Under the pieces are notes generated by a model that saw only the letters and a program-made list of their open reading frames with translations, did not search any database and had not been told where the DNA came from. The position numbers and the translations under genes were made by a program. DNA of 64,000 nucleotides, taken from assembly GCF_031583025.1 (NCBI RefSeq), contig NZ_CP134062.1:1488001-1552000 (forward strand), written 5' to 3'. Position 1 is the first letter of the stretch. Each line of letters begins with the position of its first letter. This stretch comes from Mycobacterium sp. Z3061 (lineage in GTDB: Bacteria > Actinomycetota > Actinomycetes > Mycobacteriales > Mycobacteriaceae). This document shows positions 1 to 64,000 of this stretch, in pieces.

Positions 1-279
1 GCTTCAAGCTTCGAGATCACGAGGATCAGCGTCTGATACGCCTTAACACATCGCTGCGGCGATTGCGTGGGCGTCTGCCGGGCGTGCGGGCTCGGCCCGC
101 CGCTGAAGCCGTTAGGTCGCAGCGACTTGCAGCCGCGCTGAGCTGAATGCCGAGGACGCGCCATCCGGCCGCTACCGCCTGCTCGAACAGATTGGTTACG
201 AAGTGTGGCGAGGCCTATTACGCAGCGATTGGTCGCGAAGTCGTACCCGCGCTGAGGAGCACAACGCATCCCCCACGAG
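1..279. other. no gene recognised
   Basis: The left edge of the window carries no reading frame that I can match to a family. Short frames exist on both strands but show no motif, no ribosome binding site and no continuity. Because the next feature is a broken transposase, this stretch may be its decayed 5' part, but nothing in the translations proves that. Confidence 0.4.
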
Positions 280-532
280 TTGGCCCTGAGGGAAGTAGCG
301 TCGCCGCCCTCGCGATCGAGTGTGTACCGGATCCTGGCGCGCCACGGTGACCATCAACGGGTTGGCGTCCTCCCAGCAGCAGAACCACAAACGCAAGTAA
401 CGGCGCTGCCAGCGCGACCCGCCGATGCAGCTGTGGCAGATGGACATCATAGGTGGGGTGTTCTTGGCCGATGGTCGTGAGTGCAAGTTGGTCACTGGTA
501 TCGACGATCACGCCCGGTTCGTCGTGATGGCT
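280..532 (+). pseudogene. IS481-type transposase remnant, frame-broken
   Basis: Two pieces of an IS481-family DDE transposase are visible in different frames. The first piece reads SRSSVYRILARHG, typical of the helix-turn-helix linker. The second starts near 422 and reads PMQLWQMDIIGGVFLADG followed by KLVTGIDDHARFVV, the start of the integrase core including the first catalytic Asp region (QMDI). An in-frame TAA at 398-400 and the frame change between the pieces make it non-functional. The rest of the catalytic core is missing: after FVVMA at about 531 the sequence switches to a different gene. No terminal inverted repeats were found. Confidence 0.8.
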
Positions 533-692
533 CCGGGTACTGAAACTGGCGGCAGTCTCATACGTCTCGAGCGAACTGCCTTTCACCGGCCTCAGGTTTC
601 CCATGGGTGTAGCGGTGGACAATGGCGATGTTTATGTCGTCGACAGCTACAACAAGCGGGTGCTGAAGCTGCCGGCGCTGTATGCGAGTTGA
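531..692 (+). pseudogene. NHL beta-propeller remnant (PknD-like C-terminus)
   Basis: In the frame ending at the TGA at 690-692 the translation reads RVLKLAAVSYVSSELPFTGL and then MGVAVDNGDVYVVDSYNKRVL before KLPALYAS. This is the repeat unit of the NHL sensor of PknD-type Ser/Thr kinases (LPFTGL, GVAVD, VYVxD, NRVLKL), and closely resembles the last blade of the intact kinase at 21200-23686. About one and a half blades survive and no kinase domain is nearby. The join to the transposase fragment lies at about 531-534. It is best read as the stump of a second PknD-like gene destroyed by an IS-mediated event. Confidence 0.8.
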
Positions 693-935
693 TGGGCGGG
701 TCATCACGACGCCGACGTCCATGCCGGTGATGCGGTTGGTCGCGTGGAGTCTGGCCCGCAGGATGGTTCTCCAAGACCGTTGCCCCGCTGACCTATTCAC
801 CGCCCTGCTACCTTCAGGCGATCCGTCGGTGTTGCGACGTTGTCTAGAACCCACCCCGTCGCTCCTGGCCTGCGTTTGGACCGTCATCAACAGTTGTCGT
901 TCAACATAATTCGCGCACCACGGCTACCTTGACAC
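693..935. other. no gene recognised
   Basis: The stretch between the NHL stump and the next gene has only short frames without recognisable motifs on either strand. It is probably decayed accessory DNA. Confidence 0.35.
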
Positions 936-1346
936 TCACTTGCGGCGCGCCTTGAGCGTGTGATTGATTGCGAACGCCGCCCAGATCAGAGTCCACATTC
1001 CGCCCCAGAGCAGCCAACCAAATCCGAACAACGACAGGACACCTGACGCGGCATTCGAGGCGTCGATGTCCGATTGAGTTGCGTTGGGGTCAGTGGGGAC
1101 ACTGGCGGCAGAGCCAAACCAGAAGAAGCAAGGGATGGCAGTGCCGAGGAATGCGAAGACTGCGAGCAAGACAAACCCGTAGTGAATGGTGACACGACCC
1201 GGTTCAACTGGCGGCGTAGCGGCAAAATGCGCGGGGGGTGGCTGAAAGCGGCTGGTCCATTCAGTGCCATCAAACCAACGAGTGTTCGGGCTGCCGTCAG
1301 GGTCGGGATACCAACCGGCCGGCGTCGGAGGCGGTGCAGGACTCAT
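936..1346 (-). CDS. DUF2510 domain membrane protein
   Basis: The protein begins with a proline-rich segment and a DUF2510 motif (PAGWYPDPDGSPNTRWFDGT, then EWT), a short Trp/Pro/Asp-rich domain common at the N-terminus of actinobacterial membrane proteins. Two hydrophobic segments follow, about residues 48-70 and 98-122, and the tail is basic (KARRK). The start chosen is the ATG at 1346, just before SPAPPPTPAGWYPD. An ATG eight codons upstream (1370) is also possible. It is a single gene without an operon partner. Its function is unknown, and the domain is thought to act in binding or scaffolding at the membrane. Confidence 0.75.
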   Translation of the reverse strand: MSPAPPPTPAGWYPDPDGSPNTRWFDGTEWTSRFQPPPAHFAATPPVEPGRVTIHYGFVLLAVFAFLGTAIPCFFWFGSAASVPTDPNATQSDIDASNAASGVLSLFGFGWLLWGGMWTLIWAAFAINHTLKARRK

Positions 1347-1664
1347 AACAACGACAATCCGACGCGGCACGACGCGAGAAATCTCACCATGGTCCCCCCG
1401 AAATCATTTCCGCTCTCAACGACAAGCTATTTCGCGAGGCCTGTCAAGGGACAACCCCCGCCATTCACACCACGAATAAGTTAACGCACCACCGCCAATG
1501 AAACCACCGTGTTCGCGCTGATTGAGCCCAACCCGTACTGGAACAATGTGGCCCGGGGGCGAGACAGAAGGCCCGCTGAAACGCATGCCTGGCCGGAAAC
1601 GGCGCCCCGCGCAGGGCATCGGAGGAAAGATTTGACCGGCGAGTTCGCCAAGTAGTCGTTGGGG
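1347..1664. other. intergenic region, nothing recognised
   Basis: About 300 bases between two minus-strand membrane-protein genes. Short frames lack motifs. It contains the promoter region of the DUF2510 gene, but no clear promoter elements were identified. Confidence 0.3.
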
Positions 1665-2246
1665 CTAGGCGAAGGGCGCGAAGCGATACCCGCAGCGCTT
1701 GCATTTCCTTTCGTCGACCGGCATGGGTTGCGAGCAACCCGCGCATGCTTTGGTCTGTGCCTGATCCGAGGCGGCGTCCGTGACCACCTCCGAGCGATTC
1801 CGCCTAGTCAGGCGCAGCAGTACCGAGCCAATGAGGGCCGTGACCACCCCGATTCCCGCCACATGCAGAGCCATGCCGAGACGGGCCTGCGTGACACCCG
1901 GCTCGCCGCCATTCACTGGTCCGCCGGTGCCTGGTAGCACCAACAGGTGTTCCCCCGCGGCGGAAGTTGCGACTCCAACCGAAACCAGGAGACATAGGAC
2001 AAGCGAAATACGCCAGGACTGATCTTGGCGTCGGTAGGCCTGGATACCGCCTAACGCGATGAAAACCGCGCCGAGTAGATACTTCCAGCCGCCCTGTTCC
2101 ATCCACATGTTGTTTGCGATCGTCTGGGATGCGTCCAGCGGCTCGAGAAATGGCAGAAACGTTGCGATTGCCAGGGTGGAGGCGCCGATGATGACCAGCG
2201 CCAAAGCAAGCAGATTTCCGAGCCGCCTATTCATATAGATCGACAT
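1665..2246 (-). CDS. membrane protein with C-terminal zinc ribbon
   Basis: This 193-residue protein has hydrophobic segments at roughly residues 12-32, 56-68, 80-98 and 122-145. After a polar linker it ends in a CxxC...CxxC zinc ribbon (CAGCSQPMP then CKRCGYRF). Short zinc ribbons of this kind are common at the ends of small bacterial membrane proteins. The start is the ATG at 2246 and an in-frame ATG lies four codons later. The four cysteines are intact, so the gene is not obviously decayed. I do not recognise a specific family or function. Confidence 0.7.
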   Translation of the reverse strand: MSIYMNRRLGNLLALALVIIGASTLAIATFLPFLEPLDASQTIANNMWMEQGGWKYLLGAVFIALGGIQAYRRQDQSWRISLVLCLLVSVGVATSAAGEHLLVLPGTGGPVNGGEPGVTQARLGMALHVAGIGVVTALIGSVLLRLTRRNRSEVVTDAASDQAQTKACAGCSQPMPVDERKCKRCGYRFAPFA

Positions 2247-2976
2247 TAGTCCAGGTCCCTACCTCGTACTGCAAAGCGTCAAGTGGCTACGACCTTCAGC
2301 GTCACCCGACACAGATGGCGTTGTTCTCTCCGTCGGCGGCCCATCGGTCCTGGCAGATGCGAGTACCGACTTTGTCGACGACACGGGTGTAGATCGTGTC
2401 CTGTCACGCCAATACGCCTTGGCTGCAACGGCTTTACCATCTCCTCACCGGCACACCGATGTCCCCTAAGCCAGCTACGTTGCGGCGCACAAGCGCACAT
2501 TGCCGTTCGGCCTAGCCAGTGATGTCTCACTTCGGTCGAGGACGCAATACGTGAACATTCCCGAAGTGACAAGGGCTTAAATCCGTTTCCTGCTCGACAT
2601 TGAGCCTTGCGGCCGGCGGGCAGCACCTGGATCCTGTCATGGCGGAACGGGTGTTGGGTGGCAACGACCCTGCACCGACCATGATGTACCTGCGGCCAAT
2701 ACCCCGGCGGGGAGGGCTGGTAGTTGAGAGTCCTTCTCGCACCGCTTGATCGAGCCGAAAGTCAGGTGCCGAAGGCATTGGATGCACGGACTGCGCAGTC
2801 GCGACCCGGCTAGCAAACAAAGCAGGCGCCAGATCGTCTCGGGCATCGCGCTCCAGCACCTCTCCCCCGTCACATCCCGCCCGATTCACTGCTGCGCATC
2901 GGTAGGAATACGGCGGGATCAAATATGGCGGGATACACAGCTATGCCGCGCCGGGCCGCCCAGGTGTGACAGCCGG
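2247..2976. other. long gene-poor region with possible NHL traces
   Basis: About 730 bases without a supportable gene. The long plus-strand frame entering nagA from 2746 is a GC-rich shadow. On the plus strand, 2365-2457 translates in one frame as DFVDDTGVDRVLSR followed by QYALAATALP, and 2493-2520 reads RTLPFGLAS. These resemble degenerate NHL units (VYVxDTGNNRVLKL, TxLPFTGL). The match is weak and broken by stops, so it is a possible trace of another PknD-like gene only. Confidence 0.3.
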
Positions 2977-4092
2977 TTATCGATCGCCCCGCCAGGAGCC
3001 CTCGACCATGACCTCGCGCACCCGCAGATCCTGGCCCAGCACAACCAGATTCGCCTGGGAGCCGGCGCGGATGGCACCCACACCGTCGAGTCCGAGCGCA
3101 CGGGCGGGGGTGGCCGAGGTCGTCTGCACTGCGGCCGCCAGGCCCGCGCCGTCGGCCACGGCCCGGAAGAGCTGATCCATGGTCGCCAAACTGCCCGCGA
3201 TGGTGGAGGTGCCGCGCACCGTGGCCACTCCGCCGGCGACGACGACCGGCACCGTTCCCAGCCGGTACTCACCGTCACCGCTGCCGGCCGCCGCGGTCGC
3301 ATCGGTGATCACCGCGACGCGGTCGGGCCCGGCCCACTGCAGCACCGCATGGGCCATCTCGGGGCGCACGTGCACGCCGTCGGCGATCAGTTCGACCGTC
3401 ACCGCCGGGTTCTGCAGCAGGGCCAGCGTCGGTCCGGGTTCCCGGTGACCCATCGGAGGCATCGCGTTGAACAGGTGGGTGCCGACGGTGGCGCCCAGGG
3501 CGATCGCATGCTGGGTCTGCTCATAGGTCGCCTCGGTATGTCCAAGCGCGACAACGACACCCGCGTCCAGGAAACGCCGGATCGCGTCGTCGCTGCCGGG
3601 CAACTCGGGCGCCAGGGTGACCATGCGGATGGTGCCGTCGGCGGCGGCGAGCACCGCGTCGATCTCGGCGGGGTCCGGGTGCCGGATCTGGGTGTGGTCG
3701 TGGGCGCCGCAGCGCGCCGTGCTGAGCCACGGTCCCTCCAGATGGGTGCCCGCTACGACGCCCTGCCTGGTCGCGTCGGCCAGCAGGCGCACAGCCGACA
3801 GCAACTCGGCCGGGGCGGCGGTGACCAGACTGGCCAGGGTGGTGGTGGTGCCGTGGCCCTGGTGGAACCGTGCGGCCGCGGCCGGCGCGTCGCTGAACGA
3901 CGCGCCGCCACCACCGTGCACGTGCATGTCGATAAAGCCAGGCACCACAAGGGAATCCGGCAGCGCCAGGTCGGCCGGCGCGGGCGGCGCTCCGGTGCCG
4001 CAGGCGGCGATCCGCCGGCCGTCGGTATGCACCCAGCCCGGACGGCAGACCTCGTCGCCGGCGACGACGGTGCCCGCACTGATCAGTGTCAC
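2977..4092 (-). CDS. nagA: N-acetylglucosamine-6-phosphate deacetylase
   Basis: Cytoplasmic metal-dependent amidohydrolase that removes acetate from GlcNAc-6-phosphate, giving glucosamine-6-phosphate in amino-sugar and cell-wall recycling. The 371-residue protein has the metal motif DMHVHGGGG (His57, His59), the THLEGPW motif with ligand Glu119, LGHTEATY with His185, THLFNAM with His206, and the catalytic Asp263 in ITDATAAAG. The start is the GTG at 4092, overlapping the stop of the upstream sugar porter as GTGA, so the two are translationally coupled. Its place next to the sugar porter and dacB1 matches Rv3332-Rv3330 of M. tuberculosis. Confidence 0.95.
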   Translation of the reverse strand: MTLISAGTVVAGDEVCRPGWVHTDGRRIAACGTGAPPAPADLALPDSLVVPGFIDMHVHGGGGASFSDAPAAAARFHQGHGTTTTLASLVTAAPAELLSAVRLLADATRQGVVAGTHLEGPWLSTARCGAHDHTQIRHPDPAEIDAVLAAADGTIRMVTLAPELPGSDDAIRRFLDAGVVVALGHTEATYEQTQHAIALGATVGTHLFNAMPPMGHREPGPTLALLQNPAVTVELIADGVHVRPEMAHAVLQWAGPDRVAVITDATAAAGSGDGEYRLGTVPVVVAGGVATVRGTSTIAGSLATMDQLFRAVADGAGLAAAVQTTSATPARALGLDGVGAIRAGSQANLVVLGQDLRVREVMVEGSWRGDR

Positions 4093-5498
4093 GGGTCCTC
4101 GGTGGGCCAGCGGCCACCGTTCTCCCAGAACTGCCGGATGTCCTCGAGTTCGCGGCCTTTGGTCTCCGGCGCGAACCGGTACACCACGACGAAGGCCACC
4201 ACCGTCAACCCGGCGAACACCGCGAAAACCCCTGCGCCGCCGAGCAGCTGCAGCATGGTGAGAAAGAATCCGGCGATCAGCGCGTTGCCCGTCAGCGTCG
4301 AGGTGAGCATCACACTGGACCCCAGCGAGCGCAGGCGCGATGGGAAACTCTCGCCGGCGTACACCCACACCAGCGAACCGAATCCGAAGTTGAAGCCGAC
4401 GATGAACAGCAGGATGCCGCCGAACCCGAGGACCAGCCCGCTGCCGGCGCTGTTGGCGAAGATGACGATCAGCGTGATGTCGGCAACGATCATCATCACG
4501 ATGCCGGACAACAGAATCGGGCGTCGGCCCAACCGGTCCACCGAGAACAGCGAGACGAACACGGCGGACAGCCCGGCCAGTTGGACCAGCGCGGGCAATC
4601 CGAGCAGCGCGAAATCGCCCTGGAAGCCCATTTCGGCGAAGATCGTGGGGCTGTAGTAGATGATCGCGTTGATCCCGGTGATCTGGACCAGGAAGCCGAG
4701 CGCGACGACGAAGAGCGTGGCCCGCAGGTACGGCCGGCGGACCATCTCCGTGATCTTGCCGCTGCCTTCGACTTTGAGCGCGTCGGCGATCTCGGCCAAC
4801 TGGGTCTCGACGGCCTCCGCAGGCTCGAGCCGTAACAGGGCTTGCCGCGCATCCTCGACGCGACCCTTGAGCATGTACCAGCGCGCGGTGTCGGGCAGCC
4901 GCATGAGCAGGGGGAGCAGCACGACGGCGGGCACGGCGGCGATCCCCAGCATCCAGCGCCAGGCGTGCGCGCCGGCCAGCAGGTAGCCCACCAGGTATCC
5001 CAGGATGATGCCGCCCAGGATCGTCACCTGATAGGCGGTCAGCAGCGAGCCGCGCACCGCTGTCGGCGCGGACTCGGCCACGTACACCGGTATCACCACC
5101 ACCGCGACGCCGATGGCCACGCCCAGCAGCAGGCGGGCGGCCAGCAGCATGGGCAGCGACATGGCGCAGGCTCCGAGGATCGCGCACAGCGCGTACCCCG
5201 CGGTCAGCAGGACCGTGGACCGCTTGCGGCCTATCGCGTTGGCGGTGACGCCGGCCACCAGGGCGCCCACGATCTGACCGATCACCACCATCGTGGTGAG
5301 CAGCTCCTGTTGTCGCGTGCTCAGATGGAAGTCCTGGGCGATGAACAACCGCGCGCCCGCGATGCTGGAAAGGTCGTAGCCGTAGATGACCCCGACGCCG
5401 GCCGCGGTCAGCCCGACCAGCAGACCCCGGCCGGTCAGGCTTTGACCTTGGCTTTGAGGATGGAGATGACCTTCTCCGGGTCGTCGGGGGTGATGCAC
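4089..5498 (-). CDS. sugI: MFS sugar porter (SugI-like)
   Basis: Major-facilitator sugar/proton symporter with about twelve membrane helices. Family signatures are visible: GRKRS after helix 2, PVYVAESAPTAVRG after helix 4, the loop motif LPDTARWYMLKGR, the QITGINAIIYYSPTIF signature, DRLGRRP after helix 8, and PETKGRELEDI at the C-terminus. The frame opens with an ATG at 5498, but the first 20 residues overlap the upstream gene and look untypical. Homology starts near TGRGLLVGL, so initiation from a CTG at 5438, overlapping the upstream stop (CTGA), is possible. It is coupled to nagA by a 4-bp overlap. The sugar is unknown; the context suggests an amino sugar or another hexose. Confidence 0.9.
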   Translation of the reverse strand: MHHPRRPGEGHLHPQSQGQSLTGRGLLVGLTAAGVGVIYGYDLSSIAGARLFIAQDFHLSTRQQELLTTMVVIGQIVGALVAGVTANAIGRKRSTVLLTAGYALCAILGACAMSLPMLLAARLLLGVAIGVAVVVIPVYVAESAPTAVRGSLLTAYQVTILGGIILGYLVGYLLAGAHAWRWMLGIAAVPAVVLLPLLMRLPDTARWYMLKGRVEDARQALLRLEPAEAVETQLAEIADALKVEGSGKITEMVRRPYLRATLFVVALGFLVQITGINAIIYYSPTIFAEMGFQGDFALLGLPALVQLAGLSAVFVSLFSVDRLGRRPILLSGIVMMIVADITLIVIFANSAGSGLVLGFGGILLFIVGFNFGFGSLVWVYAGESFPSRLRSLGSSVMLTSTLTGNALIAGFFLTMLQLLGGAGVFAVFAGLTVVAFVVVYRFAPETKGRELEDIRQFWENGGRWPTEDP

Positions 5499-5758
5499 AC
5501 CCGCACCCGGCGGCCCACGTCGATCACCAGCAGGGTCGACTTACGGCCGCGGCGGGGGTCCAGGGGGAACCAGTAGCGCGGATCGCCGGCGCCCCAGATC
5601 CGGCCCTTGCCGGTCGCCCAGCTCATCTTCTCGCGCCTGATGCCCTGGATGTCGGAGTAGGCGATCCGCTTGGCGTTGGCGAACGGGAAGTAGTAGCGGT
5701 TGACGGTGATCCCGTCCTCGTCCAGCGTGAGTCCGGCGTCTTGGTACAGGGCGGTCAT
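5435..5758 (-). CDS. PH-like domain protein (107 aa)
   Basis: Small basic protein with alternating short strands and a C-terminal helix (DPEKVISILKAKVKA), the pattern of bacterial PH-like domains. It starts at ATG 5758 (MTALYQDAGL) and its TGA at 5435-5437 overlaps the putative start region of the sugar porter, so it is probably the first gene of a nagA operon. No signal peptide or membrane helix is seen, so it is likely cytoplasmic or membrane-peripheral. Its function is unknown. The gap to dacB1 upstream is only 20 bp, so all four genes may be co-transcribed. Confidence 0.75.
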   Translation of the reverse strand: MTALYQDAGLTLDEDGITVNRYYFPFANAKRIAYSDIQGIRREKMSWATGKGRIWGAGDPRYWFPLDPRRGRKSTLLVIDVGRRVRVCITPDDPEKVISILKAKVKA

Positions 5759-5778
5759 CCGGCAGATTGTAGTGCTTT

Positions 5779-7014
5779 TCAGTGTTGTGTCCGGCCGTTC
5801 ATCGAGCGCGCTACCAGGATCAACCCGAACACGACGACGGTTCCGATGACGGCGACGCCGACGCGGATCGGCAACGAGTCGGCCGAGGACATCAGACCCG
5901 CGGCCTGGTTGCTGTCGGGCGCCCGGCTGGCGGGGCTCGCCTTGGTGCTCACCAGCGAGGGGTCGGGTTCGATCAGCGAGCCCACCTGGGTGCCCTGCGC
6001 GGTGCTGAACCCGTAATCCAGCAGGTGCGCGGCCTGCTCCCACGGCGCGATCGGCTGCCTGGTGCCGTGCAGCAGCACTGCCATCAGTCGCCGGCCGTTG
6101 CGGTTGGCCGCACCCACGAAGGTCTGGCCGGCGTCGTCGGTGTAGCCGGTCTTACCGCCCATCGCTCCCGGGTAGTGGTAGAGCAGCTGGTTGTCGTTCT
6201 CCAGCTCGTAGCCGGGGTGGTCACCGTGGCCGGGGAAGTCGAAGGTCCGGGTCGCGACGATGTCGGCGAAGACGGGGTTGCGCCACGCGTACCGGTAGAA
6301 CAGGCCGATGTCGTAGGCCGAGGTGCTCATGCCGGGCCCGTCCAATCCGGACGGCGTGGCCACCCGGGTGTCGTGCCCGCCCAGCTTGGTGGCCAGCACG
6401 TTCAGCTTCTCCAGCGCCTGCTGCATGCCGCCGAGCTGCATGGCCAGCGCGTGCGCGGCGTCGTTGCCGGAGTGCATCAGCAGGCCGTGCAGCAACTGGT
6501 TGATGGTGTAGGTGCCCCCGGCATCCACGCCGACCTTGGTGCCCTCGGCGGCCGCGTCGTCGTCGGTTCCCGGGACGGCCTTGTTCTGGCTGAACGCGTT
6601 GATCGACGCCATCGCGACCAGCACCTTGATGATGCTGGCGGGGCGGTGCCGGCCGTGCGGGTCACGGGCGGCGATGACGGCGCCGCTGTCCAGGTCGGCG
6701 ACCAGCCACGCCTCGGCGGAGACGTCACCGGGCACCGGGGGAGTGTCGGGGGCGGCGATGATGCCGCAGCCGCTCAGTGCGTTGCCGCCGACCGGAGTGG
6801 GGGGCAGGGCCAACGGCAGGGGAGGTTCACCGGCGCGGGGGACCTCGGAGGAGTCGACGGCCGGTGGGGTGTTGATCTTGTAAGGGCAGTTGGCTGCCTG
6901 CGGATTCACCTCGGCACTGGGCTCGGCGTTGGCCAGTGCACCGGAGCCGCTGATCGCGAAAACCGCTGCGGCCAGGCACGACGCTGCGCGTAGAGAGGTC
7001 CGTGTGGAGGGCAT
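5779..7014 (-). CDS. dacB1: D-alanyl-D-alanine carboxypeptidase
   Basis: Penicillin-binding protein of the low-molecular-mass class that trims the terminal D-Ala of peptidoglycan stem peptides outside the membrane. A signal peptide spans about residues 1-30. The three active-site motifs are intact: S127-x-x-K130 (PASIIK), S182-G-N184 (HSGNDAAH) and K288-T-G290 (GGKTGYTDD). A C-terminal membrane anchor follows ([20 protein letters not shown]), typical of this family. It corresponds by motif and position to Rv3330. The 411-residue length is normal. It shares its upstream region with the divergent MerR gene. Confidence 0.93.
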
Positions 7015-7100
7015 CGCTGTGCAGATTAAGGGATGGGGACGCCGAACGCCGGGAGCCGCGCTGTGACGGGTGGTGCGGAAGTTGCTAATGTCCGCGCTGA

Positions 7101-7136
7101 TTTGACAGTGTCGAAAGAGTAGATGACACTGTCAAA
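7101..7136. promoter_or_regulatory. perfect 12+12 bp inverted repeat, likely MerR operator
   Basis: TTTGACAGTGTC (7101-7112) is followed after a 12-bp spacer by its exact reverse complement GACACTGTCAAA (7125-7136). The left arm contains a perfect -35 hexamer TTGACA. The element lies between dacB1 and the MerR-family gene and covers one candidate start codon (ATG 7123), which argues for initiation at 7141. It is a strong candidate for an autoregulatory operator. A similar half-site, GACACTGTCA, also occurs inside the gene at about 7598-7607. Confidence 0.7.
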
Positions 7137-7140
7137 TATC

Positions 7141-7707
7141 ATGACACTGCTCACCCTGCCCGAATTCGCCGCCGCGGCCGCCGACGCCGTTCAGGCGTCC
7201 GGTGCCGCGCCGGACAACCGGCAGGCAAAAGCCGTTCCGGCCGAGCGCATGGTCCGCTACTACACCTCTCGGGGCCTGCTGCCCCGGCCCGGGAACCGGG
7301 GCCGTGCCCTGACCTACGGACGCACCCACCTGGTCCGGCTGGTCGCGATCAAGCGCCTGCAAGGTCAGGGCCTGTCTCTGGACGAGATCGCCGAGCGGCT
7401 GGCGGCCATGTCGTCGGATCAGGTCGAGGAGCTGGCCGCGATCCCGGACAGCGCCATTCCGGACGGACTCGGCGATCCGGAGCCGGCTCCCGAACCCGCC
7501 CGCGCGGCCGGGGCCTTCTGGCGCGCCGTCCCGCACGCCGTCCCCGACCCTGCTCCCCGGCCGGCCGTCACCCGCCTACAGGCCGTTCGGCTTTCCGACA
7601 CTGTCACCTTGCTGATCGACGGGCCGCTGCCCGCACTCGACTCGCTGCGCCGCGCCGCCGCGCCGCTGTTGGACCTGCTCGCTGATCCAGGAAAGGATTC
7701 TCGATGA
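7141..7707 (+). CDS. MerR-family transcriptional regulator
   Basis: Cytoplasmic DNA-binding protein. The MerR wing-helix signature is clear: MVRYYTSRGLLPRPGNRGRA, then YGRTHLVRLVAIKRLQGQG and LSLDEIAERLAAM. The C-terminal half is an alanine/proline-rich linker and a small effector region with no cysteine cluster, so it is not a classic metal sensor. I chose ATG 7141 because the earlier ATG (7123) sits inside the operator-like palindrome; both are in frame. Its stop overlaps the next gene as ATGA, so it is coupled to the VIT/vWA protein. It may correspond to Rv3334 by position. Confidence 0.88.
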   Translation: MTLLTLPEFAAAAADAVQASGAAPDNRQAKAVPAERMVRYYTSRGLLPRPGNRGRALTYGRTHLVRLVAIKRLQGQGLSLDEIAERLAAMSSDQVEELAAIPDSAIPDGLGDPEPAPEPARAAGAFWRAVPHAVPDPAPRPAVTRLQAVRLSDTVTLLIDGPLPALDSLRRAAAPLLDLLADPGKDSR

Positions 7708-9995
7708 ATACCCAGCTGTTGCCCCTGCTGCCGGCCGAACCCATCCGACCGGTTCGGGCCGGCCGGCCCGGCTGCGGTCAATTGAGCGCCGACGACGGCC
7801 GCTCCCTGCCGCTGAAGGCGCTCACTGTGCAGACCGTGCTGGTCGGCATGACGGCCAGTTCGACGGTGCGGCAGCGGTTCGTCAACGCCGGCGACACCAC
7901 GATCGAGGCCACCTATGTGTTTCCGCTGCCGGCCCGCGCGGGCGTCACCGATTTCACCGCCGAGCTGGCCGGCCGACGCGTGATCGGTGTGCTCAAGGAA
8001 CGCGGGCAGGCGCGCGCGGACTACGAACAGGCACTCGTCTCCGGCCAGCGCGCCGCGATCGTCGAAGAGGACCGCTCGGACGTGTTCTCGGTGCGGGTGG
8101 GCAATCTGGGCCCCGGCGAGGAGGCGGTCATCGAGATGCGGCTGACCGGGCCGCTGTCCTTCGAGGACGGCGAGGCCACGTTCCGTTTCCCGCTGGTGGT
8201 CGCGCCGCGGTACACCACCGGGACGCCGCTGCCGGGTGACCAGACCGGCCCAGGCCTGGCGGCCGACACCGATGCGGTACCCGACGCTTCCCGGGTGACT
8301 CCGCCTCGCCTCCTGGAATCCGACGAGCGTCCGGACCTGCAGATCTCGTTGAGCCTGGATGGTGCCGGACTCGCGGTGTCCGACCTGCGGTCGTCCCTGC
8401 CGACCGCGGCGACCCGGGCCGACGGGGTGACAAACCTTCAGGTGGAGCCGGGTGCGCGCGCCGACCGGGACTTCGTGCTGCGCTTCCGGGTCGACCGCAG
8501 CGAGCTGTCGTCGTCGGCTTTGGTGGTCCCGGACGAGGACGGATCCGAGGGCACCTGGTCGGTGACAGTGGTGCCGCCTGTCCAGACATCCAGTGCGCCA
8601 AGGGATGTCGTGGTGTTGCTGGACCGCTCGGGTTCGATGCACGGCTGGAAGATGATCGCCGCGCGACGGGCCGCCGGCCGGATCGTGGACATGCTCGACA
8701 CCGCCGACCGATTCTGCGTGCTGGCCTTCGACGATCGGATCGACACACCCACGGGTCTGCTGGACGGTTTGGTGGACGCGACCGACCGCAACCGGTTCGC
8801 CGCGGCGTCGTGGCTGGGCTCGCTGGAGAGCCGCGGCGGCACCGTGATGGCCGAGCCGCTGTACAAGGCGGTCGACATCCTGGCGGGGACGGGTGAGGAC
8901 CGCCAGGCCAGCGTCGTGCTGGTGACCGACGGCCAGATCACCGGGGAGGACCATCTGCTGCGCACCCTGGCTCCCGCCGTCGGACGGTCCCGCATCTACT
9001 GCGTGGGCATCGATCGCGCCGTCAACGCCGGTTTCCTCGACCGGCTCGCGGGGCTGGGGCACGGGCGCTCGGAGTTGGTGGAATCCGAGGAGCGTCTCGA
9101 TGAGGTGATGGCCCGGCTGGCCCGGACCATCGGGCGTCCGGCGCTGACGTCGCTGCGGGTACGCGCGGACGGGGTCTCGCTCCTCGACGACACGGTGACG
9201 CCGGCCCGTCTACCCGACGCCTTCGCAGGTATACCGTGCGTGATCTCGGGGCGCTACCGGGGTGCCGGCGAGGTGACGTTCCACGTCGAGGCCGACGAGT
9301 CGTTCACGACCGCACTGCCCGCCAGGGTCGCACCGGAAGCTGTTGCGGTGCGGACGATTTGGGCGCGTTCGGTGGTCCGTGACCTGGAGGACGAGTACGC
9401 GGCGTACTCCGCCGACGACGAACTGGCCGCTCGGTTGGTCGCGCACTCGGTGCGGTTCGGCGTGCTGTCACGGTTCACGGCGTTCGTCGCGATCGACCCC
9501 GAGCACACCGACGCCGGTCCGCTGACCGAGGTGATTCAGCCCGTCGAGGAGCCATCCGGTTGGGTGACCAATGTGGGCTTCGCCCAGGCGGCGCACGCTT
9601 ACGCGATGCCGGCACCGGCGGGATCGATGCCGGAAACGACCGGATTCATGCCGGCTCCGGCGCGATCCATGCCGGCGCCGGCCGGGGCCGCACCCGAGCA
9701 GGCCACGCCCCGCAAGCCCGCCACTCCGCGGCCGCTGGACAAATTGCTGAAGCAGGTCGAGAAGTCGATGCAGGTGCGGCGATCCGGCCTCGACGCCGTG
9801 CTCGACGAGCTGAGGCAGCATCGCGACGTGGCCAGTGACCCCGAACTGCGGGCGGCGCTCGACCAGTTGTGCGCCGCGCTGGCGCGCTTCCTGAAAGATC
9901 CGAAGGGTCCGCAGAGCCGGCAGGTGCTGGTGGCCCTCGACGCGGTCAGGCGGGCCATGACCGAACGGCCGCCAAAACGACGCTTCTGGCGGTGA
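7704..9995 (+). CDS. VIT and vWA domain protein
   Basis: 763-residue protein with an N-terminal vault/inter-alpha-trypsin (VIT) domain at about residues 30-150 (FVNAGDTTIEATYVFPLPA) and a von Willebrand A domain with an intact metal-binding MIDAS motif D307-x-S309-x-S311 (VVLLDRSGSMHGWK). After the vWA region come short Met-Pro-Ala repeats (MPAPAGSMPETTGFMPAPAR) and a helical tail. No signal peptide or membrane helix is visible, so it is probably a cytoplasmic scaffold. The 4-bp overlap with the MerR gene suggests that the regulator controls it. The biological role of this pair is not established. Confidence 0.9.
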   Translation: MNTQLLPLLPAEPIRPVRAGRPGCGQLSADDGRSLPLKALTVQTVLVGMTASSTVRQRFVNAGDTTIEATYVFPLPARAGVTDFTAELAGRRVIGVLKERGQARADYEQALVSGQRAAIVEEDRSDVFSVRVGNLGPGEEAVIEMRLTGPLSFEDGEATFRFPLVVAPRYTTGTPLPGDQTGPGLAADTDAVPDASRVTPPRLLESDERPDLQISLSLDGAGLAVSDLRSSLPTAATRADGVTNLQVEPGARADRDFVLRFRVDRSELSSSALVVPDEDGSEGTWSVTVVPPVQTSSAPRDVVVLLDRSGSMHGWKMIAARRAAGRIVDMLDTADRFCVLAFDDRIDTPTGLLDGLVDATDRNRFAAASWLGSLESRGGTVMAEPLYKAVDILAGTGEDRQASVVLVTDGQITGEDHLLRTLAPAVGRSRIYCVGIDRAVNAGFLDRLAGLGHGRSELVESEERLDEVMARLARTIGRPALTSLRVRADGVSLLDDTVTPARLPDAFAGIPCVISGRYRGAGEVTFHVEADESFTTALPARVAPEAVAVRTIWARSVVRDLEDEYAAYSADDELAARLVAHSVRFGVLSRFTAFVAIDPEHTDAGPLTEVIQPVEEPSGWVTNVGFAQAAHAYAMPAPAGSMPETTGFMPAPARSMPAPAGAAPEQATPRKPATPRPLDKLLKQVEKSMQVRRSGLDAVLDELRQHRDVASDPELRAALDQLCAALARFLKDPKGPQSRQVLVALDAVRRAMTERPPKRRFWR

Positions 9996-10001
9996 CCCTC
10001 G

Positions 10002-10069
10002 GGGCACGAGCGTGCATGGAATGCCGCCGCCACCGGCGTGTCACCGTGCATCTGTGCACGCTCGTGCCC
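10002..10069. terminator. 15+15 bp inverted repeat between convergent genes
   Basis: GGGCACGAGCGTGCA (10002-10016) pairs exactly with TGCACGCTCGTGCCC (10055-10069) across a 38-nt loop. It lies in the 79-bp gap between the ends of the VIT/vWA gene and the aminotransferase gene, so it can serve as a bidirectional terminator. There is no T-tract, as usual in mycobacteria. Its core GAGCGTGC/GCACGCTC recurs elsewhere in the window. Confidence 0.65.
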
Positions 10070-10074
10070 ACGGT

Positions 10075-11394
10075 TCAGCAGACTTCGGTGAGCACACCGC
10101 GCAGGATCGACTCGATCGTGTCGAACTCGGCCTGACCGCTGATCAATGGCGGTGCCAGCTGGATCACCGAATCGCCGCGATCGTCGGTGCGGCAGTACAA
10201 GCCGGCTTCGAACATCTCGGCCGACACCCGGCCGAGCAGGGCCGAGCGTTCGTCGTCGTCGAAGGTCTGCCTGGTCGCCTGGTCTTTGACCAGTTCGATG
10301 CCGAAGAAGAATCCCTCGCCCCGGACGTCGCCCACGATGGGCAGGTCGTACAGCTTCTCCAAGGTGGCCCGCAACGCGGGGGACAACTCCTTGACGCGGT
10401 CGTTGAGGCCTTCGCGCTCGAAGATGTCGAGGTTGGCCAGCCCGACGGCCGTCGACACCGGATGGCCGCCGAACGTATAGCCGTGCGGGAACATCGTCTT
10501 GCCGTCGTTGAACGGCTCGAACAGCCTGTCGCTGGCAATCATCGCGCCCAGCGGTGCGTAGCCCGACGTCAAACCTTTCGCGCAGGTGATCATATCGGGT
10601 ACATAGCCGAAGTCGTTGCACGCGAACATCGATCCGATTCGGCCGAAGGCGCAGATCACCTCGTCGGACACCAGCAGCACGTCGTATTCGTCGCAGATCT
10701 CCCGGACCCGCTCGAAATAACCCGGCGGCGGCGGAATGGAGCCGCCGGCGTTCTGCACCGGTTCCAGGAACACCGCGGCGACGGTGTCCGGTCCTTCGAA
10801 TTCGATCGCTTCGGCGATCCGGTCCGCCGCCCACCGGCCGAACGCTTTGGCGTCCGCGGCATACGGTTCGGGTGCGCGGTAGAAGTTCGTGTTGGGCACC
10901 CGGAAACCGCCCGGCGTCACCGGCTCGAAGGGGGCGGTGAACTTCGGCAGGCCGGTGATCGCCAGTGCGCCCTGGGTGGTGCCGTGGTAGGCGACCGAAC
11001 GCGAAATCACCTTGTGCTTACCGGGTTTGCCGGTCAGCTTGAAATATTGTTTGGCGACTTTCCATGCCGTTTCGACGGCCTCGGTGCCGCCGGTGGTGAA
11101 GAACACCCGGTTCAGGTCACCCGGGGCGTACCCGGCGACGCGTTCGGCGAGTTCTATGGCCGTCGGGGTGGCGTATCCCCAGAGCGGGAAGAAGGCCAGC
11201 GTCTGCGCCTGCCGGGCCGCGACTTCGGCGAGTTCGGACCGGCCGTGACCGACCTGCACCACGAACAATCCGGACAGCGCGTCGAGGTAGCTCTTACCGC
11301 GGTCGTCGAAAATCGTGACGCCGTCGCCGCGGGTGATCACCGGCGGGGTGAAGTCCGGGCCGTGCCGGGTGAAGTGCAGCCAGAGGTTGCTCAT
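10075..11394 (-). CDS. class III (omega) aminotransferase
   Basis: PLP-dependent aminotransferase of the ornithine/acetylornithine/omega-amino acid class. Visible features are the phosphate-binding TTGGTEAVETAWK (about 100-112), SVAYHGTTQGA, the substrate-contact EPVQNAGG, the cofactor Asp244 in VSDEVICAFGR and the Schiff-base Lys273 in CAKGLTSGYAPLGA. The 439-residue length is normal. It corresponds to Rv3329 by position. The amino donor and acceptor are unknown; relatives use beta-alanine, GABA-type or diamine substrates with pyruvate. It is followed by 22 bp and then the end of the upstream LuxR regulator, so the two could be co-transcribed. Confidence 0.92.
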   Translation of the reverse strand: MSNLWLHFTRHGPDFTPPVITRGDGVTIFDDRGKSYLDALSGLFVVQVGHGRSELAEVAARQAQTLAFFPLWGYATPTAIELAERVAGYAPGDLNRVFFTTGGTEAVETAWKVAKQYFKLTGKPGKHKVISRSVAYHGTTQGALAITGLPKFTAPFEPVTPGGFRVPNTNFYRAPEPYAADAKAFGRWAADRIAEAIEFEGPDTVAAVFLEPVQNAGGSIPPPPGYFERVREICDEYDVLLVSDEVICAFGRIGSMFACNDFGYVPDMITCAKGLTSGYAPLGAMIASDRLFEPFNDGKTMFPHGYTFGGHPVSTAVGLANLDIFEREGLNDRVKELSPALRATLEKLYDLPIVGDVRGEGFFFGIELVKDQATRQTFDDDERSALLGRVSAEMFEAGLYCRTDDRGDSVIQLAPPLISGQAEFDTIESILRGVLTEVC

Positions 11395-11416
11395 CTCACC
11401 GATGGTAGGGACCCGG

Positions 11417-14017
11417 TCAGTTCAGCTCCTTGGCGCCGCGCATCAGCCGTGCCAGCGCGGCGCGTCCACTGACGCCGGCCTTGGTACTCGCCCGGTAGAT
11501 GTGGCTCTCGACGGTCCGTACCGACAGCGACACCGCCTCGGCGATCTGCCGATTCGACAGCCCCCGCGCCACCAGCACCGCGACCTCCCGTTCGCGGGCG
11601 GTGAACGGCGGCGCGAAGGAGGCCGCCGCGATCGCCGGACTGGTCGCGCCGCCACATCGGGCCGCCAAGCTGCGCACGCGGGTGGCCAGGGTCATGGCGC
11701 TGCCCGCCCGCCCCGCCCGCCGGTGTGACACCGCGGCTTGGCCGGCGGCGTCGGCGGCCGCCAGCAGATCGCCCATGTCTTCGAATTCTGTTGAGGCTCT
11801 TTCGAGTTCATCCGAATCGTCAGCACCCAGCGCCGCGGCGTAGCGCGCGGCGATCGCGGCGCGGGGTCCTTGCACACGCGAGGCCAACTCGGCCAGTCGC
11901 GCGGCCGCATCGACGTCGTCGAACTGCACCGCGGTCTGCAGGTACCACACTTCGCGGGCGAACTGATCGTGCTCGCGCGCGAACTCGGCCGCCTCGCGGG
12001 CCAGTTGACGTGCTTCGGTGGTGTGTGAGCGCCCCGCCGCCAGCCATGCGGCGGTGAGCATTTCGAGGGATTCGACGTACACGTAGGCCGGATGGCGGTG
12101 GGTGCGCGCGGTGCCCAATGCGCGTTCGGCCGCATCGACGTCACCGCAGCGGGCCAGTGCCTGGGCGCGCATCAGGTGGAACCGGTAGAAGCTGTTGGCC
12201 AGGTTGAAGTTGTTCGTCATCTCGTCGTCGATCTCGTTGGGCAGCAACCGCAGCGCGGCAACGAGATCGCCGGCAGCCAGCATCGCCATTCCGAGGATCT
12301 CGGATGCGACGGTGCGGATGGCGACCGGTTCGTCGCGCTGGGCACGTCGGTGCCGTTCGGCGACCTCGATGGCGTCGGAAATCTGCCCGGCAGCTGCCAG
12401 GGCGAAGGTATGGAACTCCGTCAGCGGCTGCTGAAGAAATTTGCCCTGCTCGCTCAGGACGAGCGCCGCCGACGCATCGACTGCCCTTTCCACGGCCCGA
12501 TCGAGGCGGCCCAGTTCCGCGTTGGCCAGGCACTCGGCGGCGTAACCCATTGTCATGCCGTACCAATCGAGTTGGTCGTAGTCCACCTCCGCCACGGTCG
12601 CCAGGACCTGCACCGGCCGGCCGGCCAGCGAGAGCTGATTCGCGCGGAAAATGAGCAACTGCAGTCGCCGGGTTCCTTGGGTGGTTTGGAGCGCATCGTC
12701 GATCAGCCGCCAGGACCGCTCGGGCGATCGCAATCCCCACAGCAGGTTGGACGCACGCATCACCATGTAGTTGATGAATGCGGATTCGGTGGCCTCGTCG
12801 ACCTCCACACCGTCGAGCACTTCCAGGGCGAGCTCGCCCTTTTCCATCATGAACAGCGAGTAGGCCAGAGGGATCCGGGCTTGCGCGCCGGCACCCGTCG
12901 CGGCGACCGCGGTGAAAAGCCGCTCCGCCGTTTCGAAGTCCAGTAACGAACTGGCGGCCGTGGCAGCCGACAGCAGCACGCCCGGCTCGGGTGGCAGGTC
13001 GGACTCGAGCCACAGCAGGCCCCGCTTGACTGTCTTGGCGATGCCTCCGCCGTCCTTCATCGCGGTCGCGACCTGGCCGCGAAGGCGGCGCAGCCGCGTC
13101 GAGCCGCAGCGGTTCAGGCGGCTCTCGGCGTACAAGGGGTGCCCGATGTACACGTCGCCGCCCGACACCCGAATGAGGTCGCGCTGTTCGGCATCTTCGA
13201 TGGCGTCCTGATCGGCGATCAACCTCAGGCAGTGCCAGTCCACCGGTTCGGACACGGCCACCAGATCGACGACGTCGCGTACGGCCGCCGGAATGGCACC
13301 GATATGGGCGTCCAGCAATTCGGCGAGGGATCGGGAGATTTTGGTGTCTCCGTGCCAGCTCACGGCGCCGTCCCGGATCGTCATCCGTTCCGCCCGGCGT
13401 TCCTGTTCGATGAGCTGACGCAGATACAGCACGTTGCCGCTCGTGAGGTGCCACAGCCGCTCAGCGCACTGCTGATCGGGGGCCGCGCCGAAAACCTCTG
13501 CCAACAGGTCTTCGACCTCGCCGCGTTGCAACGGCTCGAGGTCATGACGCAGTAACAAACCGTCCTTCCACAGCGTCGTCACCGCGGCCGGAACGGGCTC
13601 GCCGGCACGGATCGCGAGGATCAGAGCGGCGGCCCGCGCATGGGCCAGTTGGTGGACGACGAGGGCGGAGATCTCGTCTAGCAGGTGGGCATCATCGACG
13701 AATACCAGCAGGCGGCCCTGTTGCACGCCGTCGGTCATGGCGCCTATGACGCGGCGCGCCAAGGCAAGTGGCGCGTTCTCCACATCGTCCGTCCACTGCG
13801 CGAAGGCGCCGAGCGGGATCGGCCGGCTGGTGGCCGTGGCAGCAATGGTTCGCACGGTCCAGCCGTCGGCCACTGCGGCCCGTATCGCCTCGCGAGCCAG
13901 CCGCGACTTGCCGACCCCGGCCTTGCCGGCCAGCGCTACGCCCCGCATCTCGGCAATGGAGCCCATGACCGCGCGGACGTCCTGCTGTCGGCCGATCATG
14001 GGCCAGTGATCGGCCAC
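11417..14017 (-). CDS. LuxR-family regulator with AAA-type ATPase domain
   Basis: Large (866-residue) STAND-type regulator. The N-terminus has a Walker A motif (GKAGVGKS, Lys37) and a Walker B (LLVFVDDAHLLDE, Asp108-Asp109). The middle is a long alpha-helical, TPR-like region. The C-terminus is a LuxR helix-turn-helix (LTAREREV-like FTAREREVAVLVARGLSNRQ then VSLSVRTVESHIYRA). Proteins of this LAL/MalT-like type couple ATP and ligand binding to transcription. Start options are ATG 14017 and the ATG at 13999 (MIGRQQDVR). It is divergent from sigJ with only 74 bp between, which suggests coordinated control. Confidence 0.9.
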   Translation of the reverse strand: MADHWPMIGRQQDVRAVMGSIAEMRGVALAGKAGVGKSRLAREAIRAAVADGWTVRTIAATATSRPIPLGAFAQWTDDVENAPLALARRVIGAMTDGVQQGRLLVFVDDAHLLDEISALVVHQLAHARAAALILAIRAGEPVPAAVTTLWKDGLLLRHDLEPLQRGEVEDLLAEVFGAAPDQQCAERLWHLTSGNVLYLRQLIEQERRAERMTIRDGAVSWHGDTKISRSLAELLDAHIGAIPAAVRDVVDLVAVSEPVDWHCLRLIADQDAIEDAEQRDLIRVSGGDVYIGHPLYAESRLNRCGSTRLRRLRGQVATAMKDGGGIAKTVKRGLLWLESDLPPEPGVLLSAATAASSLLDFETAERLFTAVAATGAGAQARIPLAYSLFMMEKGELALEVLDGVEVDEATESAFINYMVMRASNLLWGLRSPERSWRLIDDALQTTQGTRRLQLLIFRANQLSLAGRPVQVLATVAEVDYDQLDWYGMTMGYAAECLANAELGRLDRAVERAVDASAALVLSEQGKFLQQPLTEFHTFALAAAGQISDAIEVAERHRRAQRDEPVAIRTVASEILGMAMLAAGDLVAALRLLPNEIDDEMTNNFNLANSFYRFHLMRAQALARCGDVDAAERALGTARTHRHPAYVYVESLEMLTAAWLAAGRSHTTEARQLAREAAEFAREHDQFAREVWYLQTAVQFDDVDAAARLAELASRVQGPRAAIAARYAAALGADDSDELERASTEFEDMGDLLAAADAAGQAAVSHRRAGRAGSAMTLATRVRSLAARCGGATSPAIAAASFAPPFTAREREVAVLVARGLSNRQIAEAVSLSVRTVESHIYRASTKAGVSGRAALARLMRGAKELN

Positions 14018-14091
14018 AGCAGAACCTTATCGAAAGAGTTGAATCCATTCATGAAAATCGCTGCACCATAGGCCGGCGTTAGGCTCGGGTT

Positions 14092-15012
14092 ATGGTCGCG
14101 ACCACGCAGGTCAACGAATTCGAGTCGCTGCGACCGCATCTCATGTCGGTCGCCTACCGGCTGACCGGAACCGTGGCGGACGCCGAGGACATCGTTCAGG
14201 AAGCCTGGCTGCGCTGGAGCGCGCAGGACAGTGTGATCCACGACCTGCGCGCCTGGTTGACCACGGTGGTGAGCCGGCTGGGTCTGGACAAGTTGCGTTC
14301 GGCGGCGCACCGACGGGAAAGCTATACCGGCAATTGGCTGCCGGAACCGGTTGTGACGGGCTTCTCGGACGCCCAAGCGGTCGACCCGCTGTCGGCCGTG
14401 GTGTCCGCCGAGGATGCCCGGTTCGCGGCGATGGTGGTACTGGAGCGCTTGCGACCCGATCAGCGGGTGGCGTTCGTGCTGCACGACGGGTTCGCCGTGC
14501 CGTTCGCAGAGGTGGCCGATGTGCTGGGCATCAACGAGGCCGCCGCGCGGCAACTGGCGTCGCGGGCCCGCAAGGCCGTCGCCGCGGCGCCGCCGCCGGA
14601 GCCCGACCCCAGCCACGCCGAGGTGGTCGGGAAGCTCATGGCCGCCATGGCCGCCGGTGACATCGAGACCGTGGTCTCGCTGCTGCACCCCGACGTGACG
14701 TTCACCGGAGACTCGGACGGCAAGGCGCCTACCGCGGTTCAGACCATCCGCGGAGCGGACAAGGTGGTCCGGTTCATGATGGGCCTGGCCCGCCGCTACG
14801 GCGACGCGTTCTACACCGCGAATCATCTGGCGTTGGTCAATGGCGAATTAGGCTCATACACAACGGGATTCCCAGCTTCCGAAGGGCGCAGGGAGATGGC
14901 GCCGCGGATCACGGCGATGACGGTGCGCGACGGCAAGGTGGTCGCACTCTGGGATGTCGCCAATCCCGACAAGTTCACCGGCTCGCCGCTGCGGGCTACA
15001 CCGGCAGGATGA
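14092..15012 (+). CDS. sigJ: ECF sigma factor with SnoaL-like domain (SigJ)
   Basis: Extracytoplasmic-function sigma factor of 306 residues. Region 2 is at about residues 10-75 (LMSVAYRLTGTVADAEDIVQ and EAWLRWS). Region 4 is at about 105-160 (LRPDQRVAFVLHDGFAVPF and VLGINEAAARQLASRARK). After a linker, a SnoaL/NTF2-like domain occupies about 175-300, the self-regulating C-terminal domain known from SigJ and ECF41-type factors, which work without a classical anti-sigma factor. It matches Rv3328c by architecture and position. Its end overlaps the convergent PE gene by 17 bp. Confidence 0.93.
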   Translation: MVATTQVNEFESLRPHLMSVAYRLTGTVADAEDIVQEAWLRWSAQDSVIHDLRAWLTTVVSRLGLDKLRSAAHRRESYTGNWLPEPVVTGFSDAQAVDPLSAVVSAEDARFAAMVVLERLRPDQRVAFVLHDGFAVPFAEVADVLGINEAAARQLASRARKAVAAAPPPEPDPSHAEVVGKLMAAMAAGDIETVVSLLHPDVTFTGDSDGKAPTAVQTIRGADKVVRFMMGLARRYGDAFYTANHLALVNGELGSYTTGFPASEGRREMAPRITAMTVRDGKVVALWDVANPDKFTGSPLRATPAG

Positions 15013-16405
15013 TCGCCGTGGCCGGCGGGAGGGAGATCGACTGACCACCGGGCGCCACGTAGTTGTAACTGGGCGCGGGCCCGTAGATGCCGACGTGACC
15101 GGGGCTGGTCGGACCCAGACCGGCCCACATGTCGTTGATCCAGCCCGTCGACAGTGTGTAGACCGCCGCGGTGGCGCCCGGCGGGGAGAACTGGGTGATC
15201 ACCTGCAGGGCCAAGTCGATCAGCGGGCCACGGCCCAGCATCGAGTCGACATGGGAGCCGCCCGCGATCTCGGCGCCGACGAATTGGCCCGGGTACAGAC
15301 TGACCAACTGATTTGTGGTGTTGCCGAAGGCATTCCACGACTGCGGCGGCGCCGCCACCGTGTAGATCGGAACATTTGCCGCCTGCAGTTGGCTGATCGC
15401 GCCGGCGAATACCGCGTTGTTGTTGGCGACGCCGTCGAACATCACCACGCCCTTGAGGTGGTTCGTGGCGCCATTGAGATTCGCCAGGTAGTTGCCGGCG
15501 GCGATCGAGGTGAGGCCTCCTCCGGCGGAGTGTCCGGACAGGATGAAATCCTGCGGCAGCGTGCCGACTAATCCCGCGTGTTGCGCGCTCATGTTCAGTG
15601 CCGTCTGGGGGCCTTGGAACAGCGACGCCACGCCCTGTTGCATCTCCGGGCTGCCGATCCACAGGCCCAACGGCAACGGAATCGACGGCACGGTCGGAGT
15701 CACGACCGCGCTGTTGGTCTGCCCCGCCAGTTCGATGGCAAGCGGCTGGTACAACCAACCGAACGCGCCGAAGCCGTGGGAAAAATACACAGTGCCGGTG
15801 GGGGCCACCGTTCCGTTCGCCTGTGTCGGGAAGTACCAGAACGCCGGAGCGGGGTAATTGAACTGGGGGATCGGGAGCCCGAGGAAAGAGGTTGGGCCGA
15901 TCGGGATTGGCATGAACGAGAAGCCGACCCGGACGCCGGTCACTCCGCCCGTGCCGGTCACGGGCAACGTGGTGGGGAAATTGATGAATTTGCCCAGGCC
16001 CACGGAGTTGGTGGCGAAGTTGAGCAGCGCTCCCACCGTCGCGGCGCCGGTGCCGTTGAACAGCGGGCAGGTGGACAACGCGCTGCCGAGCTGTTGAAAC
16101 AACCCCTGCAGCGGCGCGGCGTTGGCGGCCTCGGCGGCTGCGTACGCAGCCCCGGCCGCACTCAACGCGCGCTCAAACTCGGACTGGAACAGCGTCGTCT
16201 TCACGGTCAGCGCCTGCAACTCGGTGGCGTAGCTGCCGAAGAATTTCGCGACCGCAGCCGACACCTCGTCGGCAGCCGCGGAGGCGATGTTCGTCGTCGA
16301 AGGCGCCGCCGCGGCGGCAGCCCCTCTGATCGCATCCTCGATCTTGGTCAACTCACCCGAAGCCAAGGCCAAGGCTTCAGGTGCGGCGATCACGTACGAC
16401 GACAT
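14996..16405 (-). CDS. PE-family protein with alpha/beta-hydrolase domain
   Basis: 469-residue protein whose first ~95 residues form a PE domain (MSSYVIAAPEALALASGELT start, DEVSAAVA) ending in the ESX secretion motif Y88-x-x-x-E92. After a linker, a serine-hydrolase domain begins. It has an HGFGAFG oxyanion-type loop near 210, the nucleophile elbow GHSAGG (Ser293), a candidate acidic residue Asp324 in VMFDGVANN and a candidate His385 in GGSHVDS. This suggests an ESX-secreted lipase or esterase acting at the cell surface. I chose the ATG at 16405 because MSSYV is the usual PE start; the frame extends 16 codons further upstream. It lies convergent to sigJ. Confidence 0.88.
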   Translation of the reverse strand: MSSYVIAAPEALALASGELTKIEDAIRGAAAAAAPSTTNIASAAADEVSAAVAKFFGSYATELQALTVKTTLFQSEFERALSAAGAAYAAAEAANAAPLQGLFQQLGSALSTCPLFNGTGAATVGALLNFATNSVGLGKFINFPTTLPVTGTGGVTGVRVGFSFMPIPIGPTSFLGLPIPQFNYPAPAFWYFPTQANGTVAPTGTVYFSHGFGAFGWLYQPLAIELAGQTNSAVVTPTVPSIPLPLGLWIGSPEMQQGVASLFQGPQTALNMSAQHAGLVGTLPQDFILSGHSAGGGLTSIAAGNYLANLNGATNHLKGVVMFDGVANNNAVFAGAISQLQAANVPIYTVAAPPQSWNAFGNTTNQLVSLYPGQFVGAEIAGGSHVDSMLGRGPLIDLALQVITQFSPPGATAAVYTLSTGWINDMWAGLGPTSPGHVGIYGPAPSYNYVAPGGQSISLPPATAIILPV

Positions 16406-16564
16406 TGCGGCTCCATTCCCCGGTGGCCCCGACAACCAAAGGACTGCTGCCAAATGCTACGAGGTCTGGAACGGTTTAGTTCACAAATTGAACGAAATTC
16501 CGGCACCCCAGTCATGGGCCCAAGGGCTCTAGTGCGGCGCTTCCGGCCGAGCGACGATGTGCGA

Positions 16565-17146
16565 ATGGCACCGATGGATCGCCGCGCGGTTCTCGCCGCA
16601 TTTACGGCACTGGCGGCCGGCGGTGGGGTCGCTGCCCGGTACTTGATCCGCAGAGTGGCCGGGTCGCCGGGGCCGCGAGTGCGGCTCGTCAACGGTCCCG
16701 GGGACGGTATGAGTCCCGCGGACATCCAGGTGTACCGGGACATGTTTGCCCGGCACAACGAGATCACCCGCACCGTGGACGAAATCCCGGGCGGTGTGCG
16801 CACCACCACCGAGTCAACCGCGCCCGACCTCGCCGCCCGACTGCAGGCCCACGTCTCGGACATGTACGGCCGATTGGGGCAGGGCGCGCAGGTGATGTGC
16901 ATGAGCCCGACCCTGCCGACACTGTTCCGCGGCGCCGGGGGATACCGCCGTCAACTCACTTTCACTCCTACGGGCGTGGTCGCGGAGGAGACGGCAGACG
17001 ACCCCGGCCTGGTCCAGGTGATCCGGGCACACGCCGCAGAGGTCAGTGGCTTCGTGCGCGACGGGATGCCGGCGATGATGCAGGAGATGATGGGCGGCGG
17101 GATGATGGGCCCCGGCGGGATGATGGGCCCGCACCATCGGTCGTGA
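16565..17146 (+). CDS. Tat-like exported protein with Met-rich tail
   Basis: 193-residue protein with an N-terminus resembling a twin-arginine signal (MDRRAVLAAFTALAAGG), so it is probably exported. The body contains two similar halves: VRTTTESTAPDLAARLQAHV at about 78-97 and VVAEETADDPGLVQVIRAHA at about 138-157, which suggests an internal duplication. The last 25 residues are rich in Met and Gly (MPAMMQEMMGGGMMGPGGMM then GPHHRS), and with two His residues they could bind copper or another soft metal. ATG 16565 or 16574 may be the start. It ends one base before the convergent AhpD-like gene. The exact function is unknown. Confidence 0.75.
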   Translation: MAPMDRRAVLAAFTALAAGGGVAARYLIRRVAGSPGPRVRLVNGPGDGMSPADIQVYRDMFARHNEITRTVDEIPGGVRTTTESTAPDLAARLQAHVSDMYGRLGQGAQVMCMSPTLPTLFRGAGGYRRQLTFTPTGVVAEETADDPGLVQVIRAHAAEVSGFVRDGMPAMMQEMMGGGMMGPGGMMGPHHRS

Positions 17147-17737
17147 TCAGGCAGTCGGGGCGTCGGCCCACGGGACCCGGCAGGCATCGCCCGAATTGAA
17201 GCCCTGCTCGGTGATCCCGAGGGCCGAATACATGCGCGCGCGCATGTTCTCGACGCCGATCTGATAGGTCAGCTCGATCACTCCGGCGTCGCCGAAGCGG
17301 ACCCGCAGATCCTCGACCTGCTCGTCGGTGACCGCATGCGGGTCGGTGGTCATCGCGTCGGCATAGGCGATCGCGGCGCGCTCGTCGTCGGAGTAAAGAG
17401 GTGAAGTCGTGTATCCATCTATGTCCCTAAGCCGCTCTGTGTCCAGGCCGTCCAGCCGCTGCAACATCTCTCCGAAGTCCACACACCACGAGCAGCCGAC
17501 AGTGCGCGCGGTCCAGAACACCGCCAGTTCGCGCACGTTGGCCGGCAGGGTCCGCGAGGCGTTCTGCAGCATCGTTTCGTGGACGGCGTTGGCGACCAGC
17601 AGCCGCGGATGGTGAGCGGCGACGGTGAACGGTTCGGGCACCTCGCCGAAGCGGCGTTTGGCGACCCGGTACATGGTGCGCACCAGCAGTCCGGCGCGCT
17701 TGGGAGGCAGGGGTTGAATGCGTGTTTTCTGCGTCAT
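17147..17737 (-). CDS. carboxymuconolactone decarboxylase/AhpD-like protein
   Basis: 196-residue all-alpha protein of the AhpD/CMD superfamily. The diagnostic segment TVGCSWCVDFGEML holds the C82-x-x-C85 pair, and the family's downstream region LYSDDERAAIAYADAMT is also present. AhpD-type members pass electrons to peroxiredoxins; others are hydrolases or decarboxylases, so the reaction is open. The start is ATG 17737; the frame is open much further upstream but that part reads across the divergent gene. It ends flush against the convergent Met-rich protein gene. Confidence 0.85.
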   Translation of the reverse strand: MTQKTRIQPLPPKRAGLLVRTMYRVAKRRFGEVPEPFTVAAHHPRLLVANAVHETMLQNASRTLPANVRELAVFWTARTVGCSWCVDFGEMLQRLDGLDTERLRDIDGYTTSPLYSDDERAAIAYADAMTTDPHAVTDEQVEDLRVRFGDAGVIELTYQIGVENMRARMYSALGITEQGFNSGDACRVPWADAPTA

Positions 17738-17779
17738 ACCCCTTAGACGAGACAGCCCGCCTTCCTGTGACAGGTTCGT

Positions 17780-18394
17780 GTGACAGAGCGCCGCCAAGAA
17801 TTCGCCAAGGATTCTCCAAGGGCGGCAGCGGACTCTGGACAGGTGGAGCACGCAACGTCGTCTTACTGGTCTTTTACCGAATTTCCGCAGCTGACAGAAC
17901 TCGAGGACTGGGCGCACGAGGAGGTGCTGATCGCCGACTCGCGGCTGGACCAGACCGGAATCCGCGCTGCGGTGGACGCGGTCTTCGAAGCAAACCCCGC
18001 CCTCGGTGCGGTGTTCGAACCCAGTCGCGACCGGTGGCTGTCCCGTCCCGGTGGCAGCTGGAGCTGGGCGGTGGAACCACCCGGGGTCACAGTGCCCGAG
18101 GTCATCGCCCGCCAACGCGCCAGCTACGACATGCGCACCGGCCGGTTGTTCGCCGTGTCGCTGCTGCCGGGGACACCCGACCGGCTGGTGCTGACCGCGA
18201 GTCGGTTGTGCGTCGACGAGGAGTCGTGGAACGGGGTGATCGAGAATCTCGTGGCGGCGTACGCGGAAGCCAAGGACGGCGCCGCACTGGCACCCGACGC
18301 TGAGTTCAAAAATCGAGGCGGGCACTCATGGGTGTGGCGGCGGGCACGTCGCCGGCGGCGATCACCGTCCGCGCGACCGGCGTCAGCGCGCTGA
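17780..18394 (+). CDS. condensation-domain-like protein, probably truncated
   Basis: 204-residue product from a GTG at 17780 (alternative GTG at 17842). The segment TELEDWAHEEVLIADSRLDQ and the later LVLTASRLCVDEESWNGVIE resemble the N-terminal half of NRPS condensation domains, where the catalytic HHxxxDG motif would align with SRLCVDE. Both histidines and the glycine are missing, so acyl transfer is unlikely. The last ~30 residues (RRARRRRR) read antisense into the convergent gene and look like run-through past a lost stop, so the C-terminus is probably not authentic. The function is unknown. Confidence 0.55.
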   Translation: MTERRQEFAKDSPRAAADSGQVEHATSSYWSFTEFPQLTELEDWAHEEVLIADSRLDQTGIRAAVDAVFEANPALGAVFEPSRDRWLSRPGGSWSWAVEPPGVTVPEVIARQRASYDMRTGRLFAVSLLPGTPDRLVLTASRLCVDEESWNGVIENLVAAYAEAKDGAALAPDAEFKNRGGHSWVWRRARRRRRSPSARPASAR

Positions 18395-19238
18395 ACAAGG
18401 CCTGCAGATCGTCGTCGTCGAGACCGTCGAATACCCGCAAAGCCAATGCGTCAGTGGTGGATTCGAGCTGGGACTTGAGGTCACGCCCGTCCGGCGTCAA
18501 CGAGCCATCGGAATCGAGCAACCCGCGGTCGGCGAGGCTCTGGCGGCAGGCATCCCACTCGTCGTCGTCGTAGTGGCGGGAACGCTTCATGAACTCCTCG
18601 GAGACCGCGCTCGCCGCGGTATGGAAGACGTTCGACTCCCGCCCGGAGATCCCCGCGGCCACCAGCGCCGCGACGTGCCCGTCGCCGCGGTGCTCGCGCA
18701 GCAGGGTGGTCGCGTTCCAGAGCGCGGCCACCGGATCGGAGGGCACCGGCAACGCGACGTTGGCCGCGAACAGCGAGCGGCCGTCCACCGGTGCGGACTG
18801 CGCGGCTCGACACGCCAATTCTGCTGCGGTGCTGACGTTTTCGTCGTCGGTGACGCCGCATCGGCGCAAGGCCGCGACGGTGGAGTCCTGGCGGGCGCGT
18901 AATGCGCTGTCCGGACCGGCGATCTGCCACGCGGCCGGCAGCGACTTGGCCACCCGGGCGTGTGCGAAGTTGTAGAACACCGCTGTCACCACCTGCGGCG
19001 GCACCGCGCCCAGCGGCGCCGAACGTGCGGCGAAGTACCCCATCCAAAATCCGCGATAACCCAGGCCGTCCAACGCCGTTCGTACCTCGGGCGCGAAATA
19101 GGTCAGGGCGTGGATCGGCTCGAAGCGGTCATAGCACTGCCGGGCGAGCGCGGGGGTTCGTTGCACCAGTTCAGCTAAACATCTGCGCCGACCGTCGTTC
19201 AGTCTCCCGTGCGGTTCAACAGAATTTCGAATGGCCAT
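18306..19238 (-). CDS. SCO6745-family protein
   Basis: 310-residue cytoplasmic protein of the actinobacterial SCO6745/MarR-like helix-turn-helix family. The characteristic start region FEPIHALTYFAPEVRTALDG is present, followed by YRGFWMGYFAARSAPLGAV and YNFAHARVAKSLPAAW. A C-terminal winged-helix-like region reads DEWDACRQSLADRGLLDSDG. ATG 19238 lies inside the 3' end of the upstream kinase gene (40-bp overlap), so the two are probably co-transcribed. A shorter start cannot be excluded. Members of this family are of unknown function, often near stress or salvage genes. The gene's 3' end overlaps the convergent condensation-like frame by 89 bp. Confidence 0.8.
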   Translation of the reverse strand: MAIRNSVEPHGRLNDGRRRCLAELVQRTPALARQCYDRFEPIHALTYFAPEVRTALDGLGYRGFWMGYFAARSAPLGAVPPQVVTAVFYNFAHARVAKSLPAAWQIAGPDSALRARQDSTVAALRRCGVTDDENVSTAAELACRAAQSAPVDGRSLFAANVALPVPSDPVAALWNATTLLREHRGDGHVAALVAAGISGRESNVFHTAASAVSEEFMKRSRHYDDDEWDACRQSLADRGLLDSDGSLTPDGRDLKSQLESTTDALALRVFDGLDDDDLQALFSALTPVARTVIAAGDVPAATPMSARLDF

Positions 19239-21106
19239 GAATGGCACTTGGTCCCAGGCCCGGCCTCGTCGTACCCGTGCCCGGTGAGGGTCGGTATCGG
19301 GTCTTGTGGCGGTGTGGGAAGCGGCAGGGTGGAGGTCCAGGTGTCGATCGAGGACCCGCCGGACGGGCACGGGCTGTCGAATACCTCATTGCGGGTCCAG
19401 GCGCCATTGCCGAAAACCAACGTCTCGCCGCCCCCCTTCTCGTTGGTCAATCGGCTGATGCATCGATCCCCGGTCCGGAGGCAATCGGTGCGAACGGTCT
19501 CCGTGTGTGTGAACTTGTTACCGTTCGGATAGGTGACCTGTTGCTTATAGCTGCCGCGCAGCGCCGCAGCCGGAGATATCACCCGGCGCGCGAGCGTCGT
19601 CGGGTCGGCTAACCGCGATATGTCGGCGTCCGCGGTTCTGGTCAATGTTGCGGTGCGTTTGCTGGCGCAGCCATTGGCCGTGATTTGTGTGAACTCACCC
19701 CCCATGGATCCGTTGGGCTGCGGGTGCAGCACGATGACATTCCAAACCTCGTCGTCCTCACGGGCCCTGCACTTCCCCCGCGTGGTGCTGACTGCGACCC
19801 AGTTTCCGTCGGCGTCGTCGAAGACCAGATCCTTAACGGCATAGCGGCCACCGGTTACTGCCGTCGCGACGCAGCCGTTGGCGCTGCATGCCGAACGCAG
19901 TTTCCAAGACTCCGAGTACGCCGCGTCCCCAGCACTGCCGAGGGGCGATCCGTCCCACATCAATCGCTGGCCAGCGGCCGCGGTGAACGTCCCGGTGAAC
20001 GGGCCGGTGTTGGGAAGTGCCGTGGGCGCTGCCGGAGTCGCGCCGCTCGGTGACGTGCCGTGGTCGTCCGAGTTGGTCAGTGCGATTGTCGCGACGGCGA
20101 CGACGGCCAGCACGGCTGCCGTGCTGCCCAGGGCGATCAGCCTTCCTTTGCGCGACTTAGCCGGCCCGGGTGCGTTCGGAAAGCGCGAAACGGGCGCGTG
20201 CTGGGTAGGCCCGGTAAGAGTGCCGTCCTGCGGCGACGGCGGGGCAAGGGGCGCCACCGCGGTCGCAGGCAGCGTATTCGGGCCGATCGCCGGTGCGTTG
20301 ACAGCGGCCCGGGCCGCCCGTGTGAGCTCACGGGTGGTGGCGTATCTGTCGTCGGGGTTCTTCGCCATGCCTCTGGCCACGACCGTGTCGAGTTCGGATG
20401 GCGTGTCCGGAAGTCGGTCCGACGGGCGCGGCGGGGGAAGGGCGAGATGGCCACCGACCTGCTGTTCCAGACTGTCGCCCGGGAAAGGCTGGCTGCCGGT
20501 CAGGCATTCGTAGAGCACGCAGGTCAGGGCGTAGATGTCGGCGCGCGCGTCGGTCTGTCCGGTGGAGACCCGCTCCGGAGCCAGATAAGCCCAGGTGCCG
20601 ATCACGCCGGCGGTGCTGGTCAGCCCGGTCTGGTTGGCGGCGCGGGCAATGCCGAAGTCGATCAGGTAGGCGAAGTCGTCGTCGGTGACCAGGATGTTGG
20701 ACGGCTTGACGTCTCGGTGTACCAAACCGGCCTGGTGGGCGGCGTGCAGCGCTGCGCCGATCTGATCGATGATCGCAACTGCTCGGTCCGCTGATATCGC
20801 GCCGTCGCGCAGGATGCTGTGCAGGTCGCGACCCTTGATCAACCTCATCGTCACGTAGAGCCGCCCGTCGATCTCGCCGAAGTCGTAGATCGGCACGACG
20901 TGTGGTTCGTCGAGCGCCGCGGCCGATCGCGCCTCGCGGCGGAACCGTTCCTGGAATACCGCGTCGCCAGCGAACTGGACGGGCAGCACCTTCAGGGCGA
21001 CGACGCGCTCGGTGGCCGTGTCATAGGCTCGCCACACTTCGCCCATGCCACCCCGGCCGAGTAGGTCCAGCAACTCATAACGCCCGAACGGCGTCCCGTG
21101 CTCCAT
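19199..21106 (-). CDS. membrane Ser/Thr protein kinase with Cys-rich ectodomain
   Basis: 635-residue PknF/PknJ-like receptor kinase. The kinase domain (about 10-270) has all catalytic elements: GRGGMGEV, VALK (Lys39), HRDVKPSN (Asp132), DFG (150-152), an activation loop with Thr/Ser candidates at 160-165 and APE at 176-178. A single membrane helix lies at about 324-345. The outer domain (about 350-635) carries eight cysteines (for example SACSANGC and DCLRTGDRC), enough for four disulfides. ATG 21106 is the start. The gene is divergent from the tandem-kinase gene and overlaps the SCO6745 gene. The ligand is unknown. Confidence 0.93.
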   Translation of the reverse strand: MEHGTPFGRYELLDLLGRGGMGEVWRAYDTATERVVALKVLPVQFAGDAVFQERFRREARSAAALDEPHVVPIYDFGEIDGRLYVTMRLIKGRDLHSILRDGAISADRAVAIIDQIGAALHAAHQAGLVHRDVKPSNILVTDDDFAYLIDFGIARAANQTGLTSTAGVIGTWAYLAPERVSTGQTDARADIYALTCVLYECLTGSQPFPGDSLEQQVGGHLALPPPRPSDRLPDTPSELDTVVARGMAKNPDDRYATTRELTRAARAAVNAPAIGPNTLPATAVAPLAPPSPQDGTLTGPTQHAPVSRFPNAPGPAKSRKGRLIALGSTAAVLAVVAVATIALTNSDDHGTSPSGATPAAPTALPNTGPFTGTFTAAAGQRLMWDGSPLGSAGDAAYSESWKLRSACSANGCVATAVTGGRYAVKDLVFDDADGNWVAVSTTRGKCRAREDDEVWNVIVLHPQPNGSMGGEFTQITANGCASKRTATLTRTADADISRLADPTTLARRVISPAAALRGSYKQQVTYPNGNKFTHTETVRTDCLRTGDRCISRLTNEKGGGETLVFGNGAWTRNEVFDSPCPSGGSSIDTWTSTLPLPTPPQDPIPTLTGHGYDEAGPGTKCHSWPFEILLNRTGD

Positions 21107-21187
21107 GGCCCCCCTAGGGAACTGGTCAGCAAACCGTTGGCAGAACGATAAACCAGCAACGCGTTGATAGCATCCAGACACCGCTTC

Positions 21188-21195
21188 GGAGGAGG
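21188..21195 (+). promoter_or_regulatory. ribosome binding site of the tandem kinase
   Basis: GGAGGAGG lies just upstream of a GTG at 21200, with the GGAGG core seven bases from the start. This decides for initiation at 21200 and not at the ATG at 21164, which has no comparable site. Confidence 0.7.
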
Positions 21196-21199
21196 CTTG

Positions 21200-23686
21200 G
21201 TGACGGGGGACGTGGAAGGCGAAGTCTTCGGGCGCTACCGACTGCTCGAAGTGCTCCGCTGGGGCGGCATCGGCACCGTCTATCGGGCCCGGGACACCAT
21301 GATGACCCGGGAAGTGGCCATCAAGCTGATGCCCGCCGAGCCGCCGTATCAGGACCGGTTCCGGCAGGAAGTCGCTGTCGCGGCCCGCCTGCACAACCCG
21401 AACATCATCCCGATCTACGAGGCCGGCGAGATCGACGGCCGCCTTTACCTGGTGATGCCCGTCGTCGACGGTCTCGACCTGCAGACCATGCTGCACCGCG
21501 ACGGGCCGATCAGCCCGAAGCTGGCCGTGCGGGTGATCGAACAGGCCGCCGCGGCGCTGGAGGCCGGCCACGGTTGCGGGCTGACACACGGTGATGTCAG
21601 GGCCGCGAACATCTTCGTGGTCGGCGGCGAGTTCGTGTACCTGCTCGATTTCGGTGCCACCGCCGACAACTCGGGCCCGGGTGACCCGGGCGGCGACATC
21701 CACGCCCTGACCGGCGTGCTCTACGAGTGCCTCACCGGCCGGCCGGCAGACCCCGCCGGCCAGGCGCCCAAGCCGAGCGACGTCCACTTCACCATCCCGG
21801 CCGGATTCGACGAGGTCGTGGCGCGCGGCCTGGCCGATGATCCCGACAACCGCTACCAAACAGCCCGCGAGTTGGCCGTCGCCGCCCGAGAGGCGCTGGC
21901 GCCGGTGGCGACGCCGGTGGTCATGGCCGAGGAAACGGACTTCGGGCGGTACCGGCTGTTCGAATTGCTCGGCGCCGGCGGCATGGGCTCGGTGTACCGA
22001 GCGCACGACACCTTGCTGGGGCGTGACGTGGCGGTCAAGGTGTTGCGCACCGAACTGGCCACCGAGCCCGGCTACCAGGAGCGGTTCCGGCGCGAGGCGT
22101 ATGCCGCCGGCAGGTTGGCCAACCCGCACATCATCCCGATCTACGAGGCCGGTGAGATCGACGGGCGCCTGTATCTGGTGATGCCGATTGTCGACGGCGT
22201 CGACCTGCACCACGTGCTCGACCAGGCCGGGCCGATGAGCCCGCAGCAGGCGGTGCGAGTGGTCGAACAGGTCGCCGTGGCGCTGGACGCGGCGCACAAG
22301 TCGGGCCTGGTGCATCGCGATGTGAAGCCGTCGAACCTGCTGATGGTCGGCGAAGAATTCGTGTATCTCATCGACTTCGGGCTGGTGCACGAAGCAACTG
22401 CGTCGCGCTTGACGCGCACCGACATCGCCCCGGGAAGTCCGGCGTACATGGCCCCGGAGCGGTTCAGGTCCGGGACGATCGCCGACGCTCGCTCCGACGT
22501 GTACTCGCTGGCCTGTGTGCTCTACGAGTGCCTGACCGGGCGGCCGCCCTTCCGCGGTGGCGGGGTCGAGGGGTTGACCGCCGCGCATCTGTTCGACGAG
22601 CCACCCAAGCCGAGCAGCTCCGACCCCGCGCTGCCCGCCGGGTTCGACGACGTGATCGCTCGCGGCATGGCCAAGCACCCCGATGAGCGCTACCAATCCG
22701 CACAGGAGCTGGCCGTCGCGGCCCGCGCGGCCCTGGCCACGGAACCGGCACCGCCGTCCGCGGTCCCCGACGCGCTGCATTCGACGCAGGATGCCCGCAC
22801 CGTCCCGTCGCCGTCACGCGGCCGTCGCCGTGCCCTGACCGTCGGCGCGGTCGCCGCCGTGGTGCTGCTGATCGCCGCAGTCCTGGCGCTCACCAACGGA
22901 TTTCCGTTTCGCTCCGGGACCCCGCAGACCCAGATCGTCTTGCCGTTCACCGGGCTCGACGGGCCCCTGGGTGTAGCGGTCGACATCAGCGGCAACGTCT
23001 ACGTCACCGATACCGGCCACAACCGGGTGCTGAAACTCCCCGCAGACTCGACCACCCAGACCGTCGAACCGTTCGCAGACCTGAATCATCCGGGCGGCAT
23101 AGCCATCGACGAGCAGGGCAATGTGGTGATCACCGAGCCGACGAACAACCGGGTGCTGGAACTGGCGCCGGGAGCCGGCCAGACGGTGCTGCCGTTGACC
23201 GATCTCGCGCGCCCTGCGGGGGTGGCCCTGTACCGACGCAACCCCGAGACGGACCGGATCGTCGTCGCCGACCTGGGGCACGACAGAGTGCTGGCACTGA
23301 ACGGGGCACATTCCGCGCAGCGGGAATTGCCTTTCACCGGCCTTGACGATCCCGCGGGTGTGGCGGTGGGCAGCGACGGCGGCCTGTTCGTCATCGACAG
23401 CGCGAACGAGCGGATACTCAAGCTGCCCTGGACGGCGTCGGTGGCGACCGTGTTGCCGTACGCCGTCGGGCACCCCGATTTCGTCGCGGTCGACGCCGCC
23501 GGCGACCTCTACGTGACCGACAGCCACGCCAACCGCGTCATGAAGCTGACGAAGGACACGACAACGTCAATCACGTTGCCGTTCAACGGCCTCAAGGGAC
23601 CGCAGGGTGTCGCGGTGGACTCCGCCGGGAACGTCTACGTCGCCGACGCCGGCAACAATCGCGTGCTCAAGCTGCCGCCCAACTAG
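21200..23686 (+). CDS. tandem pseudokinase-kinase with NHL propeller sensor
   Basis: 828-residue PknD-like receptor with a duplicated kinase region. Domain 1 (about 10-232) is a pseudokinase: the glycine loop has lost its first Gly (RWGGIG), HRD is HGD (131 Gly), the catalytic-loop Lys is Arg134, and the activation segment is about 25 residues shorter, with no APE. Lys42, Asp132 and DFG150-152 remain. Domain 2 (about 249-512) is intact: GAGGMG, Lys280, HRDVKPSN (Asp374), DFG392-394, Thr405/Thr407, APE418-420. A membrane helix (about 545-565) leads to six NHL repeats (about 580-828), a six-bladed propeller outside the cell. Both kinase copies share IIPIYEAGEIDGRLYLVMP, pointing to intragenic duplication. 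Confidence 0.93.
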   Translation: MTGDVEGEVFGRYRLLEVLRWGGIGTVYRARDTMMTREVAIKLMPAEPPYQDRFRQEVAVAARLHNPNIIPIYEAGEIDGRLYLVMPVVDGLDLQTMLHRDGPISPKLAVRVIEQAAAALEAGHGCGLTHGDVRAANIFVVGGEFVYLLDFGATADNSGPGDPGGDIHALTGVLYECLTGRPADPAGQAPKPSDVHFTIPAGFDEVVARGLADDPDNRYQTARELAVAAREALAPVATPVVMAEETDFGRYRLFELLGAGGMGSVYRAHDTLLGRDVAVKVLRTELATEPGYQERFRREAYAAGRLANPHIIPIYEAGEIDGRLYLVMPIVDGVDLHHVLDQAGPMSPQQAVRVVEQVAVALDAAHKSGLVHRDVKPSNLLMVGEEFVYLIDFGLVHEATASRLTRTDIAPGSPAYMAPERFRSGTIADARSDVYSLACVLYECLTGRPPFRGGGVEGLTAAHLFDEPPKPSSSDPALPAGFDDVIARGMAKHPDERYQSAQELAVAARAALATEPAPPSAVPDALHSTQDARTVPSPSRGRRRALTVGAVAAVVLLIAAVLALTNGFPFRSGTPQTQIVLPFTGLDGPLGVAVDISGNVYVTDTGHNRVLKLPADSTTQTVEPFADLNHPGGIAIDEQGNVVITEPTNNRVLELAPGAGQTVLPLTDLARPAGVALYRRNPETDRIVVADLGHDRVLALNGAHSAQRELPFTGLDDPAGVAVGSDGGLFVIDSANERILKLPWTASVATVLPYAVGHPDFVAVDAAGDLYVTDSHANRVMKLTKDTTTSITLPFNGLKGPQGVAVDSAGNVYVADAGNNRVLKLPPN

Positions 23687-23749
23687 CGCGAGCAGACACA
23701 AACTCGCACGAAATCGCCTGCGATTGTGCGAGGTTGCGTCTGCTCGCGC
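23686..23749. terminator. 64-nt near-perfect hairpin between convergent genes
   Basis: GCGCGAGCAGAC (23686-23697) pairs with GTCTGCTCGCGC (23738-23749). Inside it, CTCGCAC..AATCGC pairs with GCGATTGTGCGAG with a small bulge, leaving a loop of only a few bases. It starts on the last base of the kinase stop codon and ends 13 bp before the end of sdhB, so it is well placed as a bidirectional terminator. It has no T-tract. Confidence 0.65.
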
Positions 23750-23762
23750 GGGAACGCAACCG

Positions 23763-24557
23763 TCAGCGGGAGAACATCACCGCGCGCTTGACTTCCTGGA
23801 TCGCCTTGGTCACCTGGATGCCGCGCGGACAGGACTCGGTGCAGTTGAACGTGGTACGGCACCGCCACACCCCGTCCACCTCGTTGAGGATGTCGAGGCG
23901 CTGCGCGGCGGCCTCGTCTCGGCTGTCGAAGATGAACCGGTGCGCGTTGACGATCGCGGCCGGGCCGAAATAGCTGCCCTCGTACCAGAACACCGGACAG
24001 CTGGTGGTGCAGCAGGCGCACAGGATGCACTTGGTGGTGTCGTCGTAGCGGGCGCGGTCGGTGGGGCTCTGAATGCGTTCGCGGGTAGGCGGATTGCCGG
24101 TGGTGATCAGGTACGGCTTGATCGCCCGGTAGGCGTCGAAGAACGGCTCCATGTCGACCACGAGGTCTTTTTCCACCGGCAGCCCACGGATCGGTTCGAT
24201 CGTGACGGTGAGTTTCTTGCCGGGCTTTTTCGGAAGCAGGTCGCGCATCAACACCTTGCAGGCCAACCGGTTCAGCCCGTTGATCCGCATGGCATCGGAG
24301 CCGCACACGCCGTGTGCGCACGAGCGCCGGAAGGTCAGCGTCCCGTCCAGGTAGCCCTTGACGTAGAGCAGCAGGTTCAGCAGCCGGTCACTCGGCAGAC
24401 AGGGCACCCGGAAGCTCTGCCAGCCGCCGGTGGCCGCGAACTTGTCGGGGTCGTCGGGGTTGAAGCGGGCGATCTTCAGGGTCACCATCACCGCGCCCTC
24501 GGGAACCGGCGGCAGCGGCGGGTCCTTGACTACCTCGACTTCTGCATCGGCGGTCAT
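23763..24557 (-). CDS. sdhB: succinate dehydrogenase iron-sulfur subunit
   Basis: 264-residue electron-transfer subunit of complex II, on the cytoplasmic face of the membrane. The N-terminal ferredoxin domain carries the [2Fe-2S] ligands in SCAHGVCGSDAM and the later LACKVL. The C-terminal domain carries the [4Fe-4S]/[3Fe-4S] cysteines in CILCACCTTSCPVFW and CTESCPRGIQ. The ATG at 24557 shares one base with the sdhA stop (TGATG), so the two are translationally coupled. It is the last gene of sdhCDAB (Rv3319 equivalent). Confidence 0.97.
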   Translation of the reverse strand: MTADAEVEVVKDPPLPPVPEGAVMVTLKIARFNPDDPDKFAATGGWQSFRVPCLPSDRLLNLLLYVKGYLDGTLTFRRSCAHGVCGSDAMRINGLNRLACKVLMRDLLPKKPGKKLTVTIEPIRGLPVEKDLVVDMEPFFDAYRAIKPYLITTGNPPTRERIQSPTDRARYDDTTKCILCACCTTSCPVFWYEGSYFGPAAIVNAHRFIFDSRDEAAAQRLDILNEVDGVWRCRTTFNCTESCPRGIQVTKAIQEVKRAVMFSR

Positions 24558-26311
24558 CAGTACTTCCGCTCCTTCGGCTCGTAGCGGGTCTGCACGACGG
24601 GTTTGAAGTCCAGCCTGATGTCGCTGAGCAGGTCGGTGCCCTCCTTGTACGCCATGGTGTGCCGCATGTAGTTGACGTCGTCGCGGTTGGGGTAGTCCTC
24701 GCGGGCGTGGCCGCCGCGGGATTCCTTGCGGTTCAGCGCACCCACCACGGTGACCTCGGCCAGCTCCAGCAGGAAGCCGAGCTCGATGGCCTCCAGCAGG
24801 TCGCTGTTGAAACGCTTTCCCTTGTCGTGCACGGTGATTCGCGAGTACCGCTCCTTGAGGGCATGGATGTCGGTGAGTGCCTGCTTGAGCGTCTCCTCGG
24901 TGCGGAACACCGCGGCGTTGTTGTCCATCGACTGCTGCAGGGCGCTGCGGATGTCAGCGACGCGCTCGTTGCCGTGCTCGGACAGGATGTCGCGCACCCA
25001 GCCGACCACCATCGCCGCCGGGTCCGGCGGCATGTCGGCGAAATCGTGGCTCTGCGCGTAGCGGGCGGCGGCGATGCCGGCGCGGCGGCCGAAGACGTTG
25101 ATGTCCAGCAGCGAGTTGGTGCCCAGCCGGTTGGCGCCGTGCACCGAGACACACGCGCACTCCCCGGCGGCGAACAGGCCGGGCACGGTGTTGGTGTTGT
25201 CCCGCAACACCTGTCCGCTGACCGTGGTCGGGATGCCGCCCATCACGTAGTGGCAGGTGGGATAGACCGGCACCAGCTCTTTGACCGGGTCCACCCCGAG
25301 GTAGGTGCGGGCGAACTCGGTGATATCCGGCAGCTTGGCCTCCAGCACGTCTTCACCGAGGTGACGGACGTCGATGTAGACGTAATCCTTGTTGGGTCCA
25401 GCGCCGCGGCCCTCGAGCACTTCGAGCACCATCGAGCGGGCGACGATGTCGCGCGGTGCCAGGTCGACGATGGTCGGGGCGTAGCGCTCCATGAACCGTT
25501 CGCCGTCGGCGTTGAGCAACCGGCCGCCCTCACCGCGCACGGCTTCGGAGATCAGGATGCCCAGGCCGGCCAGCCCGGTCGGGTGGAACTGGTGAAACTC
25601 CATGTCCTCCAACGGAAGTCCCTTGCGGAACACGATGCCGATGCCGTCGCCGGTCAGGGTGTGCGCATTGGAGGTGGTCTTGTACATGCGGCCGGAGCCG
25701 CCGGTGGCCAGCACGATCGCCTTGGCGTGGAAGACGTGGATGGTGCCGGTGGCCAGTTCGTAGGCCACCACTCCGGTGGCCACCGGGCCGGTCGGGGTCT
25801 GGGTGAGAGCCAGGTCCAAAGCGTAGAACTCATTGAAGAACTGGACGTCGTGCTTGACGCAGTTCTGATAGAGCGTCTGCAGGATCATGTGGCCGGTGCG
25901 GTCGGCCGCATAGCAGGCCCGCCTTACCGGGGCCTTCCCGTGGTCGCGGGTGTGGCCGCCGAACCGGCGCTGGTCGATGCGGCCCTCGGGGGTGCGGTTG
26001 AACGGCATCCCCATCTTCTCCAGGTCCAGGACGGCGTCGATCGCCTCCTTGCACATGATCTCCACGGCGTCCTGGTCGGCGAGATAGTCGCCGCCCTTGA
26101 CGGTGTCGAAGGTGTGCCACTCCCAGTTGTCCTCTTCGACGTTGGCCAGTGCCGCGCACATGCCGCCCTGTGCCGCGCCGGTGTGGCTGCGGGTCGGGTA
26201 GAGCTTGGTGAGAACCGCGGTGCGGACCTGCGGGCCCGCCTCCACCGCGGCACGCATGCCGGCACCGCCGGCGCCGACGATCACCACGTCGTATCGGTGT
26301 TGCTCGATCAC
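24557..26311 (-). CDS. sdhA: succinate dehydrogenase flavoprotein subunit
   Basis: 584-residue catalytic subunit of complex II, oxidising succinate to fumarate with covalently bound FAD. Visible features are the FAD-binding DVVIVGAGGAGMRAAVEA, the flavinylation-site motif SHTGAAQGGMCAAL, the substrate/active-site QFHPTGLAG and RGEGGRLLN, and NRLGTNSLLDINVFGRRAG near the second FAD site. It is cytoplasmic, docked to SdhCD. It starts 28 bp after sdhD and is coupled to sdhB. Confidence 0.97.
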   Translation of the reverse strand: MIEQHRYDVVIVGAGGAGMRAAVEAGPQVRTAVLTKLYPTRSHTGAAQGGMCAALANVEEDNWEWHTFDTVKGGDYLADQDAVEIMCKEAIDAVLDLEKMGMPFNRTPEGRIDQRRFGGHTRDHGKAPVRRACYAADRTGHMILQTLYQNCVKHDVQFFNEFYALDLALTQTPTGPVATGVVAYELATGTIHVFHAKAIVLATGGSGRMYKTTSNAHTLTGDGIGIVFRKGLPLEDMEFHQFHPTGLAGLGILISEAVRGEGGRLLNADGERFMERYAPTIVDLAPRDIVARSMVLEVLEGRGAGPNKDYVYIDVRHLGEDVLEAKLPDITEFARTYLGVDPVKELVPVYPTCHYVMGGIPTTVSGQVLRDNTNTVPGLFAAGECACVSVHGANRLGTNSLLDINVFGRRAGIAAARYAQSHDFADMPPDPAAMVVGWVRDILSEHGNERVADIRSALQQSMDNNAAVFRTEETLKQALTDIHALKERYSRITVHDKGKRFNSDLLEAIELGFLLELAEVTVVGALNRKESRGGHAREDYPNRDDVNYMRHTMAYKEGTDLLSDIRLDFKPVVQTRYEPKERKY

Positions 26312-26339
26312 CGCACGCCTTTCATGAGAATGTGGTCTT

Positions 26340-26819
26340 TCACGAAATGTTCGGGTTGAACGTCATCAACACGTAGGTCCCGAGCATCAGCGTGAACACC
26401 ATCGACACCGTCAACAACGCGTTCAGCCAGAACCGGGTGATGTTCTTGCGGCTGTAGTCGTCGATGATGGTGCGAATGCCGTTGCCGCCGTGCAACTGTG
26501 CCAGCCACAGCAGCAGCAGGTCCCACACCTGCCAGAACGGTGAGGCCCACCGCTGTGCGACGTAGTTGAAGTCGATGCGATACACGCCGTTGTCCCACAT
26601 CAGCATGATGAACAGGTGGCCGATGGCCAGGAACACCAGCACGATGCCGGAGAACCGCATGAACAACCACGCGAACTTCTCGAAGTTCGGGATGCCCGCG
26701 CGGCGGCGCGGCGAGCGCGGGTTGTCCAGGCTGGCGGGGCGGTAGTAGCTGCGCTGCTTCACCGGTGCGGTCTGGCTTGGCCCTTTTTGAAGACCGAGTT
26801 GCAGGTCGGGGCTGCTCAT
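26340..26819 (-). CDS. sdhD: succinate dehydrogenase membrane subunit SdhD
   Basis: 159-residue membrane anchor of complex II. Three hydrophobic segments are visible (about residues 52-72, 96-112 and 130-152), including IVLVFLAIGHLFIMLMW, whose His can ligate haem, and AQLHGGNGIRTIIDDYSR, a motif typical of actinobacterial SdhD. The ATG at 26819 overlaps the sdhC stop as ATGA. It works with SdhC to bind quinone and pass electrons into the membrane. Confidence 0.93.
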   Translation of the reverse strand: MSSPDLQLGLQKGPSQTAPVKQRSYYRPASLDNPRSPRRRAGIPNFEKFAWLFMRFSGIVLVFLAIGHLFIMLMWDNGVYRIDFNYVAQRWASPFWQVWDLLLLWLAQLHGGNGIRTIIDDYSRKNITRFWLNALLTVSMVFTLMLGTYVLMTFNPNIS

Positions 26820-27268
26820 TTGAAGTGCTCCCACATATGGATTCCGGTGACCACGCCGGCCATCACCAGCATCACCAGGAACGTCACGGCGACGATCCAT
26901 AACATCCGACGCTGATAGCGCGGACCTTCGGACCAGAAGTCGATCAGGATGACCCGGATCCCGTTGAGCGCGTGGAATCCCACCGCGGCCACCAGTCCGT
27001 ACTCCATCAAGCCGACAATCGGGGTCTTGTAGTCGGCGAGCACGGTGTTGTAGGCCTGCGGGCTGACCCGCAGCACCGCGGAGTCCAGGACGTGTACGAA
27101 CAGGAAGAAGAAGATCGTGGCGCCGCTGATGCGGTGCAGCACCCACGCCCACATGCCGGGGTCTCCGCGGTAGAGGGTCCTGGGCGGCTTGCGTTTGCGT
27201 GACGATTCCGGCGCCGGCGGATCCGTGGTTGTCGTCTTCAGAACCACCTGACAGCTCACCTCATTCAC
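26816..27268 (-). CDS. sdhC: succinate dehydrogenase cytochrome b subunit SdhC
   Basis: 150-residue membrane anchor and first gene of the sdhCDAB operon. The signature HRISGATIFFFLFVHVLD, FHALNGIRVILIDFW and three membrane helices identify it. The basic N-terminus contains a Pro/Lys stretch (SSRKRKPPRTLYRGDPGM). ATG 27268 is the first start; a GTG nine codons later is possible. The 160-bp gap to the divergent cdd gene must contain promoters for both operons. Confidence 0.93.
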   Translation of the reverse strand: MNEVSCQVVLKTTTTDPPAPESSRKRKPPRTLYRGDPGMWAWVLHRISGATIFFFLFVHVLDSAVLRVSPQAYNTVLADYKTPIVGLMEYGLVAAVGFHALNGIRVILIDFWSEGPRYQRRMLWIVAVTFLVMLVMAGVVTGIHMWEHFK

Positions 27269-27428
27269 GCCGTTGGGAATCCGGCGGATAGGCGGCTATC
27301 GCCGGGCAATCGCGAGCTTAGCCCGGTAAACGTTGCCCGCGGTAGCGCCACGATGTGATCCATATCCCGTGTCACAGCCGGGCTAGGGTGGTGTGGTTCA
27401 GCCAGCACAACGCCGAGCGGGGTCGCGA

Positions 27429-27830
27429 ATGTCGGAAGTCGATTGGAAGGTGCTGCGGGACAAGGCAATTGAAGCTTCTGTCGGAGCCTATGCGCCGTAT
27501 TCACGGTTCCGGGTCGGTGCGGCGGCGTTGGTTGACGACGGCCGGATCGTGACCGGCTGCAATGTGGAGAATGTCTCATATGGTCTTGGTCTCTGTGCCG
27601 AATGCGGCGTCGTGTGCGCGCTGCATTCCACCGGGGGCGGTCGGTTGCGGGCGCTGGCGTGCGTGGACTCCGGCGGTGCGCCGTTGATGCCGTGCGGGAG
27701 ATGCCGTCAGGTGCTGCTCGAGCACGGCGGCCCGGAGATGTTGATCGACCATCCCGCCGGTGCGCGGGCACTCGGGGAGCTGCTGCCCGACGCCTTCGGT
27801 CCCGACGATCTTTTTCGGGACTCCCGTTGA
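27429..27830 (+). CDS. cdd: cytidine deaminase
   Basis: 133-residue zinc enzyme converting (deoxy)cytidine to (deoxy)uridine. The catalytic motif CAECGVVCAL (with the proton-shuttling Glu) and the second zinc motif PCGRCRQVL are intact, as is the nucleoside-binding GCNVENVSYGL. The start is ATG 27429. Its stop overlaps the TTG start of deoA (TTGA), opening the cdd-deoA-add salvage operon (Rv3315c-Rv3313c). Confidence 0.96.
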   Translation: MSEVDWKVLRDKAIEASVGAYAPYSRFRVGAAALVDDGRIVTGCNVENVSYGLGLCAECGVVCALHSTGGGRLRALACVDSGGAPLMPCGRCRQVLLEHGGPEMLIDHPAGARALGELLPDAFGPDDLFRDSR

Positions 27831-29113
27831 GCGAGTTCGCTTTCGATGCGCCGACGGTGATCCGCACCAAGCGCGACGGTGACCGGTTGTCCGATGCCGC
27901 CATCGATTGGGTTATTGCCGCCTACACCGACGGCACGGTTGCGCCCGAACAGATGTCGGCACTGCTGATGGCGATCTTCCTGCGCGGCATGGATCGCGAC
28001 GAGATCGCCAGATGGACCGCCGCCATGCTGGCCTCGGGCCCGCGGATGGATTTCACCGACCTGGGTCTGCGGACCGTCGACAAGCACTCCACCGGGGGAG
28101 TGGGTGACAAGATCACGCTGCCGGTGGTGCCGGTCGTCGCGGCGTGCGGCGCCGCGGTGCCGCAGGCGGCCGGGCGCGGCCTGGGGCACGCCGGCGGCAC
28201 CCTGGACAAGCTGGAATCGATCCCCGGATTCACCGCGAACCTGTCCAACCGACGGCTGCGCGAACAGCTATGTGACGTCGGGGCCGCCATCTTCGCCGCG
28301 GGCGAGCTCGCGCCGGCCGACGCCAAGCTGTACGCGCTGCGTGACATCACCGGCACCGTCGAGTCGCTGCCGCTGATCGCCAGTTCGATCATGAGCAAGA
28401 AGCTGGCCGAGGGGGCGGGCGCGCTGGTGCTCGACGTCAAAGTCGGCTCGGGGGCCTACCTCAAGCCCGAAGCGCGTTCCCGCGAACTGGCCCACACCAT
28501 GGTCGAGTTGGGCATCGCGCACGGGGTGCCCACCCGCGCGTTGCTCACCGACATGCAGTGCCCGCTGGGCCGCACCGTCGGCAATTCGGTCGAGGTCCAG
28601 GAGTCGCTGGAAGTGCTGGCCGGCGGCGGGCCGCCCGATGTGGTGGAGCTGACACTGCGACTGGCCGCCGAGATGCTGGAGCTGGCCGGCATCGACGGCG
28701 TGGACCCCGCGCAGACGCTGGGCGACGGCACCGCGATGGACCGGTTCGTCCGGTTGGTGGCCGCCCAGGGCGGCGATTTGTCGAAACCGTTGCCGATTGG
28801 TGGGTGTTCGGAAACCGTGACGGCCGCGCGGGGCGGCACAATGGGCGACATCGACGCGATGGCAGTGGGGCTGGCGGCCTGGCGCCTCGGTGCGGGCAGA
28901 TCCCGACCGGGGGCGCGGGTGCAACACGGCGCGGGCATCCGGATCCACCGGCGGCCGGGCGAGCCGGTCACGGCGGGTGAGGCGTTGTTCACGCTCTACA
29001 CCGAAACGCCGGAACGTCTGGGACCCGCGCTGGCGGAGTTGGACGGTGCCTTCAGCGTGAGTGACGCCCCACCCAGTCCCAGGCCCTTGATTATCGATCG
29101 GATCACGCGATGA
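27827..29113 (+). CDS. deoA: thymidine phosphorylase
   Basis: 428-residue enzyme that phosphorolyses thymidine/deoxyuridine to the base and deoxyribose-1-phosphate. Family motifs are [17 protein letters not shown], the glycine-rich [19 protein letters not shown], and [19 protein letters not shown]. The start is the TTG at 27827, inside the cdd stop, giving a 4-bp overlap. Its own stop overlaps the add start as ATGA. It completes the pyrimidine branch after cdd. Confidence 0.96.
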
Positions 29114-30192
29114 ACCTGACCCTCGAGCAGATACAGCAGGCGCCCAAGGCGCTGCTGCACGACCACCTGGACGGCGGGCTGCGGCCGGCCACGGTGCTCG
29201 AGATCGCCAGGGAAATCGGCTACGACGAGCTGCCGGCCACCGACGCCGAGGAGCTCGCGACGTGGTTTCGCACCCGCTCGCACAGCGGTTCGCTGGAGCG
29301 CTACCTCGAGCCGTTCTCGCACACGGTGGCCGTCATGCAGACGCCCGACGCGCTGTACCGGGTCGCCCACGAGTGTGTGGAGGATCTGGCCGCAGATTCC
29401 GTGGTGTACGCCGAAATCCGCTTTGCCCCCGAGTTGCACATCAACCGCGGGCTGTCCTTCGACGAGGTCGTCGACGCCGTCCTGGCCGGCTTCGCGGCGG
29501 GGGAGAAGGCGTGCGCCGCCGCGGGCAACCCGATCAAGGTGCGCTGCCTGGTGACCGCGATGCGGCATGCGGCGATGTCGCGGGAGATTGCCGAGTTGGC
29601 GGTCCGGTTCCGCGACAAGGGCGTGGTCGGATTCGACATCGCCGGCGCTGAGGCCGGGTACCCGCCCACGCGCCACCTCGATGCCTTCGAATACATGCGG
29701 GACCATAACGCGCGCTTCACAATTCACGCGGGCGAGGCGTTCGGATTGCCGTCCATCCACGAGGCGATCGCGTTCTGCGGGGCAGACCGGCTGGGCCACG
29801 GGGTGCGCATCGTCGACGACGTCGAGGTCGACCCGGACGGGCGGGTGGTGTTGGGCCGGTTGGCGGCGATCGTGCGGGACAAGCGGGTTCCGCTGGAGCT
29901 GTGCCCGAGCTCCAACGTGCAGACCGGCGCGGTCGCCAGCATCGCCGACCACCCGTTCGACCTGTTGGCGCGCAGTCGTTTTCGGGTGACCGTCAACACC
30001 GACAACCGGCTGATGAGCGACACCACGATGAGTCAGGAGATGCACCGCCTGGTGGAGGCGTTCGGCTACGGCTGGACCGACCTGCAGCGCTTCACCATCA
30101 ACGCGATGAAGTCGGCGTTCATCCACTTCGACGAGCGGCTGGCGATCATCGACGAGGTGATCAAGCCGCGGTATGCGGTGCTGATCGGGTAG
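29110..30192 (+). CDS. add: adenosine deaminase
   Basis: 360-residue zinc amidohydrolase converting adenosine to inosine. The metal and catalytic motifs are HDHLDGG at the N-terminus, [10 protein letters not shown] with the catalytic Glu, DRLGHGVRI, and [14 protein letters not shown] with the catalytic Asp. It ends the cdd-deoA-add operon. Inosine from this enzyme can be split by the DeoD encoded at 37537-38325. Confidence 0.96.
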
Positions 30193-30339
30193 GTGTGGTG
30201 TCGGCTCGCGCCGCGCTCTTTCGACTTTGAACGCTGGTACACGCATTTCGGCGTGTCGTGTGCGTCAGTTCAGTGTCGCGGAGCGGATTGCCCTGGGCGG
30301 TGGTCCTAACCCGGCGTCCCGTCGATACCGGCTGCGCCA

Positions 30340-30720
30340 CCTGTGCCGTCTGCGCTTTGATGCCGGGGACAAGCACTGCCCCCGCACTGGCCTTGCCGCC
30401 GGCTCCGCCGGTGCCGCCGGTACTTATCGAGCCGCCGTGGCCGCCTCCGCCACCTGCGCCGTTGCCCGCGCTGGCGCCTTCCTGGCCGAAGAACAACCCC
30501 CGGCTCCCCCTGCTCCGCCGACGCCGCCCAGACCGCCGTCGCCACCGTTGCCGCCTCCGCCGCCATCACCTCCCAGCCCGCCGTTACCGCCGTAGACCGT
30601 CGCCCCCGGGAAGCTGGTGGCTAGGCCGCCCAGCCCACCTTTACCGCCGGCGCCGACGCTGCCGCCCGCGCCACCCGACCCGCCGTCGCCGCCGTCGCCG
30701 CCGTTCGACCCGTGAGAACT
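30340..30720 (-). pseudogene. PE_PGRS-type remnant, frame-shifted
   Basis: On the minus strand the 5' part of this stretch translates as Gly-Gly-X repeats (GSNGGDGGDGGSGGAGGSVG, GGLGGDGGGGGNGGDGG). After about 30490 the repeats continue only in another frame (GNGAGGGGGHGGSISTGGTG then GAGGKASAG), so a frameshift is present. There is no PE domain upstream, and the 5' side reads straight into unrelated sequence. This is therefore the decayed PGRS part of a PE_PGRS gene. It lies between add and a hydrolase gene. Confidence 0.75.
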
Positions 30721-30867
30721 TGTCTGGCCGCCGCATAAGTCCGGAATATTTGTGTTTCACCAGATTTCGCTATGCCCAGTTCGCAACGGCAACTTGGCAT
30801 TTGGTGACTTTCTGAGGGACACCATTTTCGCCGATGAGTATGTCCCGCGCGATGGACCGTTTCTGAC

Positions 30868-30873
30868 TAGCAT
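30868..30873 (+). promoter_or_regulatory. candidate -10 element for the hydrolase gene
   Basis: TAGCAT fits the mycobacterial TANNNT -10 consensus and lies seven bases before the GTG at 30881, the spacing expected for a leaderless transcript starting at the codon. No ribosome binding site is visible there. Confidence 0.45.
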
Positions 30874-30880
30874 CATCGGC

Positions 30881-31771
30881 GTGCTGCCCGAGCGACTTCG
30901 CACCGACGAGGCGCAGCTTCATCGCCTGGCCGATGGCCGTGAGTTGGCCTACCTGGAATGGGGCGAGGCCACCGGTTATCCCGCCTTCTACTTTCACGGA
31001 ACGCCAAGCTCCCGGCTCGAGGGTGTGTTCGCCGACGGTGCAGCCAAGCGGCACGGGTTCCGGCTGATTGCGGTCGACCGCCCCGGATTCGGGCGTTCGA
31101 CTTTCCAGCCCGGACGCAGTTTCCGCGATTGGCCGGCCGACGTCTGTGACTTGGCCGACGCGCTGGGTCTGGGGGAATTCGGGGTGGTCGGGCACTCCGG
31201 AGCCGGGCCGCACCTGTTCGCCTGCGGCGCTCTGATACCGCCGACGCGGCTCCGCTTCATCGGCGCGTTCGCGCCGTGGGGTCCGCTGGCGACGCCGGAG
31301 ATCGTGGCTGCTCTGAACTCGACCGACCGCGCCTACAGCGCTCTCGCGAATCTCGGAGCCTGGACCTTCGACGCCGCATTCGTCCCGCTGGGCTGGTGCG
31401 CGAAGTACCGACCCGGCCTTTTCTGCCGGTTGCTGACGGCGTGGGTGCCTTCCGCGGAGCGCCAGCACCTGGGTGACGAACTGTTCCTCCGGCACTTCCT
31501 CGCGACTCAGCTCGAAGGGTTCCGGCAGGGTGGTCGCGCCGGAGGCTACGAATCGTTCCTGCTCTACCGCCCGTGGGAATTCGAGGTCAGCGAGGTCGCC
31601 GTGCCCACCCACATTTGGCAGGGCGACCGCGACTCCTTTGTCCCGGCGGCCATGGGGCATTATTTCGAGCGCACGATTCCTGGCGTGGAGCTGAACTGGT
31701 CTGAAGGCGAGGACCACTTCAATGTCGAGGACTGGGACGCGATCTTCGCGGCCTGTGCGGCTGATATTTAG
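30881..31771 (+). CDS. alpha/beta hydrolase (Rv3312c-like)
   Basis: 296-residue alpha/beta-fold hydrolase. Visible features are the oxyanion-type FHGTPSSR, the strand VDRPGFGRSTF, the nucleophile elbow VVGHSGAGP, a C-terminal acid region WQGDRDSFVP and the catalytic His in SEGEDHFNVED. I chose the GTG at 30881 because a -10 element stands directly upstream; the frame is open to an ATG at 30752, but that part has no homology signal. It is cytoplasmic, substrate unknown. Its stop overlaps the stop of the convergent PE gene. Confidence 0.85.
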   Translation: MLPERLRTDEAQLHRLADGRELAYLEWGEATGYPAFYFHGTPSSRLEGVFADGAAKRHGFRLIAVDRPGFGRSTFQPGRSFRDWPADVCDLADALGLGEFGVVGHSGAGPHLFACGALIPPTRLRFIGAFAPWGPLATPEIVAALNSTDRAYSALANLGAWTFDAAFVPLGWCAKYRPGLFCRLLTAWVPSAERQHLGDELFLRHFLATQLEGFRQGGRAGGYESFLLYRPWEFEVSEVAVPTHIWQGDRDSFVPAAMGHYFERTIPGVELNWSEGEDHFNVEDWDAIFAACAADI

Positions 31772-32259
31772 ATGAACCCGAAAAGCGAACCCAGAAAGGC
31801 GACCGGCAGCCACAGCGCCAGCGCGGCATAAATCGGGATGAGCAGCAGAAAGCCCAGGTAATAGAGATAAGCCAGCGTCTGCCAGAACAGCCCCGTCACC
31901 GTGCTGATCAACGACGAGAACACCTGGTCGAGGGACGGGAGGCCGGCGGCGGCGGTCGCGGGCAGCAGCAACGATGCGTTGGCCGCTTCCGTGCCGGCGT
32001 AGGACTTCGCTGCCGCGTTGAGGTGCTGGACGAACTGCTGTTGATACGCCGCGGCCTGCCCGGCCGCCGCTTGATAGTCCCGCCCGAACTCGGAAAACAG
32101 TTGTGCGACAGCAGCCGAAACCTCGTCGGCGGCCGCGGGAAGCACCGCTCGGGTCGACGCGGCCGTCGTCTGGTTGGCCGCGCTGAGCGTTTGGCCAATA
32201 GTGGCCACGTGCGTTGCGGCCTGGGCGAGCAGGTCCGGCACGGCGACTACCGCGGACAT
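31768..32259 (-). CDS. PE-family protein with hydrophobic C-terminal tail
   Basis: 163-residue protein made of a PE domain (MSAVVAVPDLLAQAATHVAT, DEVSAAVAQLF) with the ESX motif YxxxE in SYAGTEAAN, followed by a strongly hydrophobic tail of about 45 residues (WQTLAYLYYLGFLLLIPIYA then ALALWLPVAFLG). Such a membrane-type tail on a PE domain is unusual and suggests an envelope-embedded or channel-like role after secretion. Alternative ATGs lie at 32265 and 32268. A similar gene follows upstream, so the pair probably arose by duplication. Confidence 0.82.
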   Translation of the reverse strand: MSAVVAVPDLLAQAATHVATIGQTLSAANQTTAASTRAVLPAAADEVSAAVAQLFSEFGRDYQAAAGQAAAYQQQFVQHLNAAAKSYAGTEAANASLLLPATAAAGLPSLDQVFSSLISTVTGLFWQTLAYLYYLGFLLLIPIYAALALWLPVAFLGSLFGFI

Positions 32260-32350
32260 GGCCATCATGGAAACAGTGCCGAGGTCCCGGGGGCAAGACG
32301 CGAGCCCGTCAGCTATCTAGTCGTGGTGCGAACGGAATCTGGTTGAGACA

Positions 32351-32878
32351 TCACAGGTTGTAGGGCGGGAATATCGAGACCCCGTTGTAGGCGAACAGCG
32401 CGAACAACAGCGGAACGCTGAGTACGAATATCACGGCAAAAGGAACGAGCAATGCATAAAACGGAGCGGTGATCGCCGTTGCGAAAATTTGCGAAAATGG
32501 CTGAGGCAAGGTGGCGGTCCACGCCCATAATTGCGTGTACGCCGAAAAACCGTCGGTCATGACTCTATTGGCAGCTGTTCCCAGCAATTGCCACAACGAC
32601 TCTGCGTTGACCGCCTCGGCGCCGGCGTAGGAGCCCGCCGCCGCCGTCATCTTCTGTACGAACTGGTCGTGGTAAGCCGACGCCTGCGCGGCCGCGTGCT
32701 GGAAGTCCTCGGCATGCTGGGAGAACAGCTGGGTGATGCCCGCCGACACCTCGTCGGAAGCGGGCGGCAGCAGCGCCTGGGTGGGGCCCACCGCTTGCAG
32801 GTGAGCCGCGATGAGCGTCGAGTCAATGGCCGTGAGGTCCGTCGCCGCCTGGGCGATCATTGCCGGGTTCGCGATCAT
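32351..32878 (-). CDS. second PE-family protein with hydrophobic tail
   Basis: 175-residue PE protein (MIANPAMIAQAATDLTAIDS, DEVSAGITQLF) with the ESX motif YxxxE in SYAGAEAVN. Its tail includes a long hydrophobic segment (FYALLVPFAVIFVLSVPLLF then ALFAY) after a Trp/Gln-containing region. Organisation and length resemble the downstream neighbour, 91 bp away on the same strand, so the two may be co-transcribed. No PPE partner lies beside them. Confidence 0.8.
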   Translation of the reverse strand: MIANPAMIAQAATDLTAIDSTLIAAHLQAVGPTQALLPPASDEVSAGITQLFSQHAEDFQHAAAQASAYHDQFVQKMTAAAGSYAGAEAVNAESLWQLLGTAANRVMTDGFSAYTQLWAWTATLPQPFSQIFATAITAPFYALLVPFAVIFVLSVPLLFALFAYNGVSIFPPYNL

Positions 32879-32936
32879 GGGATCAGTGTCAGGCCGGGCG
32901 AACCGTGCCGTCCTCCGTAGTCGTCTACTTAATTCG

Positions 32937-33018
32937 CGGTGCTATTCGCGCCTGAGCCGCGACGCTCACGCTGAACGTCGTCGCCGGCTAGCGGCGCTAT
33001 TCGCGCCTTAGCCGCGAC
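32937..33018. repeat. 27-bp direct repeat near a gene end
   Basis: The 27 bp at 32937-32963 and 32992-33018 differ at only two positions (shared core GCTATTCGCGCCT, AGCCGCGAC). The second copy includes the last codons of the minus-strand Rv3311-like gene, so the coding end of that gene is duplicated in the intergenic space, 55 bp apart. Confidence 0.6.
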
Positions 33019-34304
33019 TCCACGAACGATTCCAACTTCTCCCACGCCCGCACCGCCGACGCGTACGGCCCGGCGGGCTTGCTCGCCGAGTCGGGTTCGA
33101 GCACGTAGGCGATCAGTTTGCCCAGCGGTTTGCCCTTGTCCAGGGCCTTGTCGACCGTGCTCTCCTCCGAGTAGTCGCCGATGTCGCGCAGCAGCTCGAC
33201 GGCCAGGTCGAGCTGGTCGCGGTCAACCGCCTCCGGCCCATCGGCGAAATCGTCGGCCAGCCCGCTGAGCACGTAGACGTTCTCGTCGGTGATGTCGATC
33301 TTCAGCGAGCCGTCGGTGGCCGCGGTGCGGATGTCGTCGTAGGTCGCCAGATCCGACAGGTCATGGTCGTGCTCGTCGGCGAGATAGCGGGCCAGGGCCC
33401 GTTCCGAGGAGAACACACTGATGCGACCGTTGCGGCCCAGGAAGATCGGGCGGTCATCGAGGTAGCAGCGCAGCGTGTAGAACGTGCCGGCACCGGTCAT
33501 GATCCGGATCGGGTCGATGCCTACCTGTGCCCAGAAGTCCTCGTCGCTGCCCAGTACGACGGTGTCGCCTTCGGCGCGCTCGTCGTCTTCCTCGTCTTCT
33601 TCCTCGCTGTCCTCGTCGTCCTCTTCCGCGGACTCCTGCGCGCTCTCTTCGGCCTCGTCGGTCGCCTCATCGGACTCCTCGGCGGCCTCGTCTTCTTCTT
33701 CCTCGAGTTCCTCTTCGAGTTCTTCCTCGGCCCGTTCCGACAGCTTCTCGTCCACCTCGGGCGTGCTGACCACGTCGTCGATGGCCTTGAGCACGTCGTC
33801 CCAGCTGCGGCCGATGATCTCGGCGATGGCGTTCCAGCGCTTGTGGCCCGCTTTGCCGGTGAAGTGGTCGATGCCCCCGGACACCGTGCCCAGGGTGGGA
33901 TTGCCGTTGAAGAACTTCGAGATCGCCGGCAACTCGCAGACCGACCCGATGGACGACACGATCGCCAGCGTTCCGGCCAGCGCGGCCACCGACTCCTCGG
34001 TGGGCTTCTCGGCCACCAGTTCCTCGACGGCCACCAGATCGAACCGCTTGTCGTCGGCCGGGTCCAGCTTCTGCGCGTGGGCTTCCGTGATGTCCTGCCA
34101 CCCCGGGTGGTCGACCAGGTCGTTGTCCTCATCCGTGCGGACGAACGCGACCAGATCCGCAACGCTGTCGAAAACGTAGAGGTCGTCGTCCTTGCCCAGG
34201 AACGCCTCCCACTCGTCCCCGGAGTCGCGCCAGCGGGGCGCCCACAACGTGTAGCGGTCGCCTTCGGACAGGCTCAGGCGGATGGGCACGAGGTCAGCAG
34301 CCAT
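32997..34304 (-). CDS. Rv3311-like acidic protein
   Basis: 435-residue cytoplasmic protein conserved in mycobacteria, sometimes labelled primosomal protein without proof. It has an N-terminal region ([20 protein letters not shown]), a central very acidic stretch of about 55 residues ([18 protein letters not shown] and similar), and a C-terminal half that repeats the fold elements of the first ([20 protein letters not shown] and [19 protein letters not shown], against [20 protein letters not shown]). This internal similarity suggests two related domains joined by an acidic linker. The start is ATG 34304; 34313 is also possible. The function is unknown. Confidence 0.8.
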
Positions 34305-34337
34305 GCGGCACACAATAGCGACCCGGCCTGTTGGCGC

Positions 34338-35201
34338 TTACCCGCCCCAAATAGTTGTGATCACCGGAGCGGTTGCTGCATAACCCGTTTTAGGCAGGCC
34401 GTACATCTCCTCCAGCGTGGACAGCACGTTGTAATGGCTGATGGTCTCGTTGTAGCTGCCGGGTTGCACGTGCGCTCCGTAGAACACCGTCGGGATCTGA
34501 TTGCGCGGTCCGCCGTCGTCCTCGTCCCAGGTCAGTATCAGCAGGCTGTTATTGGCCCGGGCCCAGTTGGCGTAGGCCGACATCCGGCTGTTCAGCCAGG
34601 CGTCGCCTTGGGCGATCGAGCCGTCGTGCATGTTGTTGTCGTTGTTGGGAATGACGAACGACACCGTGGGCAGGCTCGCGTAGTTCCCGGGGGCAGGGAA
34701 TGCGGAAAACGGCACCGAGACGGAGGCCGGGACGTTGCTGAAGTTCACCCAGGGCACGTGCTTGCGCGCATATTTGCCGGCGCTGCAGGCGGTCGAGCCC
34801 ACCGCGGGCAGATCCTCCGAGTAGCCGCCGAAGGTGTGCCCGGTGGCCAGCAGCTCGGACGCGAGGTTCGGTTGGGCACCGACATCCACCGGGCAGCTGT
34901 CCTTGGTGAGCCCGAAGGTGCTCCCGGCGAACAACGCCAGGTAGTTCGGTTCGCTGGGATGCGTCTCGGCGAACGACTGCGCCATCATCGCCCCGCCGGC
35001 CGCCAGCGCGTTGATCCACGGCGCCGCCTTGTTGCCGATGATGTTGGCCTGCGAGCGGTTCTCCTCGATCACGATCACCACGTGCGCGTACGACGGCAGC
35101 GTCGCCGCGGCCAGCGCCACCCGGGGAACCGGCACGATCACCGCACCCAACGCCGCCAAGACGCAGAAACCCCTGGTCAGACGACGTCCGAGCGCTCGCA
35201 T
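34338..35201 (-). CDS. sapM: secreted acid phosphatase SapM
   Basis: 287-residue exported phosphoesterase with a signal peptide (about residues 1-32). Family motifs are [17 protein letters not shown] at the N-terminus, [32 protein letters not shown], and [11 protein letters not shown]. It matches SapM (Rv3310), a phosphatase that in M. tuberculosis acts on phosphoinositides of the host phagosome. Whether the protein has that role in this organism cannot be read from the sequence. It is divergent from upp. Confidence 0.93.
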
Positions 35202-35280
35202 GCCGGGAGTATATGGGCGGCCCGACCCCGCTCCGGGGACAGAAACGCGCGTGTCAGCAGGCCTGAACCCGATCGTTATA

Positions 35281-35286
35281 TAGGGT
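35281..35286 (+). promoter_or_regulatory. candidate -10 element of upp
   Basis: TAGGGT (TANNNT type) lies eight bases before the GTG of upp at 35295 and follows a TATATA stretch. The spacing fits a leaderless transcript. Confidence 0.45.
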
Positions 35287-35294
35287 CACACCCC

Positions 35295-35918
35295 GTGGAC
35301 GTCCACGTCATAGACCATCCGCTGGCCGCGGCCCGGCTGACCGTGCTGCGTGACGAGCGCACCGACAACGCCGCCTTCCGGACCGCGCTGCGCGAACTGA
35401 CCCTGATGCTGGTCTACGAGGCCACCCGCGACGCACCCACCGAGCCGGTGCAGATCCGCACCCCGGTCGGCGACACCGTCGGGGTCCGCTTGGCCAAACC
35501 GCCACTGCTGGTGCCGGTGCTGCGGGCGGGGCTGGGCATGGTCAACGAGGCTCACGCTGTGCTGAGCGAGGCGCACGTCGGATTCGTCGGCATGGCCCGC
35601 GACGAGAAAACCCATCAACCCGTGCCCTACCTCGAGTCGCTGCCCGACGACCTCACCGACGTGCCGGTGATGATCCTGGACCCGATGCTGGCCACCGGAG
35701 GGTCGATGGTCTACACCCTCGGCCTGTTGCTGTCCCGCGGGGCGACGGACATCAAAGTGCTGTGCGTGTGCGTGGCGCCGGAGGGCATCGCCGCGGTCGA
35801 GAAGGTGGCGCCGAACGCGCGGCTGTACACCGCCGCGATCGACGAGGGGCTCAATGAGACGGCCTTCATCGTGCCCGGGTTGGGTGACGCGGGGGACCGT
35901 CAGTTCGGGCCGCGCTAG
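35295..35918 (+). CDS. upp: uracil phosphoribosyltransferase
   Basis: 207-residue salvage enzyme making UMP from uracil and PRPP. The PRPP loop [13 protein letters not shown], the flexible arm region [15 protein letters not shown] and the C-terminal uracil-binding [18 protein letters not shown] are intact. The start is GTG 35295. It uses uracil released downstream of cytidine deamination, so it belongs functionally with cdd and deoA in this window. Confidence 0.96.
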
Positions 35919-35973
35919 CGGCGATCGCAAGCGCGGCGGAGCCGGGCGCGGCGGGTCGCCGCCATCGGGCTGA

Positions 35974-37533
35974 CTACCAGCTTCGAACCTGTATGGCCAA
36001 CTCCCCGGACAGCGCGCGTGCCCGGTGCCGCGCGGCCTCCAGGTCATCGTGCACCGCACACCGGACTTCCAGGTAGCACTTCAGTTTCGGTTCCGTGCCC
36101 GACGGCCGCACCACCACCCGCACCAACGTGTCGTCGTCGCCGCCGGCGAGGATCAGGGCGTCGGCGATGTCTTTTCGGGCCGCGACGAAACCGGCCAGCC
36201 GATCCGGCGGATCGTCGCGCAACCGGGCCAGCAGGGCGGCGGCTTCCGCACTGTCGGCGACGCGGCGGGGCACCGCGGCCACCTCATGCACGCCGTAGCG
36301 ACGGGCGAGGTCGTCGAGCAGTTCGGGCACCGGACGGCCGCGCAGCGAGGCAACCAGATCACACACCAACACCGCGGCGCTGATGCCGTCCTTGTCCCGC
36401 ACTGCCTGCGGATCGACGCAGTGGCCGATCGCTTCTTCGTAGGCGTAGACCAATGTCCCGGGACGCTCGGCGTCGGCGCGCGCCAGCCATTTGAAGCCGG
36501 TGAGGGTTTCGACGTGCTGCGCACCATGGTGAGCGGCGATCGCAGCCAGCATGCGCGAGGACACCACCGTGCTGGCCACCGTTCTGGGTCCTGTCGCGGG
36601 CTGCGAAAGGATGTAATCGCCCAGCAACCAACCGGTTTCGTCGCCCGAGAGCATCCGCCAGCCGGACGGCGCCGGGATCCCCACCGCACACCGGTCCGCG
36701 TCGGGATCCAGTGCGATCGCGACGTCGGCGCCGACGCCGGCCGCCAGGGCCAGCAGCGCATCGGCAGCGCCGGGCTCCTCGGGATTGGGGAACGCGACGG
36801 TGGGGAAGTCGGGATCCGGTGCGAACTGCGCGTCGACTACGTGCACGTCATCGAAGCCGGCCCGGTGCAGCGTCTCGACCGCCACCGCGCCGCCCACCCC
36901 GTGCATCGGGGTCAGTGCCACGCGTATCGAACCGGCGCCGCGCCGCACGCCTGCCGCCCGGCGGATGTATCGCTCGACCAGATCGGTGTCGGCGGGTGTG
37001 ACGGTGCGGCGCGGGATTTCGTCGGCCGGGGGAGCGTTGGTGATCGCGGCTTCGATCTGGCGGTCGGTCGGGGAGACGATCTGGACGCCGCCGTCGAGAT
37101 AGACCTTGTAGCCGTTGTCGGCGGCGGGGTTGTGTGACGCCGTGATCTGGATGCCCGCGACAGCCCCGGTGGCCCGCACCGCGAAGGCCAGCACCGGCGT
37201 CGGCACCGTGCTGGGAAACAGCAGTACTGAAAACCCCTGCGCAGCAAGGACTTCCGCAGCAGCCGTGGCGAATTCCGCCGAGCCGCGCCGGGCGTCGCGG
37301 CCCACGATCACGGTGCCGGACCGCTCGAGCACCTGCGCCAGCGCCCAAGTGGCCCGCAACACCACGGCCAGGTTCATCGCGTCCGGTCCGCCGCGCACCG
37401 GCCCACGCAGGCCGGCGGTGCCGAACGTCAGTGGCCTGGCGAACCGCGCGGCGAGTTCGGCCGGACCCAGTGCGGCAAGCTCGGCGGCCGTCTGCGGATC
37501 GGGGTCGTGGGCGATCCAGTCCTCGGGAGTCAC
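35974..37533 (-). CDS. pmmB: phosphomannomutase/phosphoglucomutase
   Basis: 519-residue alpha-D-phosphohexomutase. The phosphoserine loop TASHNPAADNGYK (Ser133), the metal loop DPDADRC (Asp276, 278, 280), the substrate loop and the phosphate-binding VVRPSGTEPKLKCY at the C-terminus are all present. By position it is Rv3308. In salvage it may also convert (deoxy)ribose-1-phosphate to the 5-phosphate, which would fit its place beside deoD and near deoA; this is inference. It starts at ATG 37533, 3 bp after the deoD stop. Confidence 0.93.
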   Translation of the reverse strand: MTPEDWIAHDPDPQTAAELAALGPAELAARFARPLTFGTAGLRGPVRGGPDAMNLAVVLRATWALAQVLERSGTVIVGRDARRGSAEFATAAAEVLAAQGFSVLLFPSTVPTPVLAFAVRATGAVAGIQITASHNPAADNGYKVYLDGGVQIVSPTDRQIEAAITNAPPADEIPRRTVTPADTDLVERYIRRAAGVRRGAGSIRVALTPMHGVGGAVAVETLHRAGFDDVHVVDAQFAPDPDFPTVAFPNPEEPGAADALLALAAGVGADVAIALDPDADRCAVGIPAPSGWRMLSGDETGWLLGDYILSQPATGPRTVASTVVSSRMLAAIAAHHGAQHVETLTGFKWLARADAERPGTLVYAYEEAIGHCVDPQAVRDKDGISAAVLVCDLVASLRGRPVPELLDDLARRYGVHEVAAVPRRVADSAEAAALLARLRDDPPDRLAGFVAARKDIADALILAGGDDDTLVRVVVRPSGTEPKLKCYLEVRCAVHDDLEAARHRARALSGELAIQVRSW

Positions 37534-37536
37534 GGA

Positions 37537-38325
37537 TCAGAACCGGGCTATCACGTCGGCCAGCAACGAACCCATCCGCGCGGCCGACGCCGCCCCCGCG
37601 GCCAGCACCTCGGCATGGCTCAGCGGCTCACCGGTGATCCCGGCCGCCAGGTTGGTCACCAGCGACACCCCGAGCACTTCGGCGCCCGCCGCCCGCGCCG
37701 CGATGGTCTCGTGCACCGTCGACATCCCCACCAGGTCGGCGCCCAACAGTCGCAGCATCCGGATCTCGGCGGGCGTCTCATAGTGCGGGCCCGGCAGGCC
37801 CGCGTACACGCCTTCGGCCAGCCTCGGGTCGCACTCGCGCGCCAGCGCCCGCAACCGCGGAGCGTATGCGTCGGTCAGGTCAACGAACTGCGCGCCCACC
37901 AGCGGCGACCGTGCGGTCAGGTTGAGGTGGTCGCTGATCAGGACCGGTTGTCCGACCTCCATGTCGGTGCGCAGTCCGCCTGCTGCGTTGGTGAGCACGA
38001 CGATCCGCGCTCCCGCCGCGCAGGCCGTCCGGACCGGGTGCACCACGTGTTGCAGGTCATGGCCCTCGTAGGCGTGGATGCGGCCGGCGAGCACCAGCAC
38101 CCTCCGTGCGCCTAGCGGCACCGACAAGACTTCACCCGCATGCCCCTCCGCCCTGGGTGGCGTGAATCCGGGGATCTCGGCCTGCGGCAGCACGGCGGTC
38201 GGGGAGCCCAGCGCGGCGATCGCCGGCGACCATCCCGAGCCCAGCACCACGGCGACGTCGTGGGTGCCGATGCCGGTGCGTTCGGCGATGACGTCCGCCG
38301 CCTGGGCTGCGAGTTCGCTGGTCAC
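37537..38325 (-). CDS. deoD: purine nucleoside phosphorylase
   Basis: 262-residue trimeric-type PNP that splits (deoxy)inosine and guanosine with phosphate. Motifs are [56 protein letters not shown] and [12 protein letters not shown]. The start is GTG 38325. It is the first gene of a pair with pmmB (Rv3307-Rv3308) and can process inosine made by the adenosine deaminase at 29110-30192. Confidence 0.95.
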
Positions 38326-38370
38326 ACTCGGCGAGACTACTTGCTCGGGCACCGGCGCCCGGCGTGTGTG

Positions 38371-39045
38371 ATGATCTGCCTTGTGCGGCATCACAAATCG
38401 CTTTACGTTCTCGCCGCTGCGGCCGTGTTGGCCGTCAGCGCGCTGTTCGGTGGCCCGATACCCAGGGCGGTCGCCGACGACTGCCCCAACGTCGAGCTCG
38501 TGTTCGCCCGGGGGACCGCCGAGCCGCCCGGGATGGGCGTCGTCGGAGACGCGCTCGAGGCCGCGCTGCGGCCGAAACTGGGCGCGCGCAGCCTGGGCGT
38601 CTATCCGGTCAACTACGCGGCCAGCTACAACTTCCTGACGACCGCCGACGGTGCCAACGACGCGCGCGACCACATCGCCTTCATGGCCGACCAGTGCCCT
38701 CGGACGAGGATTGTGCTGGGCGGGTTCTCACAGGGTGCCGCCGCGGTTTCGATGCTGGCGGGGGTGCCGCCGCTGGGAGACACCGTCGGCGAATTCGGCT
38801 CGGCCCCCGAGCTCGATCCGGTCTTGGCCCAGCGGGTCGCCGCGGTCGCGGTTTTCGGGAATCCGGGCATCCGGTTCAACGTCCCGCTGGCGTCCACCGG
38901 CCAGTTCGCCGGCAGGGCGATCGACCTGTGCAGCCCCGGGGACCCGGTGTGCACGGTTGGCGGGCGCGACCGGCTCGCGCACCGCGAATACGCGGACCCG
39001 CCGTACCCGGGCCAGGCGGCGGGGTTCATCGCCGGGCGGGTTTGA
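38371..39045 (+). CDS. secreted cutinase-family esterase
   Basis: 224-residue exported serine esterase. A signal peptide ends near AVA-DDC (about residue 36). The catalytic triad is visible: Ser120 in GGFSQGAA, Asp191 in CSPGDPVC and His204 in LAHREY, with cysteines placed for the two family disulfides. Cutinase-like proteins of mycobacteria hydrolyse lipids or polyesters outside the cell. ATG 38371 or GTG 38383 may be the start. As I recall, no cutinase lies at this position in M. tuberculosis, so it looks like an accessory insertion between deoD and amiB1. Confidence 0.92.
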
Positions 39046-39067
39046 CCGTCGGTGAGATACTGCGTGG

Positions 39068-40252
39068 ATGCCCGCCATTAGCCCGCTGGACACCGTCGAG
39101 GCGACAGTGCGGCGCCGCGGCGGCGACCTGGTCGAGCTGTCTCACGCCATCCACGCGCAACCCGAGCTGGCGTTCGACGAACACCGCAGCTGCGCCAAGG
39201 CCAAAGAGCTGGTGGCGCAACGCGGTTTCCAGATCGCCCCGGTCGACGGCCTGGACACCGCTTTCCGCGCCGATTTCGGCAGCGGGCCGCTGGTCGTCGG
39301 GGTGTGCGCGGAGTACGACGCCCTGCCGGAGATCGGCCACGCCTGTGGCCACAACATCATCGCGGCGTCGGGAGTGGGCACCGCGCTGGCTCTGGCCGAG
39401 GTCGCCGACGAGCTGGGACTGACGGTGGCGCTGCTGGGCACTCCCGCCGAGGAGTCCGGCGGCGGCAAAGCGCTGATGCTGCGGGCCGGCACATTCGATG
39501 ACGTCGCAGTGGCCGTGATGGTGCACCCGGGGCCCACCGACATCGCCGGCGCGCGGTCGCTGGCATTGTCCGAGGTCACCGTGGACTACCGAGGCAAGGA
39601 GTCGCACGCCGCCGTCGCACCGCATCTGGGTCTCAACGCCGTCGACGCGGTGACCGTCGCGCAGGTGGCCATCGGTTTGTTGCGTCAGCAGCTGGCGCCC
39701 GGTCAGATGATGCACGGCATCATCACCGACGGCGGGCAGGCGGTCAATGTCATCCCCGGGCGGGCGGCGCTGAAGTACGCGATGCGCGCCGTCGAGTACG
39801 ACTCGCTGCGTGAGCTGGAAGGCAGGATGTACTCCTGTTTCGCCGCCGGTGCGCTGGCCGCGGGCTGCGAGTACGAGATCAACGAGGCCGGCCCCGCCTA
39901 CGCCGAACTGAGGCCCGACCAGTGGCTGGCGGACGTATGTCGTGAGGAGATGCGCCGCCTCGGGCGCGAACCGGTGCCGGCCGCCGTAGAGGCGGCGCTG
40001 CCCTTGGGCAGTACCGACATGGGTAACGTGACGCACGTGCTGCCCGGTATCCACCCGGTGATCGGGGTCGACGCCGGGGGCGCGACCGTCCACCAGCGTG
40101 CCTTTGCGGCCGCGGCGGCGGGGCCCAGTGCCGACCGCGCGGTGGTCGAGGGCGCGATCATGCTGGCCCGCACCGTCGTCGCGCTGGCCGCGGACCCTGC
40201 TCAGCGGGACCGGGTGCTGGCGGCCCGACAGCACAGGGCGGCCGCATCGTGA
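39068..40252 (+). CDS. amiB1: M20-family amidohydrolase AmiB1
   Basis: 394-residue metallopeptidase/amidohydrolase of the M20D type. Metal ligands are in GHACGHNIIAASG and GTPAEESGGGK; the lid domain follows (VTVDYRGKESHAAVAPHLG), and the C-terminal His region is in GSTDMGNVTHVLPG. It is cytoplasmic and probably hydrolyses N-acyl amino acids or small peptides. Its end overlaps amiA1 by 4 bp (GTGA), so they are translated together. Confidence 0.92.
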   Translation: MPAISPLDTVEATVRRRGGDLVELSHAIHAQPELAFDEHRSCAKAKELVAQRGFQIAPVDGLDTAFRADFGSGPLVVGVCAEYDALPEIGHACGHNIIAASGVGTALALAEVADELGLTVALLGTPAEESGGGKALMLRAGTFDDVAVAVMVHPGPTDIAGARSLALSEVTVDYRGKESHAAVAPHLGLNAVDAVTVAQVAIGLLRQQLAPGQMMHGIITDGGQAVNVIPGRAALKYAMRAVEYDSLRELEGRMYSCFAAGALAAGCEYEINEAGPAYAELRPDQWLADVCREEMRRLGREPVPAAVEAALPLGSTDMGNVTHVLPGIHPVIGVDAGGATVHQRAFAAAAAGPSADRAVVEGAIMLARTVVALAADPAQRDRVLAARQHRAAAS

Positions 40253-41418
40253 GTCTGGTCGACAGCGCCGAGTCGTGGCTGGCCGCCCACTACGACGACC
40301 TCGTGGACTGGCGCCGGCACATCCACCGCTACCCGGAGTTGGGCCGCCAGGAGTTCGCCACCACACAGTTCGTCGCCGAGCGCCTGGCCGACGCGGGGCT
40401 CAATCCCAAGGTGCTGCCCGGCGGGACGGGTCTGACCTGTGATTTCGGGCCAGAGCACGCGCCCCGGATAGCGTTGCGCGCCGACATGGACGCGCTGCCG
40501 ATGGCCGAGCGGACCGGCGCGCCGTACGCCTCGACGATGCCCAATATCGCGCACGCCTGTGGCCACGATGCGCACACCGCGATCCTGCTCGGGACGGCGC
40601 TGTCGCTGGCCTCGGTGCCCGAACTTCCCGTCGGAGTGCGGTTGATCTTCCAGGCCGCCGAAGAGCTGATGCCCGGTGGCGCGATTGATGCGATCGCCGC
40701 CGGGGCGTTGACCGGGGTGTCGCGGATTTTCGCGCTGCACTGCGACCCCCGGCTGGAGGTCGGCAAGGTCGCCGTCCGGCTGGGACCCATCACCTCGGCG
40801 GCCGACCAGCTCGAGATCACCCTGTATTCGCCGGGCGGGCACACCTCGCGCCCTCACCTGACCGCCGACCTGGTCTACGGTCTGGGCACCTTGATCACCG
40901 GGCTGCCCGGTGTGCTGTCGCGCCGCATCGACCCGCGCAACAGCACCGTGCTGGTGTGGGGCGCGGTCAACGCGGGCGTAGCGCCCAATGCGATTCCGCA
41001 GTCCGGGGTGCTGGCCGGGACCGTGCGCACGGCCAGCCGCCAGACCTGGATCGACCTGGAGGCGATCATCCGCGAGGCCGTCACCGGCCTGCTGTCGCCG
41101 CTGGCCATCGAGCACACCCTGGAATACCGGCGTGGGGTGCCGCCGGTGGTCAATGAAGACATCTCGACGCGCATCCTGACCCACGCCATCGAAGCCGTCG
41201 GCCCGGACGTGCTGGCCGATACCCGGCAGTCCGGGGGTGGGGAGGATTTCTCCTGGTACCTCGAAGAGGTTCCAGGGGCGATGGCGCGCCTGGGGGTGTG
41301 GTCGGGGGACGGGCCCCAGCTCGATCTGCACCAGCCGACGTTCGATCTCGACGAGCGGGCGCTGGCGATCGGCGTGCGGGTGATGGTCAACATCATCGAG
41401 CAGTCCGCCGCTTTCTGA
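40249..41418 (+). CDS. amiA1: M20-family amidohydrolase AmiA1
   Basis: 389-residue paralogue of AmiB1. The dinuclear metal motifs are RADMDALPM, AHACGHDAHTAILLG and AAEELMPGGA, and the C-terminal ligand lies in SGGGEDFSWYLEEVPG. It starts at a GTG inside the amiB1 stop. The pair corresponds to Rv3305c-Rv3306c. The substrate is unknown; hippurate-like N-acyl amino acids are typical for the family. Confidence 0.93.
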   Translation: MSLVDSAESWLAAHYDDLVDWRRHIHRYPELGRQEFATTQFVAERLADAGLNPKVLPGGTGLTCDFGPEHAPRIALRADMDALPMAERTGAPYASTMPNIAHACGHDAHTAILLGTALSLASVPELPVGVRLIFQAAEELMPGGAIDAIAAGALTGVSRIFALHCDPRLEVGKVAVRLGPITSAADQLEITLYSPGGHTSRPHLTADLVYGLGTLITGLPGVLSRRIDPRNSTVLVWGAVNAGVAPNAIPQSGVLAGTVRTASRQTWIDLEAIIREAVTGLLSPLAIEHTLEYRRGVPPVVNEDISTRILTHAIEAVGPDVLADTRQSGGGEDFSWYLEEVPGAMARLGVWSGDGPQLDLHQPTFDLDERALAIGVRVMVNIIEQSAAF

Positions 41419-41428
41419 GGGCGGGCCG

Positions 41429-41620
41429 CGTGCTTCTGGGGCGCGAGCGTGCGCTGCGGTACGGCGACACGCCGCGGGAGGTGGTCTTTGGCGCACGCTC
41501 GGCGGGTGAATTGTGGCCGGCGCTGCTTCTGGGCGTGCTTCTGGGGCGCGAGCGTGCGCTGCGGTACGGCGACACGCCGCGGGAGGTGGTCTTTGGCGCA
41601 CGCTCGGCGGGTGAATTGTG
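41429..41620. repeat. 105-bp tandem duplication containing a hairpin
   Basis: About 87 bp starting CGTGCTTCTGGGGCGCGAGC at 41429 recur essentially unchanged at 41534, a period of 105 bp. Each copy contains an 11+11 bp inverted repeat: CGAGCGTGCGC (41444-41454 and 41549-41559) and GCGCACGCTCG (41491-41501 and 41596-41606). It follows the stop of amiA1 and precedes the AbiEi-like gene, so it probably terminates the ami operon. No protein is encoded here. Confidence 0.8.
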
Positions 41621-41650
41621 CCGCAGAGAGGACGCCCAGACGATAACCCC

Positions 41651-42538
41651 GTGAGTGCAGAGCTCGACCGGCTGCTTATAGCGCAAGGCGGTGTGGTGAC
41701 TACCGCTCAGGCGCTCGCCTTCCTGTCCCGCCGAGATCTGCAGCGCTATGTGAATTGCGGCGCTCTGCAGCGGGTTTGGCGCGGGATTTACTCCCGCGAC
41801 GACCCGACCGTGGCACTTCGGCTGCGCGGGCTGGACCTGTTGACGGGCACAAATGTCGCTGCATGCATGGGCACCGCCGCGGCAGCTTACGGTTTCGACA
41901 CCGAGCGGACTGACTCTCTGCACGTGCTCAACCCCGATGGGCGACAACTGCGATCGACCGACGGTCTGGTCGTGCATCGGCGTGACGGCGCTCCGCTGAC
42001 CGCGGTCGGCGGACGGACTGCCACAGCACCGGCATGGACGGCGATTGAGGTCGTGCGCGGACTCCGTCGACCTCGTGCGCTGGCGACACTGGACGCCACG
42101 TTGCGCAGCCGAACGTGCGGCCGCGAGCAACTAATGCGGGTTCTCGACCTGCAGTCTGGGCGCCGCGGCATAGTGATCGCTCGTGAAATGGTCTCCCTCG
42201 CTTCACCTTTGGCTGAGTCGCCAATGGAGAGCGAGGCCCGCCTGGTCATGCTCGACGGAGGACTGCCGCCGCCGGTGCTGCAGTACGAAGTCGTAGATTT
42301 AAGCGGCCGGCTCTGGCGGCTGGACTTCGCCTGGCCGGAATACCGCGTCGCCGCCGAGTATGACGGCGTCGACTGGCACAGCGGACCCGACGCATTCCGT
42401 CGAGACCGCGCCCGCGCCGCTGCGCTGCAGGAGCTCGGCTGGGTCGTGGTGCCGATCATCGCCGAGGATGTCCGGCATCAACCCGCGCAACTCGTCCGGC
42501 GGATCGAGTCACGACTCGCGCACGCGCGAGCCGCCTGA
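41651..42538 (+). CDS. AbiEi-like wHTH protein with DUF559 nuclease-like domain
   Basis: 295-residue protein. The N-terminal ~50 residues form a winged helix of the AbiEi antitoxin type (IAQGGVVTTAQALAFLSRRD then ALQRVWRGIYSR). The C-terminal third is a DUF559/Vsr-like PD-(D/E)XK fold: SEARLVMLDGG, RLDFAWPEYRVAAEYDG, WHSGPDAFRRDRAR and LGWVVVPI. The metal-binding D...ExD pattern is present. No partner toxin (AbiEii) lies beside it. Proteins of this architecture are abundant in mycobacteria and their role, DNA defence or repair, is unproven. The start GTG 41651 follows the tandem repeat. Confidence 0.82.
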   Translation: MSAELDRLLIAQGGVVTTAQALAFLSRRDLQRYVNCGALQRVWRGIYSRDDPTVALRLRGLDLLTGTNVAACMGTAAAAYGFDTERTDSLHVLNPDGRQLRSTDGLVVHRRDGAPLTAVGGRTATAPAWTAIEVVRGLRRPRALATLDATLRSRTCGREQLMRVLDLQSGRRGIVIAREMVSLASPLAESPMESEARLVMLDGGLPPPVLQYEVVDLSGRLWRLDFAWPEYRVAAEYDGVDWHSGPDAFRRDRARAAALQELGWVVVPIIAEDVRHQPAQLVRRIESRLAHARAA

Positions 42539-42552
42539 GCAGGCCCCGCCCG

Positions 42553-42612
42553 GCGAGCGTGCGGCTAATGCCAGCCCTGACGGCGTGTCGATGTACGCGA
42601 GTGCACGCTCGC
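42553..42612. terminator. 10+10 bp inverted repeat between convergent genes
   Basis: GCGAGCGTGC (42553-42562) pairs exactly with GCACGCTCGC (42603-42612) over a 40-nt loop, in the 92-bp gap between the AbiEi-like gene and the convergent Rv3304-like gene. It has the same core as the repeats at 10002-10069 and 41429-41620, and probably acts as a terminator. Confidence 0.6.
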
Positions 42613-42630
42613 GCCCGGGGTGGAGAGCCC

Positions 42631-43116
42631 CTACTCCGGACTGGCGGGCCCCGGGCCGATGTTGCGGGCCGGCCGGGTGCGTAGGTCATGCACGTAATCC
42701 GCCGGGGCCCCGGCTATTTCGGCGGCGTCGGCCATCACGCCCAGATACTGCGCCGAGGGCAGGCCGCCCTCCCAGCCGTCCAGCACATAGAGCCATGCCA
42801 GCACCGGGTCGATGTCGGTGTCCGACGACTCACGCTCCACTCGGCAGCGGATCTTCGTGTGGACCCCGAACTCGGAGCCCTCCCAGCGGTCCAGGTTCAT
42901 TTCATCGGCCGGCGTCATGTCGTACAGCACCACGAACACCCGCGAGTCCGGGTCCTCGACGATGGTGGCCAGTGCGCCTTCCCAGCCGATGTCCTCGCCG
43001 CCGAACGTCAGGCGCCACCCCGGTAACCAGCCAGTTCCCGCCATCGGCGAGTGGGGTGCACGCTTGAGCATCTGCTCGGGATGCATGTTCGACCCGTAGG
43101 CGGCGTAGAGCGGCAC
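42631..43116 (-). CDS. gamma-glutamylcyclotransferase-like protein
   Basis: 161-residue cytoplasmic protein. The N-terminal motif LYAAYGSNMHPEQM is the substrate-loop signature (YGSN) of the gamma-glutamylcyclotransferase fold. Further segments are GWRLTFGG, VVLYDMTPADEMNLDRWEG and AWLYVLDGWEGGLPSAQYLG. It is the Rv3304 equivalent and is divergent from lpdA. The catalytic role is inferred from the fold only. Confidence 0.85.
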   Translation of the reverse strand: MPLYAAYGSNMHPEQMLKRAPHSPMAGTGWLPGWRLTFGGEDIGWEGALATIVEDPDSRVFVVLYDMTPADEMNLDRWEGSEFGVHTKIRCRVERESSDTDIDPVLAWLYVLDGWEGGLPSAQYLGVMADAAEIAGAPADYVHDLRTRPARNIGPGPASPE

Positions 43117-43174
43117 GGAGAAAGCTTAAACTCCGCCCTGCGGGCCACCGCACCGCCGGACTAGGTTATGGGCT

Positions 43175-44590
43175 GTGGTGACCCGCATCGTGATCCTCGG
43201 TGGAGGCCCGGCCGGCTACGAAGCGGCCCTGGTGGCCGCCAACGCAAAACCCGACGACGTCGAAGTCACCATCATCGATTCCGATGGTGTCGGCGGGGCG
43301 GCGGTCCTCGACGACTGCGTGCCGTCCAAGACGTTCATCGCCTCCACCTGGCTGCGCACCGAGCTGCGCCGCGCGCCGCGGCTGGGCTTCGAGATCGACA
43401 TCGACGACGCCAAAATCGACCTGCCGCAGATCCACGACCGGGTCCGCAGGCTCGCCTCCGAGCAGTCTGCAGACATCGCCGAGCAGCTACGCAGCGTCGG
43501 AGTGAAGCTGGTGCACGGTCGCGGGGAACTCGTCGACCCCACCCCCGGCCTGGCCCGCCACCGGCTCAAGGCGACCGCCCCCGACGGCACCGTCACCGAG
43601 CACGACGCCGACTTCGTGCTGATCGCCACCGGGGCCAGCCCGCGGGTGCTGCCGTCGGCCCAGCCCGACGGCGAACGCATCCTCACCTGGCGCCAGCTCT
43701 ACGACCTGAAAACCCTGCCGGAACATTTGATCGTGGTGGGCTCCGGCGTCACGGGCGCCGAGTTCGTGCACGCGTACACCGAGCTCGGGGTCCAGGTCTC
43801 GGTGGCGGCCAGCCGGGACCGGGTGCTGCCCTACGAAGACGCCGACGCCGCCGCGGTGCTGGAGGAGTCGTTCGCCGAACGCGGCGTCAACCTGTTCAAG
43901 AACGCCCGCGCCGAGTCGGTCACCCGTACCGAGGACGGGGTGCTGGTCACGATGACCGACGGCCGCACCATCGAGGGCAGCCACGCCCTGATGACCATCG
44001 GCTCGATCCCCAACACCAGCGGCCTGGGCCTCGAGCGCGTCGGTATCGAACTGAGCCCCGGTGACTACCTCAAGGTGGACCGGGTGTCGCGGACCTCGGT
44101 ACCGGGAATCTACGCGGCCGGCGACTGCACCGGTCTGCTGCTGCTGGCCTCGGTCGCGGCCATGCAGGGCCGCATCGCGATGTACCACGCGCTGGGCGAG
44201 GGAGTGAACCCGATCCGGCTGCGCACGGTGGCCGCGACGGTGTTCACCCGCCCCGAGATCGCGGCGGTCGGGGTGCCGCAGTCGGCGATCGACGACGGGG
44301 AGTTCAGCGCGCGAACCATCATGCTGCCGCTGCACACCAACGCGCGGGCGAAGATGTCCGGCTTGAGACAGGGTTTCGTCAAGATCTTCTGCCGCAAATC
44401 CACCGGCGTGGTGATCGGCGGCGTCGTGGTGGCGCCCATCGCCTCCGAGCTGATCCTGCCGATCGCGGTGGCCGTCACCAACCGCATCACGGTCAACGAG
44501 TTGGCCCAGACGCTCGCCGTTTACCCGTCGTTGTCCGGTTCGATCACCGAGGCGGCAAGGCGCCTGATGGCGCACGACGATCTGGACTGA
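43175..44590 (+). CDS. lpdA: NAD(P)H quinone reductase LpdA
   Basis: 471-residue FAD-dependent enzyme of the disulfide-reductase superfamily. The FAD site is VILGGGPAGYEAALVAA, the NAD(P) site LIVVGSGVTGAEFVHAY and the second FAD site IYAAGDCTGLLLLASVA. The redox disulfide is not complete: at GGAAVLDDCVPSK only Cys48 remains. It therefore cannot act as a lipoamide dehydrogenase, in line with Rv3303c (LpdA), described as an NAD(P)H:quinone reductase. The start is GTG 43175. It lies 80 bp before glpD2, and both feed electrons to the quinone pool. Confidence 0.92.
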   Translation: MVTRIVILGGGPAGYEAALVAANAKPDDVEVTIIDSDGVGGAAVLDDCVPSKTFIASTWLRTELRRAPRLGFEIDIDDAKIDLPQIHDRVRRLASEQSADIAEQLRSVGVKLVHGRGELVDPTPGLARHRLKATAPDGTVTEHDADFVLIATGASPRVLPSAQPDGERILTWRQLYDLKTLPEHLIVVGSGVTGAEFVHAYTELGVQVSVAASRDRVLPYEDADAAAVLEESFAERGVNLFKNARAESVTRTEDGVLVTMTDGRTIEGSHALMTIGSIPNTSGLGLERVGIELSPGDYLKVDRVSRTSVPGIYAAGDCTGLLLLASVAAMQGRIAMYHALGEGVNPIRLRTVAATVFTRPEIAAVGVPQSAIDDGEFSARTIMLPLHTNARAKMSGLRQGFVKIFCRKSTGVVIGGVVVAPIASELILPIAVAVTNRITVNELAQTLAVYPSLSGSITEAARRLMAHDDLD

Positions 44591-44670
44591 AGACCGCCCC
44601 AACGGCCGCCGACGAACTAGCCTGGTTGGGCGAACGCCTACCGACAAGTAACCGACAGGAGTCCTTCGTC

Positions 44671-46428
44671 GTGAGCAACCCGAGCAAGGCAGCCGACAGC
44701 GAGCAGACCTGGTCCGATGGGTCGCTGGGACCGCAGCAGCGCGCGCAGGCCTGGGAGCGCCTCGGCTCCGAGCAGTTCGACGTGGTGGTGATCGGCGGTG
44801 GTGTGGTGGGCGCCGGGTGCGCGCTGGACGCCGCCACCCGCGGACTCAAGGTGGCCCTCGTCGAAGCCCGGGATCTGGCCTCGGGCACGTCCAGTCGCTC
44901 GTCGAAGATGTTCCACGGCGGCCTGCGCTACCTGGAACAACTCGAGTTCGGTCTGGTGCGTGAGGCGCTCTTCGAACGCGAACTGTCCCTGACCACGCTG
45001 GCGCCGCATCTGGTCAAGCCGCTGCCGTTCCTGTTCCCGCTGACCAAGCGCTGGTGGGAGCGTCCCTACATCGCCGCCGGCATCTTCCTGTACGACCAGC
45101 TCGGCGGCGCCAAATCCGTTCCGGCGCAGAAGCATCTGACCCGCGCGGGCGCACTGCGGCTGAGCCCCGGCCTCAAGCGCAGCGCCCTGATCGGCGGCAT
45201 CCGCTACTACGACACCGTGGTCGACGACGCCCGTCACACCATGACGGTGGCGCGTACGGCTGCGCACTACGGCGCGGTGGTGCGCTGCTCCACGCAGGTG
45301 GTCGCGCTGCTGCGCGAGGGCGACCGGGTCACCGGCGTGCGGGTGCGCGACTCCGAGGACGGCTCGATCAACGAGGTTCGCGGGCATGTCGTGGTCAACG
45401 CGACCGGAGTCTGGACGGATGAGATCCAGGCGCTGTCCAAACAGCGCGGACGGTTCCAGGTGCGCGCCTCCAAGGGCGTGCACGTCGTGGTGCCGCGCGA
45501 CCGCATCGTCAGCGACGTCGCGATGATCCTGCGCACCGAGAAATCGGTGATGTTCATCATCCCGTGGGGCAGCCACTGGATCATCGGCACCACCGACACC
45601 GACTGGAACCTCGACCTGGCCCATCCGGCCGCCACCAAGGCCGACATCGACTACATCCTGACCACGGTCAACGCCGTGCTGGCCACTCCGCTGACGCACG
45701 CCGACATTGACGGGGTGTACGCCGGGCTGCGCCCGCTGCTGGCCGGGGAGAGCGACGAGACCTCCAAGCTCTCCCGCGAACACGCGGTGGCCGTGCCGTC
45801 GGCGGGTCTGGTCGCCATCGCCGGCGGCAAGTACACCACCTACCGCGTGATGGCCGAGGATGCGATCGACGCCGCGGTGCAGTTCATCCCGACCAGGGTG
45901 GCGCCGTCGATCACCGAGAAGGTGAGCCTGCTGGGCGCCGACGGCTACTTCGCGCTGATCAACCAGGTCGAACACGTCGGCGAGCGGGTCGGACTGCACC
46001 CCTACCGGGTCCGTCATCTGCTGGACCGCTACGGCTCGATGATGGACGACGTGCTGGCGCTGGCGGCCGACCATCCCGAACTGCTGACCCCGATCAAGGA
46101 GGCGCCCGGCTACCTGAAGGTGGAAGCGGTGTATGCCGTCGCGGCCGAGGGGGCCCTGCACCTCGAGGACATCCTGGCCCGGCGGATGCGCATCTCCATC
46201 GAGTACTCGCACCGCGGCGTGGACTGTGCCCGCGAAGTGGCAGACCTGGTCGCACCGGTACTGGGCTGGAGCGCCGACGACGTCAACCGCGAGGTCGCCA
46301 ACTACAAGGCGCGGGTGGAAGCCGAGGTGCTCTCGCAGGCCCAGCCCGACGACGTCTCCGCCGACGAGCTGCGGGCCAGCGCCCCTGAGGCCCGCGCCGA
46401 GATCCTGGAGCCGGTGCCGCTCAACTGA
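44671..46428 (+). CDS. glpD2: glycerol-3-phosphate dehydrogenase GlpD2
   Basis: 585-residue FAD-dependent, membrane-associated enzyme oxidising glycerol-3-phosphate to dihydroxyacetone phosphate with quinone as acceptor. The FAD motif VVVIGGGVVGAGCALDAATR, the family signature SGTSSRSSKMFHGGLRYLEQ and later IPWGSHWIIGTTDTDW and AIAGGKYTTYRVMAEDA are present. A C-terminal helical domain follows. The GTG at 44671 is chosen because AGGAG at 44657-44661 stands nine bases before it. Confidence 0.95.
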   Translation: MSNPSKAADSEQTWSDGSLGPQQRAQAWERLGSEQFDVVVIGGGVVGAGCALDAATRGLKVALVEARDLASGTSSRSSKMFHGGLRYLEQLEFGLVREALFERELSLTTLAPHLVKPLPFLFPLTKRWWERPYIAAGIFLYDQLGGAKSVPAQKHLTRAGALRLSPGLKRSALIGGIRYYDTVVDDARHTMTVARTAAHYGAVVRCSTQVVALLREGDRVTGVRVRDSEDGSINEVRGHVVVNATGVWTDEIQALSKQRGRFQVRASKGVHVVVPRDRIVSDVAMILRTEKSVMFIIPWGSHWIIGTTDTDWNLDLAHPAATKADIDYILTTVNAVLATPLTHADIDGVYAGLRPLLAGESDETSKLSREHAVAVPSAGLVAIAGGKYTTYRVMAEDAIDAAVQFIPTRVAPSITEKVSLLGADGYFALINQVEHVGERVGLHPYRVRHLLDRYGSMMDDVLALAADHPELLTPIKEAPGYLKVEAVYAVAAEGALHLEDILARRMRISIEYSHRGVDCAREVADLVAPVLGWSADDVNREVANYKARVEAEVLSQAQPDDVSADELRASAPEARAEILEPVPLN

Positions 46429-46477
46429 GGACTCATGTCACTAGCCATGTGTCGGTGGCCCGGGTGAGCATGAGGGC

Positions 46478-48016
46478 GTGAAACGACACTCCGTGAGTGC
46501 TGTGCTGGGAACGGGCATCGCCGGGCTGGCCGGCTGGGACCTCTGGCAACGCCGGCACACCATCTTGCGCAACTACCCCATCGTCGGCCACCTGCGGTTC
46601 ATCCTGGAAGCCGTCGGGCCGGAGCTGCGGCAGTACATCGTCACCGACAACAACGCGGAGAAACCGTTCAGCCGCGACCAACGGCGCTGGGTGTACACCT
46701 CGTCGAAGATGAGCAACCGTTACTTCGGTTTCGGCACCGACAACGACCTGGAACGCGCCCACAACTACCCGATCATCAAGCATGCGGCGTTTCCGGTGTC
46801 TGCCCCGGACGGCGATCCCGGCCACCCCGACCCGAAGGTGCCGCTGCCGGCGGCCAAGGTGCTCGGCGGAGCGCGCAACCGCGCCAAGGCCTTTCGGCCG
46901 GAATCGTTGGTCAACGTATCGGGGATGAGTTTCGGGGCGCTGGGCGGTGCGGCGATCACCGCGCTGAACCAGGGTGTCGCGATGGCCGGCGCCATGCAGA
47001 GCACCGGTGAGGGCGGGGTGTCGCCGTATCACCTGCACGGCGGCGACCTGGTCTGGCAGATCGGCACCGGCTATTTCGGCTGCCGCAACGACGACGGCAC
47101 CTTCAGCCTGCCGCGGTTGATCGACCAGGTGGCCGCCGCCCCGTCGATCCGGGCCATCGAGATCAAGCTCAGCCAGGGCGCCAAGCCCGGATTGGGCGGC
47201 ATGCTGCCGGGCGCCAAGGTCACCGAGGAGATCGCCAAGATCCGCGGTATCCCGGTGGGGGTGGACTGCAAGAGCCCGGCCGGGCATTCGGCCTTCAGCG
47301 ACGTCGACGGTCTGCTGGAGTTCGTCGAGACGATCGCCGCCGAGACGGGGCTGCCGGTGGGCATCAAATCTGCGGTCGGGGAAGACGCGTTCTGGCCGGA
47401 GTTGGCGGCGCGGATGGCCCGTACCGGGCGCGGCGTGGACTTCGTGACTGTCGACGGCGGCGAGGGCGGCACCGGCGCGGCGCCGCTGGTGTTCAGCGAC
47501 CATGTCGCGCTGCCCTTCAAGTGGGCGTTTCCGAGGGTCTACCGCGCCTTCGCCGAGCAGGGTCTGCACCACGACGTGGTGTTCATCGGGTCGGGCAAAT
47601 TGGGCATTCCGGAGAACGCGCTGCTGGCCCTGGCGCTGGGTTGCGACCTGATCAACGTCGGCCGTACCGCGATGTTCGCCATCGGGTGCATTCAGGCGCA
47701 GCGCTGCCACACCGGCCGCTGCCCGACCGGCGTCGCGACGCAGTCGGCCTGGCTGCAGCACGGCCTGGACCCGGCCCTGAAGTCGGTGCGCTGCGCCAAC
47801 TATCTGGCCACCCTGCGCTTCGAGTTGCTGTGCCTGGCCCGGGCCTGCGGCCACGTGCACCCCGCCCTGGTGCCGCTGAACGCGATCGAGGTGCTCGACG
47901 TCGACCTGCAGTCGGCGCGGGCCGAGGATTTGTTCGACTACAAGCCAGACTGGGGGCTGCCCGGGCCGGCCGACGTCGAGGCGATCACGGCGCTGGCTAA
48001 CGCCCTAGGAAGCTGA
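46478..48016 (+). CDS. FMN-binding glutamate-synthase-like protein
   Basis: 512-residue protein related to the FMN-binding core of glutamate synthase (GltB-type), without the amidotransferase domain. An N-terminal hydrophobic/basic stretch precedes LVNVSGMSFGALGGAAITAL. FMN and substrate segments follow (GEGGVSPYH, IEIKLSQGAKPGLGGMLPG, VDGGEGGTGAAPLVFSDHV), and the cysteine cluster CHTGRCPTGVATQ fits a [3Fe-4S] site. The electron donor and true substrate are unknown. It starts at GTG 46478. It is not at this place in M. tuberculosis as I recall, so it is part of an insertion. Confidence 0.88.
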   Translation: MKRHSVSAVLGTGIAGLAGWDLWQRRHTILRNYPIVGHLRFILEAVGPELRQYIVTDNNAEKPFSRDQRRWVYTSSKMSNRYFGFGTDNDLERAHNYPIIKHAAFPVSAPDGDPGHPDPKVPLPAAKVLGGARNRAKAFRPESLVNVSGMSFGALGGAAITALNQGVAMAGAMQSTGEGGVSPYHLHGGDLVWQIGTGYFGCRNDDGTFSLPRLIDQVAAAPSIRAIEIKLSQGAKPGLGGMLPGAKVTEEIAKIRGIPVGVDCKSPAGHSAFSDVDGLLEFVETIAAETGLPVGIKSAVGEDAFWPELAARMARTGRGVDFVTVDGGEGGTGAAPLVFSDHVALPFKWAFPRVYRAFAEQGLHHDVVFIGSGKLGIPENALLALALGCDLINVGRTAMFAIGCIQAQRCHTGRCPTGVATQSAWLQHGLDPALKSVRCANYLATLRFELLCLARACGHVHPALVPLNAIEVLDVDLQSARAEDLFDYKPDWGLPGPADVEAITALANALGS

Positions 48017-48619
48017 CGCCGCTGCCCGGAACTCCATCAACCGGCCACGCACGATGTGCTCGACGAGGATCGGGACGAACTGCTGCACCGGCGCGTCGAC
48101 GAACTGCTGAGCGGCGTCTTCGCACCATTGCCTGATCCGTGGGCGCAGAGCCGCCGTGCGCTGCTGGTCGCCGCGGCCTTCGTGCTGGGCCAGTTTCTCT
48201 GCCACGTCGGCCACCGATCGCGCGACCAGCGAACGGCTCGCGGCGTTGACGTCGTCGTCGGAGCCTGAGCGTGCCTCCTGCAGGGCTTGCTCGCCACTCT
48301 GTTCGCTGGCGTCCGGCGGGATGACCTGCAGGCTCAGGTGGTGCCCGTCCTGTCCGATCAGAATGATGCCGGCCGGCTCGTCGCCGCTGAAGCCCAGCAG
48401 TTCGATGGTGCGTCCGCCGATCTCGAGCACCGAAGCGTCGCCGTCCCAGCTGCTGAGGTGGTAGCCGACCATGGCGATCGGCCCCAGTTCCTCGGCCAGC
48501 GACGTCACCAGGCCGGGCAGTTCGTCGGTCAGTCGCCTGGACCGCGGCCACCAGGCCCCGTCAACGTGCTCAGAAATTCGCCGAAAAGGCTTGATTTCCA
48601 ACCGGGTTGGGCGCTGCAT
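48005..48619 (-). CDS. DUF5994-like protein
   Basis: 204-residue cytoplasmic protein. Its first half (RLEIKPFRRISEHVDGAWWP, RSRRLTDELPGLVTSLAE, GPIAMVGYHLSSWDGDA) matches the actinobacterial DUF5994 type, and the second half is an alpha-helical region (ASRSLVARSVADVAEKLAQH). I chose ATG 48619 (MQRPTRLEIKP). The 3' end overlaps the convergent GltB-like gene by 12 bp. No function is known for the family. Confidence 0.75.
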   Translation of the reverse strand: MQRPTRLEIKPFRRISEHVDGAWWPRSRRLTDELPGLVTSLAEELGPIAMVGYHLSSWDGDASVLEIGGRTIELLGFSGDEPAGIILIGQDGHHLSLQVIPPDASEQSGEQALQEARSGSDDDVNAASRSLVARSVADVAEKLAQHEGRGDQQRTAALRPRIRQWCEDAAQQFVDAPVQQFVPILVEHIVRGRLMEFRAAASAS

Positions 48620-48686
48620 CACACAAAAATACGGTCGTCGCGAACAGCTCGCGAGCGCAGCGGCCCAACAGCGGGCGAACTTTCGG

Positions 48687-51600
48687 TTAAGCGGGCGCGA
48701 AATCGTTGACCCGGCCGATGATCTGGCGAGCGCCGTGCGACGCACGAGCCAACAGGTCGGGTGCGAGCACTGCCACCAGACAGGCCGCCGCTGCGGCCAG
48801 CAGCCCCTGACCCCACCCCAGCGGGCCCACCGGGGTGCACCCGAATAGCTGGCTGAGACCCGGAGTGGATATCACCACCGCGAGCACGAGGAGGGAGCCA
48901 CCTGCGGTGGCCACCACCAGCCCGCTGCGCGAATCGGCCAGCGTCTGCACGAGCTGGGTGGCTACCAGCCCGATCAGCGCCACCGTCGCCGCCCGGCGCC
49001 GGGTGCCGGTGGCGCGGCCCATCGCCCACGCCAGCATGGCGCCGATCGTGGTGGCGACACCACGGATGCCGATGGCGCGCCACATGGCCGCCTCGTCGCG
49101 GTCGACCGCGCCGTCGTGGTTCTGCGGGCTGACCGCGAGAGCGGCGGCCGGCAGCGCATCGGTGAGCATGTTGACCAGGAGCATCTGCCGGGCGTTGAGC
49201 ACCGATCGGCCGGTCAGCAAGGTGGTGATCAACGCGAAGCACAGTTCGCCGGTGTTGCCGCCCAACAGCACCGACACCGCCGAGTGCACCCGCCGCCACA
49301 GCTGCTGGCCTTCGTCGAGCGCGTCGAGCAGCCCCTCGATCCGCCCGTCGAGCAGCACCATGTCGGCGGCGGTGCGGGCGGCGTCGCTGCCGCGCGCGGC
49401 CATCCCGATCCCCACGCTGGCCGCCCTGATCGCGGCGGCATCGTTGACGCCGTCCCCGACCATCGCGGTGACCAGCCCGGCCTTCTCCAGCGCCTGGACC
49501 ACTTCCACCTTGTGTTCCGGCGACATTCGGGCGAACACCAGCCTGGATTGCACGGCGGCCGCGCGCTGCGTGGCATGTAGCGCCTCCCAGTCACTTCCGG
49601 TGATGACCTGTCCGGCGGAGACGTCCATGCCCAGGTCCCGGGCGATCGCGGTCGCGGTGGCGGGATGATCGCCGGTGATCAACCGGACCCCGATATCGCG
49701 CTTGGCAAGCTCGGTGAGCACCGCCTGCGCCAACGGCCGCGGCGTATCGGCGAGCCCGAGCAGCCCGACAGGGGTGAGTTCCGCACCGCACAGGCTCTCC
49801 AGCAGATCCGGATCCGCCGCGGCGGCCGTGGCCTGTTCGTGGGTGAGCCGGCGTTCGGCCACCGCCAGTACCCGGAAACCGTCGCCGGCCATCTCCTCGA
49901 TCGCCCGAGCCAACGGTCCGTCGCGGTGGGCGAGCGCCGACACGAGCACCTCCGGTGACCCTTTGATGGTCAGCCGGGTGCCGACGAGCGCGGCCGCGTA
50001 CGGACGGCCGGATTGAAAAGGCAGGAACGCGTCCCGGGTTGGTCGCGGGCGCGGCCCCGAACCGTCGGCTGCCTGGACGATCGCGTCGTCGGTGGCGTGT
50101 TCGACGCGGTGCGCGTGCCTGGAATACGTTGTGCTCAGCGCCGCGTCGAGCACCTCGTCGGCGTCGAAGCCCGCCGCCGGACGCACCGCCTTGACCGTCA
50201 GCCGGTTCTCGCTCAGCGTGCCGGTCTTGTCGAAGCACACCACGTTCAACCGGGCCAGCGCCTCGACCGAGTGGGCGTTACGGATCAGCACCGAATCGCC
50301 GGTGAGCCGGCGCGCGGCGGCCAACTGGGCCAGCGTCACCACCAGCGTCAACCCCTCCGGGATCGCCGCCACGATCAACGTGACCGCGCCCGCCACCGCC
50401 TCCCGCAGGGGGGTGCCCCGGGCGACGCTCAGCAGTCCGACCATGGCCCCGCCGCCGACGCTGAACGGCAATGCGCGCCGGGTGATTCGGCTCAATTGCC
50501 GCTGCAGCCCGATCTCGCGGGACTTTCTCGGCGTCATCGCGAGCGCCCGGCGCATCTCGGTCCGCGAACCCACCGTGGTCACCACGGCCACCGCCGTGCC
50601 CGCGACCATCGTGGTTCCGGCATAGAGCATGCAGGTCCGTTCGGCCAGCGGCGCGCCCGGTGTCGCCTCGGTCTGCTTCGACACCGGCAGCGACTCACCC
50701 GTCAGCGTCGATTCGTCGACGTCCACGCTGGACGCGTGCAATAGTCGCGCGTCGGCCGGAACCACTTCGCCCGCACGGACTTCGATGATGTCGCCCGGAC
50801 GCAGTCGTTTGGCGGGCACCTTCTCGCGGCGCCGCTCGTCGAGCGGGCCCACCCGCCGCCGCGCCGGTGGATCCTGCACCGCCAGAAGGCGATTGAGAAT
50901 GCGTTGGGCACGCAGTTGCTGCTCGGCCGACAGTGCCGCGTTGAGCAGCAACACGTTACCCACCAGGAACGCGTCCAGCGGTGAGCCGAGCAGCGCACTG
51001 GCCGCGGCACCGGTGGCCAGCAGCGGGGTGATGGGATCGGACAGGTCGTTGCGCATCTCGTCGGTGAAATCGCGCGCGAGGCGCCACGATTTCGTCATCG
51101 CGCCGCCCAGCACCCGCACCGGCAACCACCGTCGCCACCAGGCAAGCGCCGCTTCGGCGGCTTGGTCGGGCGGGCGCGGCAACAGCCGCCGCACCTCCCG
51201 CACCGGCAGCGCGTGCCAGTCGTGGCCGGCTTCCGGCTCGGGTATCGGGTCCCCGAAAATTTTTGCAGCCGAACGTAATCCGAACCACAGGCTGGCCGCC
51301 ATGCCGAGGTTCACCGACACCGAACTGCGCCCCGGGACGCCCGGGATCAACATCAGCGCGCCGACGGCCGAGGCCGACGCCGACAGCCGGATCGCGTTTT
51401 CGGTGGCGGCCCGGGCGGCGGGCAGCGCGTGCAACATCCGCCAGGCGCCGGTGAGGTCGGCGACCACGACGTCGGCGCCCCAGGGGAGGGTGTACCCCTG
51501 CCGCAGCACGCCGATGGTGACGTCGGAGTCATGGGCGGCCCGCATCGCCGAGGTGGTCAGCAACGCCACGGTGGCCCCGCCGGCCTTCAGCTCCGCCACG

Positions 51601-53021
51601 GCTGCTGCCAACGCGTCGTCGACCGACCCGTCCAAGGGGTAGAGGTGGTCGAATCCCTGTGCCAGCGAACGCAATCCGTCTTCTTCGAGGCAGAGTACCC
51701 GCGGTCGCGAGCGACGCGCCTCGGTGACGACCGCCGCGGCGTACGGATCTCGAACCGGACTGATCAGCGCCTGACCGTCGCCGCCGGCTCCGGGAATGTC
51801 CGCCAGCCGGTGCCATCCGGGTGTCAGCCCGTCCTTCGCCAGCGCGGCGCGGACCGCGTCCCAGGCCGTGGTGCGCTGCGAATCCGTCACTCCCAGAACG
51901 CGACTCACCGTCAGGTCGTCGGTGTACAGGGCCCGAGGGTCGATCATGACGGCGTCGACCCGGTCGAGTAGGCGCAGGGCGCGGGGGTGCAGCACCAGGG
52001 CGTCGTGCCGGTTCGTCAGGCCCCGGCTCATCGCGCAGCCGAATCCCTCGCGGATGGCGCGCAGCGGCTTCGGCACGGCGGCCAGCGCCGCCGCGCCGGC
52101 CGCATCGGCGTTGCGCGACAACAGGCCTATCGTCGCGGCGGCGGCGACGCCGGCCGCGCCGGCCCGGTCTGCATAGTGCTCCGCGGGACCGTCGGGGAAC
52201 GTCGGGGCGATCTTCGTCGCGCCGGCCTCCGGACCCGGGTGACGGCCCAGCCCGGGTTCATGGCGGTTCCACGCCAGCCGGCCGTTCCACGCCTCGGCCG
52301 CCAGCAGCACGCAGGTAGCGGCTTCGGCGGCCGCCGCCGCGGGCGACACCGTCAGTGCTGCAGCGGTCGCGTTGACGACGCCGAACAAAAGGTCGGCGCC
52401 GTCCGGTCCGAGCCGGCGGTCCACCTCGCGGCGCAACCGCGGCAGGTGGTCGGCCAGCGTCGGCGGCACCGCCAGCAGGTCGGGCAGTCGGGGTAGCCGC
52501 AGCAGGCTGCCGGTCAGCGAAAGGCCAAGGCCCACAGTGGCGGCGGTGGCCGCGGCCACTCTGCCCAGCAGGACCGCGTCGTCCCCGGGCAAGCTGGTCG
52601 GTTGCTCCCGGGGCAACCGCCGACGGCCGCGGCGTTCGGCCTCGCCGACGATCCGGCACAGCTGGGCCGTGGACGGCCCGGCGGCCTCGGTGTCCAGCGT
52701 TACGACCACCCGGGCCAGCGTCGGGTTCAGGTGTGCCGCCCGCACACCCGCAGTGGCGCGGACCGCCGCCAGCACGTCGGCGGCGGTCTGCGCGGCGTGT
52801 TCGTCGCGCAGCCCCCGCACCTCGATCCAGCGCCGGTCGCCGTTGCTGCTGGTACGGCGCACCGATGGGCCGCCGATCGCCTCGATCGCGACGCCTGCGG
52901 CGGTGCGGGCCAACGCCGGGATGTCGGGCGTGGCATGCGCCACCGACCTGCCCACCCGTGTTGCCGCGCCGCCTCCCAGCAGCGCGGTGCCCGCCACCAG
53001 GCCCCATCCGGGCAGACGCAT
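48687..53021 (-). CDS. large P-type ATPase (CtpH/CtpI-like)
   Basis: 1444-residue cation pump. After a long N-terminal part with a degenerate HMA-like segment and extra helices, the core motifs are intact: TLTGES (Glu776), the phosphorylated Asp931 in FDKTGT, and GDGVNDAAA (Asp1190). The great length and N-terminal extension match CtpH/CtpI of mycobacteria, whose ion is not settled. It sits divergent from an MgtA-like ATPase with 74 bp between. In M. tuberculosis the corresponding place between glpD2 and Rv3300c carries phoY1 as I recall, so both pumps belong to an insertion. Confidence 0.9.
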   Translation of the reverse strand: MRLPGWGLVAGTALLGGGAATRVGRSVAHATPDIPALARTAAGVAIEAIGGPSVRRTSSNGDRRWIEVRGLRDEHAAQTAADVLAAVRATAGVRAAHLNPTLARVVVTLDTEAAGPSTAQLCRIVGEAERRGRRRLPREQPTSLPGDDAVLLGRVAAATAATVGLGLSLTGSLLRLPRLPDLLAVPPTLADHLPRLRREVDRRLGPDGADLLFGVVNATAAALTVSPAAAAAEAATCVLLAAEAWNGRLAWNRHEPGLGRHPGPEAGATKIAPTFPDGPAEHYADRAGAAGVAAAATIGLLSRNADAAGAAALAAVPKPLRAIREGFGCAMSRGLTNRHDALVLHPRALRLLDRVDAVMIDPRALYTDDLTVSRVLGVTDSQRTTAWDAVRAALAKDGLTPGWHRLADIPGAGGDGQALISPVRDPYAAAVVTEARRSRPRVLCLEEDGLRSLAQGFDHLYPLDGSVDDALAAAVAELKAGGATVALLTTSAMRAAHDSDVTIGVLRQGYTLPWGADVVVADLTGAWRMLHALPAARAATENAIRLSASASAVGALMLIPGVPGRSSVSVNLGMAASLWFGLRSAAKIFGDPIPEPEAGHDWHALPVREVRRLLPRPPDQAAEAALAWWRRWLPVRVLGGAMTKSWRLARDFTDEMRNDLSDPITPLLATGAAASALLGSPLDAFLVGNVLLLNAALSAEQQLRAQRILNRLLAVQDPPARRRVGPLDERRREKVPAKRLRPGDIIEVRAGEVVPADARLLHASSVDVDESTLTGESLPVSKQTEATPGAPLAERTCMLYAGTTMVAGTAVAVVTTVGSRTEMRRALAMTPRKSREIGLQRQLSRITRRALPFSVGGGAMVGLLSVARGTPLREAVAGAVTLIVAAIPEGLTLVVTLAQLAAARRLTGDSVLIRNAHSVEALARLNVVCFDKTGTLSENRLTVKAVRPAAGFDADEVLDAALSTTYSRHAHRVEHATDDAIVQAADGSGPRPRPTRDAFLPFQSGRPYAAALVGTRLTIKGSPEVLVSALAHRDGPLARAIEEMAGDGFRVLAVAERRLTHEQATAAAADPDLLESLCGAELTPVGLLGLADTPRPLAQAVLTELAKRDIGVRLITGDHPATATAIARDLGMDVSAGQVITGSDWEALHATQRAAAVQSRLVFARMSPEHKVEVVQALEKAGLVTAMVGDGVNDAAAIRAASVGIGMAARGSDAARTAADMVLLDGRIEGLLDALDEGQQLWRRVHSAVSVLLGGNTGELCFALITTLLTGRSVLNARQMLLVNMLTDALPAAALAVSPQNHDGAVDRDEAAMWRAIGIRGVATTIGAMLAWAMGRATGTRRRAATVALIGLVATQLVQTLADSRSGLVVATAGGSLLVLAVVISTPGLSQLFGCTPVGPLGWGQGLLAAAAACLVAVLAPDLLARASHGARQIIGRVNDFAPA

Positions 53022-53095
53022 AGGCAGCAGAGTAGTCCCGCAACGCGGGCGCCGCAGGAGCGTTTGGGTGGCCGTTCAGATGCCCTTCGTCACTT

Positions 53096-55723
53096 GTGCA
53101 ATCCGGTCAAATGCGCGAGAGTCCTGCCGTGCCGCCCGCATTGACCGCGAATGAGGTTGCCGCGGCTCCGATTGAAGACGTCCTGCGCCGGCTGGACAGC
53201 TCGGCCGTCGGCCTGTCCGGGGCCGAGGCCGCGGCCCGGCTGTTGCGGTACGGCCCCAACGTAGTGCGCACCCATCGCGTCCGTGCGCTGGCGATCCTGG
53301 CCCGGCAACTGCGCAATGCGGTGCTCATCCTGCTGGCGGTCACCGCGGCCGTGTCGTACTTCCTCGGCGACAGCACGCAGGCCTTGATCATCGGCGTGAT
53401 CCTGCTGGCCAGTACCGGGCTGAGTTTCTTCAACGAATACCGTGCCGAGAACGCCGCTGCGCGCCTGCACGCCGGGGTCCACCACAGCGCCCTGGTCCGC
53501 CGCGACGGTGAGTTCATCACCGTCGACGTCACCGCGCTGGTCCAAGGTGACGTGATCCGGCTCTCGCTGGGCGAGGCCGTCCCGGCCGATGTCCGGCTGA
53601 TCCAGGTCAGCGGCCTGGAATGTGACGAGGGCATCCTGACGGGAGAATCGACCGGCGAGGAGAAGTCGCCGCAGCCGGTTCCGGCCGCTACCGCGTTGGC
53701 CGACCTGACCGACCTGGCCTTCATGGGCACCATCGTGAGCGCCGGCGAGGCCACCGCGGTGGTGTACGCCACCGGCCGCGACGCCGAATTCGGGCGCATC
53801 GCAGCGGGTTTGGACACCCGCCAGCCCGAGACGGAGTTCCAGGTCGGATTGCGCCGGTTCTCCTATCTGCTGCTGCAGGTCGCGATAGCGCTGATGGTGG
53901 TCATCCTGGCCAGCAATCTCCTGCTGCATAAGCCGGTGATCGACTCGGTGCTCTTCTCGCTGGCCATCGCGGTGGGTATCACCCCGCAGCTGCTGCCCGC
54001 CGTGGTCAGCACCAGCCTGGCGACCGGGTCGAGGCAGCTGGCCAAGGCGAAGGTGCTGGTGAAGCGGCTGGTCTGCATCGAGGACCTGGGTGACATCGAC
54101 ATCCTGATCACCGACAAGACCGGGACGCTGACCGAAGGGCGGATCCGGCTGGTCGAGACGATCGACGCGGCCGGCGCGCCCGCCGATGCGGTGTTGCGGC
54201 TGGGGTTGCTGGCCACCGACGTCGACCCGGAATCCGGCGGGGCCAGCGCCAACGCGCTCGATGCCGCGCTGTGGGAGGCGCCGCAGTCGTCGCGGCTGGT
54301 CGCCGGCGTGCGCCGCATCGCGATGTCGCCCTTCGACCATGAGCGCCGGGCGACCTCCGCTCTGGTCGACGGCCTCGACGGCAACCGCCTGCTCATCGTC
54401 AAGGGCGCGCCCGAGCAGGTGCTGAGCCGCTGCCCGGAAACACCGCGGGTGGCGCAGGAAACTTTGGCGACGCTGTTCGCCGCCGGGCGCCGCGTGGTGG
54501 CGGTGGCGACCCGACCCGCCGACGACCTGACGGCGATCACCGCCGACGACGAACACGGGCTGACGCTGGCCGGCTTTCTGGTTTTCGCCGACGAACCCAA
54601 GGCGGCCGCGCGCCAGTCCCTGGCCGCCCTGGCCGGCCTCGGCATCGAACTGAAGATCGCCACCGGCGACAACCCGCGGGTCGCCGAAAAGGTCTGCAAG
54701 GATTTGGGTCTGGCGTCCAAGGGCACCGTCACCGGCGCCGAGCTGGAAGCGCTGGACAACGATGACGGATTCGCCGACGCGGCGCGCCGGCACACCATCT
54801 TCGCCCGCATCTCGCCAGAGCAGAAGGCGCGGTTGATCGCCGCACTGCGGCGCAGCGGACGCTCGGTGGGGTTCCTCGGGGACGGCGTCAACGACGCGCT
54901 GGCTCTGCACGCCGCCGACGTCGGTATCTCCGTGGACAGCGCCACCGACGTCGCGAAGGATGCTGCCGACGTGCTGCTGCTGGAAAAGGACCTGGGGGTG
55001 CTGGCCACCGGGGTGGCGGAGGGACGGCGAATCTTCGCCAACACCATCAAGTACGTGCTGATGGGCACCTCGAGCAACTTCGGCAACATGTTCAGCGCGG
55101 CCGCGGCGTCGGCGCTGCTGCCGTTTCTGCCGATGCTGCCCAGCCAGATCCTGCTCAACAACCTGCTCTACGACAGCTCCCAGCTGCCGATCGCCACCGA
55201 CCGGGTGGACGAAGAGCAACTGCACGCGCCGTCGCACTGGAACGTCGCGTTCATCCGCCGGTTCATGATGATCTTCGGCCCGATCAGTTCGCTGTTCGAT
55301 TTCATGACCTTCGGGTTGATGCTGGGCGTGCTGGACGCCGGCGCTGTCGAGTTCCGCACCGGCTGGTTCGTGGAATCGCTTGCGACGCAGACGCTCATCA
55401 TCTTCGCGATCCGCACCCGCAAGGTCCCCTTCTTTCGCAGCAGACCGAGTGGGCTGCTGACGGCGACCAGCCTGACGGTGGTGGCCGTCGGGGTCGGTCT
55501 GACGGTGTCTCCGCTGGCCTCCCCGCTGGGCTTCACCACACTGCCGTGGCAGTTCTTCGCCGCCCTCGGCGGCTTCGTGGTGGTGTACCTGATACTCGTG
55601 GAACTGGCCAAGGCGATGTTCTACGCCGAACCGATGCGTCTTGCCGATCAACCGCATCGCACCCGGGGACGCGCCCACCGCATCCGGCGCCGCGCGGCGC
55701 GTTTCCACCACCACCGGGTCTAG
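53096..55723 (+). CDS. MgtA-like magnesium-type P-type ATPase
   Basis: 875-residue P3B-type pump. Motifs are the N-terminal LRYGPNVV, LTGES (Glu184), the phosphorylated Asp340 in TDKTGTLTEG, and GDGVNDALAL. The C-terminal helices carry the MgtA/MgtB-like NNLLYDSSQLPIATDRVD and RRFMMIFGPISSLFDFMTFG, so magnesium import is likely. A basic His/Arg tail ends the protein. ATG 53096 or 53111 may be the start. I see no Mg riboswitch in the short leader. It is divergent from the CtpH/I-like pump. Confidence 0.9.
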   Translation: MQSGQMRESPAVPPALTANEVAAAPIEDVLRRLDSSAVGLSGAEAAARLLRYGPNVVRTHRVRALAILARQLRNAVLILLAVTAAVSYFLGDSTQALIIGVILLASTGLSFFNEYRAENAAARLHAGVHHSALVRRDGEFITVDVTALVQGDVIRLSLGEAVPADVRLIQVSGLECDEGILTGESTGEEKSPQPVPAATALADLTDLAFMGTIVSAGEATAVVYATGRDAEFGRIAAGLDTRQPETEFQVGLRRFSYLLLQVAIALMVVILASNLLLHKPVIDSVLFSLAIAVGITPQLLPAVVSTSLATGSRQLAKAKVLVKRLVCIEDLGDIDILITDKTGTLTEGRIRLVETIDAAGAPADAVLRLGLLATDVDPESGGASANALDAALWEAPQSSRLVAGVRRIAMSPFDHERRATSALVDGLDGNRLLIVKGAPEQVLSRCPETPRVAQETLATLFAAGRRVVAVATRPADDLTAITADDEHGLTLAGFLVFADEPKAAARQSLAALAGLGIELKIATGDNPRVAEKVCKDLGLASKGTVTGAELEALDNDDGFADAARRHTIFARISPEQKARLIAALRRSGRSVGFLGDGVNDALALHAADVGISVDSATDVAKDAADVLLLEKDLGVLATGVAEGRRIFANTIKYVLMGTSSNFGNMFSAAAASALLPFLPMLPSQILLNNLLYDSSQLPIATDRVDEEQLHAPSHWNVAFIRRFMMIFGPISSLFDFMTFGLMLGVLDAGAVEFRTGWFVESLATQTLIIFAIRTRKVPFFRSRPSGLLTATSLTVVAVGVGLTVSPLASPLGFTTLPWQFFAALGGFVVVYLILVELAKAMFYAEPMRLADQPHRTRGRAHRIRRRAARFHHHRV

Positions 55724-55768
55724 CGAATTTCCCCGCATGCACCCGTCCCGGTCGATAGTCTGCTCGCG

Positions 55769-56635
55769 ATGGAGCCTGCACTGATCGGCGTTCGGGACGC
55801 CCTGGGGCCGGTGCGGGTGCGCCTGCACGGCGGTCCGGTGCTGGCCGAACTCGTCGGCCGATTCGGTGCCCGGGCCGGTGCGAAGGTGCGATCCGGCGAA
55901 GTGGTGGATGCCGACGGCGGGGTTGTCGATGAGGCCACCGAATTGCCCGCGGGTGCCAGCGTGTATCTCTACCGGGATCTGCCCGACGAGGTGCCGGTGC
56001 CCTTCGACGTCCCGGTGCTGCACCGCGACGACGACGTCGTGGTGATCGACAAGCCGCACTTTCTGGCCACCATGCCGCGGGGGCGCCACGTTGCGCAGAC
56101 CGCGCTGGTGCGGTTGCGGTGCAGCCTCGGCCTGCCCGAGTTGAGTCCGGCGCACCGGCTGGACCGGCTGACCGCGGGTGTGTTGCTGTTCACCACCCGG
56201 CGGGAGCTGCGGGGCAGGTATCAAACACTTTTCGCGCGCGGGCTGGTGCGCAAGACGTACCTGGCGCGGGCCGCAGTCGACCCCGCGCTGGCGCTGCCGC
56301 GGGTGCTGCGCAACCGCATCGTCAAGCGCCGCGGCAACCTGCAGGCGGTCATCGAACCCGGCGAGCCCAATGCCGAGACACTGATCGAACTCCTGTCTCC
56401 CGACGGCCTCTACCGGTTGACACCGCGCACCGGCCGTACCCACCAACTCCGGCTGCAGATGGCCGAGCTGGGCGTGCCGATATACGGAGACCCGTTGTAT
56501 CCCAAGGTGTTACACACAGAAGACGACGACTTCAGCACGCCGCTGCAGTTGTTGGCCCACCGTATCGAGTTCGATGACCCGCTCACCGGGTCGCGCCGCG
56601 AGTTCGTCAGCCGCCGAGAGGAAGTCTGGTTATGA
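55769..56635 (+). CDS. RluA-family pseudouridine synthase
   Basis: 288-residue tRNA/rRNA-uridine isomerase of the RluA group. The catalytic motif is HRLDRLTAGVLLFT, followed by KTYLARAAV and the nucleotide-contact RTGRTHQLRLQMAELG. An N-terminal S4-like segment precedes it. It corresponds to Rv3300c. Its stop overlaps the start of the arylsulfatase gene as ATGA, so both are translated together. The target base is unknown. Confidence 0.92.
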   Translation: MEPALIGVRDALGPVRVRLHGGPVLAELVGRFGARAGAKVRSGEVVDADGGVVDEATELPAGASVYLYRDLPDEVPVPFDVPVLHRDDDVVVIDKPHFLATMPRGRHVAQTALVRLRCSLGLPELSPAHRLDRLTAGVLLFTTRRELRGRYQTLFARGLVRKTYLARAAVDPALALPRVLRNRIVKRRGNLQAVIEPGEPNAETLIELLSPDGLYRLTPRTGRTHQLRLQMAELGVPIYGDPLYPKVLHTEDDDFSTPLQLLAHRIEFDDPLTGSRREFVSRREEVWL

Positions 56636-59535
56636 GTGAAGACAACGCGCTCGTCATCGTTGCCGGGTATCAGGACATCGACACCGCGCGCAGCGACTTC
56701 GAGAACCTGACCGGACGCGCCAATGCCAAGACGCTGCCGTTGCAGGGCGCGGTGCTGGTAGGCAAGGACGCCGAGGGCAATGGGGTGTTGCTGGACACCG
56801 GCAACAAGCTCGGCCGCCGCGGCGCCGCGTGGGGCGCGGGTGCGGGCCTGGCCGTCGGCCTGTTCTCGCCGGCACTGCTGGCCACCGCCGCGTTCGGTGC
56901 CGCGGCCGGTGCGCTGGCGGGCACCTTCGCCCACCACCGGATCACCAGCGGACTGGGCGACAAGATCGGAGAGGCCCTGTCGGCGGGCAGCGCCCTGATC
57001 ATCGCCGTGACGCCGGCGCAGGGCCGGCTTCCGGTGGAACAGACGATGGCCGGATCGCCGATGAAATCGGTTGCCGAGCTCAGTCGTTCGACGCTGCGGT
57101 CACTGGGTTCGGCGCTGGAAGAGGCGATGGGCAAGTTCAATCCCGACCGCACCAAACTGCCCATACCGCAACGCAACTTCGGCGGCACCATCGGGCGCAC
57201 CGTCGCCGAGTCGGTCGGTGACTGGACCATTGTCCCGGGGGCCATGCCGCCGGACAACGCACCCAACGTGCTGATCGTGCTGATCGACGACGCCGGATTC
57301 GGTGGTCCGGACACCTTCGGCGGCGGCATCAGCACCCCGGCGCTGTCCCGGGTGGCCGAAAACGGGTTGGCATACAACCGCTTTCATGTCACGGCGGTGT
57401 GCTCGCCGACCCGTGCTGCGCTGTTGACCGGGCGCAATCACCACCGGGTGGGGTTCGGGTCGGTCTGCGAGTTTCCCGGCCCCTACCCCGGCTATGCCAC
57501 CGTCAAACCCCGCAGTTGCGCCGCGCTGCCCCGGATCCTGCGCGACAACGGTTATGTGACAGGCGCTTTCGGCAAATGGCATCTGACCCCCGACAACGTG
57601 CAGGGTGCGGCCGGCCCGTTCGACAACTGGCCGCTGGGTTGGGGATTCGATCACTTCTGGGGTTTCCCTAGCGGGGCCGCCGGCCAGTACGACCCGATCA
57701 TCACCCAAGACAACACGGTCATCGGCATACCGGAGGCGCCCTCGAGCGACCGGCCGTACTTCTTCCCCGACGACCTCACCGACAAGGCCGTCGAGTGGTT
57801 GCACACCGTGCGTGCCCAGAACGCCACCAAGCCCTGGATGATGTACTACGCGACCGGCGCCACCCACGCGCCGCACCACGTGTTCAAGGAATGGGCGGAC
57901 AAGTACCAGGGTAAGTTCGACGAGGGCTGGGATGTGTACCGGCAGAAGACGTTTGAACGCCAGAAACAACTGGGTATCATCCCGCCCGATGCCGAGCTGA
58001 CCGAGCGGCCGGACCTCTTCCCGGCCTGGGACAGTCTCACCGACAGTCAGCGCAAGCTGTACGCGCGGCAGATGGAGGTGTTCGCCGGGTTCTCGGAGAA
58101 CGCGGACTACAACGTCGGCCGGCTGCTCGATGCCATCGACGAGCTCGGCGAGGCCGACAACACGCTGGTGATCTACATCTGGGGCGACAACGGCGCCAGC
58201 ATGGAAGGCACCAACACCGGCTCCTTCAACGAGATGACGTTCCTCAACGGCCTGGATCTCGACGCCGACCAGCAGTTGGCGCTGATCGAGCAGTACGGCG
58301 GGATCGAGGCGCTCGGCGACGAGTTCACCGCGCCGCACTTCGCCTCGGGTTGGGCGCACGCCAACAACACGCCGTTCCAGTGGGGCAAGCAGATGGCCAG
58401 CCACCTCGGTGGCACCCGCGACCCGATGGTGATCGCCTGGCCGAGCCGCATCCGGCCGGACGGCAAGCTGCGCGGTCAGTTCACGCACTGCATCGACATC
58501 GCCCCAACGGTGTTGGAGGCCATCGGTTTACCGGTGCCGACGAGCGTCGACGGGGTCGAGCAGGAGCCGATGGACGGCACGAGTTTCCTGGAGAGCTTCC
58601 ACGATGCGGCGGCTGCGGAACACCGAACGGTCCAGTACTTCGAGATGTTCGGCAGCCGCGCCATTTACAAGGACGGATGGTGGGCATCGGCCCGGCTGGA
58701 CCGGGCGCCGTGGGATCTTTCGCCGGAAACCATGCAGCGGTTCGCGCCCGGCACCTATGACCCCGACCAGGATGTCTGGGAGCTGTACTACCTGCCCGAC
58801 GATTTCTCGCAGGCCAACAACCTCGTCGCCCAACATCCCGACAAGCTCGCCGAGCTGCAGGAGCTGTGGTGGCAGGAAGCCGAGCGCAACCGGGTGTTGC
58901 CGCTGCTGGGTGGGCTCGCGGTGATGTTCGGTGATCTGCCGCCGCTACCCACCACCACCCGGTTCGCGTTCAAAGGTGACGTCCAGAACATCCAGCGCGG
59001 CATGGTGCCTCGCATCTACGGCCGTTCCTATGCGATCGAGGCGCGGCTGACGGTGCCCGAGGACGCAGAGGGCGTGATCGTCGCCAACGCCGACTTCATG
59101 GGGGGGTTCGCGCTGTGGTTGGACGAGGAGCGCCGGCTGCACCACACCTACTCGTTCCTGGGCGTCGAGACCTACCGGCAGGTGTCCACCGAACCGATCC
59201 CGACCGGGGAGGTCACCGTGCGGATGCTGTTCGACTCGGCTCAGCCCGTCGTCGGCTCGGGTGGCCGCGTCACGTTGTGGGCCGACGACCGTCAGATCGG
59301 CGAAGGTGAACTGCCGCAGACGGTCAGCTTGTCGTTCACGTCATACGCCGGCCTCGACGTCGGCCGCGACAACGGGCTCGTCGTCGACCGCGACTACGAG
59401 GACAAGGCGCCGTATGCGTTCAAGGGCACCGTCAAGGAGGTCGTCTTCGACCTCATGCCGGTCTCACCCGAGAACGAGATCGCGCTGCACGAACACGCCT
59501 CGGTGCAAGCCGTGGGGCGCGGCGCCGCCGGCTAG
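56632..59535 (+). CDS. atsB: arylsulfatase with N-terminal DUF1269-type domain (AtsB)
   Basis: 967-residue protein. The first ~130 residues resemble DUF1269 (SEDNALVIVAGYQDIDTARS and a Gly/Ala-rich helical hairpin AGAGLAVGLFSPALLATAAF). From about 210 it is a type I sulfatase: metal ligands in VLIVLIDDAGFGG (Asp219-Asp220), the formylglycine motif C257-S-P-T-R261, GKWHLTPDN, ATGATHAPHH and IYIWGDNGASMEG. An FGE-type enzyme elsewhere must activate the Cys. A C-terminal beta-rich region follows. It corresponds to Rv3299c. No signal peptide is obvious. Confidence 0.93.
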   Translation: MSEDNALVIVAGYQDIDTARSDFENLTGRANAKTLPLQGAVLVGKDAEGNGVLLDTGNKLGRRGAAWGAGAGLAVGLFSPALLATAAFGAAAGALAGTFAHHRITSGLGDKIGEALSAGSALIIAVTPAQGRLPVEQTMAGSPMKSVAELSRSTLRSLGSALEEAMGKFNPDRTKLPIPQRNFGGTIGRTVAESVGDWTIVPGAMPPDNAPNVLIVLIDDAGFGGPDTFGGGISTPALSRVAENGLAYNRFHVTAVCSPTRAALLTGRNHHRVGFGSVCEFPGPYPGYATVKPRSCAALPRILRDNGYVTGAFGKWHLTPDNVQGAAGPFDNWPLGWGFDHFWGFPSGAAGQYDPIITQDNTVIGIPEAPSSDRPYFFPDDLTDKAVEWLHTVRAQNATKPWMMYYATGATHAPHHVFKEWADKYQGKFDEGWDVYRQKTFERQKQLGIIPPDAELTERPDLFPAWDSLTDSQRKLYARQMEVFAGFSENADYNVGRLLDAIDELGEADNTLVIYIWGDNGASMEGTNTGSFNEMTFLNGLDLDADQQLALIEQYGGIEALGDEFTAPHFASGWAHANNTPFQWGKQMASHLGGTRDPMVIAWPSRIRPDGKLRGQFTHCIDIAPTVLEAIGLPVPTSVDGVEQEPMDGTSFLESFHDAAAAEHRTVQYFEMFGSRAIYKDGWWASARLDRAPWDLSPETMQRFAPGTYDPDQDVWELYYLPDDFSQANNLVAQHPDKLAELQELWWQEAERNRVLPLLGGLAVMFGDLPPLPTTTRFAFKGDVQNIQRGMVPRIYGRSYAIEARLTVPEDAEGVIVANADFMGGFALWLDEERRLHHTYSFLGVETYRQVSTEPIPTGEVTVRMLFDSAQPVVGSGGRVTLWADDRQIGEGELPQTVSLSFTSYAGLDVGRDNGLVVDRDYEDKAPYAFKGTVKEVVFDLMPVSPENEIALHEHASVQAVGRGAAG

Positions 59536-59744
59536 TCTCGCGGACCGAGCAGGTCGGTCATCCCGTTCTCGATGCCGGCGTCGATTTGCTCCTGAACGGA
59601 GGGGCCGCGGTGCAGGAACGAGCTGCTGCCGTCGCAGTCGCAGTTCAGCACGCTGAACAGGCTGGGGTCGGCGCCGACCGGGGTAGCGGTTGCCACCGCG
59701 CTAATCAGCACAATCGCAGCGCCGAAGAACACTTTCTTGATCAA
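59532..59744 (-). CDS. small secreted mycobacterial protein
   Basis: 70-residue protein with a clear signal peptide (IKKVFFGAAIVLISAVATAT, cut near VGA-DP) and a mature part of about 45 residues with a CDC pair (LNCDCDGSSSF) and an amphipathic end (QEQIDAGIENGMTDLL). The start is the TTG at 59744. It overlaps the atsB stop by 4 bp in convergent orientation. Similar short secreted proteins are common in mycobacteria; the function is unknown. Confidence 0.75.
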   Translation of the reverse strand: MIKKVFFGAAIVLISAVATATPVGADPSLFSVLNCDCDGSSSFLHRGPSVQEQIDAGIENGMTDLLGPRD

Positions 59745-59822
59745 TGATCACTCCCGCTGATATTTGTAGCGGAAGTTTAAGGGTTGTCGACGGGCCGCGA
59801 GTTACGCCGCAGTTACGGTTTG

Positions 59823-60158
59823 CTAATTCGTCGCGTGATGGCGTGGGCAGTACGCGGCAATACTCACCCCGACAAAATATCCGGCGTGGTAGCCGTCCAA
59901 GTTGCTGCTGCCCGTCACCTCGTTGGCGACGTCGGACTTGAGCCGGCCGGAGTCGAGTTCGTCGCACACCTGGTGTGCGGCCTGGATGGCGGTCTGCGGT
60001 GACCCGAAGTTGATGCCGTGGGAATTCAGCGCATTGAGAAATTGGCTGTCGACGGCGTCGGCCTGCGCGGTCGGCGCCTGGGAAAACACCGCCATCACGG
60101 CGACGGCAAGGAGTGCGGCTGGTAGGAGGCTACGCAAGCGTGTGTGGCATACGGCCAT
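59823..60158 (-). CDS. secreted DUF732 protein
   Basis: 111-residue exported protein with a signal peptide (LLPAALLAVAVMAVFSQAPT, cleavage near AQA-DA) and a DUF732 domain: SQFLNALNSHGINFGSPQTA, a cysteine in HQVCDELDSG and a second in AAYCPRH. I chose ATG 60158, which has GGGGAGG about eight bases upstream; the longer frame to 60242 lacks one. DUF732 proteins are small helical proteins of unknown role, abundant in mycobacteria. Confidence 0.85.
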   Translation of the reverse strand: MAVCHTRLRSLLPAALLAVAVMAVFSQAPTAQADAVDSQFLNALNSHGINFGSPQTAIQAAHQVCDELDSGRLKSDVANEVTGSSNLDGYHAGYFVGVSIAAYCPRHHATN

Positions 60159-60247
60159 CGCTGGAACCTCCCCGCAGACGAATTGACGTAACACGATGCT
60201 TACATTGTCGATCATCGCATGTAACGAACGGGGATGGGTCAAATCCC

Positions 60248-60265
60248 TTCACCCGTGACGGTGAA
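60248..60265. promoter_or_regulatory. candidate TTCAC-N8-GTGAA operator near pstS
   Basis: TTCACCCGTGACGGTGAA forms an inverted repeat, and a further GTGAAC stands at 60285-60290, 24 bp after the first. It lies 150 bp upstream of pstS, between the divergent DUF732 and pstS genes, so phosphate-responsive control (SenX3-RegX3-like) is possible but not shown. Confidence 0.3.
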
Positions 60266-60416
60266 CGGGCTAGCTGTCCGGTCAGTGAACCGCTCGCAAA
60301 CTGTGGCTGAAATCATCGGATCCGGATGGGTGGGCCCCAGTCGAGGGCAGGCCGGAGCGGTCCGATCTTGTTAGCATTCCGCATGACCGCCGGCCGGTAC
60401 CTGTCAGGGAAATGAA

Positions 60417-61490
60417 TTGAACCTCAATCGATTTGGCGCCGGGTTGACGGCATTGGCCGTCGGTGCGGCGGTGTTGTCGGCGTGTGCGGGCGAGCCCCAT
60501 GCCGGCAGTTGCGGTGGACACCCGACGCTCAAAGCCAGTGGCTCCACTGCCCAGGAGAACGCGATCACCCGCTTTGCCAAGGCTTTCGAGCAGGCCTGCC
60601 CGGGGCATTCGTTGAACTACACCGCCAACGGCTCCGGCGCCGGCATCAGCGAATTCCTGGGCGGCCAAACCGATTTCGCCGGCTCGGATTCGCCGTTGAG
60701 CAAGGACGAATACGCCAGGGCCCAGCAGCGGTGCGGGTCGCCGGTCTGGAACCTGCCGGTGGTGTTCGGCCCGATCGCCATCGCCTACCACCTACGCGGC
60801 GTCCCGTCGTTGAACCTGGACGGACCGACCGCGGCCAAGGTCTTCAACGGCGCCATCACCACCTGGAACGATCCGGCGGTCGCTGCGCTCAACGCGGGCG
60901 TCGCGTTGCCGGCCGAGCCGATCCGGGTGGTCTTCCGCAGCGATCAGTCCGGCACGTCGGAGAACTTCCAGAGGTATCTGGACACGGCCGGCAACGATGC
61001 GTGGGGCAAGGGCGCCGCCAAGGAATTCAACGGCGGCGTGGGGGAGGGCGCGGCGGGCAGCGACGGCGTCGCGGCGGCCGTGGCGAGCGCCGAAGGGTCG
61101 GTCACCTACGTGGAATGGTCGTTCGCTCTGGCCCGTCAGCTGAGCGTGGCCAAGGTCGTCACCTCGGCCGGTCCGGATCCGGTCGGCATCGACACCGCCT
61201 CGGTAGGCAAGACCATCTCGTCCGCCTGGTTCATCCGGCAGGGCAACGACCTCGCCTTCGACACGATTTCGTTCTATCGGCCCAATCAGGCCGGCGCCTA
61301 CCCGATCGTGCTGGCCACCTACGAGATCGTCTGCTCGAAGTACCCCGACGCCCAGGTCGGTGCGGCTGTGAAGGCGTTCCTGGAAAGTGCCACCGGCGCC
61401 GGTCAGACCGGCCTCGCCGACAACGGATACGCGCCCGTGCCCGAGGAGTTCCGGCCGCGCCTGGCGGCCGCGGTCGGCGCCGTCTCGTGA
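60417..61490 (+). CDS. pstS: phosphate-binding lipoprotein PstS
   Basis: 357-residue periplasmic-side lipoprotein that captures phosphate for a Pst ABC importer. The lipobox L20-S-A-C23 is present, and phosphate-site segments are [42 protein letters not shown] and [17 protein letters not shown]. The start is the TTG at 60417 with AGGGA upstream. No pstC, pstA or pstB genes follow in the window, so it is an orphan PstS paralogue here; several are usual in mycobacteria. Confidence 0.93.
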
Positions 61491-61588
61491 CCGATGACGA
61501 GGCCTGACGCGCAATGTTCCTGGGTATTTCCTCTCGAAGACAACGCAATGTTTCGCAAAAATTTACCTGACTTGACATTGTGTATGGC

Positions 61589-62791
61589 ATGGATTTCATC
61601 GGACTGCCGCCCGAGGTCACCTCGGCGCTGATCCACTCGGGGCCCGGAGGGGAACCCCTGCTTGATGCTTCGTATGCGTGGCAACGGCTCGGTTACGACT
61701 TGGAGGAGTCGATTCGCGCCTATTCCCCGGTGCTCGGGGCGGTGGCCGAGGCCTGGAACGGCCCGGCGTCCACAGCCATGATCGAAGCGGTCGGCACCTA
61801 CCTCACCTGGCTGGGCGGTACCGCACAACAGTGTCTGGCACTGGGATCCGCGGCGCAGGCCGCCGCCGGCGCGTTCGGGGTCGTGCAGTCCGCGGTCGTG
61901 CACCCTTCGGTAGTGGCTGCCAACCGTGCCCAGTTGGTGCGTCTACTCGCGACCAACGGGCTGGGCAAGAATGTCGCGGCAATCGCCGAAACCGAGGCGC
62001 AGTACGAACGGATGTGGGTCAGCAACGCCTCGGCCATGTATCGCTACCAGGGGGCCTCGGCGCAGGCCCTGCAGCTGCCGATGTTCACCTCCCCGCCGTC
62101 GATCACCACGCCGGAGGGACCGGCGGCTCAGGCAGAGGCGGTGCAGACGGCGACGGCCCAGGCGACATCGAGCAACGTCTCGACGGCGCTGGCCAATGCC
62201 GCCGCGGCTGTCGCACCGGCGGACGCGGTGCCGCCGCCGGTGTCTCCGGTCGACACGCTGCTGCAGGCGATCGGTGTCACCTTCGACCCCAACCAGGGGT
62301 GGTTCGGCCTGGCCAACACCTACGCCAATCAGTTCGTGTCGTCCGGATTCCCGATCAACATGCTCAGCTACCTGGCGCAGAACACCTCGGCTCAGGCGCT
62401 GCAGTCGGTCGCCCCCGACATCGCCGCAGGCCTCTCGGAGGGCGAGTCGGCCATCGGATCACTCACGAGCGCGACCACGGCGCTGGGTTCGGCCGAACCG
62501 GCGGCCGCGATGGGCGTCGCCGTTTCGATGGGAACCCTGTCCGCCCCGCCGGCCGCCACCGCGGTGCTGACTGGCGCGCACATGCCGGTGCAGCTCGCGT
62601 CGGCGGCGTCGCCGCTGCCCGCCGCGGATGCCGGTTCCGAGTTCCCGATGCTGCCGCCGCTGATGGCGCCGCCCATCACACCCTCGGCGGGAAGCGGCTG
62701 GAAGAAGCGCAAGGAGCCGAAGTACGAGGACCTCGCGATGGGCCTGGAGCTCAAGGGCACCTTCATGACCCGTCCCCCCTCAGCGGGGTGA
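61589..62791 (+). CDS. PPE-family protein
   Basis: 400-residue protein. The N-terminal PPE domain (about 1-175) begins MDFIGLPPEVTSALIHSGPG and contains the WNGPAS turn (usual WxG) and the long helical hairpin (QYERMWVSNASAMYRYQGAS). The C-terminal part is Ala/Pro-rich with a conserved end (KKRKEPKYEDLAMGLELKG then RPPSAG). There is no neighbouring PE gene. ATG 61589 is preferred, though 61580 is possible. Its stop shares GTGA with a GTG at 62788, which may couple lpqC. Confidence 0.9.
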   Translation: MDFIGLPPEVTSALIHSGPGGEPLLDASYAWQRLGYDLEESIRAYSPVLGAVAEAWNGPASTAMIEAVGTYLTWLGGTAQQCLALGSAAQAAAGAFGVVQSAVVHPSVVAANRAQLVRLLATNGLGKNVAAIAETEAQYERMWVSNASAMYRYQGASAQALQLPMFTSPPSITTPEGPAAQAEAVQTATAQATSSNVSTALANAAAAVAPADAVPPPVSPVDTLLQAIGVTFDPNQGWFGLANTYANQFVSSGFPINMLSYLAQNTSAQALQSVAPDIAAGLSEGESAIGSLTSATTALGSAEPAAAMGVAVSMGTLSAPPAATAVLTGAHMPVQLASAASPLPAADAGSEFPMLPPLMAPPITPSAGSGWKKRKEPKYEDLAMGLELKGTFMTRPPSAG

Positions 62792-62814
62792 GCAAAGTCG
62801 GTACGTTTGACGGC

Positions 62815-63732
62815 ATGCCCTGGGCGCGACTGCTCCTGCTGGCCGTTCTGCTCGCCTGCCTGGTCGGGTGCAACGAGCGGCAGGTCGGGGCGGCCCGGGC
62901 GCGGGATCAGGCGGGAATCTTCCCCTACGGCGGACTTAACCGGACCTATCTGGTGCACGTGCCGCCCGGTCCGCCGGTCGGGCTGGTGCTCAACCTGCAC
63001 GGCGGCGGCGGCACCGGCGCGGGGCAGCGCGGCCTGACCGATTTCGACTCCGTCGCCGATGCCAACGGCCTGCTGGTGGTCTACCCCGACGGCTACGACA
63101 AGAGCTGGGGTGACGGCCGGGGCGCGGCGCCGGCTGACCGCAAACGTCTCGACGACGTCGGTTTCCTGGTCTCACTGGTCACCAAGCTGCGCGATGACTT
63201 CAAGGTCCCCACGGGACATGTCTTCGCCACCGGCATGTCCAACGGCGGGTTCATGTCCAATCGCCTGGCCTGCGAGCGTGCCGATGTGTTCGCGGCGATC
63301 GCGCCGATCTCCGGCACGCTGGGCGTCGGCGTGGCGTGCAACCCGTCGCGGCCGGTGTCGGTGCTCGACGCGCACGGCACCGGAGATCCGGTGGTTCCCT
63401 ACAACGGCGGCGACGTCCGCGGCCGCGGCGGGCTGAGCCACGCCATCTCGGTCAGCAGTCTGCTCGACCGGTGGCGGACCGTCGACCGCTGCCAGGGTCC
63501 GCCGACGATCGAGGATCTGCCTCCGGTCAACGACGGGACCGTGGTGCGCCGGTACGACTCGGAAGGGTGCGCGGACGGCACCGAAGTCGTCCTGTACCAG
63601 ATCGAGAAGGGCGGGCACACGTGGCCGGGCGGCAAGCAGTATTTGCCGAAGACGGTCATCGGGGCCACCACCCGGGTGTTCGACGGTTCCCAGGTCATCG
63701 CCGAGTTCTTCCTGACGCACGGCCGCGACTGA
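62815..63732 (+). CDS. lpqC: esterase lipoprotein LpqC
   Basis: 305-residue exported polyhydroxybutyrate-depolymerase-like esterase. The lipobox L16-V-G-C19 follows a short signal peptide. Hydrolase motifs are LVLNLHGGGGTGAGQRG, the nucleophile elbow TGMSNGGFMSNRLAC (Ser142), the acid in HGTGDPVVPYNGGD and the His in KGGHTWPGGKQ. It corresponds to Rv3298c. Start ATG 62815; a GTG at 62788 is an alternative that would overlap the PPE gene. Confidence 0.92.
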   Translation: MPWARLLLLAVLLACLVGCNERQVGAARARDQAGIFPYGGLNRTYLVHVPPGPPVGLVLNLHGGGGTGAGQRGLTDFDSVADANGLLVVYPDGYDKSWGDGRGAAPADRKRLDDVGFLVSLVTKLRDDFKVPTGHVFATGMSNGGFMSNRLACERADVFAAIAPISGTLGVGVACNPSRPVSVLDAHGTGDPVVPYNGGDVRGRGGLSHAISVSSLLDRWRTVDRCQGPPTIEDLPPVNDGTVVRRYDSEGCADGTEVVLYQIEKGGHTWPGGKQYLPKTVIGATTRVFDGSQVIAEFFLTHGRD

Positions 63733-63742
63733 AAGCGCAGCC

Positions 63743-64000
63743 TCACCGTTGGCAGGACGGGCACCAGTACTGCACCCGTTCGGCGTCACCGTCGTAGGCG
63801 ATGGGTGTGCCGCACCGCCGGCACGGTTGCCCCGCCCGCCCGTACACCCAAACCTGCCGGCCGGCCCGGGTGTCGCCGGTGGTGGTGCGGTTGCGGCGAG
63901 AGCGGTTGGCCCACAACATCTCCCGCGCTCGCGAGACCAGCCGTAGTGGATCGGCGATGGCGCCCACCGGCGCGGTCGGCAGATGCCCGCTGATGAAACA
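63743..64000 (-). CDS. nei2: endonuclease VIII-like DNA glycosylase, 3' part
   Basis: Only the C-terminal 85 residues lie in the window; the gene continues past base 64000. The piece shows the end of the helix-two-turns-helix region ([20 protein letters not shown]) and a complete Fpg/Nei zinc finger ([20 protein letters not shown] then CPSC), with the conserved [11 protein letters not shown]. By position it is Rv3297 (Nei2), which removes oxidised bases from DNA. It is convergent with lpqC with a 10-bp gap. Confidence 0.9.

What the first reader, a model, noticed from the sequence alone, without database searches (positions are those of the whole stretch)
21200..23686. Tandem pseudokinase-kinase receptor with an NHL propeller sensor
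PknD-type kinases have one kinase domain, a membrane helix and a six-bladed NHL propeller. Here a second kinase copy precedes the active one. Domain 1 has lost the first loop Gly, has HGD for HRD, Arg for the catalytic-loop Lys and a ~25-residue activation-segment deletion without APE, but keeps Lys42, Asp132 and DFG. Domain 2 is complete. This is a JAK-like pseudokinase-kinase order in a bacterial receptor. The copies share long identical segments, so the duplication is intragenic and the decay is selective. Domain 1 may regulate domain 2 or recruit substrates.
Basis: partly seen in the sequence, partly recalled or inferred. Interest (0 to 1): 0.88.

Follow-up and report, generated by a model that had tools for sequence, protein, structure and literature searches.

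The report
Mycobacterial receptor kinase with degenerate twin
Some mycobacteria carry a membrane sensor kinase whose working kinase is preceded by a degenerate second copy; evolution has kept that copy in the relatives found while repeatedly cutting out its activation segment, so it probably controls the working kinase rather than acting on targets itself.

Summary
The gene (GTG 21200 to 23686, 828 aa) encodes two Hanks kinase domains, one membrane helix and a six-blade NHL propeller; the listed lesions of domain 1 are all there.

It is not an assembly artefact: 20 tandem proteins occur in 17 of 396 genomes of the genus, and in 12 of 16 fetched regions, as in the window, the gene faces sdhCDAB. 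The two domains form sister clades: one old intragenic duplication. Domain 2 keeps every key residue in 20/20, bar one DFG to DFE. No domain 1 is canonical: first loop Gly lost 20/20, HRD Arg lost 19/20, activation segment amputated 16/20. A single amputation event is rejected (p-AU 1e-5). Pairwise dN/dS of domain 1 is below 0.5 in 10 of 10 pairs, and it models as a kinase fold without the segment (pLDDT 92).

Corrections: the long identical segments reflect constraint, not recency; and by the three-motif definition the window's domain 1 is not a pseudokinase (Lys42, Asp132, Asp150 remain).

Best reading: a non-phosphorylating N-lobe partner of domain 2, using the back-to-back contact known from PknB and PknD. 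Direction of control and geometry are untested.

The parts
21200..23686 (+). whole gene: degenerate kinase, kinase, membrane helix, NHL propeller (828 aa)
21188..21195 (+). GGAGGAGG, likely ribosome binding site for GTG 21200
   Evidence: sequence
21227..21895 (+). domain 1, degenerate kinase (residues 10-232)
21587..21595 (+). H130-G131-D132 in place of HRD
21647..21655 (+). D150-F151-G152, kept
21656..21694 (+). 13-residue remnant where domain 2 has a 38-residue activation segment
21896..21940 (+). linker between the two domains (residues 233-247)
   Evidence: low pLDDT at model residues 235-241
21941..22735 (+). domain 2, complete Ser/Thr kinase (residues 248-512)
22835..22891 (+). membrane helix (residues about 546-564)
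22940..23683 (+). six NHL blades, presumed outer sensor domain (residues 581-828)

Best explanation
A PknD-like NHL receptor kinase whose kinase domain was once duplicated in tandem. Domain 2 is the working Ser/Thr kinase. Domain 1 has been kept as a folded, probably nucleotide-binding partner that no longer takes substrates: it has lost the activation segment and the HRD Arg that normally reads its phosphorylation. I think domain 1 acts as a built-in N-lobe partner for domain 2 (in the same chain or across a receptor pair), holding domain 2 in an active shape through the back-to-back contact that activates PknB and PknD, and that the propeller sets when this contact forms. Shown: architecture, age of the duplication, repeated loss of the segment, constraint on domain 1, conserved residues at the contact positions. 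Predicted: kinase fold of domain 1. Inferred: lack of phosphotransfer, contact geometry, activation rather than inhibition, role of the propeller.
Against: The tandem AF2 model has pTM 0.62 with domain 1 hardly covered by the alignment, so it gives no domain arrangement. The contact residues are weak evidence: Arg occurs in 6 of 6 outgroup kinases at the first position and Met in 3 of 6 at the second. The G236 segment is more like the domain 2 segment of the window's genome (15/37) than like the other kept domain 1 segments (13/36), so an origin by copying from elsewhere is not fully excluded. Nothing tells activation from inhibition. A linker of about 15 residues may be short for a back-to-back contact within one chain (my estimate). 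The window's domain 1 keeps the three core catalytic residues.
Confidence: 0.42

Rival explanations
1. Domain 1 is a brake, as JH2 is on JH1 in JAK kinases: it binds domain 2 and holds it inactive until the sensor is engaged.
For: Same order of domains; both domains are present in all 20 proteins found (a search with a tandem profile).
Against: No evidence on sign. The tandem model shows no reliable arrangement, and the 50 rows listed by the structure comparison cover domain 2 alone.
Confidence: 0.22
2. Domain 1 is a docking or scaffold platform that recruits substrates or a partner; it does not touch the activity of domain 2.
For: Domain 1 evolves faster than domain 2 (9 of 10 pairs), which would fit changing partners; scaffold or structural roles of bacterial pseudokinases are described or proposed (PMC12599244, passages).
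Against: No obvious partner gene travels with it: the constant neighbours are the convergent sdh operon with cdd on one side and the gene at 17147 on the other (only seven window genes were tested); columns kept in domain 1 include N-lobe contact positions.
Confidence: 0.2
3. Domain 1 still catalyses something: slow autophosphorylation, ATP hydrolysis or another transfer reaction.
For: HxD Asp kept 20/20, catalytic-loop Asn 20/20, DFG Asp 19/20, beta-3 Lys 16/20.
Against: The substrate-binding part is gone in 16 of 20; the catalytic-loop Lys is lost in 8 of 20; the first loop Gly is lost in 20 of 20.
Confidence: 0.1
4. Domain 1 is a decaying remnant without function.
For: Lesions accumulate and differ between lineages.
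Against: dN/dS below 0.5 in 10 of 10 pairs; no stop inside in 20 of 20; no domain 2 plus NHL relative without it at comparable identity among the matches listed for 198 genomes (list cut); folds well in prediction.
Confidence: 0.05
5. Assembly or annotation artefact.
For: None found.
Against: Single-contig genome; same arrangement in 16 other genomes.
Confidence: 0.01

Closest known systems
PknD of Mycobacterium tuberculosis (NHL propeller receptor kinase)
   Same: Hanks kinase, one membrane helix, six-blade NHL sensor; the sensor matches chain 1rwi; N-lobe dimer activation is documented for PknD (PMC3601408, passages)
   Different: PknD types have one kinase domain: one per frame in 19 of 19 other NHL-type loci examined (L020-L038). 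Here a second, degenerate one precedes it
PknE / PknB kinase domains
   Different: Both have the activation segment and HRD in the alignments; neither is tandem
MviN (Rv3910) pseudokinase, family ActPs3
   Same: Mycobacterial kinase-like domain with activation-loop deletion and back-to-back dimer (PMC12599244, passages)
   Different: ActPs3 has lost all three catalytic motifs and the MviN domain is deficient in ATP binding; here the core residues are mostly kept, and a complete kinase follows in the same chain
JAK / TYK2 (JH2-JH1)
   Same: Degenerate kinase before active kinase in one chain (recalled)
   Different: No FERM or SH2 match; Ser/Thr type; own membrane helix and sensor
Non-RD plant receptor kinase EFR
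   Same: Non-RD kinase domain with a role that does not need its catalysis (PMC8463890, abstract)
   Different: EFR has an activation loop and acts with a separate coreceptor
Planctomycetota MAG protein on L144
   Same: Kinase-like domain without a recognised beta-3 Lys or DFG before a complete kinase
   Different: Distant lineage; the part after the kinases was not searched for a sensor; a separate origin is my guess

Membership tests
PknD-type NHL receptor kinase | Hanks Ser/Thr kinase domain | tested here: met
   Pkinase PF00069, domain 2 complete
PknD-type NHL receptor kinase | single membrane helix between kinase and sensor | tested here: met
   one window of high hydropathy, residues 546-564
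PknD-type NHL receptor kinase | six-blade NHL propeller | tested here: met
   NHL PF01436, six blade motifs by my pattern, 1rwi match; propeller not modelled
PknD-type NHL receptor kinase | one kinase domain only | tested here: not met
   two kinase domains
Pseudokinase (three-motif definition) | loss of at least one of beta-3 Lys, HRD Asp, DFG Asp | tested here: not met
   window domain 1 keeps Lys42, Asp132, Asp150; 5 of 20 in the family lack one
Pseudokinase (functional definition) | no phosphotransfer | not testable with these tools
   needs an assay
ActPs3 (MviN) pseudokinase | degradation of all three catalytic motifs | tested here: not met
   core residues mostly kept; definition from PMC12599244
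ActPs3 (MviN) pseudokinase | activation-loop deletion | tested here: met
   window and 16 of 20 in all
JAK family | degenerate kinase directly before an active kinase | tested here: met
   by sequence; activity not tested
JAK family | FERM and SH2 domains | tested here: not met
   no such Pfam match at E 0.001
JAK family | first domain regulates the second | not testable with these tools
   needs an assay
StpK7 (NF052427) | score above the curated cut-off of 900 bits | tested here: not met
   560.2 bits
Stk1 family PASTA kinase (NF033483) | score above the curated cut-off of 450 bits | tested here: met
   461.2 bits in 3 stretches; two kinase copies add up, so this is not taken as membership
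Stk1 family PASTA kinase (NF033483) | PASTA domains | tested here: not met
   no PASTA match among the 13 Pfam families listed; NHL instead

The most novel reading that the evidence does not exclude
A bacterial receptor in which the N-lobe dimer partner that activates PknB/PknD-type kinases has been built into the chain. Once the twin served only as a partner, its activation segment became useless or harmful, and at least three lineages removed it independently: recurrent selection for a kinase domain without an activation segment.
Probability: 0.3. Interest if true: 0.82.

Novelty: new variant of a known kind. Interest (0 to 1): 0.62.

Why it matters
How ligand binding outside the cell switches mycobacterial receptor kinases is unresolved; N-lobe dimerisation is a leading idea (PMC3601408, passages). 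A natural chain that carries both partners, one of them without an activation segment, would make the allosteric role separable from catalysis and so directly testable. The repeated loss of the same part in related lineages is also a natural series of steps from kinase towards non-kinase within one bacterial gene family.

Tried and rejected
Rejected: recent duplication or marked gene conversion. Single origin of the segment loss. Plasmid-borne spread: 6 plasmid records match, all under 60% identity, none covering 80% of the protein. Presence outside the genus: in the family draw of 201 genomes only the window's own genome holds the tandem, in the order draw of 200 only G000 and G143; G442's long frame, seen, holds one kinase domain. 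Sixty relatives of G236 gave 3 tandem genomes, all known. These draws share genomes with the genus draw.

The tandem AF2 model (pTM 0.62) says nothing on the interface; no two-domain chain appears among the 50 rows. Two papers on the PknB dimer and on MviN (PMC3181147, PMC3664666) are not held. Ten literature searches ran; I saw no tandem or pseudokinase-kinase receptor of bacteria in their listings (titles and abstract starts), but long lists were cut and most subscription papers are not in that library.

Corrected on checking: two of the neighbour queries (17147 region and sdhD) were translated out of frame; one search repeats both searches in frame and its numbers are used.

Not done: a species tree; a search of all genus genomes (396 drawn from a larger group); tests of co-variation between the two domains; an NHL search of L144 and L084.

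Full report
What is there. The window is base 1,488,001-1,552,000 of a 6.79 Mb single-contig genome. Its sdhA is 90% identical in DNA to that of the genome in which locus L086 (Mycobacterium angelicum) lies, so I call the host a Mycobacterium in the wide sense; no call names its species. The gene at 21200-23686 (+) encodes 828 residues: domain 1 (10-232), domain 2 (248-512), a membrane helix (about 546-564) and six NHL blades (581-828).

How widespread it is. A profile of the tandem region (12 proteins) found 20 tandem proteins in 17 of 396 genomes of the genus, among them the window's genome and one of the same species; three genomes hold two copies. None of the 20 matches has a stop inside. 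In the family draw (201 genomes) only the window's own genome has it, and in the order draw (200 genomes) only G000 and G143; genomes overlap between draws, and 396 is a sample of a larger genus. An earlier search of 198 genomes with the whole protein listed the tandem in 11 genomes and no relative made of domain 2 plus NHL alone at comparable identity: the best-scoring single-kinase match that covers the sensor has 47% identity, others up to 51% (only the best few candidates per genome were scored, and the list was cut). Nineteen other NHL-type loci that I examined have one kinase domain per frame (L020-L038). Six blade motifs (my own pattern) recur in 18 of 20; G236 has five and G059, whose contig ends inside the gene, two; a hydrophobic helix is seen in 20 of 20. 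Pfam finds kinase and NHL in 12 of 12 members scanned.

Where it sits. In 12 of 16 regions fetched from other genomes, as in the window, the gene runs towards sdhB-sdhA-sdhD-sdhC and cdd, and the homologue of the gene at 17147 lies on its other side (12 of 12). The four exceptions (G108a, G211a, G007a, G236) form one clade of domain 1 (100/100) and matched none of these neighbours; G236 lies on a 14 kb contig. In 24 of 24 genomes without the tandem (picked by me among those in few contigs, of 379) nothing like the tandem protein was found in the 1.5 kb stored on each side of sdhB; in 11 of 24 the 17147 homologue lies in that stretch, in three of them (L201, L207, L217) within about 160 bases of sdhB: an empty site.

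Age and mode of duplication. In a tree of both domains of 13 tandem proteins with 26 of the 41 kinase domains extracted from the window's genome, domain 1 (100/99) and domain 2 (96/97) are each one clade and sisters (100/97). One duplication inside the gene thus predates the lineages sampled. Domain 1 has diverged more: mean pairwise identity over 13 lineages (near-copies left out of the 20) is 64% against 79% for domain 2. Domain 1 is closest to its own domain 2 in only 1 of the 13, the window's own, so conversion between the copies is not marked. The identical block IIPIYEAGEIDGRLYLVMP is a slowly changing stretch; of 66 bases around it 60 are identical between the copies.

What was lost and kept in domain 1, of 20. 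First loop Gly: lost in 20 (Arg in 19, Gln in 1). HRD Arg: lost in 19 (HGD 16, HAD 2, HTD 1), kept in G236. Activation segment between DFG and the helix-F Asp: 11-20 residues in 16, 36 in 3, 37 in G236, against 38-41 in domain 2. Catalytic-loop Lys: kept in 12. Beta-3 Lys: kept in 16, Arg in 4, G236 among them. HxD Asp and catalytic-loop Asn: kept in 20. DFG Asp: kept in 19 (NFG in G359). Domain 2 keeps Gly, Lys, HRD and catalytic-loop Lys in 20 of 20; its DFG reads DFE in G031. So none of the 20 first domains is a standard kinase, and the lineages got there by different routes.

The segment was lost more than once. On a tree of domain 1 built without the columns of these traits, G236 is sister (100/100) to a clade without the segment; the deepest forks of domain 1 are weakly supported. 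Holding the 16 amputated domains together is rejected (log-likelihood 56.65 lower, p-AU 1e-5); holding the 19 without HRD Arg together is rejected less strongly (p-AU 0.001). The groups are set by the trait table, but I chose to run the test after seeing the tree. The G236 segment is 9/37 identical to its own domain 2, 13/36 to the other kept domain 1 segments, with which it shares SW-Y-APER or close to it, and 15/37 to the domain 2 of G000; I read it as inherited, though the last figure weakens this. The tree needs at least three changes of the segment trait; since regaining 18-27 residues is unlikely, I read three losses. HRD Arg needs two changes at least, because a single base can bring it back.

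Constraint. Over 10 pairs, dN/dS (NG86) is 0.04-0.48 for domain 1, 0.05-0.20 for domain 2, 0.22-1.15 for the linker with the membrane helix and 0.04-0.57 for the sensor (two pairs with a cut sensor included); domain 1 is below the linker in 10 of 10, above domain 2 in 9 of 10 and below the sensor in 5 of 10. The pairs share species and are not independent. AlphaFold2, with 49 rows from the window, gives domain 1 pLDDT 92.2 and pTM 0.89, with helix F about ten residues after DFG. Nearest solved folds are PknB and PknE. Thus domain 1 is constrained and predicted to fold.

Mechanism. N-lobe dimers activate PknB and PknD allosterically (PMC3601408, passages; the back-to-back form is also described in PMC6333020, passages), and the pseudokinase MviN forms a back-to-back dimer through residues analogous to those of other kinases (PMC12599244, passages). 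At the positions of PknB Arg10, Leu33 and Asp76, which I numbered from the alignment, domain 1 has Arg, Met and Glu in 20 of 20 and domain 2 has Arg (20), Leu (19) or Met (1), and Glu or Asp (20). Of 12 columns that are invariant in domain 1 but vary in domain 2 across 13 lineages, two are these contact positions (35 and 74). This was looked at after the idea was formed; the six outgroup kinases have Arg in 6 at the first position and Met in 3 at the second, so it is suggestive only. I therefore favour a built-in N-lobe partner; a JAK-like brake and a scaffold stay open. The tandem model (pTM 0.62, with domain 1 hardly covered by the alignment) does not help.

Compared with what is known. It is a PknD-like receptor with an added domain, not a JAK: the order matches, the rest does not. 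It is not ActPs3, since the catalytic residues are mostly kept. It passes the NCBIfam cut-off for PASTA kinases (461.2 against 450 bits), but two kinase copies add up and no PASTA domain is found. By the three-motif definition the window's domain 1 is not a pseudokinase; 5 of the 20 are. Tandem kinases are not confined to this family: among the 80 loci, a Deltaproteobacteria MAG (L084) has two with the core motifs and a Planctomycetota MAG (L144) has a kinase-like domain without recognised beta-3 Lys or DFG before a complete kinase. The review of bacterial pseudokinase families holds neither 'tandem' nor 'NHL' in its main text.

Verdict. Confirmed observation; interpretation partly supported; a new variant of a known kind, made more interesting by repeated loss of the same part.

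Noticed in passing
19199-21106 (-): A second receptor kinase is transcribed away from the tandem gene; it has one complete kinase domain and a weak match (30.6 bits, cut-off 35) to the PknI dimerisation domain family. It is present in the same-species genome G006, but no match outside the tandem gene was found in the 16 fetched regions.
   Followed up: partly
23763-27830: The tandem gene faces sdhB-sdhA-sdhD-sdhC and cdd in the window and in 12 of 16 fetched regions; the reason for this constant neighbour is unknown.
   Followed up: partly
L172 (G236), domain 1: A domain 1 with HRD, catalytic-loop Lys, DFG and APE all present but Arg at the beta-3 Lys: a different route away from a standard kinase.
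   Followed up: yes
L185, L196, L197, L190 (G108a, G211a, G007a, G236): A second clade of tandem proteins away from the sdh locus; three of these four genomes also hold another tandem copy, at the sdh locus in G108 and G211 (not fetched for G007).
   Followed up: partly
L144:1001-2788: Planctomycetota MAG protein with a kinase-like domain lacking recognised beta-3 Lys and DFG before a complete kinase and a hydrophobic stretch: perhaps a separate pseudokinase-kinase protein.
   Followed up: partly
whole genome G000: 44 matches to the Pkinase family in one genome, 42 over the cut-off: a large set of Ser/Thr kinases.
   Followed up: no
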